In this document: in pieces, positions 1-64,000 of the stretch
Position numbering within the stretch: the first letter of the stretch is position 1
Layout of the letters: each line of letters starts with the position of its first letter
Origin: Pseudomonas arcuscaelestis
GTDB taxonomy: Bacteria > Pseudomonadota > Gammaproteobacteria > Pseudomonadales > Pseudomonadaceae
Assembly (NCBI RefSeq): GCF_016881005.1
Contig: NZ_JACOPV010000016.1
Location: 62,001 to 126,000 of the forward strand
Reading direction: 5' to 3'
Length of the DNA stretch: 64,000 bases
Position numbers and translations under genes: made by a program
Notes under the pieces: generated by a model
Seen by the model: only the letters and a program-made list of their open reading frames with translations
Databases searched by the model: none
Told to the model about the DNA's origin: nothing

Positions 1-1074
1 GCCTTGTTCGAATGGCGGTGGCAGTACGCCGGGCTCAGCGAAGGTCAGGCCCAGTGAGGCGGTGTGCGGGCCGACGGCGTAGTCCGGGGCGATGGCCTTG
101 GCGACCAGCTGCGGGTTCTGGGGGCTGACCCTTTTATCGATATTCTGGCCATAGTAGCTGTACGGCCAGCCATAAAAGCCACCGTCCTTGACTGAGGTGA
201 TGTAGTCGGGCACCAGGTCGCTGCCGATTTCGTCACGCTCATTGACTGCTGTCCACAGCTGTCCGCTGTGGGGTTCCCAGGCCATGCCGTTGGGGTTGCG
301 CAGGCCGGATGCGAACAAGCGTTGCTTGCCGCTGGCGGGGTCGACTTCCCAGATCGCTGCGCGGCCCTTCTCCTTATCCAGGCCGTTTTCGCCGACATTG
401 CTGTTAGAGCCGACAGTTACATAGAGCTTCTTGCCGTCGAGGCTGGCAATCACGTTTTTGGTCCAGTGATGATTCAAGGGGCCGCCGGGTAGAACGGCTA
501 CCAGGGTGCCGGGGCCCTGGATCGAGGTGGCGCCGGGCTGGTAGTTGAAACGCAGCAGGCGATCGGTGTCGGCCACGTAAAAGTCGTTGCCGATCAGCGC
601 CATGCCAAATGGCGAATTGAGGTTTTCGATAAAGGTTGTGCGCGTTTCGGCTACGCCATCTTGATCGCTGTCACGCAGCAGGCTGATGCGGTTGGCGCTC
701 GGCACCCCGGCACCGGCGCGGCTCATGGCCTTGCCCATGATCCAGCCGCGAATGCCCTTGCCATCTTCGGGCTTGGGTGGGGCATTGGTTTCGGCCACCA
801 GCACATCGCCATTGGGCAATACATACAGCCAGCGCGGATGGTCCAGGCCTTCGGCAAAAGCTGCCACCTGAGTGCCAGCCGCTGCTACTGGCTTGGCGCC
901 CTGGGGCCAGCCGATGGCCGGGGCGACGTTGACGGTAGGGATCAGGGTTTTGTTCGGTTCGGGCAACTGCGGTGAGGGTCCGAAACCGTCGCTGACCTCC
1001 AAGCGAGCGGTTTCCCCGCAGCCACTCAAGCCGGCGGCAACCGCCAATAGCAACGCAATCCTGTGCATGCCCAT
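1..1074 (-). CDS. PQQ-dependent sugar (sorbosone-type) dehydrogenase, lipoprotein, 3' end cut by window
   Basis: The first 358 codons read without a stop to the window edge, so the C-terminus is missing. The product starts with a lipoprotein signal (hydrophobic stretch, then LSGC), implying attachment to a membrane facing the periplasm. The body looks like the soluble glucose/sorbosone dehydrogenase beta-propeller: blocks such as HPRWLYVLPNGDVLVAE, SPFGMAL and GLRNPNGMAWEP match the family. Such enzymes oxidise sugars with PQQ as cofactor. I chose the ATG at 1074 because AAGGGG lies six bases upstream; the second in-frame ATG at 1068 is possible. Substrate unknown. Confidence 0.8.
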   Translation of the reverse strand, partial: MGMHRIALLLAVAAGLSGCGETARLEVSDGFGPSPQLPEPNKTLIPTVNVAPAIGWPQGAKPVAAAGTQVAAFAEGLDHPRWLYVLPNGDVLVAETNAPPKPEDGKGIRGWIMGKAMSRAGAGVPSANRISLLRDSDQDGVAETRTTFIENLNSPFGMALIGNDFYVADTDRLLRFNYQPGATSIQGPGTLVAVLPGGPLNHHWTKNVIASLDGKKLYVTVGSNSNVGENGLDKEKGRAAIWEVDPASGKQRLFASGLRNPNGMAWEPHSGQLWTAVNERDEIGSDLVPDYITSVKDGGFYGWPYSYYGQNIDKRVSPQNPQLVAKAIAPDYAVGPHTASLGLTFAEPGVLPPPFEQG

Positions 1075-1142
1075 GTCATTCCCCTTGCAAAGTTGACCAC
1101 TGTAAAAAGTAGAGGGGGTCAGCCAGGCAGAGGTTCCTTCAA

Positions 1143-1721
1143 TTACGCCTGCTTGAGCAGCAGGGCTATGCCGGGATGATACTGCCCGGCTTCGTTGTGC
1201 AGTTTGCGGTAGGCGTAGGGGAAGTACCAGGCCACCGCACAAGCGGTATGTTTTTGCAGGTCCTCGACCAGGTCCTGGAGTTCTTCAGGACTGGCGTGCT
1301 GCCCGGCTTTCCAGGGGCTGGCAAACAGGGCTGCGATTTTCAGTTGGCTGGGGGCGGCAACGTAGCGGGCGACGGCGACGCTCTCCTGCAGGGCGTTGTT
1401 CAGGTCCAGGCGGCCGATGCGTGGCCAGCGTTGGCTGGCTTGCAGGTAGGCGGCTTCATCCTGGCTGGCGATGTACAAGTCGCAGCGCCCCTCACGTTCA
1501 CCTTCGTCGCGCTGTTTTTTGCTCTGATGATGTTGCAAGGTCACAAGCTCAGCCTGCCAGGCGGCGGTGGAAAGCAGGCTCAGGTTGGCTTGGGCGCCAT
1601 GCCAGTATGGAGCTTCAGCGTCGCCCAAGATCTGATTGAAGCGGTCGATACAGGTCACCCAGCGTTCCAGGACGGGGCGCAGGAATTCCAGGCGCGCGTT
1701 ATTGATGATCAGACCTTGCAT
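1143..1721 (-). CDS. Conserved hypothetical protein
   Basis: A 192-residue soluble protein with no signal peptide or membrane segment. I do not recognise a catalytic motif. It is rich in Leu, Ala and Gln and probably largely helical. The open frame extends upstream to 1817, but the ATG at 1721 has a clear ribosome site (AAGGAGAGCGAC directly before it), so I start there. It lies between the sugar dehydrogenase and the divergent cobalamin operon and has no evident link to either. Confidence 0.6.
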   Translation of the reverse strand: MQGLIINNARLEFLRPVLERWVTCIDRFNQILGDAEAPYWHGAQANLSLLSTAAWQAELVTLQHHQSKKQRDEGEREGRCDLYIASQDEAAYLQASQRWPRIGRLDLNNALQESVAVARYVAAPSQLKIAALFASPWKAGQHASPEELQDLVEDLQKHTACAVAWYFPYAYRKLHNEAGQYHPGIALLLKQA

Positions 1722-1884
1722 GTCGCTCTCCTTGTATCTGTTGTAATTGAGCATAGCCATGATGTGGCCATTTGATATCACTGCTGATACGTTGACACAA
1801 GAGCCGGTGGGCGTCATTGACCCACGCCGGTACTGCGCCTTTCATTGACGCTCCGGGTGCAACCCTCTAACCTTCGCGACTTGT

Positions 1885-2083
1885 TTCAGGTGCTCTGTGG
1901 GCTACGGCCTGGCAGGGTGAAACAGGGAAGCCGGTGGGTGCGCAAACGCGTGCGAGTCCGGCGCTGCCCCCGCAACGGTAAATGAGTCAAGGCCGCGCAC
2001 GGCCACTGGGTAATCGAGCCCGGGAAGGCGCGCGATCCCGGGTATTGGTACCCACTCACAAGCCCGGAGACCGGCCTGTTACA
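1885..2083 (+). promoter_or_regulatory. Cobalamin (adenosylcobalamin) riboswitch
   Basis: About 200 nt in the leader of the cob operon carry the conserved B12-box features: an opening GGTGCTC, then AGGGAAGCCGGTG, GAGTCCGGCGCTGCCCCCGC with AACGGTAAATGAGTC after it, and the closing GCCCGGAGACCGGCCTG. Known members bind adenosylcobalamin and switch off the downstream genes, so the operon should be repressed when B12 is plentiful. I see no U-tailed terminator between it and cobO, so control may be at translation or by another termination mechanism. Ends are approximate. Confidence 0.93.
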
Positions 2084-2090
2084 GCCAACG

Positions 2091-2109
2091 GCATCACGGA
2101 GGGTGATGC
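2091..2109 (+). other. Hairpin with GGAGG loop behind the B12 riboswitch
   Basis: Perfect 7-bp arms GCATCAC and GTGATGC enclose the loop GGAGG. The ATG inside the right arm (2106) opens a 43-codon frame ending at 2237, just before cobO. This could be part of the riboswitch expression platform or a leader peptide; both ideas are inference. Confidence 0.3.
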
Positions 2110-2258
2110 GCGTACTCTTCGGCCTGTGCCGCAGCCCCGCGCAATTCTCCGTTTGCCATATCCATTCATCTGTCGCCTGGTCATTACCTCGAAATTCGTG
2201 CAGCGCTGCGCTGCAGGAATCGTCGTGCAACGGCTGACAGTGGTTTGCGGAGACTTCG

Positions 2259-2870
2259 ATGACTGAATCCACCGAGCGTGACGAACGCCACCTGGCACGA
2301 ATGCTGCGCAAGAAGGCAGTAATCGACGAGCGTATTGCCAACTCGCCTAACGAATGCGGTTTGCTCCTGGTGCTCAGTGGCAACGGCAAGGGCAAGAGCA
2401 GCTCGGCCTTCGGCATGCTTGCCCGGGCGATGGGCCACGGCATGCAATGCGGCGTGGTGCAGTTCATCAAGGGCCGCAACAGTACCGGTGAAGAGTTGTT
2501 CTTCCGGCGCTTCCCCGAGCAGGTGCGCTATCACGTGATGGGCGAGGGCTTCACCTGGGAAACCCAGGATCGCCAGCGCGACATCGCCGCGGCCGAAGCC
2601 GCCTGGGCGGTATCCCGTCAATTGCTGCAGGACCCTGCGATCACGTTCGTCGTGCTCGATGAGCTGAACATTGCCCTCAAGCATGGCTACCTCGATCTGG
2701 AACAGGTGCTCAGCGACCTGCAGGCGCGTCCGCCAATGCAGCACGTGATTGTCACGGGGCGCGGTGCCAAGGATGAAATGATCGAGCTGGCTGACACCGT
2801 TACCGAGATGGGCATGATCAAGCATGCTTTCCAGGCGGGCATTCGTGCGCAGAAGGGCGTTGAGCTATGA
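2259..2870 (+). CDS. cobO: Cob(I)yrinic acid a,c-diamide adenosyltransferase
   Basis: 203 residues, the usual CobO/BtuR length, with the P-loop GNGKGKSS at 41-48 used by this family to bind ATP inversely and transfer its adenosyl group to the corrinoid cobalt. FIKG and VLDELN blocks follow. It is the first gene of the cobalamin operon behind the riboswitch. The ATG at 2259 has GGAG seven bases upstream and its stop overlaps the start of cobB by 4 bp, so the two are probably translationally coupled. Cytoplasmic. Confidence 0.96.
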   Translation: MTESTERDERHLARMLRKKAVIDERIANSPNECGLLLVLSGNGKGKSSSAFGMLARAMGHGMQCGVVQFIKGRNSTGEELFFRRFPEQVRYHVMGEGFTWETQDRQRDIAAAEAAWAVSRQLLQDPAITFVVLDELNIALKHGYLDLEQVLSDLQARPPMQHVIVTGRGAKDEMIELADTVTEMGMIKHAFQAGIRAQKGVEL

Positions 2871-4162
2871 GTGATACGCGTCACTGCCCGGCGGTACTGA
2901 TTGCCGCCCCGGCCTCTGGCCAGGGCAAGACCACCGTGACTGCCGCCCTGGCTCGACTGCACCGTAATCAAGGGCGCAAGGTTCGCGTGTTCAAGTGCGG
3001 TCCGGATTTTCTCGATCCGATGATTCTGGAACGGGCCAGTGGTGCGCCGGTGTATCAGTTGGATCTGTGGATGGTCGGTGAGCAGGAAAGCCGGCGGCTG
3101 CTTTGGGAGGCAGCAGGTGATGCCGACCTGATTCTGATCGAAGGCGTTATGGGCCTGTTCGACGGCACGCCTTCGAGCGCCGACCTCGCGCGTCATTTTG
3201 CCGTGCCTGTGTTGGCGGTGATTGACGGCACGGCCATGGCTCAAACCTTTGGCGCCCTGGCGCTGGGGCTGGCCCGTTATCAAGCCGATTTGCCCTTTGC
3301 CGGGGTGCTGGCCAATCGCGTTGGCACGCTGCGCCACGCACAATTGCTCGAGGGTAGCCTGACTGAAGGGTTGCGCTGGTATGGCGGACTGTCGCGGGAA
3401 ACCGGCATCGAGCTGCCGAGTCGGCATCTGGGCCTGGTCCAGGCCAGTGAGCTCAATGACCTGGACGCTCGCCTCGACGCCGCAGCGTCAGCCCTGGCGG
3501 CCAGTTGTGAATCGTCGCTACCGCCGGCAGTGGCTTTTGCGGCGCCGACCGTTGAGGCCATCGAGCCTTTGCTCGAAGGATTGACCATCGCCGTGGCCCG
3601 TGATGAAGCATTTGCGTTCACCTATGGTGCCAACCTCGATTTGTTGCGGGCCATGGGTGCAGCGCTGACATTCTTTTCGCCACTGCATGACCACACCCTG
3701 CCGCCGGCGGACAGCCTTTACTTGCCCGGCGGCTACCCGGAGCTGCACCACCAGGCGTTGGCCGCGAACACCTCGATGCTCACTGCGATTCGCAGTCATC
3801 ATCAGGCCGGCAAGCCTGTGCTCGCCGAATGTGGCGGCATGCTTTATCTGCTCGATGCCCTGACCGATGTGGCCGGTGAGCGTGCCGAACTACTTGGCCT
3901 GCTGGAGGGCGAAGCTGTGATGCAGAAGCGCCTCGCGGCACTGGCCCTGCAAGCGGTCGAGTTGCCCGAAGGCACCTTGCGTGGGCACACCTATCATCAC
4001 TCGCTGACCACCACCTCACTGGCGCCAATCGCCCGGGGCCTGAGTCCTAACGGCGGGCGCGGTGCTGAAGCGGTCTATCGCAGTGGTCGGTTGACGGCCT
4101 CCTATGTGCACTTCTATTTCGCCTCTAATCCCCAGGCTGCGGCAGCATTATTGAAACCATGA
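2867..4162 (+). CDS. cobB: Cobyrinic acid a,c-diamide synthase
   Basis: 431 residues with two domains: an N-terminal ATPase with the P-loop PASGQGKT (15-22), and a C-terminal class I glutamine amidotransferase whose nucleophile is Cys322 in AECGGMLYLLD. It amidates side chains a and c of (hydrogeno)cobyrinic acid using glutamine and ATP. It overlaps cobO and bluB by 4 bp on each side. It resembles CobQ further down but lacks the longer CobQ N-terminus, and the size fits CobB/CbiA. Confidence 0.95.
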   Translation: MSDTRHCPAVLIAAPASGQGKTTVTAALARLHRNQGRKVRVFKCGPDFLDPMILERASGAPVYQLDLWMVGEQESRRLLWEAAGDADLILIEGVMGLFDGTPSSADLARHFAVPVLAVIDGTAMAQTFGALALGLARYQADLPFAGVLANRVGTLRHAQLLEGSLTEGLRWYGGLSRETGIELPSRHLGLVQASELNDLDARLDAAASALAASCESSLPPAVAFAAPTVEAIEPLLEGLTIAVARDEAFAFTYGANLDLLRAMGAALTFFSPLHDHTLPPADSLYLPGGYPELHHQALAANTSMLTAIRSHHQAGKPVLAECGGMLYLLDALTDVAGERAELLGLLEGEAVMQKRLAALALQAVELPEGTLRGHTYHHSLTTTSLAPIARGLSPNGGRGAEAVYRSGRLTASYVHFYFASNPQAAAALLKP

Positions 4163-4806
4163 GCGACCATGCCTTCACCGACGCCGAGCGCGCAGCGGTC
4201 TATCGAGTCATCGGCGAACGCCGCGACATGCGTCACTTCATCCCGGGTGAGGTAGCGCCCGAACTGCTCGGGCGTCTGCTCCAGGCAGCCCATCAGGCAC
4301 CCAGCGTCGGCCTGATGCAGCCATGGCGCTTTATTCGTATCACCGACCGCGAGCTGCGTCAGCGCATCCAGGGCTTGGTGGAAACGGAGCGCGTGCGCAC
4401 CGCCGAAGCACTGGGTGAGCGCTCCGATGCGTTCATGCAGCTCAAGGTCGAAGGCATCAGCGACTGCGCCGAACTGTTGGTAGCGGCCTTGATGGATGAT
4501 CGCGAAAAGCACATTTTCGGTCGTCGCACGTTGCCGGAGATGGACCTGGCTTCACTGTCTTGTGCAATCCAGAACCTCTGGCTGGCCGCACGTGCCGAAG
4601 GGCTGGGCATGGGCTGGGTGTCGCTGTTCGAGCCCCAGGCCCTGGCCGAACTGTTGGGTATGCCGGCCGGCGCCAAACCGCTGGCGATTCTCTGCCTGGG
4701 TCCGGTCCAGGCGTTCTACCCGGCGCCTATGTTGGTGCTCGAAGGCTGGACCACGGCGCGACCGTTGAGCGAAATGTTGTTTGAAAACCAGTGGGGAGAG
4801 TCTTGA
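4159..4806 (+). CDS. bluB: 5,6-dimethylbenzimidazole synthase
   Basis: 215-residue nitroreductase-fold protein. The N-terminal block [12 protein letters not shown], followed by [13 protein letters not shown] and later [10 protein letters not shown], is typical of BluB, which breaks down reduced FMN with oxygen to make the lower ligand of B12. Its place inside the cob operon separates it from other nitroreductases. Overlaps cobB by 4 bp and the cbiB start by 1 bp. Cytoplasmic. It implies that the cell makes DMB-type cobalamin aerobically. Confidence 0.94.
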
Positions 4807-5714
4807 TGAGCGTGGCGTTGCTGACCGTAGCCGGGGTGGCGCTGGATGCGTTGTTGGGTGAGCCCCAGCGTCGACATCCGCTGGTTGCGTTTGGCCGTTT
4901 GGCCAAACGCCTGGAGCAGCGCTTCAATGCGGCTGGCCGTGGCTGGCGCAGCCATGGGGTCACTGCATGGTTCCTGGCGGTGATTCCCTTGACCCTGGTG
5001 GCCACGCTGCTGTCCTGGCTGCCCTATATCGGCTGGTTGGTGGAAGTGTTGGCGTTGTACTGCGCCTTGGGGCTACGCAGCCTCGGTGAGCACGTCACCC
5101 CGGTGGCAGACGCACTGCGCAATGGCGACCTGGATGAGGCACGCCGTCGCGTGGGCTTTCTGGTCAGCCGCGAAACCCGCGAGCTGGACGAAACCGCGGT
5201 GGCGCGTGCAGCGACCGAGTCGGTGCTGGAAAACGGCAGTGATGCGGTGTTTGCCGCGTTGTTCTGGTTTGTCGTGGCGGGAGCGCCAGGCGTGGTGCTC
5301 TATCGCTTGAGCAACACCCTCGATGCCATGTGGGGCTATCGCAATGAGCGCTTCGAGCGTTTCGGCTGGGCGGCCGCCCGTATCGATGACCTGCTCAACT
5401 ATATTCCTGCTCGGCTGGTGGCGCTGACGTATGCATTGCTGGGCAAAACCCGTCTGGCCCTGTCGTGCTGGCGCCGTCAGGCACCGTTGTGGGACAGCCC
5501 CAATGCCGGCCCGGTCATGGCCGCCGGTGCTGGTACCCTCGGCGTGGAGCTGGGCGGTCCGGCTGTGTATCACGGTGAGCTGCATGAGCGTGCGCAACTT
5601 GGCCAAGGCCCGGTGGCCGATGCCGATGCGATCGATCGTGGCTGGCGCCTGGTTTGCCAAGGCGTGTGGTTATGGCTGCTGCTGTTGTGCCTGGGAGCGG
5701 AATTCTATGCTTGA
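4806..5714 (+). CDS. cbiB: Adenosylcobinamide-phosphate synthase
   Basis: 302-residue inner-membrane protein of the CbiB/CobD family, which joins aminopropanol (or its phosphate) to adenosylcobyric acid. It opens with [17 protein letters not shown] and later has [20 protein letters not shown] and the [10 protein letters not shown] block, all family hallmarks, among several hydrophobic segments. I chose the ATG at 4806, which overlaps the bluB stop and has GGGGAG upstream, rather than an in-frame start at 4791. Many pseudomonads call this gene cobD. Confidence 0.93.
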
Positions 5715-6699
5715 ACACGGTGGTCGGCTGCAGCGCGCAGTGCAGCAATACGGTATCGCTCGGGAGCAGTGGCTGGACTTGTCCAGTGGTATTGCACCCT
5801 GGGCCTATGCCATTCCAGACATTCCGCTGCGCGCCTGGGCGCGCCTGCCGGAAACCCATGATGGCTTGGAGCAGGCAGCGGCTGATTACTATCGAGTCCG
5901 CCAGGTGCTGCCGGTAGCGGGCTCTCAGGCTGCGATCCAGGCCTTGCCGCAGCTGCGCGGCCGTAGCAATGTTGGCGTCCTCTCGCCGTGCTATGCCGAA
6001 CATGCCCAGGCCTGGCGTCGTGCCGGGCATCAGGTCCTGGAAGTGCAGGGCGATCGAGTGGACGACCTGCTCGACAGCCTGGATGTGCTGGTGGTGGTCA
6101 ACCCTAACAACCCCACCGGCTGTTTGTTCAAGGCTGGGCAGTTGCTGGAATGGCATGCACGTCTGGCCCGGCGCGGCGGTTGGTTGTTGGTCGATGAAGC
6201 GTTCATGGACAACACGCCGCAACACAGTATTGGCGCCGAGGCGGAGCAAGCCGGGCTTATCGTGTTGCGCTCCTTTGGCAAGTTCTTCGGTCTTGCCGGC
6301 GTGCGTCTTGGCTTTGTGTTGGCAGAGACGGCACTGCTGCAGCGTCTGGCTGAACTTCTGGGGCCGTGGACCATTAGCGGGCCGACCCGCATTCTCGCTC
6401 AGGCCTGCCTGCTCGACAGTGCTGCGCACCCGCGTCAGATCGCCCTCTGTGCCGCTGCCAGCCAGCGTTTGGCAAGCATGCTGACGACGGTAGGTCTGGT
6501 CCCGGCAGGGGGCTGTGACCTGTTCCAGTATCTGCTCATCGACAACGCCGCGCAGTTGCATGAATTCATGGCGCAGCGCGGTATTTTGCTGCGTCTGTTC
6601 ACCCAGCCGTCCAGCTTGCGATTGGGTCTGCCTGCCACAGAGGCAGACTTTCAGCGCCTGGAGCAGGCGCTCAATGAATACCGCCAGGAGCACGCATGA
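5707..6699 (+). CDS. cobD: Threonine-phosphate decarboxylase
   Basis: 330-residue PLP enzyme of aminotransferase fold I that makes (R)-1-amino-2-propanol phosphate for the B12 side chain. Visible motifs are SSGIAPW near the N-terminus, NPNNPTG, LVDEAF and [16 protein letters not shown], which carries the PLP-binding lysine. The frame stays open upstream into cbiB (to 5431), but homology begins at the ATG at 5707, which overlaps cbiB by 8 bp. Pseudomonas annotation often calls this gene cobC; I use the Salmonella name. Confidence 0.92.
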
Positions 6700-8150
6700 G
6701 TACCTTGATGGTGCAGGGCACCACCTCCGATGCCGGTAAAAGTACCCTGGTGACCGCGCTGTGCCGCTGGCTGTTGCGCCAGGGCGTGGCGGTGGTGCCA
6801 TTCAAACCACAGAACATGGCGCTCAACAGTGCGGTGACTGCCGACGGTGGCGAAATTGGTCGCGCCCAGGCTGTTCAGGCGCAAGCTGCTGGCCTGGCCC
6901 CGCACACCGACATGAACCCGGTGCTGCTCAAGCCCAACAGTGATACCGGGGCGCAGGTGATCGTTCACGGGCGCGCGGTCACCAGCATGAATGCGGTGGC
7001 TTATCACGACTACAAGGTTATCGCCATGCAGGCGGTGCTCGAGTCTCACCAACGATTGAGTGCGCAGTATCCGGTGGTGATGGTCGAAGGTGCTGGCTCG
7101 CCAGCGGAAATCAATCTGCGTGCCGGCGACATCGCCAACATGGGCTTTGCCGAAGCGGTGGACTGCCCGGTTATCCTGATTGCCGATATCAATCGCGGTG
7201 GTGTTTTCGCCCACCTGGTGGGCACCCTGGAGCTGTTGTCGGCCACTGAGCAGGCGCGGGTCAAAGGTTTTGTCATCAACCGTTTTCGCGGCGACATCGC
7301 CTTGCTGCAACCCGGCCTGGACTGGCTCGAAACACGTACCGGCAAGCCGGTGCTGGGGGTGTTGCCCTATGTGATGGATCTGCACCTGGAAGCTGAAGAC
7401 GGCATCGACCAGCGCCAGGGTGAGAAAGCGGCGCGTGCGCTGAAAGTGATCGTGCCGGTACTGCCGCGCATCAGCAATCACACCGACTTCGACCCGTTGC
7501 GCCTGCACCCACAGGTCGACCTGCAGTTCATCGGCCCCGGTGAGTCCATTCCACCCGCCGACCTGATCATCCTGCCAGGCTCCAAAAGTGTGCGCGGCGA
7601 TCTGGCGCAATTGCGTAGCCGCGGCTGGGACCAGGCGATCAGTCGTCATCTACGTTATGGCGGCAAAATCCTGGGTATTTGCGGCGGCCTACAGATGCTC
7701 GGCCAGCGCGTGGACGACCCATTGGGGCTGGAAGGGCAGGCCGGCAGCAGTGACGGATTGGGCCTGCTCGATTTTGTCACGGTGCTCGAAGCAGAAAAGC
7801 AATTGCGCAACGTGGCTGGCACCTTGCAACTGGAGCAAGCGCCAATCAGCGGTTATGAAATTCATGCCGGTGTAACCCGCGGTGCAGCGCTTGAGCATCC
7901 GGCTGTGCTGCTGGCCGATGGCCGTAGTGACGGTGCTATCAGCGCCGATGGCCAGGTTTTGGCGACCTATCTGCATGGCCTGTTCGAGAGCCCGCAATCG
8001 TGCGCGGCATTGTTGCGTTGGGCGGGCTTGCACGAGGTCGAGCACGTCGATTATCAGGCGTTGCGCGAACGGGACATCGAGCGCTTGGCTGACCTGGTCG
8101 AGCAACACCTGGATACCCCACGCCTGCGTCAACTGTGCGGAATGAACTGA
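6696..8150 (+). CDS. cobQ: Cobyric acid synthase
   Basis: 484 residues. The N-terminal ATPase domain has [14 protein letters not shown] and the family block [13 protein letters not shown]. The C-terminal glutamine amidotransferase domain has nucleophile Cys329 in [10 protein letters not shown] and a late GYEIHAGVT block. It carries out the four amidations at side chains b, d, e and g of adenosylcobyrinic acid a,c-diamide. Overlaps cobD by 4 bp; cobU starts 1 bp after its stop. Confidence 0.96.
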
Positions 8151-8151
8151 C

Positions 8152-8673
8152 ATGCTCAACCTGATTCTTGGCGGCGCCCGTTCCGGGAAGAGCCGCTTGG
8201 CCGAACAACTGGCCGAACGCAGTGGCCTGGCGGTGATTTACGTTGCCACCAGCGAGCCGCTGGACGGTGAAATGAATGCCCGGGTGCAATTGCACCGTGA
8301 GCGCCGGCCAGACAGTTGGGGGCTCATCGAAGAACCCCTGGCCCTGGCCCAAGTGCTGCGCGCCAATGCCAGTGCCGAGCACTGCCTGTTGGTCGATTGC
8401 CTGACTTTGTGGCTGACCAACCTGCTGATGCTGGACAACCCGCAGCGTCTGCTTGCCGAGCGCAGCGCATTGCTGGAGTGCCTGGTTGAGCTGCCGGGCG
8501 AAATCATTCTGGTCAGCAACGAGACTGGCCTTGGTGTCGTGCCGATGGGCGAACTGACCCGACGCTATGTCGATGAAGCCGGCTGGCTGCACCAGGCAAT
8601 TGCCGAGCGCTGCCAGCGGGTGGTGCTTAGCGTTGCCGGCCTTCCCCTTACGTTGAAAGGAACTGCACCATGA
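8152..8673 (+). CDS. cobU: Bifunctional adenosylcobinamide kinase / adenosylcobinamide-phosphate guanylyltransferase
   Basis: 173 residues, standard CobU/CobP length. The P-loop GGARSGKS occupies residues 7-14, and the [14 protein letters not shown] and [12 protein letters not shown] blocks match the family. It phosphorylates adenosylcobinamide and then transfers GMP to give AdoCbi-GDP. Its TGA overlaps the cobT ATG. Also named cobP. Confidence 0.95.
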
Positions 8674-9725
8674 ATCACACCTGGTGGCTTGATGCCTGCC
8701 GTGCTGTTGATCAGGCTGCCTGCGATCAGGCGTTGGCACGTCAGCAGCAATTGACCAAGCCGGCCGGCTCCCTCGGACGCCTGGAACGGCTTGCCGTGCA
8801 ACTGGCCGGCCTGCAGGGGCAGCTCAAGCCACGGCTTGATAGTGTCAGTATCAGCATTTTTGCCGGTGATCATGGGGTGGTTGCCGAAGGTATCTCGGCG
8901 TATCCCCAAGCGGTTACCGGGCAGATGCTGCAAAACTTTGTCGGCGGTGGTGCGGCGATCAGCGTGCTGGCCCGTCAGTTGAATGCTCAACTGGAAGTGG
9001 TAGATCTGGGGACAATTGATCCCGATCTGAATCTGCCGGGTGTACGTCACTTGCGTGTGGGGCCGGGCACGGCGAATTTTGCCAAGGCGGCGGCGATGAG
9101 TCGGGCACAGGGGCTGCAAGCCATGCAAGGCGGCCGAGACAGCGCACTACGAGCGGCTGCCAGCGGCGCCCAGCTGTTTATCGGTGGCGAGATGGGCATC
9201 GGCAATACCACCGCCGCCAGTGCCCTGGCGTGCGCCTTGCTCAAGTGCCCGGCCAGCGACCTCAGCGGTCCTGGTACCGGCCTGGACGCTGCTGGCGTTG
9301 CGCACAAGGCGCAGGTAATCGAGCGCGCACTAAAGGTGCATGCGCATCTGTCCGATGATCCATTGCGGCAATTGTTCTGCTTTGGCGGCTTCGAAATCGC
9401 GGCATTGGTGGGCGCTTATCTGGGCTGTGCCCAGGCTGGGGTTGCGGTGCTCATTGATGGCTTCATCTGTACCGTTGCCGCATTGGTGGCTGTACGAATC
9501 AACCCCGCGTGTCGGGACTGGTTGTTGTTCGGTCACTGTGGCGCCGAACCTGGACATCGTCGGGTGCTGGTTGAATTGAAGGGTGAGCCGGTACTGGAGC
9601 TTGGCCTGCGCCTTGGCGAAGGGAGTGGCGCGGCACTGGCGGTTCCGGTGTTGCGCCTGGCCTGTGATCTGCACGGGCAAATGGCGACCTTCGCCGAAGC
9701 TGCGGTGGCGGACCGTCCGGCATGA
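8670..9725 (+). CDS. cobT: Nicotinate-nucleotide--dimethylbenzimidazole phosphoribosyltransferase
   Basis: 351 residues, close to the Salmonella CobT length. Family blocks are [26 protein letters not shown] and GTGLD; the catalytic glutamate of the GEGSGAA motif falls at residue 317. It moves ribose phosphate from nicotinate mononucleotide to the DMB base made by BluB, giving alpha-ribazole phosphate. Four-base overlaps with cobU and cobC suggest coupled translation. Confidence 0.96.
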
Positions 9726-10291
9726 TTATCGATTTGCTGCGTCACGGCGAAACCGAGTTGGGCGGCGGCCTGCGCGGCAGCCTGGACGATGCGTTGACAG
9801 CCAAGGGCTGGGAGCAGATGCAGGCGGCAGTCGCCAGTGCTGGCCCATGGCATGCCGTGGTCAGTTCACCCCTGCAGCGCTGCGCGCGTTTTGCTCAAAT
9901 GCTCGGCGAACAAAGGCGCTTGCCAGTGCAATTGGCGCCTGGATTGCGGGAGCTGCATTTCGGTGAGTGGGAAGGGCGTAGTGCCGCAGACTTGATGGTT
10001 ACCCATGAGCAACAGTTGGGTCAGTTCTGGTCAGATCCCTATGCCTATACCCCGCCTGGTGGCGAGGCTGTCATCGACTTCGCTAGCCGTGTGTTGGCAG
10101 CCATTGCCGATTTGCCTCGTGAACATGCCGGCAAGCCTGTATTGCTGGTTACCCATGGGGGCGTGATGCGTTTGCTGCTTGCACGGGCCAGGGGCTTGCC
10201 CCGTGAGCAGTTGCTGCAGGTCGAGGTCGGCCATGGCGCCTTGTACCGCCTTGAGCTGCTAGCCGACGGTAATCTGCGGGAAGTGCACTGA
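9722..10291 (+). CDS. cobC: Alpha-ribazole phosphatase (histidine phosphatase family)
   Basis: 189 residues with the histidine-phosphatase signature LLRHGETEL, where His8 is the phospho-accepting residue. Later family elements are [16 protein letters not shown] and the second histidine in LVTHGGVMR. Position between cobT and cobS supports the assignment as the phosphatase that acts on alpha-ribazole phosphate or cobalamin phosphate. Sequence alone would not separate it from other phosphoglycerate-mutase-like phosphatases. Confidence 0.88.
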
Positions 10292-10292
10292 A

Positions 10293-11021
10293 ATGCTGGG
10301 GTTCTGGATTGCCTTGCAGTTCCTCAGCAGTTTGCCGGTGCGCCTGCCGGGCATGCCGTCAGCCGCGCAGATGGGCCGCTCGGTGCTGTTCTATCCACTC
10401 GTGGGATTGCTGTTCGGGGTATTGCTCTGGGGCTTGCACGCGTTGCTCGAAGGCAGTCCGGTGCTCTTGCATGCGGCCTTGCTCCTTAGCGCCTGGGTCG
10501 TGCTCAGTGGTGGCCTGCATCTGGATGGTCTGGCTGACAGCGCTGATGCCTGGCTCGGTGGCTTCGGTGACCGCGAACGTACCCTGGAAATCATGAAGGA
10601 TCCGCGCAGCGGCCCCATTGCGGTGGTGACGCTGGTATTGGTGCTATTGCTCAAGTTTTGCGCGGTACTGGTGCTGGTGGAGCGCGGGCAAGGCGTGTTG
10701 CTGATACTGGCGCCTCTGCTGGGTCGAGCGTCATTACTGGGGCTGTTTCTCTGCACCCCTTATGTTCGGTCTGGTGGAATAGGCCAGGCCTTGGCCGATC
10801 ATTTGCCGCGACGAAGTGCGGCATGGGCGCTCTTTGCCAGTTTTGCCCTGTGTTTGTGTATCGCAGGTCTGCAAGGTTTGTATGTATTGATCGTCGCAGG
10901 CGTAGCCTTTTTCTGGCTTCGTCGAGTGATGATTCGGCGCTTGGGTGGGACTACCGGCGACACTGCCGGTGCCCTCCTGGAATTGCTGGAGTTGGCGGTT
11001 TTGCTCGGTTTGACCCTGTAA
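10293..11021 (+). CDS. cobS: Adenosylcobinamide-GDP ribazoletransferase (cobalamin synthase)
   Basis: 242-residue polytopic inner-membrane protein, the last gene of the operon. Family blocks FLSSLPVRLPG, FYPLVGLLFG and GGLHLDGLADSADAW, followed by MKDPRSGPIA, are clear; the aspartates of the HLDG-x-AD-x-xDA stretch bind metal. It joins AdoCbi-GDP and alpha-ribazole to complete adenosylcobalamin (or its phosphate). Starts 1 bp after cobC. Also known as cobV. Confidence 0.95.
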   Translation: MLGFWIALQFLSSLPVRLPGMPSAAQMGRSVLFYPLVGLLFGVLLWGLHALLEGSPVLLHAALLLSAWVVLSGGLHLDGLADSADAWLGGFGDRERTLEIMKDPRSGPIAVVTLVLVLLLKFCAVLVLVERGQGVLLILAPLLGRASLLGLFLCTPYVRSGGIGQALADHLPRRSAAWALFASFALCLCIAGLQGLYVLIVAGVAFFWLRRVMIRRLGGTTGDTAGALLELLELAVLLGLTL

Positions 11022-11099
11022 TTGCTTGTAATCAGGGCGTCATTTCCCTGGTCGAATTCAGGCGTATGCTCGCCCATTTCTTGGGCATGGAGGTGGCAT

Positions 11100-12284
11100 A
11101 TGCGAGGGGTGTTGAAGAGCATGCTGGTGGTGCTGTGCTGTTTTGTCGCCAGCGCCAAGGCTGCAGACCTGATCGACTTCTGGGATGCCCCCCGCCACGG
11201 CGGCAACAGTTTCAACCGACTGCCGCCTGATCAGGCGTATTTTCAGGCGCTCAGGGATTACGGGGCTACCTGGGTGCGTTTGTCTTATGACAAATGGCAG
11301 CCGGCAAATCGCGACTTTCTGTTGGGTGATGCAGATGGCTACGCAGGTTTGGCAGGGGCAGACCTTACGCAACTGCGCAAAGTGCTCGATGCTGCCCATG
11401 CTGCCGGACTCAAAGTTGTCATCGCACCGCTGTCGTTGCCCGGTATGCGCTGGGCGCAGAACAACAGCAATCGCTTTGACGACCGTCTCTGGCAGGACAA
11501 AGCCTGGTGGGATCAATCTGCGGCCTTCTGGCGCGACCTGGCCAGGCAACTCAAGGATCATCCGGCAGTCGCTGCCTACAACCTTATCAACGAGCCTGCG
11601 CCGGAAAAAATGGCCGGGCTGGCCGAGCACGCGCCAGCTGCCGCCATGCGCGCCTGGTATCAGCAACAGCAGGGTAGCGCCCGTGATCTGCCGGCTTTTT
11701 ATCGGCATATCATTACGGCCATTCGTGAAGTCGACCCGCTGACCCCGGTAATGGTCGATGCCGGTTGGTACGCAGCGGCTGATGCCTTTGCCTATTGGCC
11801 GCAAGCGTTGGCGGATCAGCGAGTGCTGTACAGCTTCCATATGTATGAGCCCTATCACGCCACGAGCGCACCTAACCTGGCTCGCGCGAAGCCCTATGCT
11901 TATCCAGGGTCGGTCCCCTTTGCCGGGCAGACCCAGAACTGGGACAGCGCCAGGGTTGAGGCGTACCTGCAAAAGCCTTGGCAATGGGCGCAAGCACAGC
12001 AAGTGCCGGCCAATCGCCTGGTGGCCGGCGAGTTCGGCTGCATGCGGCGCTTGGCGGGGTGTCGGCAATACCTTGATGACGTGCTGGGCCCCCTTGATCG
12101 GGCAAAGCTGCATTGGGCTTTCTACAGCTTTCGTGAGGACAGCTGGGATGGCATGGATTACGAGTTGGGAGCCACCAAGGTGCCCTGGGCTTACTGGCAG
12201 GCGATAGAGCAGCAACTTCCAGACCCGTTGAAGCGTCAGGCCACGGGCGAGTTCGAACCGATTCGCAAGCGCTTGCAGCCGTAG
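11100..12284 (+). CDS. Secreted glycoside hydrolase family 5 (cellulase-type)
   Basis: 394 residues with an N-terminal signal peptide (LKSMLVVLCCFVASAKA). The catalytic core has GH5 features: NLINEPAP with the acid/base Glu165, a FHMYEPYHAT block, and GEFGC with the nucleophile Glu311. It probably hydrolyses a beta-glucan or similar polysaccharide outside the cytoplasm; the substrate cannot be read from the sequence. The start at 11100 has GGAGGTGGCAT just upstream. It begins 78 bp after cobS on the same strand and may be read from the cob operon or its own promoter. Confidence 0.85.
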   Translation: MRGVLKSMLVVLCCFVASAKAADLIDFWDAPRHGGNSFNRLPPDQAYFQALRDYGATWVRLSYDKWQPANRDFLLGDADGYAGLAGADLTQLRKVLDAAHAAGLKVVIAPLSLPGMRWAQNNSNRFDDRLWQDKAWWDQSAAFWRDLARQLKDHPAVAAYNLINEPAPEKMAGLAEHAPAAAMRAWYQQQQGSARDLPAFYRHIITAIREVDPLTPVMVDAGWYAAADAFAYWPQALADQRVLYSFHMYEPYHATSAPNLARAKPYAYPGSVPFAGQTQNWDSARVEAYLQKPWQWAQAQQVPANRLVAGEFGCMRRLAGCRQYLDDVLGPLDRAKLHWAFYSFREDSWDGMDYELGATKVPWAYWQAIEQQLPDPLKRQATGEFEPIRKRLQP

Positions 12285-12316
12285 CCCTAACAGGAAAATA
12301 CTTGCTGTGAGGTTAA

Positions 12317-12334
12317 TGCGGGTATATACACGTA
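12317..12334 (+). promoter_or_regulatory. Probable MarR operator, left site
   Basis: TGCGGGTATATACACGTA, immediately before the marR-type start codon, is an imperfect copy of the perfect palindrome at 12756-12775. Two such sites flanking the regulator suggest that it controls itself and the transporter. Confidence 0.65.
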
Positions 12335-12337
12335 ATC

Positions 12338-12742
12338 ATGTTGACCAGTGAATGCATCTGCACCCATCTGCGTCGTGCTGCCCGTGGGGTCAGTCGACAC
12401 TATGACGAAGCGCTTGAAGGCTTCGGGGTCAATGTCGCGCAGTTTTCGCTATTGCGCCATTTGCGTCGTCTTGATCAGCCGAGTATTTCAACGCTGGCCG
12501 ATGCCATGGGCCTGGACCGCAGCACCCTGGGTCGAAACCTGCGGGTATTGGAAGCTGAAGGGCTGGTGGCACTGGCAGAAGGTCGGGATCTGCGTAATCG
12601 CCTGGTGCTGCTTACTGACCAGGGCCAGGCCCGTTTGCAGTTGGCTGAGCCGGCGTGGGAAAAGGCCCAGGCGCGCATGATCGAGACCTTGGGAGCGGGG
12701 CAGCGTGATGAGCTGGTACGTCTGCTTGAGCTGCTTGCCTGA
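12338..12742 (+). CDS. MarR-family transcriptional regulator
   Basis: 134-residue winged-helix protein. The segment ISTLADAMGLDRSTLGRNLRVLEAEGLVAL is the recognition helix-turn-helix, followed by a DLRNRLVLLTDQG wing, as in MarR/SlyA proteins. It is transcribed towards the MFS gene 62 bp downstream, with matching palindromes before both genes, so it is probably the ligand-relieved repressor of that transporter. The ligand is unknown. Confidence 0.9.
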   Translation: MLTSECICTHLRRAARGVSRHYDEALEGFGVNVAQFSLLRHLRRLDQPSISTLADAMGLDRSTLGRNLRVLEAEGLVALAEGRDLRNRLVLLTDQGQARLQLAEPAWEKAQARMIETLGAGQRDELVRLLELLA

Positions 12743-12755
12743 TTTTCCCGACTTA

Positions 12756-12775
12756 AAACGGGTATATACCCGTTT
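12756..12775 (+). promoter_or_regulatory. Probable MarR operator, perfect 20-bp palindrome
   Basis: AAACGGGTATATACCCGTTT reads the same on both strands and lies 30 bp before the MFS start. Its core, CGGGTATATAC, recurs before the MarR gene. Confidence 0.75.
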
Positions 12776-12804
12776 AACCTTGCAGCGTAGTGGAGAAAAC
12801 AATA

Positions 12805-14007
12805 ATGACATCGGTATGGCGAACCAGTGGTTGGATTCTCCTGGGGGCCGCGTTGATTCTGGCCCTCTCACTGGGGGTGCGGCACGGCTTTGGCTTGTTC
12901 CTGGCGCCCATGAGTGCAGATTTTGGCTGGGGGCGAGGGGTTTTTGCCTTTGCCATTGCCTTGCAGAATCTGATTTGGGGGCTGGCGCAACCTTTCGCAG
13001 GGGCCTTGGCTGATCGCTTGGGCGCGGCAAAAGTAGTGATGGTCGGGGGGATTCTCTATGCCGTCGGCTTGGTGCTGATGGGAATGTCGGATTCGGCCCT
13101 GACCTTGTCGCTCAGTGCTGGCCTGTTGATCGGTATTGGCCTTTCCGGTACTTCGTTTTCGGTAATCCTGGGTGTGGTCGGTCGTGCCGTACCCGCCGAA
13201 AAACGCAGCATGGCCATGGGCATCGCCAGTGCCGCCGGATCGTTCGGCCAATTCGCCATGCTGCCCGGCACCCTTGGTCTGATTGGCTGGCTTGGCTGGT
13301 CGGCAGCCTTGTTGGTGCTGGGCTTGCTGGTAGCCTTCATTGTGCCGCTGGTGGGCTTGTTGAAAGATCGGCCGCTGCCCAGCCAGGGTGTCGAGCAGAG
13401 TCTTGGCCAGGCGTTGCATGAAGCTTGTTCGCATTCCGGCTTCTGGCTGCTGGCGCTGGGCTTTTTCGTCTGTGGTTTTCAAGTGGTGTTCATCGGTGTC
13501 CATATTCCGGCTTACCTGGTCGACCAGCATTTGCCAGCCACCATCGGCACGACGGTGCTGGCGCTGGTAGGGCTGTTCAATATCGTCGGGACCTATACTG
13601 CCGGCTGGCTGGGTGGGCGCATGTCCAAGCCGCGCTTGCTGGCGGCGCTGTATTTGCTACGTGCAGTGGTCATTGTGTTGTTCCTCTGGGCGCCGGTCAC
13701 TCAGTTGAGTGCCTACCTGTTTGGCATCGCCATGGGCTTGTTGTGGCTGTCGACAGTACCCTTGACCAACGGCACGGTAGCGACGCTGTTTGGTGTGCGT
13801 AACTTGTCGATGCTCGGTGGCATTGTCTTCCTGTTCCACCAGCTGGGTGCATTCCTTGGCGGGTGGCTGGGTGGTGTGGTGTATGACAAAACGGGTAACT
13901 ATGACTTGGTCTGGCAGATATCGATCGCCCTCAGCCTGATTGCAGCGGCGCTCAACTGGCCGGTGCGTGAGCGCCCGGTGGCGCGCTTGCAGGCGCAAGC
14001 GGCATGA
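12805..14007 (+). CDS. MFS transporter
   Basis: 400 residues with about twelve hydrophobic segments and the MFS loop block AGALADRLGAAKVV between helices 2 and 3. The overall shape (RHGFGLFLAPMSADFGWGRGVFAFAIALQN) resembles the oxalate/formate and monocarboxylate antiporter-like group. It sits behind a MarR repressor, so an exporter of the MarR ligand is possible. I chose the ATG at 12805 with GGAG upstream; a GTG at 12790 is in frame. It overlaps the next small gene by 4 bp. Confidence 0.85.
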   Translation: MTSVWRTSGWILLGAALILALSLGVRHGFGLFLAPMSADFGWGRGVFAFAIALQNLIWGLAQPFAGALADRLGAAKVVMVGGILYAVGLVLMGMSDSALTLSLSAGLLIGIGLSGTSFSVILGVVGRAVPAEKRSMAMGIASAAGSFGQFAMLPGTLGLIGWLGWSAALLVLGLLVAFIVPLVGLLKDRPLPSQGVEQSLGQALHEACSHSGFWLLALGFFVCGFQVVFIGVHIPAYLVDQHLPATIGTTVLALVGLFNIVGTYTAGWLGGRMSKPRLLAALYLLRAVVIVLFLWAPVTQLSAYLFGIAMGLLWLSTVPLTNGTVATLFGVRNLSMLGGIVFLFHQLGAFLGGWLGGVVYDKTGNYDLVWQISIALSLIAAALNWPVRERPVARLQAQAA

Positions 14008-14126
14008 GCCGCCTTGCCTTGCGCGGGGGCCTGGCGTTGGCCGCGCTATTGCTGTTGGCCCTGATCTGGTGGGGTTGGCACGAAGGTGGCTTGGCGCTGA
14101 TGCAGTTGGGCATGGGCGTGTGCTGA
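14004..14126 (+). CDS. Small single-pass membrane peptide
   Basis: A 40-codon frame overlaps the MFS stop in an ATGA arrangement. The product begins MSRLALRGG and continues with a Leu/Ala-rich hydrophobic stretch and a WWGW motif, so it is probably one transmembrane helix. The tight overlap argues that it is translated with the transporter and may be an accessory peptide. I do not recognise a family. Confidence 0.5.
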   Translation: MSRLALRGGLALAALLLLALIWWGWHEGGLALMQLGMGVC

Positions 14127-14170
14127 GCGTATCCTGCAAGCTATAAGGCTTGATCAAAGGAGAGACGACA

Positions 14171-14728
14171 ATGCGCGCACGCTGGATGTTGGTTCCGCTG
14201 TTCACCCTCATGGCTGCAGCAACGGCGCAGGCGGCCGGGTGTCCGGCGCTGCTTGAGAAGCAAGGCAGCTTGCCGGAACTGCGCGGCAAGGAGCAGATCG
14301 ACTTGTGCGAGCGCTTTGCCGGCAAGCCGCTGGTGGTGATCAATACGGCCAGTTACTGTGGTTTTGCACCGCAGTTCGAAGGCCTTGAGAGCGTTTACAA
14401 GACCTACCACGAGCAAGGCCTGGAAATGCTTGGCGTACCGTCCAACGACTTCAAGCAGGAAGACGCTGACCTGGAAAAGACCGCCAAGGTTTGTTACGCC
14501 AATTACGGCGTTACCTTCACCATGACCAAGCCGCAGCCGGTACGCGGCAGCGATGCGACAGCGCTGTTCAAGGAGCTGGCTGAGCAGAGTAGTGCGCCGA
14601 AGTGGAATTTCTACAAGTACGTGGTCGATCGCCAAGGCAAAGTCGTCGCCAGCTTTTCCAGCCTGACCAAACCCAATGATCCCGAGTTCACGGCCGCTAT
14701 CGAGAAGGCCATCGCTTCACAGCCGTGA
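14171..14728 (+). CDS. Periplasmic glutathione peroxidase family protein
   Basis: 185 residues. A cleavable signal peptide ending near AQAA sends it to the periplasm. The catalytic motif is [16 protein letters not shown] with Cys63 in place of selenocysteine, and the WNFYKYVVD block supplies the conserved Trp-Asn. Cys-type enzymes of this family often use thioredoxin-like donors rather than glutathione. The start at 14171 has AAAGGAGAG upstream; an in-frame start at 14150 would spoil the signal peptide. Confidence 0.9.
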
Positions 14729-14737
14729 ATGGCTTGA

Positions 14738-15001
14738 TCAGTGGCTGGGATGAACAGTCCAGGCCACCAGTTTGAGCACAATCGGGCGCACTACCAGAAC
14801 GCAGGCGAAAGCGACCGGCATGGCGAGCTGATAAGCCTTGAACACATGGTGCAGGTAGTTGGCGTCGATGCCGGCGGTGGCTGCCGTGATCACGAAGCAC
14901 ATCAAAAAGGCCATGATGGCTGACATATAGAATGCAAATACATAAGGGGTGGCGCGCACGCCAAGCTTGAGTCGGCCAAGGCCGACCTTCTGTGTTGTCA
15001 T
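14738..15001 (-). CDS. DUF2798 family membrane protein
   Basis: 87 residues with two hydrophobic helices, one beginning at YVFAFYMSAIMAFLMC and one at LAMPVAFACVLVVRPIVLKL, the pattern of the DUF2798 family. Function unknown. The ATG at 15001 has AAGGAGTC upstream and is preferred over one at 15040. It is divergent from a LysR gene 115 bp away, which is probably its regulator. Confidence 0.75.
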   Translation of the reverse strand: MTTQKVGLGRLKLGVRATPYVFAFYMSAIMAFLMCFVITAATAGIDANYLHHVFKAYQLAMPVAFACVLVVRPIVLKLVAWTVHPSH

Positions 15002-15076
15002 GAAGACTCCTTGTTGATTATCGAGGTTGCAGACTAGCAAGCGCCATTGAGCGCAGGTAGACGAGGCGAGCTTAGG

Positions 15077-15088
15077 TCTTTATAAAGA
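15077..15088 (+). promoter_or_regulatory. Palindrome between divergent DUF2798 and LysR genes
   Basis: TCTTTATAAAGA is a perfect 12-bp palindrome with a LysR-like T-N-A spacing, flanked by AGG and AACCT half-arms. It is a candidate LysR binding site 29 bp before the regulator's start. Confidence 0.4.
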
Positions 15089-15116
15089 AAACCTTACGAA
15101 TGCCGGATTGATCTGC

Positions 15117-16052
15117 ATGAACCTGCTGGGCTCGATTAAAAGTTTTATCAAAGTTGTCGAAGCAGGCAGCATCGCAGGCGGCGCGCGCACCCTGGGGTTG
15201 AGTGCGGCAGCTGTGAGCCAGAACATTGCGCGCCTTGAAGGTCACCTACAGGTCCGGCTGTTGTCGCGCACTACCCGGAGCATGGCGTTGACACCCGAGG
15301 GCACGCTGTACTACGACAAGGTCAAGCACATAGAGCGCGACCTTGAGCAGGCCTGTCTGGCGATCACCACGCCTGACAGTGAGCCTAAGGGGCGCTTGTG
15401 CATTGCTTCGACTTCGGCTTTTGGTCGCCATGCCGTGGCGCCGTTGATTCCTGAGTTCAGTGCTCGTTATCCGCAGCTTTCGATTGAACTGGTTACGAAT
15501 GACAGACGCGTCAATCATGCTCAGGAAGGCGTGGATGTCAGTATTCGTATCACCCCGCAGTTGGAAGATGGCTTGCTGGCGCGGCACATTACCCGCGTAC
15601 CTTTTATTTGCTGCGCCTCACCGGTTTATCTCGCCCAGGCCGGCTGGCCAGGTGCGCCGGAGGAACTCAAGCAGCACCGCTGCCTGGTGTTTCGTTATCC
15701 GGTAGACGGTCGATTCTTGCGATGGAGATTTGTCCGCGATGGCCTGCGTTTCGACGCTGAGTTCGGTGACGTGCTGATCAGTGACGACATCGACGTGCTT
15801 ACCCAGATGGCCATCAACCATGGTGGAATCGCTCGCCTTGCAGACTTCGTCGCCCGGCCGTTGATCGAGAGCGGACAGTTGGTTGCGCTTTTTGAGTATT
15901 CACAACCTGATCAGGTTTATGTGCAGGCGGAGCCGATGGATATCTACCTGTGTGTCGCCGATCGTTTTGCCATGACGCCCAAGGTGCGGGTATTTATGGA
16001 TTTTCTCCAGGAGCGTTTAGGCAACCTTTCGTTGCCCGATACGAGGGCATAA
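15117..16052 (+). CDS. LysR-family transcriptional regulator
   Basis: 311 residues. The N-terminal winged HTH contains FIKVVEAGSIAGGARTLGLSAAAVSQNIARLE, then a linker and a periplasmic-binding-like effector domain. The start at 15117 (MNLLGSIKSF) fits the family better than the upstream in-frame ATG at 15108. Divergent from the DUF2798 gene, which is its likeliest target. Its stop codon runs directly into a bidirectional terminator. Confidence 0.88.
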   Translation: MNLLGSIKSFIKVVEAGSIAGGARTLGLSAAAVSQNIARLEGHLQVRLLSRTTRSMALTPEGTLYYDKVKHIERDLEQACLAITTPDSEPKGRLCIASTSAFGRHAVAPLIPEFSARYPQLSIELVTNDRRVNHAQEGVDVSIRITPQLEDGLLARHITRVPFICCASPVYLAQAGWPGAPEELKQHRCLVFRYPVDGRFLRWRFVRDGLRFDAEFGDVLISDDIDVLTQMAINHGGIARLADFVARPLIESGQLVALFEYSQPDQVYVQAEPMDIYLCVADRFAMTPKVRVFMDFLQERLGNLSLPDTRA

Positions 16053-16076
16053 AAAAACCGCCCAAAGGCGGCTTTT
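16051..16076. terminator. Bidirectional intrinsic terminator
   Basis: The arms CCGCC and GGCGG, with a CAAA loop, are flanked by seven A on the left and four T on the right. It can end both the LysR and the fadL transcripts, which converge here. Confidence 0.85.
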
Positions 16077-16089
16077 CAACCAGTTGAAA

Positions 16090-17355
16090 TCAGAAGCGGT
16101 AGGTAAGGGAGGCACCCAGACCGTGAGCACTGTTTTCATATTTGCCGCTGTAGGAGCCTTTGGTTGGGCTGCTCAGGTCAACCTTGGTGTCTTCTTCCCA
16201 CAGGTAGGAATAGGCCAGGTCGATCGTCATGTCGTCTGTAGGGTTGTAACCGGCACCCAGGCTGAACACTTTACGATCGCCAGTTGGGATGCGCGGCGAG
16301 CGGTCGTGGTTGTTGGTTGGCGACTGGTCAACCGAGAAGCCGGCGCGCAGGGTCCATTCCTTGTTCAGCTTGTAGGCTGCACCAATGGCGTGAGCCCAGG
16401 TGTCATGCCAGTTCTGCTCTTCGCTAATCTGGCCAATTGCTGGTGCGAGTGGGCCAGGAACGCCTTTGTTGTTGACGGTGATGGCTTCCAGGCGGCTCCA
16501 GCGGGTCCAGGTGCTACCGGCGTAGAGAGTCCAGTTGGCATCCAGTTCGTGGGTAACCGAGAAGTCGACCGATTCAGGGGTTTTGATTTTCAGCGAAGCA
16601 TCGAATTTGTTGCCGCTGAATGGACCAAAGCCGGAGCCGCTGATCTTGGTATCGCCTTCGAGTTTGTAATCGACCATCGAGTGGTAGGTCAGGCCAACGC
16701 GGGTGCTGTCGGTTGCTTGAACCAGGACACCGACGTTGTAGCCGATGGCCGTGTCGTCACCGGAAATTTTCACTTTGCCGTCATTACGGCCTAGCGAACC
16801 AGCGTTGAGTGCAGCGGATTCCAGGGTGCCATCAATACGGTTGATGGTTGGGCCGAAACCAATCGACACCTTGTCGTTGAAGGCATAGCTGATGGTCGGC
16901 TGCAGGGTGACGACTTGAACTTCGCTCTTGCTGCCGAAGTAACGGCCGGCAAAACCGCTTTCATAGTCGGTGACCAGGCCGAAAGGTACGTACATGCCGA
17001 TACCGAAAGCCCAGTGCTCATCGATAGGCTTGACGTAGAACCCCATAGGTACGCCGACAAACGGCACCATGTCACCGTCGTTGCTACCACCGAAGGTGCC
17101 TTGGCCATTCTTGATGTCGGTTTTGGCAATAATGGCTGCGCCACCAACGGTGACTTGTTCGCGCTTGAGGCGCGACATACCGGCAGGGTTGCCGAATACA
17201 GTGCTGGCATCATCGGCAGATGAGGAACGCCCCGCAAAGCCTGTGCCCATACCGCTGACGCTTTGTTCGTTGAGGGCAAAGCCACTCGCGAACAGTTGAG
17301 TCGAAGCAAGCGTGACGGCCAGGCCAAGAGAGGTTTTGAGCATTACTTTTTTCAT
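16090..17355 (-). CDS. Outer-membrane long-chain fatty acid / hydrophobic compound channel (FadL/OmpP1/TodX)
   Basis: 421 residues with a signal peptide ending near LFASG and the mature start FALNEQSVSGMGTGFAGRSSSADDASTVFGNPAGMS, a strong FadL-family signature. The rest has alternating beta-strand character and ends in LTYRF, the terminal aromatic of outer-membrane barrels. It should let long-chain fatty acids or other hydrophobic molecules cross the outer membrane. AAGGAG precedes the start. Confidence 0.93.
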   Translation of the reverse strand: MKKVMLKTSLGLAVTLASTQLFASGFALNEQSVSGMGTGFAGRSSSADDASTVFGNPAGMSRLKREQVTVGGAAIIAKTDIKNGQGTFGGSNDGDMVPFVGVPMGFYVKPIDEHWAFGIGMYVPFGLVTDYESGFAGRYFGSKSEVQVVTLQPTISYAFNDKVSIGFGPTINRIDGTLESAALNAGSLGRNDGKVKISGDDTAIGYNVGVLVQATDSTRVGLTYHSMVDYKLEGDTKISGSGFGPFSGNKFDASLKIKTPESVDFSVTHELDANWTLYAGSTWTRWSRLEAITVNNKGVPGPLAPAIGQISEEQNWHDTWAHAIGAAYKLNKEWTLRAGFSVDQSPTNNHDRSPRIPTGDRKVFSLGAGYNPTDDMTIDLAYSYLWEEDTKVDLSSPTKGSYSGKYENSAHGLGASLTYRF

Positions 17356-17408
17356 TATTAGAACTCCTTGATATCTCCGGGGCGAAAATTACCAACATTT
17401 GGCCCGTA

Positions 17409-17420
17409 GCGCTATAGCGC
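17409..17420. promoter_or_regulatory. Palindrome upstream of fadL-type gene
   Basis: GCGCTATAGCGC is a perfect 12-bp palindrome, 54 bp before the fadL-type start. It does not match the PsrA operator I know from fatty-acid regulation. A regulator site is possible but unproven. Confidence 0.3.
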
Positions 17421-17502
17421 CGTATCGCAGGAGATAGAGCGGTTTTGTAGGACAATCCGACCAGATTTGTGGGGTTTTTCTGAATATGGAAAATGGTGAT
17501 TG

Positions 17503-17985
17503 CTAGCAGGCTTGGAGCGTCACCTGGGCGATGCAGTTTTGCCAGGCGCAGGTGAAGTCGCGCAGGCGCCCTTGAGGGTGAAAAGTTTGGCGCCAAATTC
17601 GCGCCAGGCCCAGCAGGTCGTCGGCAGCAGGAAGTGGGGGGGCTTGTTCCTCGATGAGCATCCAGGCAATGGCTGTGGCGTAGCGAAGGTTGACCGTCAG
17701 TTCCAGGTGCGGGCCGCTGAGGAAGGCGTGCTGGCTGGCCAGGCCACGGACCAGGCTGGCAAGTTCAGGGTCGCGGGCCAGGAACTGATCCCAGACGCTT
17801 TGGTGACGCATTTCACCGATACGGTAGAGGCCGTGGCCGCGTCGATCATGGAGCGCGGAGCCGAGGGCGGATTGGCTGGCGGCAACACCCAGCAACAATG
17901 CTTCAGCGCTTGCGCAGTGACGGCCCAGGTAGATCAGGGTCGGGCGGATGACAAATTGGCTCAACTCGCTCGCGGCGATACCCAT
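17503..17985 (-). CDS. Conserved protein resembling a lysozyme-like (SLT) fold, catalytic Glu replaced
   Basis: 160 residues, no signal peptide. The segment LLLGVAASQSALG (31-42), followed by GHGLYRI, lines up by eye with the transglycosylase pattern of a catalytic Glu-Ser then Gly-Leu-x-Gln-Ile, but residue 38 is Gln where the Glu should be. Similar frames (RPTLxxLG, then LLLG) occur, as I recall, in phage structural or lysozyme-like proteins. If the relation is real, this copy may bind rather than cut. The start at 17985 has GAGG five bases upstream; the longer frame from 18000 is less likely. Confidence 0.55.
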   Translation of the reverse strand: MGIAASELSQFVIRPTLIYLGRHCASAEALLLGVAASQSALGSALHDRRGHGLYRIGEMRHQSVWDQFLARDPELASLVRGLASQHAFLSGPHLELTVNLRYATAIAWMLIEEQAPPLPAADDLLGLARIWRQTFHPQGRLRDFTCAWQNCIAQVTLQAC

Positions 17986-18249
17986 AACACCCTCGAACAT
18001 TGGTTTGGCCGGCGGACACTGGGGCTTGGCAGCTGGTGAGTCGGTCAGGCCCGCCGGAAGCGGTGATGGCCGCTTGAGTTGAAGTGTAGTGTCATATTCG
18101 CGGTGTAAAGGCCTGTTTTTAAAACATTTGCAGCTTTTGGTTATAAATCATATGCCGTGTGGTGATTAGCGCTTCGCTTGCTATGGGCATAAAAAGGGTT
18201 CTTCGTGTTATCCCTGGTGGGTGATTCTGGGAGTGGACTGGGCTGGGCT
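17986..18249. other. Gene-free stretch upstream of the SLT-like gene
   Basis: No credible coding frame. It is AT-rich around 18110-18200, with interrupted arms TATGCC and GGGCATA about 30 bp apart. It could hold the promoter of the leftward gene at 17985. I see nothing else. Confidence 0.35.
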
Positions 18250-18540
18250 GGGATTTGAGGCTTATCCATTCAGTGCGGCGCCGCTGTCGGCCCCTTCCGC
18301 CCTTACGGCGGGTCCCTTTTGTCTTGGCAAAAGGAACCAAAACCGCTTGCTCCTGCATACGGCCCTACGCTGCGCTTCGGGTCCCCTCGCTACGGCACCT
18401 TCCAGGGCCACGCGGCCTACGACTTGCTTCGCCAAGTCTACGTCTCGCGTCTTCGGCTAACGCCGAAGGTGCTGCGCACCGCCCCTACAGGCACCTCCAC
18501 TCGGCCTGCTGAAGTCGCACTCCGCGGCGCCTGAGCTGAC
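18250..18540. repeat. Probable dispersed intergenic repeat
   Basis: A GC-rich block without a coding gene contains several nested inverted pairs, for example CCCTTTTG with CAAAAGG and CTTCGGCTAACGCCGAAG. The same kind of text (GGTCCCTTTTGTCTTGGC followed by AAAAGGAACC) recurs between genes in many Pseudomonas genomes, as I recall. The short frames across it look like artefacts. Copy number and edges need a genome search. Confidence 0.45.
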
Positions 18541-18652
18541 GTGCATGAAGATCAAGGCCAAGATCAGGATCAGGATGTGGATAAGCTCGCAGGCTCAATC
18601 CCCAAGCTGTCCAGCCAGGGGTTGTAGTCGCCGGGATTGCGTAACGACTTAT

Positions 18653-18680
18653 AAAAAAGCCCCGCGAGAGGGCGGGGCTT
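18653..18680 (-). terminator. Intrinsic terminator of the DUF3509 gene
   Basis: Read leftward, GCCCCGCC and GCGGGGC pair around CTCTC and are followed by six T. It lies 24 bp after the stop of the gene at 18704-18928. Confidence 0.88.
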
Positions 18681-18703
18681 GAGCTGCTGCAGCGAAGCGT
18701 GAA

Positions 18704-18928
18704 TCAGGCCACCAAGGCCTGACGGGTACGCTCGATAACCGCCTGAAGCGGTGCGGACTGGCTGTACTGCTCGGGGTACAGACGCTCGCTGTGACGGGCA
18801 ATGCCGTGCTCGTTGACCAGGGTGAAACTGAAGCTGCCTTTGCGCGATGCCATGATCAAGCAGTTCAGTGGCGCAAATGCCTGGGATAGGGTGCGAATCG
18901 CAGCCTGAGTATGGATAGAGTTAGTCAT
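18704..18928 (-). CDS. DUF3509-type small protein
   Basis: 74 residues, soluble. The layout (AFAPLNCLIMASRKGSFSFT, then HGIARHSERLYPEQY, then LQAVIERTRQALVA) matches small DUF3509 proteins common in Pseudomonas, whose function I do not know. The frame is open up to 19108, but the ATG at 18928 is the first that leaves a family-length product, and AGGA lies upstream. It has its own terminator and is isolated from other genes. Confidence 0.65.
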   Translation of the reverse strand: MTNSIHTQAAIRTLSQAFAPLNCLIMASRKGSFSFTLVNEHGIARHSERLYPEQYSQSAPLQAVIERTRQALVA

Positions 18929-19600
18929 AGTTATTAGATGTTCCTGCAATAGACACGGTTTCGATCCGTGCACACTTAAAACGTTCCAGTAACGCCGGGA
19001 TTTAGTCGGGGCGAAGAACCTGACTGGAACAGAGCAGCCAGTTTTGGGCGCATTTATTATGTGGCGCTGGGGCTGACTGGTAGGTACGTCGGAGGGCAGG
19101 CAACACACCGGGTCGAGGTTCTATGCCACGGGGTGAGGATCCTGATCAATCTGCAGGTTGGTTCGCTCAGAGTAATAAGTGATTTACCTGGGAACCATCA
19201 AGTGGGCCGGTCCTTGTTTCAACAGGTGCGGCTTCAGGGTGAAGTGGACCTGTAAGGACTGCTTTGGCCAGAATTGACTTTCAGCTTGGTACTAACGGCA
19301 GCAAGACTACCGCAATGGCTGTGTCTTGGCAAGGGTGTATGGCTTTTCATTCGGGGAGCCGGCCAGTATCTCGTGTTTTTGCCACGCTGTGAAGGCCTGT
19401 GTAACGGGTGAAACGCCGCGAACGTGTCAATTTCGTGCAGGGAAGTGCCTTTCTGTACGGAGGTTGTACACACTTGGTGCAGCGGCTGTCACAGCTTTGC
19501 AACAGCAGGGGGGGAGACTGCCAATGACTTGGCTGAACTCTTAAGTCAATGAAAAAAAACACTAATTTTAGCTGGTGAAAAAATCGTCAGTTTGAGCCAA
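18929..19600. other. Gene-free stretch, content unknown
   Basis: About 670 bp without a convincing gene. The short frames on both strands (19061-19255, 19234-19473, 19326-19544) have no ribosome site or recognisable product. The part from about 19540 to 19590 is AT-rich. A small RNA is possible, but I cannot identify one. Confidence 0.35.
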
Positions 19601-19671
19601 AGCCCCGTTTCATGGGGGTTTGCGGCCCCTTGAAGGGGGTTGTCCACCGAGTTATCCACAGCTTCTGTGGA
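19600..19671. other. Three adjacent hairpins, the last with a DnaA box
   Basis: CCCC-GTTTCAT-GGGG, CCCC-TTGA-AGGGG and TCCACAG-CTT-CTGTGGA follow one another. The first two could end a short transcript. The third contains a consensus DnaA box, TTATCCACA (19652-19660). Confidence 0.4.
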
Positions 19672-19881
19672 TTGTCCCGAGCGCTTGCTCTAGGACGGGC
19701 GTGCCAGGTTTTTCCGATCTGTCTGACAATCTGTACGCAGGCATCCGTCAGCTGAAAAAGCGTTGTCTAACGTCAATAAATAAACTTGGAAATATTTTGT
19801 AAAAAGTATCCGTGAGGCTCGGGCCATTGTCGGAAAAATGGAGTAGAGTGGCGCGCCTCTCGAATTGCCTTCGCTGTCGTT

Positions 19882-20310
19882 ATGAAGTTTCGCGCCAAAA
19901 TTCCTGCAATTTCTTCAGTTCCCCCGCCTGTGCCTGAGCCAAAGCGCTTCTCCTTGAAGGTTGCCTTGTGGCTGCTCGACAGTCCGCGCCTGGGGGACAA
20001 TCCGAACGTCAAGCATTTTGCTGGGCGCTTGCTCAAGCAGCCGGCGCGCCAGGGTGTGGTTGTAGCGCAAAGTCGACTTGGGCAGATGCTTTGTCGCGAT
20101 TGTGGCAATGCTCGCGACCGGCGTATCGGCCACGACCTGTTGCGCCAGGCTGCTCGTGCTGGCGACCGGCGTGCCCAGCTTGAATTCGGCCGTCTGTGTG
20201 CGCTACCGCAGCACAATGAGCCCGAGCAGGCACGCTACTGGCTGGAGCAGGCTTCGTCCCAGGGGTCGCAGGAAGCCAGGCGCTTGCTCAAGCAATTGCC
20301 CGATGCCTGA
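19882..20310 (+). CDS. SEL1-like / TPR-related repeat protein
   Basis: 142 residues. Two to three SEL1-like helical units are visible: AQSRLGQMLCRD with HDLLRQAARAGDRRAQLEFGRL, then QARYWLEQASSQGSQEARRLL. Such repeats mediate protein contacts. No signal peptide. The start region has only a weak ribosome site. It is followed 58 bp later by rmuC on the same strand, but there is no known functional link. Confidence 0.7.
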   Translation: MKFRAKIPAISSVPPPVPEPKRFSLKVALWLLDSPRLGDNPNVKHFAGRLLKQPARQGVVVAQSRLGQMLCRDCGNARDRRIGHDLLRQAARAGDRRAQLEFGRLCALPQHNEPEQARYWLEQASSQGSQEARRLLKQLPDA

Positions 20311-20368
20311 CGCGGCGCAGCGCCAAGGCTGGTAAGCTCAGGCGCTGATTTCAGGTGGGAGTGTTCGG

Positions 20369-21877
20369 GTGGCAATTGCGTTAGATCTGACCAGTATCGT
20401 GCTGGGTATCGTGGCGGCCGCGGTGCCATGTCTGGGCTGGGTGTTCCAGCAGCAACGGCGTCAGGCCGCGCGCGATGCGCAGGCTGCGTTGTTGGAGGAG
20501 CGCTTGAGCAGCGCACAGTTGGCCCAGGAAGGTTTGCTCGCCCAACTTGATGCCTGCCGCGACGAAATCAGTGACCTGAGCCAGGCCAATGCCGCCAAGC
20601 AGGCGACACTTGCGGCGCAAGCTCGGGAGCTGGAGTTGCTGCAGATCGAGCGTGACAATGCCCGCGACGCCAGTCATGCCTGGCAGATCGAACGTAACGC
20701 CCGGGAGGCAGAGCTACGCCGCCTGGACGCGCACAGTGCGGCCTTGGCTGCTGAGCTGCGTGAGCAGCAGGAAAGCCACCAGCAGCGTCTCAACGACCTT
20801 CAGGGCTCTCGGGATGAGCTGCGGGCGCAGTTCGCCGAGATGGCTACGAAGATCTTCGACGAACGTGAGCAACGTTTCGCCCAGACCAGCCATCAGCACC
20901 TGGGGCAATTGCTCGATCCGTTGAAAGAGCGTATCCAGGCGTTTGAAAAGCGCGTCGAGGACAGCTATCAGCAGGAAGCCCGCGAGCGTTTCTCCCTGGC
21001 CAAGGAACTGGAGCGCCTGCAACAGCTGAACTTGCGCCTCAGTGACGAAGCGACCAACCTGACCCAGGCGTTGAAAGGCCAGAAAACCCAAGGCAACTGG
21101 GGCGAATTGATTCTGGAGCGCGTGCTGGAGCACGCGGGCCTTGAGAAAGGCCGTGAATACCAGACCCAGGTCAATCTGAAGAGCGCCGACGGTGAGCGTT
21201 TTCAGCCCGACGTGTTGATCATGCTGCCTGGCGACAAACAGGTTGTGGTCGATTCCAAGGTCAGCCTGACGGCCTATCAGCAATATGTTGCCGCGGATGA
21301 CAGCGACATCGCCCAGGCCGCGCTCAAGCAGCATGTGCTGTCGTTGCGCAATCATGTCAAAGGCTTGTCCGGCAAGGACTACAACCGCCTGGAAGGCTTA
21401 CATAGCCTGGATTTCGTCTTGCTCTTCGTGCCGATCGAGGCTGCATTCTCCGCCGCCCTGCAGGCCGAACCGAACTTGTTCCAGGAAGCCTTCGACCGCC
21501 AGATTGTGATTGTCAGCCCAACAACACTGTTGGCCACCCTGAGGGTGATCGACAGCCTGTGGAAGCAGGAACGCCAAAGCCAGAATGCGCGGGAGATTGC
21601 CGAGCGTGCCGGCTGGCTGTACGACAAGTTCGTGTTGTTCATCCAGGATCTGGACGAACTCGGCAGTCGCTTGCAACAGGTAGATAAGGCCTACAGTGCG
21701 GCGCGCAACAAGCTCTGCGAGGGGCGTGGCAATCTGATCAGCCGCAGCGAGCAGCTTAAATTGCTGGGTGCGCGAGCCAGCAAAAGCCTTCCGGCAGATT
21801 TGCTGGAGCGGGCCATGAGCGAAGGCGACCCGTTGGCCGCCAGTGCTCTTACTGGACCAGACTCAGGTGTCGATTGA
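20369..21877 (+). CDS. rmuC: DNA recombination protein RmuC
   Basis: 502 residues: an N-terminal membrane anchor (LTSIVLGIVAAAVPCLGWVF), a long Gln/Glu/Ala-rich coiled coil over roughly residues 30-190, then the RmuC nuclease-like domain with GNWGELILERVLEHAGL, PDVLIMLPGDKQVVVDSKVSL and FVPIEAAFSAAL. E. coli RmuC limits inversions at short repeats. The start is GTG with GGGAG upstream. The 3' end overlaps the converging histidine kinase gene by 29 bp. Confidence 0.94.
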   Translation: MAIALDLTSIVLGIVAAAVPCLGWVFQQQRRQAARDAQAALLEERLSSAQLAQEGLLAQLDACRDEISDLSQANAAKQATLAAQARELELLQIERDNARDASHAWQIERNAREAELRRLDAHSAALAAELREQQESHQQRLNDLQGSRDELRAQFAEMATKIFDEREQRFAQTSHQHLGQLLDPLKERIQAFEKRVEDSYQQEARERFSLAKELERLQQLNLRLSDEATNLTQALKGQKTQGNWGELILERVLEHAGLEKGREYQTQVNLKSADGERFQPDVLIMLPGDKQVVVDSKVSLTAYQQYVAADDSDIAQAALKQHVLSLRNHVKGLSGKDYNRLEGLHSLDFVLLFVPIEAAFSAALQAEPNLFQEAFDRQIVIVSPTTLLATLRVIDSLWKQERQSQNAREIAERAGWLYDKFVLFIQDLDELGSRLQQVDKAYSAARNKLCEGRGNLISRSEQLKLLGARASKSLPADLLERAMSEGDPLAASALTGPDSGVD

Positions 21878-24800
21878 GCAGGGCACGCAACGCGGCTGGC
21901 TTGACCGGCTTGGCCAGGTAGTCAAGGCCTGCAGCATGCACTTGCGCCACGGTTTCGCTGCGACCGTCGGCGCTGATCACCACACCAGGAACGGGTTCGC
22001 CAAGGCTTTTGCGTAGCCAGGCCATCAATTCTGTGCCGGTATCGCCTTCGTCCAGATGATAGTCGACCAGGACCAGGTGCGGGCGCAGGCCTTCTTCCAG
22101 GAGCGCCTGGCATTCATCGCGGTTACGGGCTGTCCAGACTTGGCAGCCCCAGCGGCTGAGCAGGCTGTTCATACCAATCAGAATGCTGTCTTCGTTGTCC
22201 ACGCACAGCACCTGCAAACCTGCCAGGGGTTGACCGGCTTGCTCGGTCGGCGCGGTGACAGCGGCGGCCGGCGTGGTCGCCAGCGGTACGCTGACCCGGA
22301 AGACACTGCCCTTACCGGGCCAGGAACGTACTTCCAGGGTGTGGCCAAGTACGCGGCACAGGCCGTCAGCGATGGCCAGGCCCAGGCCCAGGCCTTTTTC
22401 CGCACGCGTCTGGTGACTGTCCAGGCGCTTGAACTCTTCGAAAATCACTTGCAGCTTGTCGTCGGCAATCCCGGGGCCACGGTCCCAGACTTCCAGCCAC
22501 AACTTGCCGGCGTTGCGGCGCACCCCCAGTAGAATCGGGCCCTTGCCGTAGCGGAAGGCGTTGGTCAGGAAGTTCTGCAGGATGCGCCGCAGCAACTTCA
22601 TGTCACTGTGCACCCGCAGGCGGCTGCCGCGCACGCGAAAGTCCAGGCCTTGTTGCTGGGCCAGGACTTTGAACTCGGCGCCCAGGGTATCGAACAGCTC
22701 GTTAAGGGCGAACGGCTTGGGATCGGGATTGATCTTGCCGTTTTCCAGGCGCGAAATGTCGAGCAGATCACTGATCAATTCTTCTGCCGAGCGCAACGAG
22801 CTGTCCAGATGCTGGACCAACTGCTGGGCGTCCGCTGACAGCCCGTCGCCTTGATGGGAGAGGGCAGCGGAGAACAGCCGTGCAGCGTTCAAGGGCTGCA
22901 TCAGGTCATGACTTACGGCAGCCAGGAAGCGGGTTTTCGACTGGTTGGCGGATTCGGCGTGGCTCTTTGCCTCGGTCAGCGCCTGGTTCAATTGCGAAAG
23001 CTCCTGGGTACGCTCCGAGACCCGTTGCTCAAGGCCTTCGTTGGCATCCTTGAGCGCTTGCTCGGCTTCGCGGAACGGGGTGATGTCGGTGAAACTCATG
23101 ACAAAGCCGCCGCCAGGCATCGGATTGCCGATCAGCTCGATGACGCGACCGTTGGGAAACAGCCGCTCCGAGGTATGCGCGCGGCCTTGACGCATCCAGT
23201 GCAGGCGGCGGGCTACATGAACCTGGGCTTCACCCGGCCCGCAAAGACCACGCTCGGCGTTGTAGCGGATGATATCGGCAATCGGTCTGCCGACACTGAT
23301 AAGACCGTCCGGGTAGTTGAACAGCTCCAGATACCGGCGATTCCAGGCTACCAGCAGCAGGTTCTGGTCGACCACGCTGATACCCTGGCTGATGTTTTCG
23401 ATGGCGCCTTGCAGCAGTGCGCGGTTGAACTGCAGGACTTCCGAGGCTTCGTCGGCAATGCGCACGACATCCTCAAGCTGCATATCGCGGCCTTCGATGG
23501 CCGCCTTGACCACTGCTCGGGTCGAGGACGCACCCAGCACGCCCGCCAGCAAGCGCTCGGTGTGCTCGATCCAGTCACCGTCGGCATTCTGGTTGGGGTT
23601 GAAACCCTTGCCCTGGCGGTAGGCAAAGCGGATGAAACTCTGGCGCGCGCGTTCCTCACCGACAAAACGCGCGGCAAGGTGCAGCAGGTCGTCAATTTGC
23701 ACCGCCAGCAGCGAGCGACTGTTGGGGCGGGCGCTGGTTTGCTGGCCGATAAACCGGCCGGCCTGCCAGTGTTCGGAAACGCGGGTGCGCGACAGGATCG
23801 AGACCCAGGCAAACAGCGTGAAGTTACCCGCCAGCGACAGCACAACACCTTGGGTCAGTGGTGTGATTGGCAGGTTCAATGGGTTGCCATGTAGCCACGC
23901 CAGGCCAGGAAACAGGTCCAGTGACCAGCCCAGGCTGTGGGCGGCGATCGGCAGGACCAGGGTATAGAACCAGAGGAAAATCCCCGCTGCCAAGCCTGCG
24001 AACACGCCCCGGCGGTTGGCCTGTTTCCAGTACAGGGCGCCGAGCATTGCTGGCGTCAGTTGGGTTACGGCGGCAAAGGCGACCTGGCCGATGGTGGCCA
24101 GACTGGCAGTGGAACCGAGCAGTCGATAGCTGACATAGGCCAGCAGGAGGATGGCGACAATGGTCACCCGGCGTACCGACAGCATCCAGTGGCGGAACAC
24201 CTCGAATGGGCGCTCGGCGTTGTTGCGCCGCAACAACCACGGCAGCAGCATGTCGTTGGAAACCATGGTCGACAGGGCCACGGCTTCAACGATAACCATA
24301 CCGGTGGCGGCCGAGGCGCCGCCGATAAACGCCAGCAGCGCCAGGGCCGGATGCGCTTCGGCCAGCGGCAGGCTGATGACGAACGAGTCGGGGATTACCC
24401 CTGGCAGGAGCATTTGTCCGGCCAGGGCAATAGGCACCACGAACAGCGCCGCAAGAATCAGGTACGTCGGGAATACCCAGCGCGCCAGGCGCAGATCCTG
24501 TGGTTCAATGTTTTCGACCACGGTGACGTGGAACTGTCGCGGCAGGCAGATGATCGCCATCATCGCCACCCCGGTCTGGACCACCATCGATGGCCAATTG
24601 ACGGTTTCGTTCCAGAAACCTTCCAGGCGCGGTGCCAATTTCGCCTGGCTGAACAGGTCGTCGAAGCCGTCATACAGGTAAAAAGTAACGAAGATACCAA
24701 CGGCAAGGAACGCCAGCAGTTTGACCATCGATTCGAAGGCGATGGCCAGGACCATGCCACGGTGGTGTTCGGTGACATCCAGGCTGCGGGTACCGAACAC

Positions 24801-25322
24801 GATGGAGAACAGCGCCAGTACCAGCGAGACCACCAACGCAGTGTCTTGTACGCGGCTGCCGGTGGCGTCGGCGCTGGCGCCGATCAGCAGGTTCACGCCA
24901 AGCACGATGCCTTTGAGTTGCAAGGCAATGTACGGCAGCACGCCCACCAGGCAGATCAGCGCCACCACCACCGCCAGTGACTGCGACTTGCCGTAGCGGG
25001 CGGCGATAAAGTCAGCAATCGAGGTAATGTTTTCCTGTTTGCTGATCAGCACCATTTTCTGCAGCACCCAGGGTGCAAACAGCAGCAACAGCACAGGGCC
25101 CAGGTAGATGGGCAGGAAGGCCCAGAGTTGTTCGGCGGATTGGCCGACAGCGCCGAAGAACGTCCAGCTGGTGCAGTACACCGCCAGCGATAAGCTGTAC
25201 ACCCAGGCGCGCAGACGCGGTGGCAACGGCGTTTTACGGCGGTCACCATAGAATGCGATAGCGAACATGATGGCCATATAGGCCAGGGCGACCACGGCGA
25301 TCAGCCCACTGGACAGCGACAT
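21849..25322 (-). CDS. Hybrid sensor histidine kinase with N-terminal sodium:solute symporter domain (MxtR/CrbS-like)
   Basis: 1157 residues. About the first 500 form a sodium:solute-symporter-like membrane domain (Trp-Thr-Phe-Phe-Gly and FDDLFSQ blocks). A PAS domain lies near 630-750 and a coiled coil near 780; the kinase phospho-acceptor is His805 in VSHDLMQPLN, with ATP-binding GPGIADDKLQ and GLGLGLAIADGL; the C-terminal receiver has Asp1087 in VDYHLD. The layout with a receiver fits MxtR/CrbS, which controls acetate metabolism with the regulator ErdR/CrbR, better than CbrA, which lacks a receiver. The partner regulator is not in this window. Confidence 0.88.
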   Translation of the reverse strand: MSLSSGLIAVVALAYMAIMFAIAFYGDRRKTPLPPRLRAWVYSLSLAVYCTSWTFFGAVGQSAEQLWAFLPIYLGPVLLLLFAPWVLQKMVLISKQENITSIADFIAARYGKSQSLAVVVALICLVGVLPYIALQLKGIVLGVNLLIGASADATGSRVQDTALVVSLVLALFSIVFGTRSLDVTEHHRGMVLAIAFESMVKLLAFLAVGIFVTFYLYDGFDDLFSQAKLAPRLEGFWNETVNWPSMVVQTGVAMMAIICLPRQFHVTVVENIEPQDLRLARWVFPTYLILAALFVVPIALAGQMLLPGVIPDSFVISLPLAEAHPALALLAFIGGASAATGMVIVEAVALSTMVSNDMLLPWLLRRNNAERPFEVFRHWMLSVRRVTIVAILLLAYVSYRLLGSTASLATIGQVAFAAVTQLTPAMLGALYWKQANRRGVFAGLAAGIFLWFYTLVLPIAAHSLGWSLDLFPGLAWLHGNPLNLPITPLTQGVVLSLAGNFTLFAWVSILSRTRVSEHWQAGRFIGQQTSARPNSRSLLAVQIDDLLHLAARFVGEERARQSFIRFAYRQGKGFNPNQNADGDWIEHTERLLAGVLGASSTRAVVKAAIEGRDMQLEDVVRIADEASEVLQFNRALLQGAIENISQGISVVDQNLLLVAWNRRYLELFNYPDGLISVGRPIADIIRYNAERGLCGPGEAQVHVARRLHWMRQGRAHTSERLFPNGRVIELIGNPMPGGGFVMSFTDITPFREAEQALKDANEGLEQRVSERTQELSQLNQALTEAKSHAESANQSKTRFLAAVSHDLMQPLNAARLFSAALSHQGDGLSADAQQLVQHLDSSLRSAEELISDLLDISRLENGKINPDPKPFALNELFDTLGAEFKVLAQQQGLDFRVRGSRLRVHSDMKLLRRILQNFLTNAFRYGKGPILLGVRRNAGKLWLEVWDRGPGIADDKLQVIFEEFKRLDSHQTRAEKGLGLGLAIADGLCRVLGHTLEVRSWPGKGSVFRVSVPLATTPAAAVTAPTEQAGQPLAGLQVLCVDNEDSILIGMNSLLSRWGCQVWTARNRDECQALLEEGLRPHLVLVDYHLDEGDTGTELMAWLRKSLGEPVPGVVISADGRSETVAQVHAAGLDYLAKPVKPAALRALLNRHLSLVQ

Positions 25323-25397
25323 GACTACTCCGAAACAAAAAAATGCTAGAGCCGTCGGCGTAACGGCGAATCTTGATCAATCAGTCTGGCACGCCGT

Positions 25398-25410
25398 TGA
25401 CGCTTCGTCA
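25398..25410. promoter_or_regulatory. Short inverted repeat upstream of the hybrid kinase
   Basis: TGACG-CTT-CGTCA is a perfect 5-bp inverted repeat in the 224-bp gap upstream of the hybrid kinase. Its role is unknown; it could be a regulator half-site pair or a small hairpin. Confidence 0.25.
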
Positions 25411-25546
25411 GCGCCGACGATGGTAGCAGTGGCAGAGCGTCGCAGGTTCGCGGATGACTGGGTCATTATTCTTATCGGGGCGGGTAGACCACGATCAACA
25501 TCAAACGCAGATTGTGATGCCTGCCGCGATCGGGTCTTGCGCCTAT

Positions 25547-26740
25547 TCAGGCTGTTGTGCCGTTGTTTCCTTTGGCGCCCAGGTAATAGAACAGTGCCGC
25601 CAGGCACACAGAGCCAATCAGCAGGTAGAACGTGGCCACGGGCACCAGGTGCGCAAGAGCGAAGCCGCAAATTACCGGGCCCAGGGCAGCACCGAGGTTG
25701 GACAGGTTTTGTGCACCGTAATAAACCCCACGCAGGTGTTCGGGGGCGATGCTGTCGATAAACATGTATTCAGCCGGAATCACGATGATTTCACCCAGGG
25801 TGAACACCAGCATTGCCAGGCACCAGGCCAACAGCGACTGGGCCAGGGAAAAGCCAAGCAGGCCGGCCAGGAACAATGCCATGCCGGCCAGCAGCCAGGG
25901 CATCAGTTGGCGGCTGCTGATGCGCCGGCCGATCACATATTGCAGGGCGATGACAGTGACCGCGTTGGTGGCTACCAAATAACTGATATACCGGGCTGCT
26001 TCGCTGGCGCTGCTGGTGACTACCAGGTACTGCGACAGGTAAGCGGTGAATTGTCCGAACACCACGGCACTGAGCGCGCCGCCGAGGGTAAAGCAGATTA
26101 GCCGGCGGTCTTTGAGCAGTTGCCCACCCACACTGAGAAAGCCCGTCTGCGGGCCGTTATCCAGATTTGCCCGCGCCGAGCGCTCGCCCCAGCGCCGATA
26201 GAGCAGGCACATGACCAGGCCCAACAGTGCAGATACCAGAAAGGGCAGGTGATCATCGAGCAGTATCAGCGCCACGCCAACGAATGGCCCAACCGCGTAA
26301 GCCACGTTGCTCAAGGTGTATTTGATCGAGAACACCTCGGAGCGCTCATCCAGTGGTAGCAGTGCACAGAATCCAGCCTTGGCGGCAATGTCGACAACCG
26401 CCAATGCCAGGTTGATCAGAACCAGGCTGATAAAGAACAGGCTCAGCTCACGGCTGACCACCGCAGTAATGAAAGCCCCGGTGAACACCAGGGTCGAGGC
26501 GATGATCACCGTATAGCTGCGCAGGGTATCGATGAGGTAGCCGCCATACAGGCTCAACAGCGACGCAACAATCAACGCGCCGCCAATCATCAAGCCGATG
26601 CCGCTGATATCCAGGGAAAAGTTTTGCGCCAGGTAGACCACCAGGTAGGGCAGGGTGATTGCACGGGCGAGTGTCAATACAAAAGTGGTGGCCAGCAATA
26701 GGCGCACCTGCGGGCTGTAGCGTATTGCGGCGGCGAGCAT
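25547..26740 (-). CDS. MFS transporter (YdeE/MdtH-like)
   Basis: 397 residues with about twelve membrane helices. The opening LLLATTFVLTLARAITLPYLVVYLAQ and the IKYTLSNVAYAVGPFVG block resemble E. coli YdeE, a drug/dipeptide-type exporter; substrate not predictable. I moved the start to the ATG at 26740, which has AAGGACGT just upstream; the longer frame from 26776 would add twelve polar residues. It is divergent from the TDT transporter gene. Confidence 0.85.
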   Translation of the reverse strand: MLAAAIRYSPQVRLLLATTFVLTLARAITLPYLVVYLAQNFSLDISGIGLMIGGALIVASLLSLYGGYLIDTLRSYTVIIASTLVFTGAFITAVVSRELSLFFISLVLINLALAVVDIAAKAGFCALLPLDERSEVFSIKYTLSNVAYAVGPFVGVALILLDDHLPFLVSALLGLVMCLLYRRWGERSARANLDNGPQTGFLSVGGQLLKDRRLICFTLGGALSAVVFGQFTAYLSQYLVVTSSASEAARYISYLVATNAVTVIALQYVIGRRISSRQLMPWLLAGMALFLAGLLGFSLAQSLLAWCLAMLVFTLGEIIVIPAEYMFIDSIAPEHLRGVYYGAQNLSNLGAALGPVICGFALAHLVPVATFYLLIGSVCLAALFYYLGAKGNNGTTA

Positions 26741-26925
26741 TTTTACGTCCTTGTTGTTCGTGCGATAAGCCGACAAGTGTGAAGCATACGCTCGGTAATC
26801 AAAGGCTGAACAGGGGGTTTTTATATCTTCAAAATAGATAACACATAGCTGAAATACCCGTTTTATAGATAATAATTTTCACCCTAGGATGATCCCACGT
26901 CACCGGCCAACAGGAGACCTTGATC

Positions 26926-28071
26926 ATGCCGTGCTTGCAACCCAACGCATCCCCCCTCAGACCCTTGCGCCACCTGGCGCATCCGCGTGAGGTGATCCGT
27001 CAGTTCACCCCCAACTGGTTCGCCGCAACCATGGGCACCGGAGTGTTGTCCCTGGCGCTCATGCAGGTAGGCATTAACAGTCTGCAGGGGCTGGCGCAGG
27101 CGTTGTGGTGGCTGACCATTGCCCTGTTTTTACTGTTTAGCGGCTTGTACGCTGCACGCTGGATCATGTTTTTCCATGAGGCACGGCAGATTTTTGCCCA
27201 TTCAACGGTGTCGATGTTCTTCGGCACTATTCCGATGGGCCTGGCGACCATCCTCAATGGATTCCTGGTATTTGGCATCGATCGCTGGGGCGAAGGGATC
27301 GTGCCCTGGATCGAGGCGATGTGGTGGTTCGATGTTGGCCTGGCGCTGCTTTGCGGCGTATCGATCCCTTACCTGATGTTCACCCGCCAGGAGCACAGCA
27401 TTGATCAGATGACTGCTGTCTGGTTGCTGCCAGTGGTCGCCGCGGAGGTTGCTGCTGCCAGTGGAGGCCAGTTGGCGCCGCACTTGGTCGATGCCCACAG
27501 CCAGTTTCAGGTGCTGGTGACCAGCTATGTGCTGTGGGCGGTATCGCTGCCGGTAGCCTTCAGCATTCTGACCATTCTCATGCTGCGTATGGCCTTGCAC
27601 AAACTACCTGCTGCGAACATGGCGGCGTCCAGCTGGCTGGCACTCGGTCCTATCGGTACCGGCGCTCTGGGCATGTTGCTGCTGGGGGCTGATGCACCCG
27701 CGATCTTTGCCGCCAACGGCTTTGGCAATCTGGGTGACATCGCCCAAGGCCTGGGCTTGATCGCCGGGATCGTGCTGTGGGGCGCAGGCTTGTGGTGGTT
27801 GCTCACTGCGGTGCTGATCACTTGGCGCTACATGCGCCATGGCATGCCGTTCAATCTGGGCTGGTGGGGCTTCACCTTCCCGCTGGGTGTCTACAGCCTG
27901 GCTACCCTCAAACTCGGTGCCTGGTTGGGGCTGGCCTTCTTCCAGCACATGGGGCTGGTGCTGGTGGTCGCGCTGGTCGCATTGTGGTTGATGGTTTCCA
28001 GTCTGACCTTGCGCGGCGCCTGGCGTGGTGAGTTGTTCGCCTCGCCGTGTATTGCCAGCTTACATAAGTAG
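26926..28071 (+). CDS. TDT-family (TehA/Mae1-type) transporter
   Basis: 381 residues with about ten hydrophobic helices and the family opening FTPNWFAATMGTGVLSLAL, then YAARWIMFFHEARQIF and TIPMGLATILNGF. The family includes tellurite-resistance proteins, malate and sulfite transporters and SLAC1 anion channels, so an anion carrier is likely. The ATG at 26926 lies nine bases after AGGAG; a TTG at 26920 is too close to it. The sequence between this gene and the divergent MFS gene is AT-rich and probably holds both promoters. Confidence 0.85.
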   Translation: MPCLQPNASPLRPLRHLAHPREVIRQFTPNWFAATMGTGVLSLALMQVGINSLQGLAQALWWLTIALFLLFSGLYAARWIMFFHEARQIFAHSTVSMFFGTIPMGLATILNGFLVFGIDRWGEGIVPWIEAMWWFDVGLALLCGVSIPYLMFTRQEHSIDQMTAVWLLPVVAAEVAAASGGQLAPHLVDAHSQFQVLVTSYVLWAVSLPVAFSILTILMLRMALHKLPAANMAASSWLALGPIGTGALGMLLLGADAPAIFAANGFGNLGDIAQGLGLIAGIVLWGAGLWWLLTAVLITWRYMRHGMPFNLGWWGFTFPLGVYSLATLKLGAWLGLAFFQHMGLVLVVALVALWLMVSSLTLRGAWRGELFASPCIASLHK

Positions 28072-28150
28072 GTTGTAATTACCTGGGTGGTTGTGGCTTT
28101 GTGCGGGTTGCGTGCCTCCAATGACAAAGCCCCACTCAGGTACACGGACG

Positions 28151-30025
28151 ATGAGTCAAACTTCGCAATTCAGTCTTCTTGGCAAAAAGCGATTTTTGCC
28201 ATTCTTCATTACCCAGTCGCTCGGGGCCTTCAACGACAACCTGTTCAAGCAATCGTTGATCCTGGCCATTCTCTACAAGTTGGCCCTCGAGGGTGATCGC
28301 TCGATCTGGATCAACCTCTGCGCCTTGTTGTTCATCCTGCCGTTTTTCCTGTTCTCCGCCCTGGCCGGGCAGTTTGGCGAGAAGTATCCCAAGGACGCCT
28401 TGATTCGACTGATCAAGCTGGCCGAAATTGGCATCATGGCAGTGGGCGCCATCGGTTTTCTCACCAACCATCTGGCGCTGATGCTCCTGGCGCTGTTCGC
28501 CATGGGCACCCATTCGGCGCTGTTCGGGCCGGTCAAATACTCGATCCTGCCCCAGGCCCTGCGAGAGCAGGAGTTGGTGGGCGGCAATGGCCTGGTTGAG
28601 ATGGGCACCTTCCTGGCGATTCTGGCCGGTACCATCGGCGCTGGAGTCATGATGTCCAGCAGTCACTATGCGCCTGTGGTTGCCACGGCGGTGGTCGCGG
28701 TGGCTGTGCTCGGCTACCTGTCCAGCCAGTGGATTCCACGGGCCAGTGCAGCGTCGCCGCAGATGAAGCTGGACTGGAACATTTTCACGCAGTCCTGGGC
28801 CACCTTGCGCCTGGGACTGGGGCAGACACCAGCAGTGTCTCGCTCGATTGTCGGCAACTCCTGGTTCTGGTTTGTCGGGGCCATCTACCTCACGCAGATT
28901 CCGGCCTACGCCAAGGATTGGTTGCACGGTGACGAAACCGTGGTCACCTTGGTGCTGACCCTGTTTTCCGTCGGCATCGCCCTGGGTTCACTGTTGTGCG
29001 AACGCCTCAGCGGTCACAAGGTGGAAATCGGCCTGGTGCCTTTCGGCTCCTTTGGCCTGACCCTGTTTGGTTTGCTCTGGTGGTGGCATTCCGGGGATGT
29101 GCCTGCAGCAGCGACGCCTTATGACTGGTTGACGCTTCTGGGTATGCCGCAGGCCTGGTGGATACTGCTGTCTATTGTGGGCCTGGGGGTATTTGGTGGG
29201 TTCTATATTGTGCCCCTGTACGCCTTGATCCAATCGCGTACCGCGGTCAATGAGCGCTCACGCGTGATTGCTGCGAACAACATTCTCAATGCGTTGTTCA
29301 TGGTGGTGTCGGCAATTGTCACCATCGTCCTGCTGAGCGTGGTGGAGCTGACTATTCCCCAGCTGTTCCTGGTGGTGTCGCTGCTCAACATCGGCGTCAA
29401 CGCCTACATCTTCCGGATTGTTCCTGAGTTCACCATGCGCTTCATGATTTGGTTACTCAGCCATTCCATGTACCGGGTCGAGCATCGAGACCTGCAACAA
29501 ATTCCGGAGGAAGGAGCGGCACTGCTGGTGTGCAATCATGTGTCGTTTGTTGATGCGTTGTTGATAGGTGGCGCAGTGCGACGGCCGATTCGCTTTGTCA
29601 TGTACTACAAGATCTTCCAGCTGCCGGTACTCAACTTTATTTTTCGCACCGCAGGCGCCATCCCTATTGCCGGACGCAACGAAGACGCAGAAATCTATGA
29701 GCAGGCGTTCAAGCAGATTGCCGCCTACCTGGCTGAAGGCGAGCTGGTGTGTATTTTTCCCGAGGGCAAGCTGACCAGCGATGGCGAGATTGATGAATTC
29801 AAGGGTGGCTTGAGCCGAATCATCGAGCAGACACCGGTACCGGTGATCCCGATGGCCTTGCAGGGTTTGTGGGGAAGTTTCTTCAGCCGTGATCCGGCCA
29901 AGGGCTTTTTTCACCGCTTGTGGTCGCGGGTAACCCTGGTAGCCGGTACTGCCATCCCGGTAGAGACAGCAGAACCGGCCTTGTTGCGCGAGCGGGTCAG
30001 CCAGTTGCGTGGCGACGTGCGCTAA
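28151..30025 (+). CDS. LplT-like MFS transporter fused to PlsC-type acyltransferase
   Basis: 624 residues. The first 400 or so resemble the lysophospholipid flippase LplT (FFITQSLGAFNDNLFKQSL, KYSILPQAL, GNGLVEMGTFLAI). The C-terminal 190 are a 1-acyl-glycerol-phosphate acyltransferase with the NHxxxxD motif (CNHVSFVDALL) and FPEGKLTSDG. E. coli splits these roles between LplT and Aas; here the acyl-ACP ligase part of Aas is absent. Probable role: bringing lysophospholipid inward and re-acylating it. The start at 28151 has only a weak ribosome site. Confidence 0.85.
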   Translation: MSQTSQFSLLGKKRFLPFFITQSLGAFNDNLFKQSLILAILYKLALEGDRSIWINLCALLFILPFFLFSALAGQFGEKYPKDALIRLIKLAEIGIMAVGAIGFLTNHLALMLLALFAMGTHSALFGPVKYSILPQALREQELVGGNGLVEMGTFLAILAGTIGAGVMMSSSHYAPVVATAVVAVAVLGYLSSQWIPRASAASPQMKLDWNIFTQSWATLRLGLGQTPAVSRSIVGNSWFWFVGAIYLTQIPAYAKDWLHGDETVVTLVLTLFSVGIALGSLLCERLSGHKVEIGLVPFGSFGLTLFGLLWWWHSGDVPAAATPYDWLTLLGMPQAWWILLSIVGLGVFGGFYIVPLYALIQSRTAVNERSRVIAANNILNALFMVVSAIVTIVLLSVVELTIPQLFLVVSLLNIGVNAYIFRIVPEFTMRFMIWLLSHSMYRVEHRDLQQIPEEGAALLVCNHVSFVDALLIGGAVRRPIRFVMYYKIFQLPVLNFIFRTAGAIPIAGRNEDAEIYEQAFKQIAAYLAEGELVCIFPEGKLTSDGEIDEFKGGLSRIIEQTPVPVIPMALQGLWGSFFSRDPAKGFFHRLWSRVTLVAGTAIPVETAEPALLRERVSQLRGDVR

Positions 30026-30040
30026 CAGGCGAGCTCAAGG

Positions 30041-30358
30041 TCAGCTGGCGCTGACCTTGAGGCCGACCAGGCCTGCGACAATAAGGGCGACACTGGCCAG
30101 GCGCATAAGCGCCATGGACTCGCCAAACAGGATAATCCCGGCGATCACCGTGCCGATCGCACCCACCCCGGTCCAGATCGCATACGCGGTGCCCAGCGGC
30201 AGCTCCTTCATTGCCAACCCGAGCAAGCCGAGGCTGACCAGCATGGCAGCGACAGTCAGCACGGTGGGCAATGGGCGAGTGAAGCCGTCGGTGTATTTGA
30301 GGCCGACCGCCCAGCCAACTTCAAACAGACCAGCGAAAAACAGAATGATCCAGGACAT
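30041..30358 (-). CDS. sugE: Guanidinium exporter, SMR family (SugE/Gdx)
   Basis: 105 residues with four helices. The opening [24 protein letters not shown] carries the conserved membrane Glu, and [14 protein letters not shown] is the SMR signature; the [11 protein letters not shown] text is typical of the SugE/Gdx branch rather than EmrE. These proteins export guanidinium in exchange for protons. The riboswitch directly upstream supports that substrate. Cytoplasmic membrane. Confidence 0.93.
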
Positions 30359-30379
30359 GCAGTATCTCCATCGAATGAT

Positions 30380-30430
30380 GGGGCCGTCCCCGTAATGGTC
30401 ACGCGTTGCGTCGTGAGGTCGTCCTCACCG
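30380..30430 (-). promoter_or_regulatory. Guanidine-II (mini-ykkC) riboswitch
   Basis: Read leftward there are two short hairpins, each with an ACGR loop: GTGAGG-ACGA-CCTCAC (30428-30413) and GGGG-ACGG-CCCC (30391-30380). They lie just before the GGAG ribosome site and the start of sugE. Paired ACGR-loop stems define the guanidine-II riboswitch, in which guanidine docks the two loops and frees translation of an exporter. Confidence 0.92.
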
Positions 30431-30456
30431 TTCGGCAGCTTAAGGCTGCAAGTTTC

Positions 30457-30515
30457 AAGCTTCAAGTAAAGGCATGCAATACGCAGGACATGCCTTCACT
30501 TGGTGCTTGAAGCTT
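30457..30515. repeat. Imperfect inverted repeat after rdgC
   Basis: The 10-bp arms AAGCTTCAAG and CTTGAAGCTT enclose a further AAGGCATG/CATGCCTT pair. It sits right after the rdgC stop and before the sugE riboswitch, so it may end or stabilise rdgC RNA; the sugE promoter must overlap it or read through it. Confidence 0.55.
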
Positions 30516-30520
30516 TAGGC

Positions 30521-31441
30521 TTATATGCCCTGCGGAATGTCTTCGCCGCCCAATGCCTCGAACAGCGCCGGCAGGAAATCGCCAAAGGTCAGCATCATCA
30601 GGGTAAAGCTGGCGTCGAGCTGGCCCAGGGCTTCTTCGCCGCCGTCTTCTTCGGCCTGGTCTTGCAGCAGTTCTTCGAAGCGCAGGCGTTTGATGACCAT
30701 CTTGTCGTCGAGTACGAACGACAGTTTGTCCTGCCAGGCCAGTGACAGCTGGGTCACTACCTTGCCGGTACCCAAGTGCAGCTGGATTTCGTCGCTGGTC
30801 AGATCCTGACGCTTGCAGCGCACGATGCCACCGTCTTCATGGGTGTCACGCAGTTCGCATTCGTCCAGTACATAGAAGTCAGGCGCTGCTTGTTGGGTCT
30901 TGACCCAATCGGTCATGGTTGCGCTCGGGGCAATCTTTACGGTTACCGGGCGTACGGGCAGCGAGCCCATTACTTCACGCAGGGTCGAGAGCAGGTCTTC
31001 GGCACGTTTGGCGCTGGCCGAGTTGACCAGGATCAGGCCCTGCTTGGGAGCGATGGCGGCGAAGATCATCGAGCGGCGAATAAAGGCCCGTGGCAAGAAA
31101 GCCTGGATGATCTCGTCCTTGATCTGGTCGCGCTCCTTCTTATAGACCTTGCGCATTTGTTCAGCTTCGATTTCGTCGATCTTCTCTTTCACCGCATCGC
31201 GTACCACGCTGCCTGGAAGAATACGTTCTTCCTTGCGCGCCGCGATCAGCAGAAAGTCACCGCTGACGTGAACCAGAGGTGCATCTTCGCCTTTGCCGAA
31301 CGGGGCGACGAAGCCGTAAGTGGTCAACTCCTGGCTGGCGCAAGGGCGCGCCGGCTTGCTGGCCAGAGCGGTTTCCAGTGCTTCGGGATCGAACGGGACA
31401 TCCTGGGTCAGGCGGTAGGTCAGCAGGTTTTTGAACCACAT
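30521..31441 (-). CDS. rdgC: Recombination-associated protein RdgC
   Basis: 306 residues, the standard length. Family text is clear from the start: [11 protein letters not shown], then [22 protein letters not shown] and [31 protein letters not shown]. RdgC forms a ring on DNA and limits RecA activity in enterobacteria. Cytoplasmic, nucleoid-associated. Divergent from the tRNA genes. Confidence 0.96.
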
Positions 31442-31552
31442 GGGGTGAAGCTCTCCTTAATACATAGGCGGGCATTATTCTCCGAGCAGGCACCCAAGGC
31501 CAACCCCGCGCTAAGTCTTTGGAACGCCTGAAAAATTTTTTTAAAAAAGTGC

Positions 31553-31581
31553 TTGCCAGAGTGTTCGGTGCTCCGTAGAAT
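31553..31581 (+). promoter_or_regulatory. Sigma-70 promoter of the tRNA unit
   Basis: TTGCCA and TAGAAT are separated by exactly 17 bp and followed by a GC-rich discriminator (GCGCGCC), as expected for stringently controlled stable-RNA genes. The start of transcription should lie near 31588, just before tRNA-Val. Confidence 0.75.
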
Positions 31582-31601
31582 GCGCGCCACACCGAGACGA
31601 A

Positions 31602-31677
31602 GGGTGATTAGCTCAGCCGGGAGAGCATCTGCCTTACAAGCAGAGGGTCGGCGGTTCGATCCCGTCATCACCCACCA
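31602..31677 (+). tRNA. tRNA-Val (anticodon UAC)
   Basis: 76 nt including encoded CCA. The acceptor arms GGGTGAT and ATCACCC pair, the anticodon loop is CTTACAA with TAC in the middle, and GGTTCGATCCC is the T arm. It is probably co-transcribed with the tRNA-Asp that follows 13 bp later. Confidence 0.97.
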
Positions 31678-31690
31678 CTCAGTGTATAGC

Positions 31691-31767
31691 GCAGCGGTAG
31701 TTCAGTCGGTTAGAATACCGGCCTGTCACGCCGGGGGTCGCGGGTTCGAGTCCCGTCCGCTGCGCCA
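31691..31767 (+). tRNA. tRNA-Asp (anticodon GUC)
   Basis: 77 nt including encoded CCA. The acceptor arms GCAGCGG and CCGCTGC pair; the anticodon is GTC within CTGTCAC; the T arm is GGGTTCGAGTCCC. The discriminator base is G, as usual for tRNA-Asp. Confidence 0.97.
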
Positions 31768-31810
31768 TATTTAGCTTCAGGGCCCACTGAACACCCTGAA
31801 GCAACAAAGA

Positions 31811-31837
31811 AAGTGACCTTAGGGTCGCTTTTTTTGT
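31811..31837 (+). terminator. Terminator of the tRNA unit
   Basis: AAGTGACC and GGGTCGCTT pair around TTA with one G-U pair and are followed by a run of T. It lies 44 bp after tRNA-Asp. Confidence 0.8.
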
Positions 31838-31990
31838 GCCTGGAATTTTTCCAGACTCCACCAGCACGCTGGTACGCCATTGCTTTCTCCGTGCCAGCAT
31901 GGGCCGAGTTGGTGCGCGCATACCCAAGGCAGTGCAAAAGTTGCGCTGCGCGCTTGAGCAAATCGCGGGCTCATGCGGCGCCTGCGGTTC

Positions 31991-32007
31991 TGGCGCGACC
32001 CTTGCTT
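31991..32007 (+). promoter_or_regulatory. Sigma-54 promoter of the nitrate reductase gene
   Basis: TGGCGCGACCCTTGCTT matches the -24/-12 consensus TGGCACG-N4-TTGCT with one change; the invariant GG and GC are 12 bp apart. Transcription should begin near 32017. It implies RpoN with an enhancer-binding activator, most likely NtrC. Confidence 0.82.
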
Positions 32008-32012
32008 TAGCT

Positions 32013-32048
32013 TGAACATTCGGCAATCAACGCAGATTGCCCCGTTCA
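32013..32048 (+). promoter_or_regulatory. Hexaloop hairpin in the nitrate reductase leader (ANTAR-type target)
   Basis: The stem GGCAATC/GATTGCC closes the hexaloop AACGCA, extended below by TGAAC/GTTCA. A at loop position 1 and G at position 4 fit the RNA loops bound by ANTAR antiterminators such as NasR and NasT. Only one such hairpin is evident; classical targets have two. Confidence 0.6.
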
Positions 32049-32052
32049 CGAC

Positions 32053-32109
32053 AAAGGCGCCGTGTTGCCCCGCTTGTTTTTCAAGCCGGGGCAGCAGGGC
32101 GCCTTTTTG
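32053..32109 (+). terminator. Leader terminator before the nitrate reductase gene
   Basis: AAAGGCGCC and GGCGCCTTTTT enclose a second stem (TGCCCCG with CGGGGCA). It stands between the sigma-54 start and the coding region, so the gene can be expressed only when termination is overcome. Confidence 0.85.
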
Positions 32110-32133
32110 TTTGCGCAAGCAGGAGGTCGGCAG

Positions 32134-35100
32134 ATGAGCAGCACCAGTGTGCGTAGCGTTTGCCCTTATTGTGGGGTCGGGTGTGGCATTGTCATGTCGG
32201 TTGAGGGCAACCGGGTGACCAAGATCAGTGGTGACAAGCAGCATCCGAGCAATTTCGGGCGCTTGTGCACCAAAGGGTTGACAGCGCATTTGCCGTTGCG
32301 CGATTCAGGTCGTATGGAGCACGCCTTCCTGCGCAACGAGCGCCAGCGCGATCCGGTGCAGACAGCCATCGATGTCGCCATTGAGCAGACGGCGCTGCGC
32401 TTGCGTGCAATCATCGACGAGCACGGGCCAGACGCCCTGGGGTTCTATGTCTCCGGCCAGATGTCGCTGGAGGCCCAGTACCTGATCAACAAACTGGCCA
32501 AAGGCTTTATCCGTAGCCGACACATCGAGTCCAATTCGCGTCTGTGCATGGCCAGCGCCAGCAGTGGCTACAAGCAATCGCTGGGCGCCGACGGACCACC
32601 GGGCAGCTACCAGGACATTGATCGCGCCGACGTGTTCTTCGTCATCGGCGCGAACATGGCCGACTGTCATCCGATTCTCTTTCTGCGCCTGCTTGATCGG
32701 CTCAAGGCCGGGGCTCGACTGATCGTTGTCGATCCGCGGCGGAGTGCGACCGCCGACAAGGCCGACCTGTTCCTGCAGATCAAGCCGGGCACCGATCTGG
32801 CGCTGCTCAATGGCCTGCTGTATTTGCTCAGGCACAAGGGCCACTGTGACCACGCCTTCATCGCGCGCTACACCGAAGGCTGGGAAGCCATGGCGGACTT
32901 TCTCGAGGATTACACCCCCGAGCGCGTCGCGGCCATCACCGGCCTTGCCGAGGCGGACATTCGTCAGGCCGCCGACTGGATCGGCCAGGCGCCGGAGTGG
33001 ATGAGCTGCTGGACCATGGGCCTGAACCAGAGCATTCATGGTACCTGGCAGACCAACGCACTGTGCAATTTGCACCTGGCCACTGGCGCAATCTGTCGGC
33101 CCGGTAGCGGGCCGTTCTCCCTGACCGGCCAGCCCAACGCCATGGGCGGGCGCGAGATGGGCTACATGGGCGCGGGCCTGCCCGGTCAGCGCTCAGCTTT
33201 GCTCGACAGTGATCGGGCTTTTGTCGAGCAGCTCTGGCAAGTGCCTGCTGGCAGTCTGCGCCGTGAAGCGGGGGATGGCACCGTGGCCTTGTTCGAGCAA
33301 TTGGCTGCGGGGCAGATCAAGGCGTGCTGGATTATTTGCAGCAACCCGGTGGCCAGCGTTGCCAATCGCCAGCAGGTGATCGATGGATTGCGCAAGGCAG
33401 CGCTGGTGATCACCCAGGATGCCTTTCTCGATACCGAAACCAACCGCTACGCCGATATCCTCCTGCCCGCGGCGCTTTGGGCCGAAGGCGAAGGGGTGAT
33501 GATCAACTCCGAGCGCAACCTGACTTTGATGAGCAAGGCCGTAGAGCCTGCGGGTGACAGCTTGCCGGACTGGCAAATCATCGCCCGGGTTGCTTGTGCC
33601 ATGGGCTACGCCGAGGCCTTCAGCTACGAAAATGCCGAGGCTGTGTTCGATGAAATCCGCCGCGCCTGGAATCCCGCGACGGGCTACGATGTGCGTGGGA
33701 TCAGCTATACCGCCTTGCGCCAGGCGCCTCGGCAGTGGCCGTGCGAACCCGGGCGCACAGACACGCGCAGCCCGCTGCGCTATCGCAACGACGGCATCAG
33801 CCAGACGCTGTACCGCGATACTCAAGGGCATGCACCGAGCATTGCCTTTCCCACCAGCAGCGCCAAGGCGCGTTTCTTTGCGCGTCCGTGCCTGCCTGCT
33901 GCCGAGTTGCCGGATGATGAGTTTGTCCTGGTGCTCAATACCGGCCGGGTCCAGCATCAATGGCACACGCTGACCAAGACCGGCAAGGTTGGCGCACTGA
34001 ACAAGCTTGATCCAGGCCCCTTTGTGGAAATTCATCCGGAAGATGCCACACGCCTGGGGATCGCTGAAAAAGACCAGGTGCAAATACGTTCTCGACGGGG
34101 TCGGGCAGTATTACCGGCACGAATCACCACGCGGGTGCTGCCGGGCAATTGCTTTGCCCCCTTTCATTGGAACGATGTCTACGGTGAAAACCTGGCAATT
34201 AACGCACTGACCAGTGACGCCGTTGATCCTGACTCGCTGCAACCTGCTTTCAAATACTGCGCAGTGGCGTTAAGCCGGGTAGCAGGTGAGCGCATAAAGG
34301 CAGTTGAAATTGAGCAGCCGCCTGTTTCGATGCAAGACCAGCATTTGTTGCTCTGGGCCTCGCAAACCGGCAACGGCCAGGCCCTTGCCGAACAGTGCGC
34401 AGCGCGCTTGCGCGAAGTGGGGCTGGCGGTGCAGTTGAGCTGCATGGAAGATGTAGCGCTGGCGCAACTCGATAGCCCCGCTAGTCTGCTGTTGATCGCC
34501 AGTACGTTTGGTGACGGCGATGCGCCAGATTCAGGCGCCGGTTTTTGGCAGGACCTGCATGGCGAGCATTCGCAACGCTGTGCCGGGCTGCCCTATGCGG
34601 TATTGGCCCTGGGCGATTCCAGCTACGAGCAGTTTTGTGGCTTTGGTCGCAAGCTGGACCAGCGCTTGTCCGAGGTGGGCGGCCAGCGCCTGCTGGCACG
34701 CGTCGATTGCGAGGGGGACTTCAGCGAGCCCGCCGGGCAATGGCTGCAGGCCTTGCTCAGCAAGCTCGGCCAGCAGGCGCCGCTGCTTGCTCTGCCTATG
34801 CCAGCGCCGGCGACCTCGGGTTTCAACAAGCACAAGCCGTTGCCGACCAGATTGGTGGGCAACCGCTTGCTGAACAGTCCAGGAGCGAGCAAGGAAACAC
34901 GGCAGATAATCTTCGATTTGGCCGGTAGCGAAATGCGCTATCAGGCGGGTGATGCCTTGGGCGTGTGGCCGCGCAACTGCCCGGCGCTGGTGGATGAGTT
35001 GCTGACGGCGGCGGGGCTTGAGGGAGCCAGCCCTGTCAGCCTTAAAGGCAAGGCCGACATGGCGTTGTGCAGCGCCTTGAGCGAGCACCTGGAAATTGCC

Positions 35101-35925
35101 CGCATTACCCCGGCAATCCTCGAAGCCATTGCCCGACATAGCGGCGACTCAATGCTGACCGATCTGCTCAAGCCGCAAAACAAGGCGGCCCTCAAAGCGT
35201 GGCTGTGGGGCAAACAACTGATCGACCTGGTGCATGCTTTCCAGCCGCAATGGGACCAGGAAACCTGGTTGAGCCTGCTCAAACCCTTGCAGCCCCGGCT
35301 GTACTCGATCAGTTCAAGCCCCAAGCTGCATCCGGATCAGGTTCACCTGACCCTCTCCACCGTTCGCTACGGCCAGCGCAAAGGCGTTTGCTCCACCTAC
35401 CTGGCCGATCGCGTTGCACAGGCAGAAGTGGCTATTTTCACCCAACCGACCGCCCATTTTCGCTTGCCCAAGGACAACACTGCGCCGGTGATCATGGTCG
35501 GCCCCGGCACTGGGGTAGCACCCTTTCGAGCGTTCTTGCAGGAGCGTCAGGCCGAGGCAGCCAAGGGGCGCAACTGGCTGCTGTTCGGCGAGCAAAAGGC
35601 TGCCAGCGATTTTTACTACCGGGACGAGTTGTTGAATTGGCAGCGCGAAGGGCATTTGCATCGGCTGGACACCGCGTTCTCCCGCGATCAGTCGGAAAAA
35701 ATCTATGTGCAGCAACGCATGCTCGAGCAAGGCGCTGAGCTTTGGCGCTGGTTGGAGGAAGGGGGGCACTTTTATGTCTGTGGTGACGCCGAGCGCATGG
35801 CCCGTGACGTCGATGCGGCGCTCAGGCAGGTGATTACCAAGCATGGAGCGATGAACGTCGATCAGGCTGATGCCTACGTCGCTGAGATGAGTCGCAACAA
35901 GCGCTATCTGCGCGATGTGTATTGA
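32134..35925 (+). CDS. Assimilatory nitrate reductase fused to a flavoprotein (sulfite-reductase-alpha-like) module
   Basis: 1263 residues. The N-terminal molybdopterin part starts with a 4Fe-4S site (Cys10, Cys13, Cys17, Cys45) and runs to a dinucleotide-binding domain ending near residue 720. Then come a flavodoxin-like FMN domain (ASQTGNGQ, ASTFGDGDAPDSG) and a ferredoxin-reductase-like FAD/NADPH domain (PRLYSISSSP, GPGTGVAPFRAFLQER). The fusion lets one chain take electrons from NADPH to nitrate without a separate NasB. I chose the ATG at 32134 with AGGAGG upstream, not the long frame from 32062, which overlaps the leader. Cytoplasmic. Confidence 0.93.
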   Translation: MSSTSVRSVCPYCGVGCGIVMSVEGNRVTKISGDKQHPSNFGRLCTKGLTAHLPLRDSGRMEHAFLRNERQRDPVQTAIDVAIEQTALRLRAIIDEHGPDALGFYVSGQMSLEAQYLINKLAKGFIRSRHIESNSRLCMASASSGYKQSLGADGPPGSYQDIDRADVFFVIGANMADCHPILFLRLLDRLKAGARLIVVDPRRSATADKADLFLQIKPGTDLALLNGLLYLLRHKGHCDHAFIARYTEGWEAMADFLEDYTPERVAAITGLAEADIRQAADWIGQAPEWMSCWTMGLNQSIHGTWQTNALCNLHLATGAICRPGSGPFSLTGQPNAMGGREMGYMGAGLPGQRSALLDSDRAFVEQLWQVPAGSLRREAGDGTVALFEQLAAGQIKACWIICSNPVASVANRQQVIDGLRKAALVITQDAFLDTETNRYADILLPAALWAEGEGVMINSERNLTLMSKAVEPAGDSLPDWQIIARVACAMGYAEAFSYENAEAVFDEIRRAWNPATGYDVRGISYTALRQAPRQWPCEPGRTDTRSPLRYRNDGISQTLYRDTQGHAPSIAFPTSSAKARFFARPCLPAAELPDDEFVLVLNTGRVQHQWHTLTKTGKVGALNKLDPGPFVEIHPEDATRLGIAEKDQVQIRSRRGRAVLPARITTRVLPGNCFAPFHWNDVYGENLAINALTSDAVDPDSLQPAFKYCAVALSRVAGERIKAVEIEQPPVSMQDQHLLLWASQTGNGQALAEQCAARLREVGLAVQLSCMEDVALAQLDSPASLLLIASTFGDGDAPDSGAGFWQDLHGEHSQRCAGLPYAVLALGDSSYEQFCGFGRKLDQRLSEVGGQRLLARVDCEGDFSEPAGQWLQALLSKLGQQAPLLALPMPAPATSGFNKHKPLPTRLVGNRLLNSPGASKETRQIIFDLAGSEMRYQAGDALGVWPRNCPALVDELLTAAGLEGASPVSLKGKADMALCSALSEHLEIARITPAILEAIARHSGDSMLTDLLKPQNKAALKAWLWGKQLIDLVHAFQPQWDQETWLSLLKPLQPRLYSISSSPKLHPDQVHLTLSTVRYGQRKGVCSTYLADRVAQAEVAIFTQPTAHFRLPKDNTAPVIMVGPGTGVAPFRAFLQERQAEAAKGRNWLLFGEQKAASDFYYRDELLNWQREGHLHRLDTAFSRDQSEKIYVQQRMLEQGAELWRWLEEGGHFYVCGDAERMARDVDAALRQVITKHGAMNVDQADAYVAEMSRNKRYLRDVY

Positions 35926-36015
35926 GCGCCCCATAAGGGGGAGGGCTGCACCAGGCTGGGTCGGAAAGTGCGCTTGGCTGTAACCACAGGCCCCGGTTTC
36001 AGCGAGTTTGGCAGT

Positions 36016-36031
36016 TGGCACGCTCTCTGCT
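36016..36031 (+). promoter_or_regulatory. Sigma-54 promoter of nirBD
   Basis: TGGCACGCTCTCTGCT fits TGGCACG-N4-TTGCT with one mismatch, and GG and GC are 12 bp apart. The predicted start is near 36042. It mirrors the promoter of the nitrate reductase gene. Confidence 0.85.
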
Positions 36032-36047
36032 ACTGCACTGTTACAAC

Positions 36048-36082
36048 GTTCTGGCAGGTCAATGGCGATCTGCACCCTGAAC
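36048..36082 (+). promoter_or_regulatory. Hexaloop hairpin in the nirBD leader (ANTAR-type target)
   Basis: GCAGGTC/GATCTGC (one G-U pair) closes the loop AATGGC, with GTTC/GAAC below. The loop again has A at position 1 and G at 4. The design matches the nitrate reductase leader, although the sequence differs. Confidence 0.6.
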
Positions 36083-36100
36083 TACATAAAACGACCAGGC

Positions 36101-36137
36101 AAAGGCGCCTGGAGCTTCGGCTCCAGGCGCCTTTTTG
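36101..36137 (+). terminator. Leader terminator before nirB
   Basis: GGCGCCTGGAGC-TTCG-GCTCCAGGCGCC is a perfect 12-bp stem with a UUCG tetraloop, flanked by A and T runs. It lies 60 bp before the nirB start and after the predicted transcription start. Confidence 0.92.
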
Positions 36138-36197
36138 TTTTTCCGGGCTAGCCCCAGCAGCACAGCCACCGTGAATGGCCTTGAGTGAGGATCGGGT

Positions 36198-38753
36198 ATG
36201 AATGCAGAAACTATTGTCCAGCGGCAGAAGTTGATCATCGTCGGCAACGGCATGGTCGGGCACCACTGCGTTGAGCAACTGATTGAGCGCAATGCGTTGA
36301 GCCGTTTCGAGGTGAGGGTGTTCGGCGAGGAGCGCCAGCGTGCCTACGACCGTGTTCACTTGTCCGAGTATTTCAGTGGCAGCGACGCTGAAGCCTTGGC
36401 CCTGGGCGATGCGAGCCTGTACGCCGACAGCGGCGTCAGCCTGCACTTGGGCGAAACGGTGCTGGAGATCGACCGCGAACGTTGCGAAGTGTTGACGTCG
36501 GCTGGACGCTACCGCTACGACCAACTGATCCTGGCCACCGGTTCCTACCCTTTCGTTCCACCGGTGGTTGGCTGCGAAGGGGCGTCGCGTCTGGTCTACC
36601 GCACCCTCGATGATCTGGATGGTATCCGCGCGGCGGCTGCCCATGCACGACGTGGCGTGGTGGTCGGCGGCGGGCTGCTGGGGCTTGAAGCTGCCAACGC
36701 CCTTAAGTCACTGGGGCTCGAAGCGCATGTGGTGGAGTTCGCACCACGCTTGATGCCGGTGCAGTTGGACAGCGAAGGTGGCGCAGCCCTGCGGGCGCAG
36801 ATCGAGGCACTGGGGGTCGGTGTGCATGTCTCGCGCGGCACGCAAGCGGTGGTAACCGGTGAAGACTATCGCTACCGGATGAACTTCGAGGGTGGCGAAT
36901 ACCTGGAAACCGACCTGATCGTGTTTTCCGCCGGTATCCGTCCGCAGGATGCCTTGGGGCGCAGCAGCGGTTTGGAGATTGCCGCACGCGGTGGCGTGGT
37001 GATCGACAGTGATTGTCGCAGCAGCGACCCGCGCATTTTTGCCATTGGCGAATGCGCATCGTGGAACGGCAGCGTGTTCGGCCTCGTAGCGCCGGGCTAC
37101 AGCATGGCGCGTAACGTCGCGGCGACGCTGATGGGGGATGCGGCCGCCCGCTTCAAGGGTGCCGACATGTCGACCAAGCTCAAGTTGCTCGGCGTTGACG
37201 TCGGTTCGATCGGCGATGCCCACGGCGCAACACCCGGGGCGCGCAGCTACCGCTTCATCGATGAAGCCAACTCGGCGTACCGCCGCCTGGTCGTGGATGC
37301 CTCGGGCAAACGCGTGCTGGGCGCGGTGCTGGTAGGCGATAACAGCTATTACGACACCTTGCTGCAATACGTGCAGAACGCAATTGCCCTGCCGGCTGAT
37401 CCCGCGGCCTTGATTCTGCCGCAAGTGTCCGGGGCGCCGACCCTCGGTGCCGATGCCCTGCCGGACACTGCGACCATCTGCTCCTGCCACAACGTCAGCA
37501 AAGGCGCGATCTGCGGCGCCATCGACGAGGGGTGTGGCGAACTGGCTGCCCTCAAGCAACAGACCAAGGCGTGTACCGGTTGCGGTGGTTGCGCGGCATT
37601 GCTCAAGCAAGTCTTTGAGCATGAGCTGATTGCTCGGGGTGTCAGTGTCGACAAGAGCCTGTGCGAACACTTTGCCTACACGCGCCAAGAGTTGTATGCC
37701 CTGGTACGCGTTGAGGGCATCCTCAGTTTTGACGAAATGCTCGCCAAGCATGGTCGCGGCCATGTCGGTTGCGACATCTGCAAGCCCACGGTCGGCTCCA
37801 TCCTCGCATCGTGCTGGAACCAGCCCATCATGGACGCATCGCTGGTGCCGTTGCAGGACACCAACGACACCTTCATGGCCAACATGCAAAAGAATGGTAC
37901 CTATTCGGTTGTGCCGCGAATTCCTGGCGGTGAAATTACCCCGGACAAGCTCATCGTCATCGGTGAGGTGGCGAAAAAATACGACCTCTACACCAAGATT
38001 ACCGGTGGCCAGCGCATCGATCTTTTTGGCGCGCAATTGCATGAGTTGCCGGCGATCTGGAGTGAATTGATCGAAGCCGGCTTCGAAACCGGCCACGCCT
38101 ACGGCAAGTCCACGCGCACGGTAAAGTCCTGTGTCGGCAGTACCTGGTGCCGCTATGGCGTGCAAGACAGCGTAAAAATGGCCCTGCTCCTGGAAGACCG
38201 CTACAAGGGCCTGCGCTCGCCGCACAAACTCAAGTTCGCCGTCTCTGGCTGCACCCGCGAATGTGCCGAAGCGCAGAGTAAGGATATTGGTGTAATCGCC
38301 ACCGAGAAGGGCTGGAACCTGTACATCTGTGGCAATGGCGGCATGCGTCCGCGCCATGCCGAGCTGTTCGCCACTGACCTGGATGATGCCGGGCTGATTC
38401 GTCTCATCGATCGGGTACTGATGTTCTACATTCGCACCGCCGACAAATTGCAGCGTACCTCGGTGTGGCGCGAGAGCCTGGAAGGCGGCTTGAACTATCT
38501 GAAACAGGTCATTATCGAAGATTCACTAGGCCTGGCTGCCGAGCTGGAAGCTCAGATGCAGTTAGTGGTCGATCGCTACGAATGTGAATGGGCCAATGCT
38601 CTCAAGGATCCCGAGAAGCTCAAGCGCTTTCGCACTTTCGTCAATGACCATCGCCCAGACCCCGGCGTGCATTTTGTTCGTGAGCGTGGTCAACGCCGCC
38701 CCATTGCCGCCGCAGAGCTTCACTTGATCCCGACCACTGAAGAGGTGCTGTGA
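36198..38753 (+). CDS. nirB: Nitrite reductase (NAD(P)H), large subunit
   Basis: 851 residues. Order: FAD/NAD(P) oxidoreductase domain (IIVGNGMVGHHCVEQL, GVVVGGGLLGLEAANAL), BFD-like [2Fe-2S] region (CSCHNVSKGAI and CTGCGGC), then the sirohaem/4Fe-4S domain with KSCVGSTWCRYG and SGCTREC cysteines. It reduces nitrite to ammonium in the cytoplasm. The ATG at 36198 follows GAGGATCGGGT. The stop overlaps nirD by one base. It completes the pathway begun by the nitrate reductase upstream. Confidence 0.97.
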   Translation: MNAETIVQRQKLIIVGNGMVGHHCVEQLIERNALSRFEVRVFGEERQRAYDRVHLSEYFSGSDAEALALGDASLYADSGVSLHLGETVLEIDRERCEVLTSAGRYRYDQLILATGSYPFVPPVVGCEGASRLVYRTLDDLDGIRAAAAHARRGVVVGGGLLGLEAANALKSLGLEAHVVEFAPRLMPVQLDSEGGAALRAQIEALGVGVHVSRGTQAVVTGEDYRYRMNFEGGEYLETDLIVFSAGIRPQDALGRSSGLEIAARGGVVIDSDCRSSDPRIFAIGECASWNGSVFGLVAPGYSMARNVAATLMGDAAARFKGADMSTKLKLLGVDVGSIGDAHGATPGARSYRFIDEANSAYRRLVVDASGKRVLGAVLVGDNSYYDTLLQYVQNAIALPADPAALILPQVSGAPTLGADALPDTATICSCHNVSKGAICGAIDEGCGELAALKQQTKACTGCGGCAALLKQVFEHELIARGVSVDKSLCEHFAYTRQELYALVRVEGILSFDEMLAKHGRGHVGCDICKPTVGSILASCWNQPIMDASLVPLQDTNDTFMANMQKNGTYSVVPRIPGGEITPDKLIVIGEVAKKYDLYTKITGGQRIDLFGAQLHELPAIWSELIEAGFETGHAYGKSTRTVKSCVGSTWCRYGVQDSVKMALLLEDRYKGLRSPHKLKFAVSGCTRECAEAQSKDIGVIATEKGWNLYICGNGGMRPRHAELFATDLDDAGLIRLIDRVLMFYIRTADKLQRTSVWRESLEGGLNYLKQVIIEDSLGLAAELEAQMQLVVDRYECEWANALKDPEKLKRFRTFVNDHRPDPGVHFVRERGQRRPIAAAELHLIPTTEEVL

Positions 38754-39118
38754 TGAGTCTGTCCAATGCTGCTGTAAACCTGCAAACCCAAGACTGGCAA
38801 GCGGTGTGCAACCGCCAGGACCTGGTTGCGCAATCGGGCGTGGTTGTCTGGTTCGAAGGCCGGCAGGTGGCGCTGTTCTACCTGCCTGAGGAGCAAACAC
38901 CCCTGTTTGCTATCGACAACCACGACCCCAAGTCAGGCGCCAATGTGATCGGTCGCGGTCTGATCGGGCACATCAAAGGCGAGTTGGTGGTTGCAGCGCC
39001 CTTGTACAAACAGCATTTCAGCCTGCGCGATGGTCACTGCCTGGAAGATGCGCAGCAGGGCCTGCAAGTGTGGCCGGTGCGGATTCGCGGTGACCAGGTA
39101 GAGATCGGCGTGCAGTAA
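38753..39118 (+). CDS. nirD: Nitrite reductase (NAD(P)H), small subunit
   Basis: 121 residues of the NirD Rieske-like fold (WQAVCNRQDLVAQSGVVVWF, FAIDNHDPKSGANVIGRGLIG, LYKQHFSLRDGHCLED). As in other NirD proteins, the iron-sulfur ligand set of true Rieske proteins is incomplete. It partners NirB. I chose the ATG at 38753, which overlaps the nirB stop, over the adjacent GTG at 38750. Confidence 0.95.
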   Translation: MSLSNAAVNLQTQDWQAVCNRQDLVAQSGVVVWFEGRQVALFYLPEEQTPLFAIDNHDPKSGANVIGRGLIGHIKGELVVAAPLYKQHFSLRDGHCLEDAQQGLQVWPVRIRGDQVEIGVQ

Positions 39119-39178
39119 CAGCAGGTTCATCCGGCGAAAGCAGTCGCAGGCTGGTCAGGGCCTCGATAAACTCCGAGG

Positions 39179-40111
39179 ATGAACCTCGACACCCGAATCA
39201 AATTCCGCCACCTGTTGTGCTTTCTCGAAATCGCTCGCCAGGGCAGTTTCGCCAAGGCTGCCGATGCCATGGCAATCAGTCAGCCGGCGATTTCCAAAAC
39301 CCTCAAGGAGTTGGAAGCGCTTTTGCAGACCCGCCTGTTCGAGCGCAGCAAGCAGGGCGTCGAATTGACCCCTGCCGGGGTGCGCTTCATGCGCTACGCA
39401 GGGCCGAGCGTGCAGGCCCTGCGCGAAGGCGTGAGTAGCTTGCGTGGTGAAGAACACGCGCCACCACAGGTCAAGGTCGGTGTACTGTCGACGGTGGAAA
39501 GCCTGCTGATGCCGGAGGTGCTGTGCCGCCTGCATCAACGTCACCAGGCCCTGGTAGTCAGTGTCGCCACCGGGCCCAGCGCGCACCTGCTGGCGCAACT
39601 GCATGTCGGCGAACTTGACCTGGTGATCGGGCGCATGACCGACAGCCCGCAGATCCAAGGCCTGTCGTTCGAACATCTGTACAGCGAGTCGATGTCGCTG
39701 GTGGTGCGTCCGGCTCATCCGTTGCTTGCGCGCCAGCCCGTCGAGCGCAGCCAACTGGGGCGTTACCCATTGGTGCTACCGCTGGCCGGCACCACTATTC
39801 GCAAGCATGCCGACAGCTTGTTTATCCAGTGCGCCATCGAGCAGCCGGCCCAGCGCCTGGAAACCCTTTCGCCCGCCTTGAGCCGGCGTTACGTGCAAAG
39901 CAGTGACGCGGTGTGGGTCGCACCCAGGGATGCGGTGCGCATCGACCTGGGGCGCGGTGAGTTATGCGAGCTGGACCTTGGCGTACAAGAGCCGGGCGGC
40001 TCGGTAGGCATCTGTAGCAATGCCGCTTTGCCGTTGAGCTTGCCCACGCGCTGGCTGTGCGAAGTGCTGCGCGAAGTGGCAGGGCAGTACCGCGATGGCA
40101 GCTACCCGTGA
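39179..40111 (+). CDS. LysR-family regulator, PcaQ-like
   Basis: 310 residues. The HTH contains FLEIARQGSFAKAADAMAISQPAISKTLKELE; the effector domain (STVESLLMPEVLCRLHQRH, LAQLHVGELDLVIGRM) resembles PcaQ and Cbl/GbpR-type regulators of aromatic and sugar metabolism. It starts 60 bp after nirD on the same strand. PcaQ normally governs protocatechuate genes, none of which are in this window, so its target is elsewhere or the name is wrong. Confidence 0.85.
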   Translation: MNLDTRIKFRHLLCFLEIARQGSFAKAADAMAISQPAISKTLKELEALLQTRLFERSKQGVELTPAGVRFMRYAGPSVQALREGVSSLRGEEHAPPQVKVGVLSTVESLLMPEVLCRLHQRHQALVVSVATGPSAHLLAQLHVGELDLVIGRMTDSPQIQGLSFEHLYSESMSLVVRPAHPLLARQPVERSQLGRYPLVLPLAGTTIRKHADSLFIQCAIEQPAQRLETLSPALSRRYVQSSDAVWVAPRDAVRIDLGRGELCELDLGVQEPGGSVGICSNAALPLSLPTRWLCEVLREVAGQYRDGSYP

Positions 40112-40230
40112 AATCCTGGCAATCTTACAAACAGCTACAAAACCTGCTGGAAGAAGTTGCCCAAGTGCGTGGCCCCGTCAATACTGGCCACTGGCTGCAG
40201 CTTTGTATGAAGATGGATTTACTTGGCTGA
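40108..40230 (+). CDS. Possible 40-codon ORF after the LysR gene
   Basis: A GTG start overlaps the LysR stop, and 40 codons follow with a plausible amphipathic helix (YKQLQNLLEEVAQVRG) and balanced codon use. There is no clear ribosome site and no family I know. It may be chance. Confidence 0.2.
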   Translation: MKSWQSYKQLQNLLEEVAQVRGPVNTGHWLQLCMKMDLLG

Positions 40231-40338
40231 ACTTATCCGGCTTTTCTTGCTCTCATGCCGGTAGCCATTGGTCGTGGCCGCCTGATAAGCTCGCGGCTTT
40301 ACTCGAATGCCCTATTGGCGCATGAACAAGGAAATAGC

Positions 40339-41073
40339 ATGAAACAGCATCGGTTGGCGGCTGCGGTTGCCCTGGTTAGTCTGGTCCTGGCGGGTTGCGA
40401 TTCGCAGACCAGCGTCGAGCTCAAGACTCCGGCACAGAAAGCCTCCTACGGTATTGGCCTGAACATGGGCAAAAGCCTGGCTCAGGAAGGCATGGACGAC
40501 CTTGATTCTAAAGCTGTCGCTCAAGGCATCGAAGATGCTGTCGGCAAGAAAGAACAGAAAATCAAGGACGAAGAACTGGTCGAAGCCTTTGCTGCCTTGC
40601 AGAAGCGCGCTGAAGAGCGCCTGGTCAAGATGAGCGAAGAATCGGCTGCCGCTGGCAAGAAGTTCCTTGATGAAAACGGCAAGAAAGCCGGTGTCGTCAC
40701 CACTGCTTCGGGCCTGCAGTACGAAGTGGTCAAGAAGGCCGACGGCGCTCAGCCCAAGCCTACCGACGTAGTCACTGTTCACTACGAAGGCAAGCTGATC
40801 GACGGCAAGGTATTCGACAGCTCGGTCGAGCGCGGCAGCCCGATCGACCTGCCAGTAAGCGGCGTGATCCCGGGTTGGGTCGAAGGCCTGCAACTGATGC
40901 ACGTTGGTGAGAAGTACAAGCTGTTCATTCCGTCGGACCTGGCTTACGGCGCACAAAGCCCAAGCCCGATGATCCCGGCCAATTCGGTTCTGGTATTCGA
41001 ACTGGAACTGCTGGGCATCAAGGACCAGGCCAAGCCTGACGCCGAGGCGCCAGCTGATCCTGCAGCCGAGTAA
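40339..41073 (+). CDS. FKBP-type peptidyl-prolyl isomerase, lipoprotein
   Basis: 244 residues. The N-terminus is a lipoprotein signal (ALVSLVLAGC), then an FKBP_N dimerisation region (TPAQKASYGIGLNMGKSLAQ) and a long helix. The C-terminal isomerase domain has VTVHYEGKLIDGKVFDSS, IPGWVEGLQLMHVGEK and IPSDLAYG. It resembles FkpA/Mip proteins that help fold envelope proteins. The start at 40339 has AAGGAAATAG upstream. A strong terminator follows. Confidence 0.92.
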   Translation: MKQHRLAAAVALVSLVLAGCDSQTSVELKTPAQKASYGIGLNMGKSLAQEGMDDLDSKAVAQGIEDAVGKKEQKIKDEELVEAFAALQKRAEERLVKMSEESAAAGKKFLDENGKKAGVVTTASGLQYEVVKKADGAQPKPTDVVTVHYEGKLIDGKVFDSSVERGSPIDLPVSGVIPGWVEGLQLMHVGEKYKLFIPSDLAYGAQSPSPMIPANSVLVFELELLGIKDQAKPDAEAPADPAAE

Positions 41074-41090
41074 ATTCGCTTGCAGTACCG

Positions 41091-41123
41091 ACAACGCCCC
41101 GTCTCTACGGGGCGTTGTTGTTT
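41091..41123 (+). terminator. Terminator of the FKBP gene
   Basis: ACAACGCCCC and GGGGCGTTGT pair perfectly around a short loop and are followed by a T-rich tail. It lies 18 bp after the stop. Confidence 0.9.
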
Positions 41124-41303
41124 GTGTAATCGATACGAACGCTGTAGGGCTCAGACGGTCTGAAAAGCTGCACCCCATGTGTAAAAGGTGCAGGATTGGC
41201 AAAACGTTTGCGCAATTGAAACAGGTGTGTAAAAAACGCCCGATTTAAGCCCGGCCCTTGCCGGGCGGGCGCCCTGAGCTCCAAAAGTGGCTCTGTTCAC
41301 AAG

Positions 41304-41328
41304 GTTATCCACAATAATTGTGGATAAC
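41304..41328. repeat. Perfect inverted pair of DnaA boxes
   Basis: The arms GTTATCCACAAT and ATTGTGGATAAC are exact reverse complements around a single A. Each arm contains a consensus DnaA box (TTATCCACA). It sits 26 bp before the start of the DUF1232 gene, inside a 230-bp gap that is otherwise empty apart from the FKBP terminator. Confidence 0.6.
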
Positions 41329-41354
41329 ATTTCCCCGGTGGGGATGGAGGACGT

Positions 41355-41795
41355 ATGAAAGCTCCGTGGAATTTCGCCCGCTTTCTGCCCTTGGCCGAGC
41401 GATTGCTCAGCCGTGGCCGTCTGCCAGCGTTGATTTTCGCCGTGGCGCGCAAAGGCCCACGGCTGGGCAAGCTGCGCGAAGACGTGCGCTTGATGCAGGC
41501 GCTGTGCCTGGCCTGGTGGCGCGGTGAATACCGCTCGATCAGCACCAAGGCGCTGGTTACTGTGGTCGCCGGGTTGCTGTACTTCGTAAGCCCGCTGGAT
41601 GCCATTCCCGACTGGTTGCTGGGGGTTGGCATGCTGGATGACATCGCCGTCCTGGCCTGGGTAATGAAGGCTGTGTCCGATGAGCTGGCGGCCTTCAGCG
41701 CCTGGCGCAAGCGTCAGGCGCCGGAAAAACTGCGGGTGGTCGAACGCCTGCCCGATACCCCCGAAGCGCTACGACTGGAGCAGACCAAAGGCTAA
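41355..41795 (+). CDS. YkvA-like DUF1232 membrane protein
   Basis: 146 residues. The DUF1232 core (LVTVVAGLLYFVSPLDAIPDWLLGVGMLDDIAVLAWVMKAV) forms a hydrophobic segment with the conserved SPLDAIPD motif. The function of the family is unknown. GGAGGACGT stands right before the ATG. It may be controlled by the DnaA-box palindrome just upstream. Confidence 0.85.
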   Translation: MKAPWNFARFLPLAERLLSRGRLPALIFAVARKGPRLGKLREDVRLMQALCLAWWRGEYRSISTKALVTVVAGLLYFVSPLDAIPDWLLGVGMLDDIAVLAWVMKAVSDELAAFSAWRKRQAPEKLRVVERLPDTPEALRLEQTKG

Positions 41796-41839
41796 TTTCA
41801 TCAGTACGCTGCACACCCTTGTGGGCTGGTAATATAATT

Positions 41840-41856
41840 GGCATAAGGATTATGCC
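41840..41856. promoter_or_regulatory. Candidate operator of the HTH gene
   Basis: GGCATAA-GGA-TTATGCC is a perfect 7-bp inverted repeat, 37 bp before the HTH start, next to TAATATAATT, which could be the -10 region. This is typical of autoregulated antitoxin-like genes. Confidence 0.55.
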
Positions 41857-41893
41857 TACAAATTACATCTCGTAATCCTACAAGGGGGTTGCA

Positions 41894-42232
41894 ATGGGTA
41901 TTCAGGTCATCAGCCGGGACGGTCAACCCGAATATGCGGTTGTACCTTGGGAGCAGTACCAGGCACTGCTCAAGGCAGCAGGCCAATTGGAGTCGACGGT
42001 TGTTGAAGATGCGCATGCTACCTCTCAAGAAACCAGCAGCTTGCCGTGTTTCAGCGAGCTGGGGCGTTTGCGCGAGGGCAAGGGGCTGGCTGCCGAGCAA
42101 CTGGCTCGCAGCGTTGGTATCAGCCCGGTGTACCTGGCTTTGATCGAGAGTGGCGAGCGCCACCCTGATGCCGCGATTCGTCGTAGTCTGGCGTGGGAGC
42201 TAGGTGTCCCTGGATGGAGCGAGCCGACGTGA
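41894..42232 (+). CDS. XRE-type HTH regulator with antitoxin-like N-terminus
   Basis: 112 residues. The first 35 (EYAVVPWEQYQALLKAA) resemble the strand-helix start of Phd/YefM-type antitoxins; the C-terminal half is a Cro/CI HTH (LGRLREGKGLAAEQLARSVGISPVYLALIESGERHP). AAGGGGG precedes the ATG. A palindrome lies upstream and an unknown gene overlaps its stop, the usual layout of a two-gene autoregulated module. Whether it is a toxin-antitoxin pair is unproven. Confidence 0.75.
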   Translation: MGIQVISRDGQPEYAVVPWEQYQALLKAAGQLESTVVEDAHATSQETSSLPCFSELGRLREGKGLAAEQLARSVGISPVYLALIESGERHPDAAIRRSLAWELGVPGWSEPT

Positions 42233-42603
42233 GCGGCGTACGGATCAGCCGCCAGCATTGGGATGGTCTGCTCGACGAGCTGGATCTGGCTCGCCGCCAA
42301 CGCCACCTGCTGACCTATCGTGCGTTACTCGAACGCCTGCAACTGCCCAGCCCCGCCATGCAGACCCTGACCGCAGCGCTGGAACATCTGGCGGCACTCG
42401 ACGCCCGTGCCGAACAGCCCCTGCGCAGCTCGCTGGTGATAAGCCAGGGCGCCAGCCGCTTGCCACGTACCGGCTTTTTCGAGTGTGTGGAGCGCCTCGG
42501 GCGCTTTGCCGGACCATCGGACGGCATGGCCGCTGCCTCCTGGCATGCCTCGGAAGTGGTGCGGGTGTTCGAATACAGCTATCCGGAAAAAGAAGAAGCC
42601 TGA
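42229..42603 (+). CDS. Unknown protein, translationally coupled to the HTH gene
   Basis: 124 residues from a GTG overlapping the HTH stop, with GGAG nine bases upstream; an ATG at 42214 is also in frame. No signal or membrane segment. Order of features: a helical start, TYRALLERLQLP, LTAALEHLAALDARAEQPLRSSLVIS and LPRTGFFECVERLG. This order of a TY-x-x-L element, then Pro-Leu with a hydrophobic strand, then Pro-x-x-GFF recalls small uncharacterised proteins found beside regulators, but I cannot name the family. Confidence 0.7.
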   Translation: MSGVRISRQHWDGLLDELDLARRQRHLLTYRALLERLQLPSPAMQTLTAALEHLAALDARAEQPLRSSLVISQGASRLPRTGFFECVERLGRFAGPSDGMAAASWHASEVVRVFEYSYPEKEEA

Positions 42604-42622
42604 TCCCTACCCACGGTATCGA

Positions 42623-44350
42623 TCAGGTACAGGCTGTGCCCGCATAGGCCTGGTGCTTGGCCTGTGATGCCAGTTCGGCAAGCTGCCCGGCATCGAGGTC
42701 GGCGCATGCCTCCGGGCGCAGGTGCACCACGCCGATAGACAATGACAACAGCGCGAACTCCTGACGCTGCCCTTGGCGATTGGGGGCGATGAAACACCCC
42801 GCTTGCATATGTTCGGGGCGGTAGAAGCGTCGGCACTGGCGCTGGAAGTCTTCGAGCAGCAGTTGCAACCTGCGCTCCCAGTCGGCAGAACCCAGAACCA
42901 GCATGAAATCGTCACCGCCGATGTGACCGACGAAGTCGTGGTTTGGATCTACCCGTTCATTCAGGCATTGGGCCAGGCACAGCAAGACCTCGTCGCCACG
43001 GGCATAACCGTAGATGTCATTGAACGGCTTGAAACTGTCGATATCCACATAGCAGATGGTTGCCTCGCGCTGCTGTTGCAGCAGGCGAGTCAGGCACTGC
43101 TGGATTGGAACGTTGCCCGGCAACAGGGTCAGGGGATTGGCATAACGCGCCTGCTGGATTTTTTGCTCGGTGATCAATTTGAGTACATCGATTACCCGGC
43201 CCAGGCCCAGGTAGCGGCCGTTGTGAATAATGATGAAGTCTTCTTCAATGCGCTGACGCGCTCGACTGGTGAGCAAACGGCTGACCTGTTGCAGCGACTG
43301 GGTCAATTCCACGGCCAGAAAATCGTCGCTCATCAGCCTGCTGATCGGCTTGCGGGCGAACAGGTCGGTGGCAAAAGGTTTGAGTAGAACATCGGACAAC
43401 GAATGACGGTGGACGATACCGCAGGGTTGACGGTGTTCATTGAGTACCGCCAGCGAATTGAGGTTGGCCTGACGCCGAAACAGTTCCAGCACTTGCGCAG
43501 TGGAGGTGCCTTGCGGCACCGCAGGCTGCTCGTTGAGCAGGGCCGCCAGGTTGCCGCCGTCTTCGCTGAGGGTCTGCATTTGCCGCTCAGGGCAGCCAAG
43601 CATGTGCTGGATATCTCGCGATGGCTGTTCCTGCGGACGGCCGAGCAGGTAGCCTTGAACAAGGTCGACGCCCATTTCAGTCAATACCTTGAGCTCTTCG
43701 GCAAGCTCGATACCTTCGGCGATCACTTGCGCTCGCGATGCTCGGGCGATTTGTAGGATGGAGCCGACGAACTCGCGTTTGACCGCATCCAGGTGAATGC
43801 CATCGATAAAGTGACGATCGATCTTGACGTAGTCCGGACGGAGTTCCGACCACAAACGCAGGCTTGAATAGCCGGCGCCGAGGTCATCCAGGGCAATCGA
43901 AAAACCCATGTCACGATAGTGGTGCAGGGCATTGAACAGCAGTTGGAAGTCGTCGGTAGGCGTTTGCTCGGTGAGCTCGATGACCACCCGGCTTGGCGAT
44001 AAACCCAGCTCGTGCAGCATTTTCAAGGTGCGCCCGGACTGATACTGAGGCTCCAGCAAGGACTCAGGCGACACGTTGAGGAACAGCTTGCCATCCAGTT
44101 GCTGCTGACTGAAGTGTCTGCATGCGCTTTCCCGGCAGGCCACTTCCAGCTCGGTCAAACGACCGGCCTGGCGAGCGACGCCAAACAGGTTGATCGGTGA
44201 ATGCAGGGGGCTGTTGGAGGGGCCACGGCTCAAGGCTTCGTAGCCGAGGATACGCCGCTCGGACAGGCAGACAATGGGCTGGAACAGGCTGTGCAAGCCG
44301 CCTTGAGCAAGAATGGTGCTCAACGCGCTGAGCTGTTCGGTCACGGTCAT
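42623..44350 (-). CDS. Cyclic-di-GMP protein, EAL-CBS-CBS-GGDEF
   Basis: 575 residues. The N-terminal EAL phosphodiesterase domain keeps E38-A39-L40, ELTEQ, DDLGAGYSSL and AEGIE, so it should be active. Two CBS motifs (about 275-405) could sense a nucleotide. The C-terminal GGDEF domain carries GGDDF instead of GGDEF, so cyclase activity is doubtful. No membrane segment: cytoplasmic. A terminator lies just upstream of its start. Confidence 0.9.
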   Translation of the reverse strand: MTVTEQLSALSTILAQGGLHSLFQPIVCLSERRILGYEALSRGPSNSPLHSPINLFGVARQAGRLTELEVACRESACRHFSQQQLDGKLFLNVSPESLLEPQYQSGRTLKMLHELGLSPSRVVIELTEQTPTDDFQLLFNALHHYRDMGFSIALDDLGAGYSSLRLWSELRPDYVKIDRHFIDGIHLDAVKREFVGSILQIARASRAQVIAEGIELAEELKVLTEMGVDLVQGYLLGRPQEQPSRDIQHMLGCPERQMQTLSEDGGNLAALLNEQPAVPQGTSTAQVLELFRRQANLNSLAVLNEHRQPCGIVHRHSLSDVLLKPFATDLFARKPISRLMSDDFLAVELTQSLQQVSRLLTSRARQRIEEDFIIIHNGRYLGLGRVIDVLKLITEQKIQQARYANPLTLLPGNVPIQQCLTRLLQQQREATICYVDIDSFKPFNDIYGYARGDEVLLCLAQCLNERVDPNHDFVGHIGGDDFMLVLGSADWERRLQLLLEDFQRQCRRFYRPEHMQAGCFIAPNRQGQRQEFALLSLSIGVVHLRPEACADLDAGQLAELASQAKHQAYAGTACT

Positions 44351-44366
44351 TGGCGGTACTACCTTG

Positions 44367-44404
44367 AAAAAAAGGGACTGAGGCCAGTGGCGCTCAGTCC
44401 CTTA
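44367..44404 (-). terminator. Intrinsic terminator after prc
   Basis: Read leftward, AAGGGACTGAG and CTCAGTCCCTT pair, followed by seven T. It ends the prc transcript but also stands only 16 bp before the EAL-CBS-GGDEF start. Confidence 0.88.
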
Positions 44405-44474
44405 TTTCACGACAGAATCGTGACTGTTTGATGACGCAATAGAGGCACAGTCACATTATTTTGCCATCACCGTA

Positions 44475-46562
44475 TTACGGGTTGTTTTTCGCCACTGCCG
44501 AGTTCAAACCCAGGTAGTCGAGCAAGATACGTCCCGACTCCGCGAGGTAGGCGTCGTCTTCCGGTTTGGTATCGTCCGGCTCCGCTGGCAGCGCGTCTTC
44601 GTCTTCCTTCTTCAGTTCCTTGAGCGGCTCTTCGCCCTTGGCCTTGCGTCGGGTGTTTTCCAGCGCTAGTTGCTTGCTTTCGATATCGGCATGCTGGGCA
44701 CGGCGTTCAGCTTCGTTGAGGCTGACGGTTTTCTCGTTCATCAGCTTTTGCGTCAACGCCAGGCGGTCGCGGATATAGACAAACTCCGGGTCCTTGGCGG
44801 TGCGGCTGTCGTGGCGTGCCTTGAGCTGGGCCAGGAACGGCTTGAACGGGTCGACCGCAGGTTTGATCGCAGGGCGAATGGTGTCCCACGGCATCGCTTC
44901 GGGCAGGGCGCTTTCGCCAATTTCCTTGGTGTCGATGATCGACGGGTAGTCGATGTCTGGCAGTACACCCTGATGCTGGGTGCTTTGCCCGGAAACCCGG
45001 TAGAACTTGGCCAGTGTCAGTTTCAGCTCGCCGTGGTTGAGCGGCTGGATAGTCTGCACCGTGCCTTTACCGAAGGTTTGGCCACCCAGAATCAACGCAC
45101 GATGGTAGTCCTGCATGGCACCGGCGAAAATCTCCGACGCCGAGGCGGACAAGCGGTTGACCACCAACGCCAGCGGACCTTTGTAGAAGGCACCCGGGTT
45201 TTCATCTTCAAGCACATCGACGCGGCCATCGGCGTTGCGTACCAGTACCGTCGGGCCTTTGTCGATGAACAGGCTGGTCAGCTCGGTCGCTTCCTGCAGA
45301 GAGCCACCGCCGTTGTTGCGCAGGTCGATGACCACGCCGTCGACTTTTTCCTTCTGCAATTCGGTGAGCAGTTTTTTCACGTCACGCGTGGTGCTCTTGT
45401 ACTCAGGATCGCCCGCCCGGAAGGCCTTGAAGTCCAGGTAGAAGGCCGGAATCTCGATGATGCCGAGCTTGTAGTCGCGCCCATCCTGCTTGAGCTTGAG
45501 CACCGATTTTTTTGCTGCCTGCTCTTCAAGTTTCACCGCTTCACGGGTGATCGGCACGATTTTGGTGGTCTGGTCGTTCGGGGCGTTGCTGGCTGGAATC
45601 ACTTCCAGGCGTACCACTGAACCTTTCGGGCCACGAATCAGCTTGACCACTTCATCCAGGCGCCAGCCGATCACGTCGACCATTTCCTTGTTGCCCTGGG
45701 CTACGCCGATGATCTTGTCGGCCGGAGCGACCTGCTTGGTCTTGGCGGCAGGGCCGGCAGGCACCAGGCGCACGATCTTGACCTGATCGTTGTCGCTTTG
45801 CAGCACGGCTCCGATACCTTCGAGCGACAGGCTCATGTTGATATCGAAGTTTTCCGCGCTGTCGGGCGACAGGTAGTTGGTGTGCGGGTCGTAGGACTGC
45901 GCAAAGGTGTTGATGTAGGTCTGGAAGATGTCTTCGGCGCGGGTCTGGTCCAGGCGCGAGAGTTGGTTCTTGTAGCGTTTGGTCAGCAGCTCCTGAATTG
46001 CCTTTGGCTCTTTGCCGGCAATCTTCAGGCGCAAGACTTCATCTTTGACCCGTTTGCGCCACAGGTCGTCGAGTTCTGCCTGGCTTTTGATCCACGGGGC
46101 GTCCTTGCGATCGACCAGCAGCGTTTCCTTGGTGCTGAAGTCGAAGTTATCGACACCCTTGTTCAGCTCGGCCAGGGCGAAGTCCAGGCGCGACTTGACG
46201 CGGTCCAGGTAGCGCTTGTAGATGGTGAAGCCAGGGTCCAGGTTGCCGCTTTTGAGGAAGTCGTCGAACTGCGTCTTCCACTTGTCGAACTCGGCGATGT
46301 CGCTGGCCAGGAAGTAGCTACGCGCAGGGTCGAGCAGCTTGATGTAGCTGTCATAGATGATGACTGAGCGCGCATCATTGAGCGGCGGCTTGCTGTAGTG
46401 GTGGCGCTTGAGCAGCTCGACCACGTTGAGACTGGCGACGATTTCGTCGCGATCAGGCTGGAGTTTATCCCAGCTGTTGGCAGCCAATGCATTGCCTGTA
46501 AACGGCAAACTGCCCAGTCCGATCAACAGTGCGAGGGTGGTGCTTGGTAAAAAATGCTTCAT
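44475..46562 (-). CDS. prc: Carboxy-terminal processing protease Prc/Tsp
   Basis: 695 residues. Signal peptide (MKHFLPSTTLALLIGLGSLP), a long helical N-terminal domain, a PDZ domain near 240-330, and the S41 catalytic domain with Ser474 (middle serine of SASASE), Asp485 and Lys499 (FGKGTVQ), spaced exactly as in E. coli Prc. The C-terminus is the Prc-specific charged helical region. It degrades periplasmic proteins from nonpolar C-termini; in P. aeruginosa the homologue affects alginate control. I start at 46562; 46595 is also possible. Confidence 0.94.
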   Translation of the reverse strand: MKHFLPSTTLALLIGLGSLPFTGNALAANSWDKLQPDRDEIVASLNVVELLKRHHYSKPPLNDARSVIIYDSYIKLLDPARSYFLASDIAEFDKWKTQFDDFLKSGNLDPGFTIYKRYLDRVKSRLDFALAELNKGVDNFDFSTKETLLVDRKDAPWIKSQAELDDLWRKRVKDEVLRLKIAGKEPKAIQELLTKRYKNQLSRLDQTRAEDIFQTYINTFAQSYDPHTNYLSPDSAENFDINMSLSLEGIGAVLQSDNDQVKIVRLVPAGPAAKTKQVAPADKIIGVAQGNKEMVDVIGWRLDEVVKLIRGPKGSVVRLEVIPASNAPNDQTTKIVPITREAVKLEEQAAKKSVLKLKQDGRDYKLGIIEIPAFYLDFKAFRAGDPEYKSTTRDVKKLLTELQKEKVDGVVIDLRNNGGGSLQEATELTSLFIDKGPTVLVRNADGRVDVLEDENPGAFYKGPLALVVNRLSASASEIFAGAMQDYHRALILGGQTFGKGTVQTIQPLNHGELKLTLAKFYRVSGQSTQHQGVLPDIDYPSIIDTKEIGESALPEAMPWDTIRPAIKPAVDPFKPFLAQLKARHDSRTAKDPEFVYIRDRLALTQKLMNEKTVSLNEAERRAQHADIESKQLALENTRRKAKGEEPLKELKKEDEDALPAEPDDTKPEDDAYLAESGRILLDYLGLNSAVAKNNP

Positions 46563-46702
46563 GCTGATTCGACGCAGGGACAATTGATCACGCATATTAG
46601 GCCGTCTTTGAATTCGCCGGTTCCATAAGAACCGGACGCATAATGCAAAAAGCCCGGGGCTACAGCACCCAGGCTCAGTCATGACTCAACTATGGAGGCA
46701 CT

Positions 46703-47665
46703 GTGAAGGCATTGCAAGGCGTTGACGGACATGTGGAGTGGGTTGCGACGACAAGTCCAGCTTGCGATATCGGTCAAGTACGAATTCGTGTGGCTGCTGC
46801 TGGCCTCAATCGTGCCGATCTGCTGCAACGTGCAGGGCTTTATCCACCACCCCCTGGGGCGAGCGAGTTTCTTGGCCTGGAATGCTCGGGGGTGATCACT
46901 GAAGTGGGCGCAGGTTCGTCCTGGCAGGTCGGTGACCGCGTCTGTGCGCTGCTGGCGGGCGGCGGCATGGCTGAAGAAGTGGTAGTGGATGCCCGTCATG
47001 TGCTGCCGGTGCCGGAAGGTTTGAGCCTGCACGAAGCTGCGGCGATTCCCGAGGTGTACGCCACTGCCTGGCTCAATCTGTTCCAACTGGCTGGGCTCAA
47101 GCCGGGTGAGAAGGTATTGCTGCATGCCGGCGCCAGTGGCGTCGGCTCGGCCGCTATTCAACTGTGCAAGGCCTTCGGCAGCCCGTGCTGGGTAAGCGTC
47201 GGCTCGGCCGAGCGCCTGGCCTACTGCGAAGAACTGGGGGCCAGCGCCGGGGTGGTGCGCGGTGATGACCTTAACAGCTTGAATGATTTCGGCCCGTTCG
47301 ATGTGATTCTTGACCCGGTCGGGGCCAACTACGCCGAGTTGAACCTCAAACTGCTGGCCCGGGATGGACGCTGGGTAATCATTGGTTTGATGGGCGGGCG
47401 CAAGGCTGAGTTGGATATGGCGCAACTGCTGGTCAAGCGTGTGCAAGTGACCGGATCGACGCTGCGCACGCGCGACGATCAGTTCAAGGCGGAACTGCTG
47501 CGCGATCTGGGCCAGCAAGTGTGGCCACTGTTCACTGAAGGGCGGCTCAAGCCACAACTGGCCAAGGCCTTCCCGATCAAGGACGCCGAAGCCGCGTTTG
47601 CCGAGCTTGCCAGCAATCAGGTGTCGGGCAAGCTGGTGCTGGTGATCGACGAGAGCCTGGCTTAA
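46703..47665 (+). CDS. NAD(P)H quinone oxidoreductase, PIG3/zeta-crystallin type (MDR family)
   Basis: 320 residues with the medium-chain reductase layout: GLNRADLLQRAGLYPPPPGAS and LGLECSGVITEVG in the catalytic domain, then the nucleotide-binding HAGASGVGSAAIQLCKAFG. It lacks zinc ligands, as expected for quinone reductases. GTG start at 46703 with GGAGG upstream. It converges on the HAD gene across a REP-like hairpin. Confidence 0.9.
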   Translation: MKALQGVDGHVEWVATTSPACDIGQVRIRVAAAGLNRADLLQRAGLYPPPPGASEFLGLECSGVITEVGAGSSWQVGDRVCALLAGGGMAEEVVVDARHVLPVPEGLSLHEAAAIPEVYATAWLNLFQLAGLKPGEKVLLHAGASGVGSAAIQLCKAFGSPCWVSVGSAERLAYCEELGASAGVVRGDDLNSLNDFGPFDVILDPVGANYAELNLKLLARDGRWVIIGLMGGRKAELDMAQLLVKRVQVTGSTLRTRDDQFKAELLRDLGQQVWPLFTEGRLKPQLAKAFPIKDAEAAFAELASNQVSGKLVLVIDESLA

Positions 47666-47670
47666 GTCAG

Positions 47671-47732
47671 ATCGCGGGGCAAGCCCACTGCCACAGTGTT
47701 TGCGCTCAGTGGCAGCGGACTTGCCCCGCGAT
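47671..47732. repeat. REP-type inverted repeat
   Basis: The arms ATCGCGGGGCAAG and CTTGCCCCGCGAT are exact, with further pairing inward (TGCCAC/GTGGCA). The text resembles the P. putida REP family. It fills the gap between two converging genes and may end both transcripts. Confidence 0.8.
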
Positions 47733-47740
47733 GAACTCAA

Positions 47741-48394
47741 TCACGTCCAGGCATGAATCGGCCAATTGTTGGTCTCGGCATGCTCGCGCAGCACCGGGTC
47801 CGGGTTGACCACATGCGGGTAGTCGACCTTCACCAGCAGTGGCAGGTCATTGCGCGAGTCCGAGTAGAAACTTGCGCCTTCAAGGTTTTCCTCTTCCTGA
47901 TCCAGCCATTCCAGCAGACGGGTGATCTTGCCTTCACGGTAGGTCAGCACACCGGTAGTTTTGCCGGTATACACCCCGTTTTGCACTTGCAGGTTGATCC
48001 CCAGGTATTCATCAATGCCCAGGCGCGCGGCAATCGGCCCGACCAAATGGGTGCCCGAGGCCGAGATCACCAGGATGCGGTCGCCCGCCTTGCGATGTTC
48101 GGCAACGGTTCGGGTGGCGTCGCTGAAGATAATCGGCTCGATAAAGTCTTCAACCCACGGTCCCACCAGATGATCGACTTCTTCCGGGGTACGCCCGATC
48201 AACGGCTCGAGGCTGAACGCCATATAGTCTTCCATGGCCAGGTGCCCCTTGCCGTAGGCGTCCATAAGCTCCTTGTCGCGGCGCAGAAAGGATTCGCCAT
48301 CGACCCAGCCGAGGCGGGCCATCTGTTCGCTCCACAACGAGGCGCAGTCGCCGTGGATCAAGGTTTCATCCAGATCGAAAATCGCTAGTGCCAT
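47741..48394 (-). CDS. HAD-IB phosphatase (SerB-like)
   Basis: 217 residues. HAD motifs: FDLDETLIHGD (nucleophile and general acid), ISASGTH, and the late SDSRNDLPLL with its acidic pair. SerB-like family IB enzymes remove phosphate from small molecules. It starts 25 bp after the ABC ATPase on the same strand with AGGAG upstream, so it is probably the last gene of the importer operon. A REP hairpin follows. Substrate unknown. Confidence 0.88.
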   Translation of the reverse strand: MALAIFDLDETLIHGDCASLWSEQMARLGWVDGESFLRRDKELMDAYGKGHLAMEDYMAFSLEPLIGRTPEEVDHLVGPWVEDFIEPIIFSDATRTVAEHRKAGDRILVISASGTHLVGPIAARLGIDEYLGINLQVQNGVYTGKTTGVLTYREGKITRLLEWLDQEEENLEGASFYSDSRNDLPLLVKVDYPHVVNPDPVLREHAETNNWPIHAWT

Positions 48395-48419
48395 GTTCAG
48401 AAAAACTCCTGTGCAACCC

Positions 48420-49409
48420 TCACGCGACTTCGCGCAGGGCGGTGGGATCGATCAACAAGGATACCCGCTGGCCGTCGGGGTGCAGATCGGCGGACGAGCG
48501 GTTGAGCACATCGACCATCAATTCTACCCCGCGTGCCTCGACGCGGTAGCGGATCACGTTGCCAAGCAGGCTGTGACCGCGCACCTGGCCTTCCAGCTCA
48601 CCGCTGAGGCTAAGAGCGATAGCTTCCGGGCGGATCGCCAGGCGACTGTCCACAGGGCGTTGCAGCAAGCGGCTGGCGCTCTGCGCGTCCAATAGGTTGT
48701 AGTTACCGATAAAGCCTGCCGCGAACACATCCACGGGCGCGGTGTAGAGGGTTTCGGCATCGCCGCTCTGAACGATACGCCCCTGATTCATCAGGAAGAT
48801 GCGGTCTGAAAGAATCAGCGCTTCTTCCTGGTCATGGGTGACGAAGATCGTCGTCAGGCCCAGGTCGCGCTGGATCTGGCGTATCTGCTCGCGCAAATGC
48901 TTGCGAATCCGCGCATCCAATGCTGACAGGGGCTCGTCGAGCAACAGCAGGCGCGGGCGAGTGACCAGTGAGCGGGCGAGGGCGACGCGTTGGCACTGGC
49001 CACCGGATAACTGATGTGGATAGCGGCTGGCGAAGTCCTGCAGCTCTACCAGTTGCAACACCTCACGCACCCGCGTGCGGGTTTCATCGGCATTGACCTT
49101 CTGCATGCGCAGGCCAAAGGCGACGTTCCGTTCCACGGTCATATTGGGAAACAGGGCATAGCTCTGGAACACCATGCCGATGCCACGTTTTTGCGGGCTC
49201 ACCGGGACCAAATCATTGCCATCGAGGAGAATTTTGCCGCTATCGACCGCGGTCAGTCCGGCAATGCAGCGCAACAGGGTGGATTTACCACAGCCGGAGG
49301 GGCCAAGCAGGGTGACAAATTCACCGCGTTGGATCTGGCAGTTGATGTCGTTGAACACCGGGTTGCCGCCATAGCTTTTTTGCAGATTCTGTACGCTGAC
49401 AAAGCTCAT
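48420..49409 (-). CDS. ABC transporter ATP-binding protein (AEP/iron/spermidine-type importer)
   Basis: 329 residues. Walker A GPSGCGKST, signature LSGGQCQRVALARSL, Walker B LLLLDEPLSALD and the switch histidine VTHDQEEAL are intact, followed by a regulatory TOBE-like domain. This architecture is shared by 2-aminoethylphosphonate, Fe(III) and polyamine importers, so the family does not fix the substrate. The cytoplasmic ATPase works with the two permeases encoded just upstream. Confidence 0.92.
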   Translation of the reverse strand: MSFVSVQNLQKSYGGNPVFNDINCQIQRGEFVTLLGPSGCGKSTLLRCIAGLTAVDSGKILLDGNDLVPVSPQKRGIGMVFQSYALFPNMTVERNVAFGLRMQKVNADETRTRVREVLQLVELQDFASRYPHQLSGGQCQRVALARSLVTRPRLLLLDEPLSALDARIRKHLREQIRQIQRDLGLTTIFVTHDQEEALILSDRIFLMNQGRIVQSGDAETLYTAPVDVFAAGFIGNYNLLDAQSASRLLQRPVDSRLAIRPEAIALSLSGELEGQVRGHSLLGNVIRYRVEARGVELMVDVLNRSSADLHPDGQRVSLLIDPTALREVA

Positions 49410-49410
49410 A

Positions 49411-50208
49411 TCAGGACTTGTCCTTGTTCAGGTGGTTGGCGACCCAGGTCAGCACCAGCACGAAGAGGAAATAGGAAATCACCAGGGCACTGTTGAAGTG
49501 ACCACTGCTGTTACGCATGTTGTTCAGGTACACCTGCAGGGTTTCGTAGCGGGTGCCCACCAACAAATTGGCAAATACGAACTCGCCAAACAGGAACGAG
49601 AACGACAGCAGCAAGGCCACCAGCAGACCCTTGCGCAAATTTGGCAGTACCACCAGAAACGCAGCCTGGAACGTGCTCGCGCCCAGCAGTTGGGCGGCGT
49701 CCATCAAGTCGCGCAGGTTGATGGCCTGCAGGTTGTTGGTAATGGCCCGGTACATGAACGGCAAGGCCACGGTGAAATAACAGCCGATCAGAATCCACGG
49801 CGTACCGACCATGGCCATGGGCCCCGAACCATATAGCTGCAGCAAACCCACGGAAGACACGACCGGCGGCACGGCAAACGGCAGCAGGATGAGGATGTTC
49901 ATCAGCGCATCGAGGCGCGGAAAGTGGTAGTGCACCACAAACAGCAGCGGCAGGATCAACAGCACCGACAACAACAGCGCTCCTACGCACACCAGCAACG
50001 ATTGGCCGAAGGCCGCGAGAAAGCGCGGGTCGCTCCACAGCGCCAGGTACCACTTGAACGTAAGACCACTGGGCAACAGACTCGCCGACCAACTGGTAGC
50101 CAGCGAGTAGAGAAGGGTGCCGGCCAGCGGAAGCAGGAGAATGATGAACAGCAGGTAGACCATCAGGCGATGGTAGAGCGGGTGGGTGCCTGGTTCAGCG
50201 CGCGACAT
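49411..50208 (-). CDS. ABC transporter permease (second)
   Basis: 265 residues with six hydrophobic helices and a binding-protein-dependent permease loop (LRDLMDAAQLLGASTFQAAFLVVLPNLRKG, the EAA-like motif contacting the ATPase). AGGAG stands directly before the ATG at 50208. Its start overlaps the other permease by 14 bp and its stop is next to the ATPase start. Inner membrane. Confidence 0.92.
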   Translation of the reverse strand: MSRAEPGTHPLYHRLMVYLLFIILLLPLAGTLLYSLATSWSASLLPSGLTFKWYLALWSDPRFLAAFGQSLLVCVGALLLSVLLILPLLFVVHYHFPRLDALMNILILLPFAVPPVVSSVGLLQLYGSGPMAMVGTPWILIGCYFTVALPFMYRAITNNLQAINLRDLMDAAQLLGASTFQAAFLVVLPNLRKGLLVALLLSFSFLFGEFVFANLLVGTRYETLQVYLNNMRNSSGHFNSALVISYFLFVLVLTWVANHLNKDKS

Positions 50209-51037
50209 GGTAGCTCCTCTTCAGCAGCCATTGATGAACAACGGTCACCAATGTCATCAACCCAACCAGGATCATCGCCAGGGCGCTGGCCAGGTTCGGA
50301 TCCAGTGAGATGTCGCCGGCCACCAGGGCGGCGATGCGGATCGGCAATACGTTGAAGTTGCCGGTGGTCAAGGCGTAGACCGTGGCATAGGCACCCAGGG
50401 CATTAGCCAGCAGGATCACAAAGGTGCCGAGCAGCGCGGGTGTCAGCACCGGCAGGCCGATATGCCGCCAGTATTGCCAGGAACTGGCCCCGAGCAGTTC
50501 CGCCGACTCTCGCCAGTCTTCGCGCAACGCATCAAAGGCGGGGTAAAGCAGCAACACACCCAACGGGATCTGGAAGTAGGTGTAGAGAATGATCAGCCCG
50601 GTTTTGGAATAGAGGTTGAAGTCCTCGATAATGCCAGCCTGTTTCAGCAGCAGGGTCAGCGCGCCGTTGAAACCCAGCAAAATGATGAAGGCAAAGGCCA
50701 GCGGCACGCCGGAAAAGTTACTGGTCATATTGGCGAATGCGTTAACAAAATCGCGCAGGCGCGAATCGACCTTGCGCAAGGAATAGCTACCGAGAACGGC
50801 AATGACAATACCGAATACGCTCGACCAGAAGCTGATTTCCAGGCTGTGCTGGATGGCCTGGCGGTAGAAGCGCGAATCGAAGATCTTGCTGAAATTGGCC
50901 AGGCCCCAGCCACTCTCCGCCTGCAGACTGTGGATCGCAACCCAGGCCAAGGGGGCGATCTGGAAGATGATGAAGAACAGCGCAAAAGGCAGCAGGAAAA
51001 GCATTGCCAGCCATCGGCCGCGTTTGATCGAATTCAC
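50195..51037 (-). CDS. ABC transporter permease (first)
   Basis: 280 residues with six helices; the EAA-like loop is LREDWRESAELLGASSWQYWRHIGLPVLTPALLG. I chose the GTG at 51037, which overlaps the stop of the phosphodiesterase gene in a GTGA arrangement and has GGGAG upstream; an ATG at 51055 would add six residues. It pairs with the other permease to form the import channel. Confidence 0.9.
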   Translation of the reverse strand: MNSIKRGRWLAMLFLLPFALFFIIFQIAPLAWVAIHSLQAESGWGLANFSKIFDSRFYRQAIQHSLEISFWSSVFGIVIAVLGSYSLRKVDSRLRDFVNAFANMTSNFSGVPLAFAFIILLGFNGALTLLLKQAGIIEDFNLYSKTGLIILYTYFQIPLGVLLLYPAFDALREDWRESAELLGASSWQYWRHIGLPVLTPALLGTFVILLANALGAYATVYALTTGNFNVLPIRIAALVAGDISLDPNLASALAMILVGLMTLVTVVHQWLLKRSYHVAR

Positions 51038-51840
51038 TTGAGCAGCTCCCGGCACACAGGCTTGTCATGCGTGACACCCAGCAACTCGCAGATGGTGCCG
51101 CACAATTCGGTCTGTAACGGCTTGGCCGCCGGATCGAGGCTGAACGCTTCGCCAAACACGAACAGCGGAACCTCGCGTTCTTCGGCCAGCAGGCCGTTGT
51201 GCGAGCGGTCGTTGTTCATGCCGTGGTCGGCAGTCACCAGCACCTGATAACCCTCCTGCAGCCATGTGTGCAGGTAGTCGGCCAGAAGAATGTCGGCACT
51301 GCGCGCGCTGTTGCGATACTGGCTGCTGTCCAGGCCGTGGCGGTGGCCGGCGTCATCGATGTTCATCGGATGGGCGAGGAGAAAGTTGGGCGCGTGGCGG
51401 CGGCGCAGGTACTCGGCATCGGCGAACAGGTGCGAGTCCGGGTAATGATCGGCGTAGTAGAACAGCCCGTGCTGGATGGGCAACTTGGGCGAATGGGTGT
51501 GACGGTCGCGCAGCGGCTCGAACGGTGAGCGGTTGTACAGCTCGCTGACCCAGTGATACGCCGCCGCTGCGGTGCCCAGGCCAGCTTCGCGGGCATAGTG
51601 GAAGATGCTGCGTTGCTGCGACAGGCGAGTGACGTTGTTATGCACGATACCGCTGTCGATTGGCGCTACGCCGGTGAGGATGCATTCATACAGTGGCCGC
51701 GACAGGACTGGCAATTCGCATTCGACGCGATACAGGGCGGCGCGGTCAGCCTCGACATAAGCGTGCAGGTGACCCATGGCGTGGTGGGCTACCTGATAGT
51801 TCAGACCATCGAGCAGGACCAGAATGACGTTGTGTTTCAT
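51034..51840 (-). CDS. Alkaline-phosphatase-superfamily phosphodiesterase/phosphonate hydrolase
   Basis: 268 residues, no signal peptide, so cytoplasmic. Metal-site motifs of the nucleotide pyrophosphatase/phosphodiesterase (NPP) group are present: LLDGLN with Asp11, a nucleophile region LPVLSRPLYECILTG where Ser47 stands in the usual Thr/Ser position, NIDDAGHRHG and TADHGM. Relatives cleave phosphodiesters or the C-P bond of phosphonoacetate. It is coupled to the importer permease and probably acts on the imported compound, with the downstream HAD phosphatase as a possible next step. Confidence 0.88.
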   Translation of the reverse strand: MKHNVILVLLDGLNYQVAHHAMGHLHAYVEADRAALYRVECELPVLSRPLYECILTGVAPIDSGIVHNNVTRLSQQRSIFHYAREAGLGTAAAAYHWVSELYNRSPFEPLRDRHTHSPKLPIQHGLFYYADHYPDSHLFADAEYLRRRHAPNFLLAHPMNIDDAGHRHGLDSSQYRNSARSADILLADYLHTWLQEGYQVLVTADHGMNNDRSHNGLLAEEREVPLFVFGEAFSLDPAAKPLQTELCGTICELLGVTHDKPVCRELLK

Positions 51841-51864
51841 GGCTTCTCCGCGGTAGCAGGGGGC

Positions 51865-51929
51865 TTATCGCCGGGCAAGCCTGCTCCCCCAGGAGAAACC
51901 TGGTGGGTGCGGGCTCGCCCGGCGAATAA
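51865..51929. repeat. REP-type inverted repeat inside the importer operon
   Basis: CGCCGGGCAAGCC and GGCTCGCCCGGCG pair with one mismatch around a loop that has its own stem (CCAGG/CCTGG). It lies between the binding-protein gene and the downstream genes, where such hairpins often stabilise the upstream message. Confidence 0.75.
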
Positions 51930-51931
51930 CT

Positions 51932-52996
51932 TCACTCCATCTCGATAATCACTTGCTCCTGCCACATCTGTGGCAGCTTTTTGGAGGTCGCTTCCCAGGC
52001 CGCGGCGTCCTTGATTGGCTGCACAGACTTGTACTGCTCGTTCGGCAGCAGTTTGGCCTGTACCTCAGCGGGTAGCTTCAGATGCTCGGCGCGGATTGGT
52101 CGGGCGTGGCCTTGTGCCAGATTGATCTGTCCGGCATCGCTGAAGATGTACTCACGGGTCAGCTTGGCGGCGTTGGGGTGCTTGGCATATTTGTTGATGA
52201 TGGTGGTATAGCCGGAAATCACCGAGCCATCAGACGGAATCAGAACCTCAAAACGTGTCGGGTCGATCTGCTGGCGATAGCTCAGGCCGTTGAAGTCCCA
52301 GACCACGCCGACTTCGATCTCACCCTTCTCCAGGGTCTGGATGGTCGGGTTGGCCAGCGACAAGCGCTTCTGCTGGGCCAGCTTGGTGAACAACTGCAAG
52401 CCTGGCTCGATGTTCTTTTCATCACCCTTGTAAGCGATGGCTGCGGCCAGTACCCCGTTGGCCGCCTGGGCCGCAGTGCCTACGTCACCGATGGCGACTT
52501 TGTATTTGCCTTTTTCCAGGTCATGCCAGGTTTTGGGCATGTCTTCGGCTTTGACCAGTTGCTTGTTGATAATGAAGGCAATGGAGCCGGTATAGGCCAG
52601 GGCCCAATGGCCATCTTTATCCTTGGCCCAATCCGGGATCTGATCCCAGGTGCTGGGCTTGTACGGCTGGGTCACACCCTTGGCCACGGCTATCGGCCCG
52701 AACGCAGCTCCGACGTCACCAATGTCTGCGCTGGCATTGTCTTTTTCCGCATCGAACTTGGCCACTTCCTGAGCCGAGCTCATGTCGGTGTCCATATGCT
52801 TGAGGCCGTACTTTTTCGCCAGGTCCTCCCAGGTGCCTTTCCAGTTGGCCCAGGCATCGGGCATGCCCACGCTATTGACGGCGCCTTCCTTGCGGGCGGC
52901 GTCCTCGAGGGCCGTGAGGTCGGTACCGGCGGCCATGGCCGTGGTAGACAGGGCGATGGTCGAACCGAGCAGTGAGGCCAGAAAAAGCTGTTTCAT
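51932..52996 (-). CDS. ABC transporter periplasmic substrate-binding protein
   Basis: 354 residues. A signal peptide (MKQLFLASLLGSTIALSTTAMA) precedes a class II binding protein fold (TDLTALEDAARKEGAVNSVGMPDAWANW, NASADIGDVGAAFG, WALAYTGSIAFIINKQL, VGVVWDFNGLSYRQQI). This group includes binding proteins for AEP, iron and spermidine. It is first in the operon, followed by a REP hairpin and the rest of the importer. A candidate operator lies 66 bp upstream of the start. Confidence 0.92.
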   Translation of the reverse strand: MKQLFLASLLGSTIALSTTAMAAGTDLTALEDAARKEGAVNSVGMPDAWANWKGTWEDLAKKYGLKHMDTDMSSAQEVAKFDAEKDNASADIGDVGAAFGPIAVAKGVTQPYKPSTWDQIPDWAKDKDGHWALAYTGSIAFIINKQLVKAEDMPKTWHDLEKGKYKVAIGDVGTAAQAANGVLAAAIAYKGDEKNIEPGLQLFTKLAQQKRLSLANPTIQTLEKGEIEVGVVWDFNGLSYRQQIDPTRFEVLIPSDGSVISGYTTIINKYAKHPNAAKLTREYIFSDAGQINLAQGHARPIRAEHLKLPAEVQAKLLPNEQYKSVQPIKDAAAWEATSKKLPQMWQEQVIIEME

Positions 52997-53061
52997 CCGA
53001 AGCTCCTTGATGGGTGCCGTGCAAAACGCGAAAAGTGTTGTTGGACGTTGTTGCGATTCGG

Positions 53062-53075
53062 TTGGTCTAGGTCAG
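53062..53075. promoter_or_regulatory. Candidate GntR/UTRA operator before the binding-protein gene
   Basis: TTGGTCTAGGTCAG is an imperfect palindrome matching 10 of 14 bases of the site at 53261. Both resemble the TGGTCTAGACCA sites used by HutC/DasR/NagR-type regulators. Confidence 0.6.
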
Positions 53076-53260
53076 CAATACCCGAGCCAAGGTAGGCCTG
53101 TTGCATGACAATTTAATGTCCGCAGCCACGCCTGCTCAGGGTCTGTGCCCCTGAAAATCAAGCGTAGACCACCTTGGCTGTCATCTGAGATTCATCTGTG
53201 GTGCCTAGGCTTGCACTATTCTCATAGCCCTGAAGGCGCCAATTGTGTGCGCTGCAGGTG

Positions 53261-53274
53261 CTGGACTAGTCCAG
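53261..53274. promoter_or_regulatory. Candidate GntR/UTRA operator before the regulator gene
   Basis: CTGGACTAGTCCAG is a perfect 14-bp palindrome lying 14 bp before the regulator's start, well placed for autoregulation. Confidence 0.68.
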
Positions 53275-53288
53275 ATAGGTAACCTTCG

Positions 53289-54002
53289 ATGACGCCACTG
53301 CCACCCCGTGCAGTAACAGCCATCTGTCATGCCCTGCAGGAGCAGATCGAGCATGGTCTGCTGTCGCCCGGCTGCAAACTGCCGGCCGAGCGCAAGCTCA
53401 GTGAAGTGTTCGATACCACGCGCATTACCCTGCGAGAGGCACTGGTGCAGTTGGAGGCGCGCGGGTTGATTTATCGGGAGGAACGGCGCGGCTGGTTCGT
53501 CGCACCTGAACGGCTGACGTATGACCTTATCCAGCGCAGCCACTTCCATGCCATGGTCCGCGAGCAGGGCCGAGAAGCGCACACACAGTTGTTGTCGGCG
53601 CGCTTGTTGCCTGCAGCCGCGATGGTCTGCGCGCGTTTGCATCTGGCGCCGCTGTCCAGTGTTATCCAGATTTGTCGGCTACGGCGGATCGACGATCGTG
53701 CCGTGCTGTATGCCGAGCACTACCTCAACCCGGAGTATTTTCCGGGCATTCTCGATCACGACCTTAGCCAGTCGTTGACCGAACTTTACGCCCGTCATTA
53801 CGGTATCGCCTATGGGCGGGTGGCGTTCGAGATCCTGCCAACGGCCTTGCCCTCGGCGGCAGCCACTGCGCTCAAGGTGTCGGTGGGTAACCCCGGGCTG
53901 CACATCACCCGAGTCAACAGCGATCAGCACGGCAGACTGATCGACTGTGACCTGGAGTATTGGCGCCACGATGCCATTCGCATCAAGGCCGAAGCGGGTT
54001 AA
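53289..54002 (+). CDS. GntR-family regulator, HutC/UTRA subfamily (PhnR-like)
   Basis: 237 residues. The N-terminal winged HTH reads LLSPGCKLPAERKLSEVFDTTRITLREALVQLEARGLIYREERRGWFV; the C-terminal UTRA domain (from about 85) binds a small effector. It is divergent from the importer operon, with palindromes before both transcripts, so it probably represses the operon until the imported compound or a product binds. Similar regulators sit beside aminoethylphosphonate genes. Its 3' end overlaps the converging mscS-type gene by 4 bp. Confidence 0.9.
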   Translation: MTPLPPRAVTAICHALQEQIEHGLLSPGCKLPAERKLSEVFDTTRITLREALVQLEARGLIYREERRGWFVAPERLTYDLIQRSHFHAMVREQGREAHTQLLSARLLPAAAMVCARLHLAPLSSVIQICRLRRIDDRAVLYAEHYLNPEYFPGILDHDLSQSLTELYARHYGIAYGRVAFEILPTALPSAAATALKVSVGNPGLHITRVNSDQHGRLIDCDLEYWRHDAIRIKAEAG

Positions 54003-56155
54003 GCCTTACGTTCGCCATCGTTGAACGGCGTGCTGGCATCGCTGGTGATCACCTGTACGCTCAGGCGCGGCGTGGCCAGGTCCAGGCCTGCTTCGTCGAG
54101 TTGTCGCTTGAGTGCCAGGTTGAACGCCCGTGAGACTTCCCATTGCTTGATCGGCGCAGTCTTGAAGCGTGCCCGCAGAATGGCCGAGCCCGACTCGAAG
54201 CTTTCCACCCCTTGCAGCTCCAGCGGTGACCAGATATTGCGACGCATCAATGGATCGTTGCGCATCTTCTGGCCGACGTCGCGAATCAGGCTAATGGCCT
54301 GGTCGATGTTCATGCTGTGCGGGATGGCCACGCGGAAAATCGCGTAGCCGAACTCGCGCGAGTAGTTTTTGATGCTCTTGATTTCGCTGAACGGGATGGT
54401 GTGGACGATCCCGTCGATGTCGCGCAGGCGTACGGTGCGGATGGTCAGGCCCTCGACCGTACCCAGGTGACCGCCGACATCGACGTAGTCATCGATGGCC
54501 AGGGAGTCCTCGATAATGATGAACAAACCGGTAATGAGGTCGGCGACCAGCGACTGGGCACCGAAGCCGATGGCCAGACCGATGACACCGGCACCGGCCA
54601 GCAGTGGGGTGACGTTCATGCCCATGTTGGCCAGGGCTACGATCACCGCAATGATGAAAATAGCCACGAACAACACGTTGCGGATCAGCGGCATCATGGT
54701 TTGTGCGCGGGTATTGGCCAAGCCTTTGCGCGAGCGAGTCAGGGCATGGTGAACGGCGGTGTCGGCAAGAATCCAGACCAGCCAGGCGGCGATCAGGGTG
54801 CCGGCCAGACCGAGTAGCCGAACTGCCACTTCGTGGCCGTCGCCTTCAGTGAACGCGATCAGGGAGAAACCCCAGACGCGCAGCCCCAGCTCGATGAACA
54901 CCAGCCAGATACTCATGTGCACCAAGGTGTAGCCGAAGTTGCGCAAGCGTTCGCTGTACACCGCCTGGCGGCGATTGGCACGTTGCGGCTTGAGGCCATG
55001 GCGGCGCACCAGGCCGTTGATGACCATGCACAGGATCAGCAGCACCGTGCACATCAGTGACTGGCGCAAGGCGGTACTGGTGTCGCCCGCAGAGATAAAG
55101 GTGGCAATCAGCGAGATCGCTACCAGTACCAGGGCCGGCAAATACCAGAAGGTGCCAAGAATTTCGATGGTGTCGCTCAAGGCGCGGCGGGTGAGACGCC
55201 GGGACAGCGGCTGGTTGCGAATCAGGTGGGCGATGGGACGCCGAAAACGCAGGATGAACAGCCCGGTGGACAGTCCGGCGAGCACATTGGCCAGGGTGGC
55301 CAGGGTATGGGCCAGATGATCGCCCAGAGTACCGGCCATGCGCGGATCGTTCATCGCCTCGCCAAAGGCGGCGAAGCTGCCGATCAGCCACAGCGGTCGG
55401 AAGGCCTGGTGACGGAGGATATGCAAGGCGCGATGGCGGTGCGGACCATCGAGCAGGGAGAAAGCGATAACACAGATGGCCGAGAAGCAGGTGCCTACCA
55501 CCAAGGCGTAGGCCAGCACCATCGCCATCGACTTGCCCAGCGACGAGGGCAGAACGAAGCTCAGGTACACCGTAATGACCAAGGCCACCAGCCACGGCCC
55601 GAGCTTGCGCAAGGCAAAGCGCACAAGGTCCCAGGTACGAGGATGCTGCGGCAGCTCCTCGCTCAGGCCAAAGCGCAGGCGTACTTGGTGGCTGACCCAG
55701 TTGAGGGCGTAGGCCAGCAGGCTCCAGAGGGCAAGGATGGCGGCAAAGCCGAACAGAATCGGTGGCCATTCGTGCAGGGGCACCAGGCGCGCGTCGAATT
55801 CGATTTGTGCCAGTTCAAGTTCCCGACTCCAGCGCGTGAGCGGACTGGCATCGCCACTGAACTGTTTTTCCAGCTCGGCGAAGGTGGTGCCGATCAGGCC
55901 CAGCACGCCTTGCTCGGCATTGGGTTGGGCTTGTTTGGTGCTGTCGCGCAGCTTCTTCAAATCGGCCAGCAGCTTGGTGCGCTGCTGGTCGTTTTCCAGG
56001 GTCTTGATCACCTCATCCAGGGACTGGCCCAGCGGTTCGGTTGCCTCTGGCTGGGCCTTGCTGCCACCGAGCATGCTCGGCAGGCCGGCAGCATAGGCTG
56101 GGACTAAGGTGAATAACGCCAGGAATAAAGCTAAAACGCGGAAAAAGGCAGGCAC
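53999..56155 (-). CDS. MscS-family mechanosensitive channel, large form (YbiO-like)
   Basis: 718 residues with a signal peptide, a periplasmic helical region with coiled coil (to about 125), and about ten membrane helices. The pore helix and beta domain are VTPLLAGAGVIGLAIGFGAQSLVADLITGLFII and DYVDVGGHLGTVEGLTIRTVRLRDIDG. Length and layout resemble E. coli YbiO. It should release solutes on osmotic downshock. No functional tie to the neighbouring regulator. Confidence 0.9.
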   Translation of the reverse strand: MPAFFRVLALFLALFTLVPAYAAGLPSMLGGSKAQPEATEPLGQSLDEVIKTLENDQQRTKLLADLKKLRDSTKQAQPNAEQGVLGLIGTTFAELEKQFSGDASPLTRWSRELELAQIEFDARLVPLHEWPPILFGFAAILALWSLLAYALNWVSHQVRLRFGLSEELPQHPRTWDLVRFALRKLGPWLVALVITVYLSFVLPSSLGKSMAMVLAYALVVGTCFSAICVIAFSLLDGPHRHRALHILRHQAFRPLWLIGSFAAFGEAMNDPRMAGTLGDHLAHTLATLANVLAGLSTGLFILRFRRPIAHLIRNQPLSRRLTRRALSDTIEILGTFWYLPALVLVAISLIATFISAGDTSTALRQSLMCTVLLILCMVINGLVRRHGLKPQRANRRQAVYSERLRNFGYTLVHMSIWLVFIELGLRVWGFSLIAFTEGDGHEVAVRLLGLAGTLIAAWLVWILADTAVHHALTRSRKGLANTRAQTMMPLIRNVLFVAIFIIAVIVALANMGMNVTPLLAGAGVIGLAIGFGAQSLVADLITGLFIIIEDSLAIDDYVDVGGHLGTVEGLTIRTVRLRDIDGIVHTIPFSEIKSIKNYSREFGYAIFRVAIPHSMNIDQAISLIRDVGQKMRNDPLMRRNIWSPLELQGVESFESGSAILRARFKTAPIKQWEVSRAFNLALKRQLDEAGLDLATPRLSVQVITSDASTPFNDGERKA

Positions 56156-56203
56156 CGGACAATCAACCTCAAAACGATCAATCGCCCGAGTGTAGTGTAT
56201 TTG

Positions 56204-56368
56204 TCAGTTGAGTTTCTCGAGGATCTTCCAGCACATGATGCCGATCATGCCAAGGGTGCCGATCCACATCATCACCACGCCAAAATTGCGGTCGCGAAAG
56301 TTGAAGCCCACGGTCAGCATGATCAGGCCGGCCATAACGGGAAGGAATAGGGATTGAAAAGCTGACAT
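56204..56368 (-). CDS. Small two-helix membrane protein
   Basis: 54 residues: an N-terminal hydrophobic helix (LFLPVMAGLIMLTVGF), a charged turn with NFRDRNFG, a second helix (VVMMWIGTLGMIGIMCW) and a basic end. AAGGA lies nine bases before the ATG. No family recognised. It stands alone between the mscS-type gene and apeB, both on the same strand. Confidence 0.65.
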   Translation of the reverse strand: MSAFQSLFLPVMAGLIMLTVGFNFRDRNFGVVMMWIGTLGMIGIMCWKILEKLN

Positions 56369-56519
56369 GCGGCAAGGTCCTTGATTTCGAATTTATATTC
56401 AAGGATAGCGGGTATCGCTGTCGGAGGGGGTGACTGAGGTCAGTGGCGGGGCACGAACCCGGTTGCCCGGGCTCGTGTGGCGGCGACACGGTCGCCGCAA
56501 TACGATGGTCGCTGCAAAT

Positions 56520-57809
56520 CTACGGCAGGTCGCGGCTGCGATAGAAAGCAGTGAGTACCTTGACCAGGTGGGCCAGGTCCTGACTGCCGCAGAGTTCGCG
56601 AATCGAGTGCATGGCAAAGGTCGGCAAGCCGATATCCACCGTACGTACACCCAGGTGGCTGGCGGTGATCGGGCCGATGGTCGAGCCACACCCCATGTCA
56701 CTGCGCACTACAAAGCTCTGCACCGGCACTTCTTCGGCCATGCACAAATGGCGGAAGAAACCGGCGGTCTCGCTGTTGGTCGCGTAGCGTTGGTTGTTGT
56801 TGACCTTGATGACCGGGCCGGCATTGAGCTTAGGGCCGTGGTTGCCATCATGCTTATCGGCATAGTTGGGGTGTACGCCGTGAGCGTTGTCGGCCGAGAC
56901 CAGCAGCGAGCGCTGGATGACGCGCACGAAGTCGTCGCCATCGGGCATCAGGCGGCGCAGGGTCTGTTCCAGCATCGGGCCATCGGCGCCGCAGGCCGAG
57001 CTGGAACCGACTTCTTCATGGTCGTTGCACACCAGCACGCAGGTTTCTTCGCTGTCGGCGTTGAGCAAAGCCTGCAAGCCTGCGTAGCAGGACAACAGGT
57101 TGTCCAGGCGGGCGCCGGCAATGAACTCACCGTGCAGGCCGACCAGGGCTGCACTCTGGGTGTCGTAGAAGCTCAGTTCGTAGTCCAGCACCACATCGGC
57201 GTTCAGCTCATGTTCGCGGGCCAGTTGGTCGGTGAGCAGGGCGCGGAAGTCGACGCGTTCATCGCCTGCAACCTGGGCAAGGATCGGTGGCAGTTCGGTC
57301 TGCGGGTTGATCGCCCAGCCTTCGTTGGCGGTGCGATTGAGGTGGATCGCCAGGTTCGGGATGACGGCAATCGGCAGCTTGAAATCGACCAGCTGACTTT
57401 CAACCTTGCCGTCCCGTCGGAAGGTTACGCGTCCGGCCAGGGACAGGTCGCGGTCGAACCAGGGCGCGAGCAGGGCGCCACCGTAGACTTCCACGCCCAA
57501 CTGCCAGAAGCCGTGGCGCTGCAGTTCGGGTTGTGGCTTGACCCGCAGGCACGGGCTGTCGGTGTGCGCACCCACCAGGCGAATACCGTCGAGCAGCGGC
57601 GAGTGACGACCGAGCTTGAAGGCGATAATCGAAGAGTCGTTGCGGGTCAGGAAATAACGACCGCCGGCTACGGTAGCCCAGCTATCGCGCTCGTCCAGGC
57701 GCTGGTAACCGGCAGCTTCAAGGCGCTGGGCCAAGGCTGCGGTGGCATGAAAAGGGGTGGGGGAGGCCTTGAGAAAGTCGATCAGGCCTTGATTCAGTGC
57801 TTCGCGCAT
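56520..57809 (-). CDS. apeB: M18-family aspartyl aminopeptidase
   Basis: 429 residues. Zinc-site motifs of M18 peptidases are present: [13 protein letters not shown], the acidic block [16 protein letters not shown], and [12 protein letters not shown] near the end with a final histidine (FAMHS). The N-terminus [13 protein letters not shown] is typical. It removes N-terminal acidic or neutral residues from peptides in the cytoplasm, usually as a dodecamer. Confidence 0.95.
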
Positions 57810-57875
57810 AGGTCACTCCAGACAGCAGTGGCGCGAGTTTAACGTACTTGGCGGCGGATTTGTGGTGTGCCTGTC

Positions 57876-57922
57876 GTGGCGCAAGCCCGCTCCCAAACGG
57901 TCTGGAGGCGGGCTGGCGCCGC
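57876..57922. repeat. REP-like hairpin
   Basis: GGCGCAAGCCCGC and GGCGGGCTGGCGCC pair imperfectly across the gap between apeB and the pseudouridine synthase. It resembles the other REP-like copies in this window. Confidence 0.6.
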
Positions 57923-57933
57923 GGTGCGCTGTA

Positions 57934-58569
57934 TTAGAACGGGGCCGGGCACTCGAAGCGCAGGCGCTCCCCGGAAACCGGGTGGGTAAAGCTGAGCATG
58001 CTCGCGTGCAGACACAGGCGCTCATGGGCAGCGAGCGCATCGGGGTAGGCGTACAGGCGGTCACCGAGCAGCGGGTGGCCAATCGAAAGCATGTGTACGC
58101 GCAACTGATGCGAACGCCCGGTGATCGGCGTCAGTTCCACGCGGCAATGATCGCCACAGCGCTCGACAATGCGCCAGAAGGTCAGGGCATGCTTGCCTTG
58201 TTCGTGGTCGACCACATGCCGTGGCTTGGTCGGCGGATCGTAGCGAAGCGGCAGATCGATACTGCCGCTGTCGAGCTCCGGCTGACCCCAGCACAGGGCG
58301 GTGTAGGCCTTCTCGGTTTCACGGTCATGAAACTGCCGGGACAGCTCGCGATGGCTATCGGCGTCGCGGGCCAGGAGGATGATGCCCGAGGTTTCCCAAT
58401 CCAGACGATGGACAATCAGGGCATCGGGATAGCCGTTTTCCTGCAGGCGGGTGATCAGGCAATCCTTGTTGTCGTCGGCGCGCCCAGGCACCGACAACAG
58501 CAAGGTCGGCTTGTTTATCACCAGGATGGCGGCGTCTTCGAACAGGACTTGAACATTGGACAGCGGCAT
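57934..58569 (-). CDS. rluA: RluA-family rRNA/tRNA pseudouridine synthase
   Basis: 211 residues, short as in RluA itself, with no S4 domain. The catalytic motif HRLDWETSGI has Asp57; INKPTLLLSVPGR and the late TGRSHQLRVHMLSIGHPLLGDRLY complete the family pattern. E. coli RluA modifies 23S rRNA position 746 and tRNA position 32. Cytoplasmic. Confidence 0.9.
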   Translation of the reverse strand: MPLSNVQVLFEDAAILVINKPTLLLSVPGRADDNKDCLITRLQENGYPDALIVHRLDWETSGIILLARDADSHRELSRQFHDRETEKAYTALCWGQPELDSGSIDLPLRYDPPTKPRHVVDHEQGKHALTFWRIVERCGDHCRVELTPITGRSHQLRVHMLSIGHPLLGDRLYAYPDALAAHERLCLHASMLSFTHPVSGERLRFECPAPF

Positions 58570-58612
58570 TGCGTGTTCTCTGCAAACGCCAACGGCGACG
58601 ACTGACGCCTAT

Positions 58613-58685
58613 GTGCAAGCGGGCTTGTCTCGCGATTGCGATTGTTCAGTTACATCGCTATCGCGGGGCAAGCCCGCTTCTACAC
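58613..58685. repeat. REP-type inverted repeat
   Basis: AAGCGGGCTTG and CAAGCCCGCTT pair, extended by CGCGAT/ATCGCG, around a 25-base centre. It lies between minE and the pseudouridine synthase gene and could end the min transcript. Confidence 0.75.
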
Positions 58686-58727
58686 AAGCACCAGCCATCG
58701 CCGTGGCAGGTTACCCGTAAGCGCCGA

Positions 58728-58982
58728 TCAACGATCGGGCAGGGTGATGTTGAGTTCCAGGATTGAGCAGCTGCCCTGGTTTTCCAGAGCGACATGCACA
58801 TCATCGGAGCCGATGTTGACGTATTTGCGGATTACTTCCACCAGTTCCTTCTGCAAGGCTGGCAAGTAGTCCGGAGTACTGCGCTGACCGCGCTCGTGCG
58901 CCACGATGATCTGTAGACGCTCTTTCGCGACCGAGGCGGTGCTTACTTTTTTGCTGGCACGAAAGAAGTCAAAAAGGTTCAT
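58728..58982 (-). CDS. minE: Cell division topological specificity factor MinE
   Basis: 84 residues. The N-terminal MinD-activating part ([30 protein letters not shown]) and the dimerisation part ([19 protein letters not shown]) are standard. It stimulates the MinD ATPase and drives pole-to-pole oscillation. It begins 3 bp after the minD stop. Confidence 0.97.
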
Positions 58983-58985
58983 TGG

Positions 58986-59798
58986 TTAGTTGCCTCCAAA
59001 CAGGCGCTCGAAGAATCCCTTCTTCTTAACATCAAGGAACCGATGTTCCACATTTTTGCCCAACAGGCGGTCGACAGTATCGCTGTAGGCCTGGCCTGCA
59101 TCGCTCTGGTCGTCGAGGATGACCGGGACACCCTGGTTGGATGCCTTGAGCACCGCCTGGGATTCCGGAATCACGCCCAACAGGGCAACCGAGAGGATTT
59201 CCTTGACGTCTTCAACGCCAAGCATTTCGCCCTGGCTCACCCGCTCTGGATGGTAGCGGGTGATCAGCAGGTGTTCTTTGATCGGATCTTCTTCGCGTTC
59301 GGCGCGGCGCGATTTGCTCGCCAGCAGGCCTAGCATGCGGTCCGAGTCACGTACGGAAGAGACTTCCGGGTTGGTCACGACGATGGCCTCGTCGGCGAAG
59401 TACATCGCCAGGTGGGCACCTTTCTCGATACCGGCCGGGGAGTCGCAGACCACGTATTCGAAGTCTTCCTTGAGCTGCATCAGGACCTTTTCAACGCCTT
59501 CCTGGGTCAGCGCATCTTTGTCACGGGTCTGGCTGGCGGCCAGGACATAGAGGTTCTCAAGGCGTTTATCCTTGATCAGCGCCTGTTGCAGGTTGGCTTC
59601 GCCATTTACCACGTTGACGAAGTCATACACCACGCGGCGCTCGCAGCCCATGATCAGGTCGAGGTTACGCAGGCCGACGTCGAAGTCGACGATGACTGTC
59701 TTGTGGCCACGCAGTGCGAGGCCGGTACCAATAGCGGCGCTGGTGGTGGTCTTACCCACACCACCCTTGCCGGATGTAACCACGAGAATCTTGGCCAA
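58986..59798 (-). CDS. minD: Septum site-determining ATPase MinD
   Basis: 270 residues. The deviant Walker A KGGVGKTT occupies residues 11-18, the family block DFDVGLRNLDLIMGCERRVVYDFVNV follows, and the amphipathic membrane-targeting helix KKKGFFERLFGG ends the protein. It binds the membrane with ATP, recruits MinC and is released by MinE. Confidence 0.98.
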   Translation of the reverse strand: MAKILVVTSGKGGVGKTTTSAAIGTGLALRGHKTVIVDFDVGLRNLDLIMGCERRVVYDFVNVVNGEANLQQALIKDKRLENLYVLAASQTRDKDALTQEGVEKVLMQLKEDFEYVVCDSPAGIEKGAHLAMYFADEAIVVTNPEVSSVRDSDRMLGLLASKSRRAEREEDPIKEHLLITRYHPERVSQGEMLGVEDVKEILSVALLGVIPESQAVLKASNQGVPVILDDQSDAGQAYSDTVDRLLGKNVEHRFLDVKKKGFFERLFGGN

Positions 59799-59897
59799 GG
59801 TGCTTCACCCCTAATGAAGAAGGACGTCGAGTCCCAAAAATACAAAAAAAACGGCAACATCGAAAAAAGTTGCGCAGAAAATGGCGGCAAGTATCCG

Positions 59898-60650
59898 TTA
59901 AAGACGGGTGATGTTCAACACGTCACCAGACAGGCTGATCTGCACACCGGCCCCCCATAGCGGATCGCGGCGCAAGTCCTCGGAGACCTTGTACTGTCCG
60001 GCGATCGAGACCATTTCGGCGGTCAGCTGCTGGCAGAAAATGCGCGCACGGGTATTGCCCTTGATCCCGGCCAGTGCACGGCCACGCATTGCACCGTACA
60101 CATGGATGTTGCCATCGGCGAGAAGTTCCGCGCCCGGGCTGACCGACGACACTACTATCAAATCGCCACCCTGGGCGTAGATCTGCTGACCGCCACGTAC
60201 CGGCGTGGTGATGATCTTGGTCGGCTTGATCGCAGGTTCCGGGGCAGGCGCGGGGGGCGGTGGTGGCGCCGGAGCAGGCTTGACCTCAGGCTCCGGTTCG
60301 ACTGCGCGTTCGCGAGCGCCAGACGGCGGCAGCACCGGCAGGTCGATGGCAATCGCCGCGGCGATGTCTTCGATGCGGCTGGCACGGATGGCCAGGGTAC
60401 GCAGGCCATGATGGCGGCAGACGCGCATCAGCGCCGGCAGATCGACCGCGCCTTCGCTTGCCGGGAGCTTGTCCAGGGCCAGCACCAGCGGCGTGTTGCT
60501 GAAAAAATTGGGCGCCTGGGCGACCTTGGCCGCCAACTGCCGGTTGAGGCTTTCGAGGTTGTTCCGGGCGAGCTCAAGCACAGTAATGGCGAGCATGCTG
60601 CCCTTGAGCTGGAACACGGGGTCTTGGTCTGACGTTTGGGTTTGGCTCAT
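59898..60650 (-). CDS. minC: Septum inhibitor MinC
   Basis: 250 residues. N-terminal FtsZ-inhibiting domain ([15 protein letters not shown]), a Pro/Ala/Glu-rich linker (about 125-145), and a C-terminal beta-helix domain ([31 protein letters not shown]) that binds MinD. I prefer the ATG at 60650; one three codons upstream is equally open. First gene of minCDE; the 99-bp gap before minD is larger than the others in the operon. Confidence 0.95.
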
Positions 60651-60770
60651 GGTCTGCATTGGACGGCTTGTTGCGAAAAAGTGCCCTGACTTATAACGAG
60701 AACGCCGGTTAGCCGCAACCCGTGCCGAACCGTTGTAGAATGCACGGCCATTGTCATTCCGGAATCTTTA

Positions 60771-61703
60771 ATGGATCGCCCGCGTTTTCGTCGTTATTTT
60801 CTGCACCCGCGTTTCTGGCCGCTATGGTTGGGCCTGGGCCTGTTGTGGCTGATCGTGCAGCTGCCGTACCGGGTATTGCTGGTTATCGGGCGCGCTTTGG
60901 GTGCCTTGATGTATCGGGTGGCCGGTGAGCGTCGGTATATTGCTGCGCGCAATCTGGAGCTGTGTTTCCCGGAACTACCGTCCGTCGAGCGCAAGCGTCT
61001 GCTCAAGGAAAATTTCGCCTCCACCGGCATCGCCTTCTTCGAAATGGCCATGAGCTGGTGGTGGCCAAAGGCCCGCTTGGCACGCCTGGCCCATATTGAA
61101 GGATTGGAGCATTTGCAGGCTGCCCAGCGTGAAGGCCAAGGGGCCATTCTGATGGCCTTGCATTTCACCACCCTGGAAATCGGCGCAGCCCTGCTTGGCC
61201 AGGAACACACCATCGACGGTATGTACCGCGAGCACGGTAACCCTGTGTTCGACTTCATTCAGCGGCGCGGCCGCGAGCGGCACAACCTCGACTCGCTTGC
61301 CGTAGAGCGCGAGGACGTGCGCGGCATGCTCAAGCTGCTGCGCGCCGGACGCGCCATCTGGTACGCACCCGACCAGGATTATGGCGCCAAGCAAAGCCTG
61401 TTCGTGCCGTTGTTCGGTATCGAGGCGGCGACGGTCACGGCGACCACTAAATTTGCTCGCCTGGGCAAGGCACGGGTAATTCCCTTCACTCAGCAGCGTC
61501 TGGCTGATGGCAGTGGTTACCGCCTGGTGATTCATCCGCCGCTGGCGGATTTTCCCGGCGAGACCGAAGAGGCCGATTGCCTGCGCATCAACCAATGGAT
61601 CGAAAGTGCCCTGCGCGAGTGCCCGGAGCAGTACTTGTGGGCCCACCGACGCTTCAAGTCACGGCCGGCAGGAGCGCCGAAGCTCTACGACAAGCGGCGT
61701 TGA
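60771..61703 (+). CDS. lpxL: Lipid A biosynthesis lauroyl/acyl acyltransferase (LpxL/HtrB family)
   Basis: 310 residues. One N-terminal membrane anchor (FWPLWLGLGLLWLIVQLPYRVLLVIG), then the HxxxxE motif of LpxL enzymes (His131, Glu136 in LHFTTLE) and PDQDYG. It adds a secondary acyl chain to Kdo2-lipid IVA on the inner membrane. Pseudomonads have more than one such enzyme; which chain this one adds is not certain. Divergent from minC. Confidence 0.92.
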   Translation: MDRPRFRRYFLHPRFWPLWLGLGLLWLIVQLPYRVLLVIGRALGALMYRVAGERRYIAARNLELCFPELPSVERKRLLKENFASTGIAFFEMAMSWWWPKARLARLAHIEGLEHLQAAQREGQGAILMALHFTTLEIGAALLGQEHTIDGMYREHGNPVFDFIQRRGRERHNLDSLAVEREDVRGMLKLLRAGRAIWYAPDQDYGAKQSLFVPLFGIEAATVTATTKFARLGKARVIPFTQQRLADGSGYRLVIHPPLADFPGETEEADCLRINQWIESALRECPEQYLWAHRRFKSRPAGAPKLYDKRR

Positions 61704-61739
61704 CGCCATTCGCGGGACGATTTTCTCTTGAGAGACACC

Positions 61740-62903
61740 ATGTCAGCACAACCGATCACAGGATTGATCCTCTCCGGCGGTGGCGCCCGCGCCGCCTACC
61801 AGGTGGGTGTGCTGGCCGGGATCGCCGATCTACTCCCTGCCAATGCAGCCAATCCGTTTCCCGTAATCGTCGGTACATCCGCCGGCGCAATCAACGCTGT
61901 GACCCTGGCCAGTGGCGCGATGCATTTTGCCGATGCCATCCGTCGTCTCACCAGTTTCTGGCAGGGCTTTCGCAGTCACCAGGTACTGCGCAGTGATTGG
62001 CCCGGGGTCATTCGCCAGGCCAGCCGCTTTGTCGGGCATAGCCTTCTCGGACTGGGCGCACCGGTGCCGGTGGCGTTGCTCGACAGTTCGCCGTTGCGCC
62101 AGTTGCTCAACCAACACCTGGACATCAACGGCATCGCCCAGGCGCTCGAACAGCAGCACCTGCATGCGGTGGCGGTCACAGCCTTCGGATACGAGTCGGG
62201 TCAGGCGGTTACTTTCTTTCAGGGTAGGGGCGCTATCGATCCCTGGCTGCGCCACCGCCGTATTGGCTTGCCGACGCGCTTGAGCGTCGAGCACCTGCTG
62301 GCCAGCTCTGCCATTCCGCTGCTGTTTGCGCCAGTCAAACTGGGCGAGGAATACTTTGGTGACGGCGCGGTTCGCCAATCGGCGCCCATCAGTCCGGCGC
62401 TGCACCTGGGCGCCAGTCGCGTGCTGGTGGTCGGGGTCAGCGGCAACCCTCAACGGCCGCTGGAGGGTGAGTCGCGGGCGCGAGTGTTCAGCGGCCAGCA
62501 ACCGAGCCTGGCGCAGATTGGCGGGCATATGCTCAACAGCACCTTCATCGATAGCCTGGAGGACGACATTGAGCTGTTGCAGCGCCTGAATCACCTCAGC
62601 CACCTGATGCCCGAGCACCTGGAACGCCGTCGCCTTGGCCTGGCGCCAGTCGATGTATTGGTGGTGGCCCCGAGTCAGCCGCTGGATGAAATCGCTGCAC
62701 GCCATCGACGCGAGCTACCTGCGGCCCTGCGCCTGTTTCTGCGTGGCCCGGGGGCGACGAAAACCAGCGGTGCCGGTGTGCTCAGCTACCTGTTGTTCGA
62801 GGCGGGCTACTGCAGTGAGCTGATCGAGCTGGGGCGTCGCGATGCCCTGGCCAAGCGTCGGGAGTTGTGCAACTTCCTCGGCTTGCCCCAGGCCGCTGGC
62901 TGA
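61740..62903 (+). CDS. Patatin-like phospholipase
   Basis: 387 residues. The oxyanion loop SGGGARAAYQVGVL is followed by the catalytic Ser47 in GTSAG; the partner Asp208 lies in DGAVRQSAP. No signal peptide. It probably hydrolyses acyl chains of phospholipids or similar lipids inside the cell. I start at the ATG at 61740; a TTG four codons earlier is in frame. It follows lpxL by 36 bp on the same strand. Confidence 0.9.
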   Translation: MSAQPITGLILSGGGARAAYQVGVLAGIADLLPANAANPFPVIVGTSAGAINAVTLASGAMHFADAIRRLTSFWQGFRSHQVLRSDWPGVIRQASRFVGHSLLGLGAPVPVALLDSSPLRQLLNQHLDINGIAQALEQQHLHAVAVTAFGYESGQAVTFFQGRGAIDPWLRHRRIGLPTRLSVEHLLASSAIPLLFAPVKLGEEYFGDGAVRQSAPISPALHLGASRVLVVGVSGNPQRPLEGESRARVFSGQQPSLAQIGGHMLNSTFIDSLEDDIELLQRLNHLSHLMPEHLERRRLGLAPVDVLVVAPSQPLDEIAARHRRELPAALRLFLRGPGATKTSGAGVLSYLLFEAGYCSELIELGRRDALAKRRELCNFLGLPQAAG

Positions 62904-62909
62904 GCAGGA

Positions 62910-63695
62910 TTACTCGGCGATTTGTAGATGACGCGCTGCGGTGTACACGTAGCGGACTTTTTCATACTCGAATGGCGAGTTCAGTTGCCCATAGCGGAAG
63001 TTGGTGGTGTAGCGCTTGTCGATCGCGCGCAAAATCCACACTTCTGGATGGTTGCTGCTGACTTCGGCGACATTGAGGTAATTGATCCAGTTCTCAGCGC
63101 TGTAATCGACCACCAGCCCGCTGGTGTCACGCAAGTTCGACGGGCCCAGGATCGGCAGCATCAGGTAAGGGCCATCCGGCACGCCGTAGAAACCCAGGGT
63201 CTGACCGAAGTCTTCGCCTTGGTAGGGCAAGCCCATTTTTGTCGCCGGGTCCCACAGCCCGCCAACGCCGATGGTGGTATTGAGCAGCAAGCGTGCGGTG
63301 ATCTCCATTGAGCGCTGGCCCTTGAACTGCAGCAGGCTGTTGAGCAAGTTGGGCACATCGCTCAGGTTGCTGAAGAAGTTGCTGACCCCGGTGCGCACAA
63401 AGCTTGGGGTGATGTAGCGATAGCCATCGACTACCGGCAGGAACACCCACTGATCGAAGCGATAGTTGAAGTGGTATATCCGCCGATTCATCGACTCCAG
63501 CGGGTCATAGACGTTGAGTGCCGCCAAGGTAGAGCGTTCGAACTCTCGCTGGTCCAGCCCGGGGTTGAATTTCAGTTCCTTGAGTGGTTCGGTGAAGCCA
63601 TCGGCTTCGACTACGCTGGCACGCGGCGCGACTTCATCAGCCTGGGCCAGGGCGCTGGCAAACAGTGCAGTGGCAATCAATAAGTGTTTAACCAC
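62910..63695 (-). CDS. mlaA: MlaA/VacJ-family outer-membrane lipid asymmetry protein without lipobox
   Basis: 261 residues. Family core: VYDPLESMNRRIYHFNYRFDQWVFLPV, SNFFSNLSDVPNLLNSLLQFK, LLNTTIGVGGLWDPA and GLPYQGEDFGQTLGFYGVPDGPYLMLPILGPSNLRD. It removes misplaced phospholipid from the outer leaflet of the outer membrane. E. coli MlaA is a lipoprotein; this one has a plain signal peptide with no Cys at the cleavage site. GTG start at 63695, overlapping the upstream hydrolase gene by 8 bp. Confidence 0.92.
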   Translation of the reverse strand: MVKHLLIATALFASALAQADEVAPRASVVEADGFTEPLKELKFNPGLDQREFERSTLAALNVYDPLESMNRRIYHFNYRFDQWVFLPVVDGYRYITPSFVRTGVSNFFSNLSDVPNLLNSLLQFKGQRSMEITARLLLNTTIGVGGLWDPATKMGLPYQGEDFGQTLGFYGVPDGPYLMLPILGPSNLRDTSGLVVDYSAENWINYLNVAEVSSNHPEVWILRAIDKRYTTNFRYGQLNSPFEYEKVRYVYTAARHLQIAE

Positions 63696-64000
63696 GGAAA
63701 AACTCCAGCATGGCGTCGCTGTTGACGCGGTAGTTGAGGTTGCCGCAATGGCCGCCGTGGGGATAAAGGGTCAAGCGATCGCCAAAGGTCTTGCGCAAAA
63801 AGCCAATGTCGCCCGGGCCGAGAATGACGTCATCGGCGTTGTGCATCACGGCGATTTTCGGGCTGTTTTGCAGGTAGTCCTGAAGCGCATAGAGGCTGAC
63901 CTGATCGACCAGTTGGAGCAAGCTGCCGCCATCGGTGCGTGCCCGCCACATGGGAATGACCTGGTCGGTCAGGTAACAGTCGAAATCACACTGCAGCGCA
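63688..64000 (-). CDS. Alpha/beta hydrolase, C-terminal part (5' end cut by window)
   Basis: The C-terminal 103 codons are visible. IAVMHNADDVILGPGDIGFLR supplies the usual acidic residue and YPHGGHCGN the catalytic His of an alpha/beta hydrolase. The nucleophile lies beyond the window. The stop overlaps the mlaA start, so the two are probably co-translated, hinting at a lipid-related substrate (inference). Confidence 0.72.
   Translation of the reverse strand, partial: ALQCDFDCYLTDQVIPMWRARTDGGSLLQLVDQVSLYALQDYLQNSPKIAVMHNADDVILGPGDIGFLRKTFGDRLTLYPHGGHCGNLNYRVNSDAMLEFFRG

Follow-up and report, generated by a model that had tools for sequence, protein, structure and literature searches.

The region ahead of nasA in the window, i.e., the whole 64-kb stretch of DNA analysed here, very probably functions as an AND gate for nitrogen limitation and nitrate, in which a sigma-54/NtrC-dependent start is followed by an attenuator under the control of NasT, and copies of this device are found at nirBD and narK. 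We assign this reading a probability of roughly 0.92. The mechanism itself is already known from other bacteria, as NasT antitermination in nitrate assimilation has been described before (PMC3795266, PMC5424462).

Architecture of the nasA and nirB leaders

According to its domains and homology, nasA (32134..35925, +) codes for an assimilatory nitrate reductase of 1263 aa that is fused to a CysJ-like flavoprotein reductase (NasA-CysJ). Its ATG at 32134 is preceded by the Shine-Dalgarno sequence AGGAGG (32121..32126, +). The original prediction had proposed a sigma-54 start before this gene, and a pattern match confirmed the -24/-12 promoter TGGCGCGACCCTTGCT (TGGCGCG-ACCC-TTGCT) at 31991..32006 (+). 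Its GG and GC doublets are 10 bp apart in a TGGC-N8-TGC context, and the transcript is predicted from the sequence to start at about 32017. By itself the sigma-54 pattern is weak evidence, since it has four matches in the 64-kb window against 0.92 expected, and it gains its weight from the accompanying parts.

The first of these parts is the P1 hairpin GGCAATC-AACGCA-GATTGCC (32022..32041, +; sequence and fold), which exhibits A1, G4 and a C:G closing pair; the predicted stem with an AACGCA loop, GGCAATC/GATTGCC, was thus recovered. The claim that only one hexaloop is visible did not hold. A P2 hairpin, CACGAC-AAAGGC-GCCGTG, was identified at 32047..32064 (+) in the sequence, the RF03032 alignment and a dual-hexaloop scan, again with A1, G4 and a C:G closing pair and with an A.C mismatch at the second pair; its loop spans 32053-32058. 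The U-tailed terminator expected ahead of the ATG was found by sequence and fold at 32053..32108 (+). It consists of a 5' arm, AAAGGCGCC, lying over the P2 loop and 3' arm, a 3' arm, GGCGCC (32098-32103), and a U run (32104-32108). The bases of the 5' arm (32053-32061) are the same as those of the P2 loop and of part of the P2 3' arm and, because both structures share them, P2 and the terminator are mutually exclusive. The idea of a minimal, one-hairpin target can therefore be discarded, as the second hexaloop lies over the terminator 5' arm and covaries in relatives. The predicted fold of 32014-32118 reaches -60.1 kcal/mol, whereas shuffled versions average -33.1 kcal/mol and none of 200 does as well (z -7.7), and an Rfam covariance search yielded a match to RF03032, the narK RNA, at 31992..32063 (+) with 59.2 bits (cut-off 43.2).

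Upstream of the nasA promoter, an enhancer-like pair GGTGCG-N14-AGTGCA is located at 31911..31936 (+). By comparison with the NtrC consensus, the pair is labelled as candidate NtrC sites; agreement with this consensus amounts to 10 of 13 and 9 of 13 positions, which 21 of 200 shuffles equal and which is not significant in the window alone. The pair, whose pattern was designed post hoc after inspection of these leader sequences, precedes six of the 11 nasA leaders for which 300 nt upstream were available. No good match to an NtrC site was detected within 260 nt of the five narK leaders checked.

A second complete copy of the switch, missed by the original prediction, is located ahead of nirB at 36016-36136, between nasA and nirB. 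Its sigma-54 -24/-12 promoter TGGCACGCTCTCTGCT (36016..36031, +; sequence and scan) is followed by the P1 hairpin GCAGGTC-AATGGC-GATCTGC (36054..36073, +; sequence, scan and fold) and by the P2 hairpin CCAGGC-AAAGGC-GCCTGG (36095..36112, +; sequence and scan), the 6 bp of which contain no mismatch. The terminator AAAGGCGCCTGGAGC-TTCG-GCTCCAGGCGCCTTT with its U run (36101..36136, +; sequence and fold) forms a perfect 15-bp stem with a UUCG loop, and the fold of this leader differs from shuffled sequences with z -5.2. The leader scores 18.9 bits against RF03032, below the cut-off of 43.2. The covariance search also aligned this region, 36004..36131 (+), to the full length of Rfam RF00625, P11, although below threshold, with 33.9 bits (cut-off 70) and an E value of 2.8e-6. 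By homology, the downstream genes are nirB (36198..38753, +), coding for the large subunit of assimilatory nitrite reductase, and nirD (38753..39118, +), coding for the small subunit.

ANTAR targets are recognized as two stem-loops of at least 3 bp with hexaloops. Both window leaders exhibit them, with a P1 of 7 bp and a P2 in which five of six pairs (nasA) or six of six pairs (nirB) are formed. A1 and G4 are present in both loops of both leaders, and in both the second hairpin lies over the 5' arm of the terminator. A scan for dual hexaloops with an overlapping terminator, which was written once the motif was known, found exactly two sites on both strands of the 64 kb, the nasA and nirB leaders. 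One match, lacking a sigma-54 site, was obtained in 20 Markov-1 control windows of equal length.

The window contains further structured RNAs. A Guanidine-II riboswitch (30379-30430, -) is located directly before the gene of a 105-aa SMR transporter (30041-30358, -), which is SugE-type according to NCBIfam; together they likely constitute a guanidine exporter unit. A cobalamin riboswitch was identified at 1871-2093 (+) with 103 bits. Other Rfam matches below the cut-off, including one to a miRNA, were taken as chance, with the exception of P11.

Conservation in the genus and beyond

At E <= 0.001, RF03032 was detected in 33 of 57 genomes, all of them among the 36 genomes of the window's genus. 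The 61 sites, 45 of which exceed the Rfam cut-off, are located upstream of narK (32), nasA (12), nasST (15) or other genes (2), and many of the narK sites lie directly downstream of nasST. Leaders of the nasA type also precede nasA homologs in 11 further genomes. TGGC and GC were found in register at 61 of 61 sites, in columns that the model itself includes. An ANTAR protein is encoded in 35 of the 36 genus genomes; G001 and G018 possess one and show no site by RF03032 or by R1, a covariance model without the promoter columns.

R1 added 14 sites to the RF03032 list, 13 in the genus and one outside. Each of the 14 carries a U run and a sigma-54-like element, for which the loose pattern used has about 0.08 matches expected per such slot. 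Seven of these sites precede nasST, four a NirB-like gene and three nrtA-like genes coding for NasS-like substrate-binding proteins. The four NirB-like proteins are 35-37% identical to the NirB of the window, and the one checked against NCBIfam is NirB. Genus-wide, the targets of the switch comprise narK, nasA, nirB, nrtA-like genes and nasST. An ANTAR switch stands before nasS-nasT at 22 genus sites (L046-L049, L051, L052, L054-L062, L103, L104, L108, L110-L112 and L116), and autoregulation of NasT is predicted for these from their sequence.

The search was extended to the class with R1 (E <= 0.001) in a draw of 274 genomes, 273 besides the genome of the window. Matches were obtained in 17 other genomes with 18 non-own sites, of which 14, from 13 genomes, have a U run. 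The sites L096, L097, L099 and L101, which show no U run in the printed stretch and coding-like sequence, were judged to be chance matches and dropped before the main count. ANTAR proteins are encoded in 13 of the 13 genomes with terminator-bearing sites compared to 86 of 273 overall (P 1.5e-7). With the four dropped genomes retained, of which one possesses an ANTAR protein and three do not, co-occurrence amounts to 14 of 17 (P 1.2e-5). Just five of the 14 distant sites exhibit a sigma-54-like pattern, and in one of these five its distance is odd. Therefore, the RNA switch is separable from the promoter.

The pairing of P1 is supported by a covariation score of 0.659, compared to 0.197 for shuffled and at most 0.164 for slid alignments (0 of 500 shuffles), and 92.2% of its cells are paired against 66.6% in shuffles; its count of pairs changed on both sides does not exceed that of shuffles (397 of 500 reach it). 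P1 and P2 jointly score 0.380 against 0.120 shuffled. Within the genus, P2 hardly varies, and its covariation does not exceed that of shuffles, 322 of 500 of which reach it. With the nirB and distant sites included, P2 scores 0.173 against 0.072 (0 of 500 shuffles). In this wider set, a score of 0.136 was obtained on 4 pairs in one slid register (+2), and neither the pairs changed on both sides (4 of 6; reached by 89 of 500 shuffles) nor further pair types (189 of 500) lie above shuffles.

The loop positions are nearly invariant over 94 sites (P1: A1 in 94, G4 in 93; P2: A1 in 92, G4 in 94), counts that are subject to ascertainment bias as the searches used conserved columns. The A1 rule is broken in two genomes, where the P2 loop of the nasA leaders L042 and L043 reads GAAGGC. 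A predicted terminator over the P2 loop and 3' arm is present at all 92 sites that show at least four consecutive U, the overlap being defined as at least six of the 12 P2 loop and 3'-arm bases paired; L025 and L043, which do not show such a run, were left out of the 94.

Regulators, proposed mechanism and alternatives

The genome encodes one ANTAR protein, NasT, with a receiver and an ANTAR domain, whose relatives include a solved "putative antiterminator," AmiR, and the C-terminal part of a "nitrate regulatory protein." On contig C45, nasT adjoins nasS, the gene of an NMT1-like binding protein, in the joint sensor-regulator arrangement of NasS-NasT. Both genes are located directly ahead of a narK leader and the gene of a NarK-family transporter. 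Only the narK leader is found beside nasT; the nasA and nirB leaders lie on another contig. A genome search identified one RpoN gene and one NtrC above the cut-off. On this genome, R1 detected two strong sites (narK and nasA) and missed the nirB leader even at E 1, and R2, a more general model whose training set includes both window sites, detected three (narK, nasA and nirB). Ten weaker matches were inspected, i.e., all five of R1 and the next five of 22 of R2, and none of them is followed by four consecutive T within 80 nt. In the upstream region of the genome's own nasST, a sigma-54-like site is kept (L032, about 5628-5643, -), while the dual-hexaloop scan found no switch and no terminator is recognizable there. 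Because no switch was found there, the NasT autoregulation predicted in relatives is not recognizable in the genome of the window.

The following sequence of events is proposed. Under nitrogen limitation, sigma-54 polymerase, most likely activated by NtrC, would start near 32017. By default, the nascent nasA leader would fold P1 and then the strong terminator at 32053-32108, and transcription would stop with an RNA of about 90 nt. We infer that nitrate or nitrite would take NasS off NasT and that the ANTAR domain of free NasT would then bind both hexaloops, P1 and P2. In this state, P2 would take the bases of the terminator 5' arm, thereby blocking the terminator and allowing transcription of nasA. 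The second copy (36016-36136) would gate nirBD in the same way, and the third copy, on the other contig, would gate narK beside nasST. Concerning the earlier proposal that both nitrogen limitation and the presence of nitrate are needed, the combination of sigma-54 start and NasT attenuator finds good support in the homologs and in the single NasT, RpoN and NtrC, while NtrC is the presumed activator of nasA. In P. stutzeri, NtrC control is reported for nas genes including nasS and nasT (PMC8443478), and sigma-54 promoters ahead of ANTAR genes were predicted earlier (PMC12316311). A report from Bradyrhizobium counts against the model, as narK, for which a NasT hairpin is predicted there, increased in a nasT mutant (PMC6759348).

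The individual switches appear to differ in strength. The A.C mismatch at the second P2 pair (32051/32060 in the window) is found in 12 of 12 nasA leaders, the same position being occupied by A-U in narK leaders and by G-C in the nirB leader of the window, with the A.C of nasA lying between the two. ANTAR domains are described to contact the backbone of three pairs (PMC8934654), and since the mismatch, adjacent to the loop-closing pair, sits within these three pairs, the nasA P2 may be a weaker target. On average, nasA terminators are the strongest. In predicted folds of relatives, which are not independent of each other, the energy gap between the terminated and the antiterminated state was larger for nasA than for narK in all 10 genomes compared, and narK exceeded nasST in 18 of 21. 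According to the model energies, and with two sites lacking a U run excluded, nirB exceeded narK in only six of nine genomes. The mismatch and the modelled energies suggest an order of opening within the regulon, i.e., regulators, then transporter, then reductase, with the nasA switch being the hardest and the nasST copy the easiest to open.

Other readings of the same leaders were weighed against control by NasT. Rfam files RF03032 as a cis-regulatory RNA without a named ligand or protein, and nearly all sorted sites are located upstream of nitrate or nitrite genes, both of which would suit a riboswitch-like aptamer responding to nitrate, nitrite or some other ligand by itself, with no protein involved. 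However, the conservation is concentrated in a pair of short hexaloop hairpins that fit the ANTAR consensus, and the sites co-occur with ANTAR proteins, many narK sites following immediately after nasST; the aptamer was therefore rejected as very unlikely. Even less credible is the assumption that the hairpin and U stretch merely terminate an upstream tRNA unit and that the sigma-54 site arose by chance. Two tRNA genes on the same strand do end at 31764, but a separate 14-bp hairpin with a T run, missed by a simple terminator scan, lies just behind them at 31805-31836. This reading was also rejected because the leader recurs ahead of nasA in the 11 other genomes and because its parts are arranged identically in front of the window's nirB.

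Control of the sigma-54-started attenuator might also lie with something other than NasT, e.g., with translation or another RNA-binding protein, and the fact that nasT is not encoded on the contig of the nasA and nirB leaders would be in agreement with this. We regard it as improbable, as the defining bases of ANTAR targets are present in both hexaloops and the genome encodes no ANTAR protein besides NasT.

Relation to the narK RNA, P11 and NfiR

The window leader matches the SELEX consensus of NasR, which comprises two stem-loops with a C:G closing pair, A1 and G4 (PMC7496416). The targets of the EutV/eut, NasR/nasF and AmiR/amiE systems likewise consist of two small stem-loops with A1/G4 hexaloops and a P2 over the terminator (PMC3369931, PMC7496416), P2 and terminator being mutually exclusive in the published ANTAR mechanism (PMC3369931). 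Unlike in the EutVW, NasR or AmiC-AmiR systems, the regulators here are NasS-NasT, and the P2 of the nasA leader contains an A.C mismatch. A close parallel is provided by the NasST-controlled nas leaders of Paracoccus and Bradyrhizobium, where NasT binds to the leader transcript and is considered to prevent its termination (PMC3795266, PMC5424462, PMC6759348). In contrast to the known NasST leaders, three separate leaders exist in one genome here, two of them in the window (nasA and nirB), and each has its own sigma-54 site. NasST-controlled nas leaders reportedly occur in Azotobacter and P. aeruginosa as well.

The nasA leader is a member of the narK RNA family above the cut-off, and the printed consensus of RF03032 can be read in these terms. 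It starts with GGCaCAgcucUUGCU, and its first 15 columns are readable as a sigma-54 promoter. Only the first hairpin is paired in the structure line, whereas the unpaired block ACGACAAAGACGUCGC at the right end is readable as a second hairpin, CGAC-AAAGAC-GUCG, with A1 and G4 in its hexaloop.

A similar relation exists to RF00625. Among eight other nirB-leader loci scanned with the P11 model, L106, L107, L114 and L115 are above threshold (102-133 bits), and L117, L118, L120 and L121 are closer to the window nirB leader and remain below the RF00625 cut-off. The NirB-like proteins encoded after the P11-type leaders L106, L107, L114 and L115 are 35-37% identical to the window NirB. Because of this low identity, two nirB lineages within the genus appear to share the switch. 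A pattern of the P11 form (sigma-54 site, CAACGNNG and GGACAAAGGCGTCC) was scanned over named bacterial genomes and matched at least 119 stretches. Among the 80 examined, all carry a U run and a terminator over P2, a NirB-like frame follows within 400 nt in 76 of the 77 whose downstream sequence exceeds 250 nt, and the P1 pairs 2-9, left free by the pattern, are formed in 371 of 464 cases, the highest count in 1000 shuffles being 327.

P11 is reported to regulate the nirB operon and to be both required and sufficient for C. elegans to inherit avoidance of P. aeruginosa, the latter being a result that other groups could not reproduce in the conditions they used (PMC12080996). NfiR of P. stutzeri, called a homolog of P11, is encoded between PST2408 and the nitrite reductase gene PST2409; an NtrC footprint was reported upstream, and the RNA was lost in an ntrC mutant (PMC6606865). 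P11, to which NfiR is linked by its published homology, resembles the window leaders in its sigma-54 site, AACGNN and AAAGGC hexaloops, overlapping terminator and position before nirB-like genes. P11 and NfiR differ in that they were published as independent small RNAs (PMC12080996, PMC6606865) and in that the window nirB leader is below the Rfam cut-off. Several reports on NfiR argue against an attenuator: deletion of nfiR left the flanking genes unaltered, loss of rpoN reduced NfiR just by about half, its 5' end lies 29 bp below the sigma-54 site, and it pairs with nifD mRNA (PMC6606865). On balance, we consider it fairly probable, if well short of certain, that RF03032 and RF00625, together with NfiR by its published homology, form one family of sigma-54-started NasT attenuators whose switches are graded, and that P11 is the terminated nirB leader. 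In the literature searched, no paper was found that links the narK RNA to ANTAR proteins. P11 is treated there as an sRNA or nirB regulator and was nowhere found as a NasT attenuator, though Marogi 2024 and Romeo 2012 may say so. The placement of the narK RNA and P11 in one family of NasT attenuators may be new.

If this reading is true, P11 would be a prematurely terminated nirB leader that is made under nitrogen shortage without nitrate and whose level is set by NtrC and NasT, and P11 and NfiR would both be attenuation products under the control of these two regulators. The comparison also suggests that the models of the narK RNA and P11 include promoter DNA as if it were RNA. One explanation would then account for two RNA families that are kept apart in Rfam as a cis-regulatory leader and an sRNA gene. 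It would provide a defined nitrate regulon with a mechanism, and the control of P11 levels would become directly testable.
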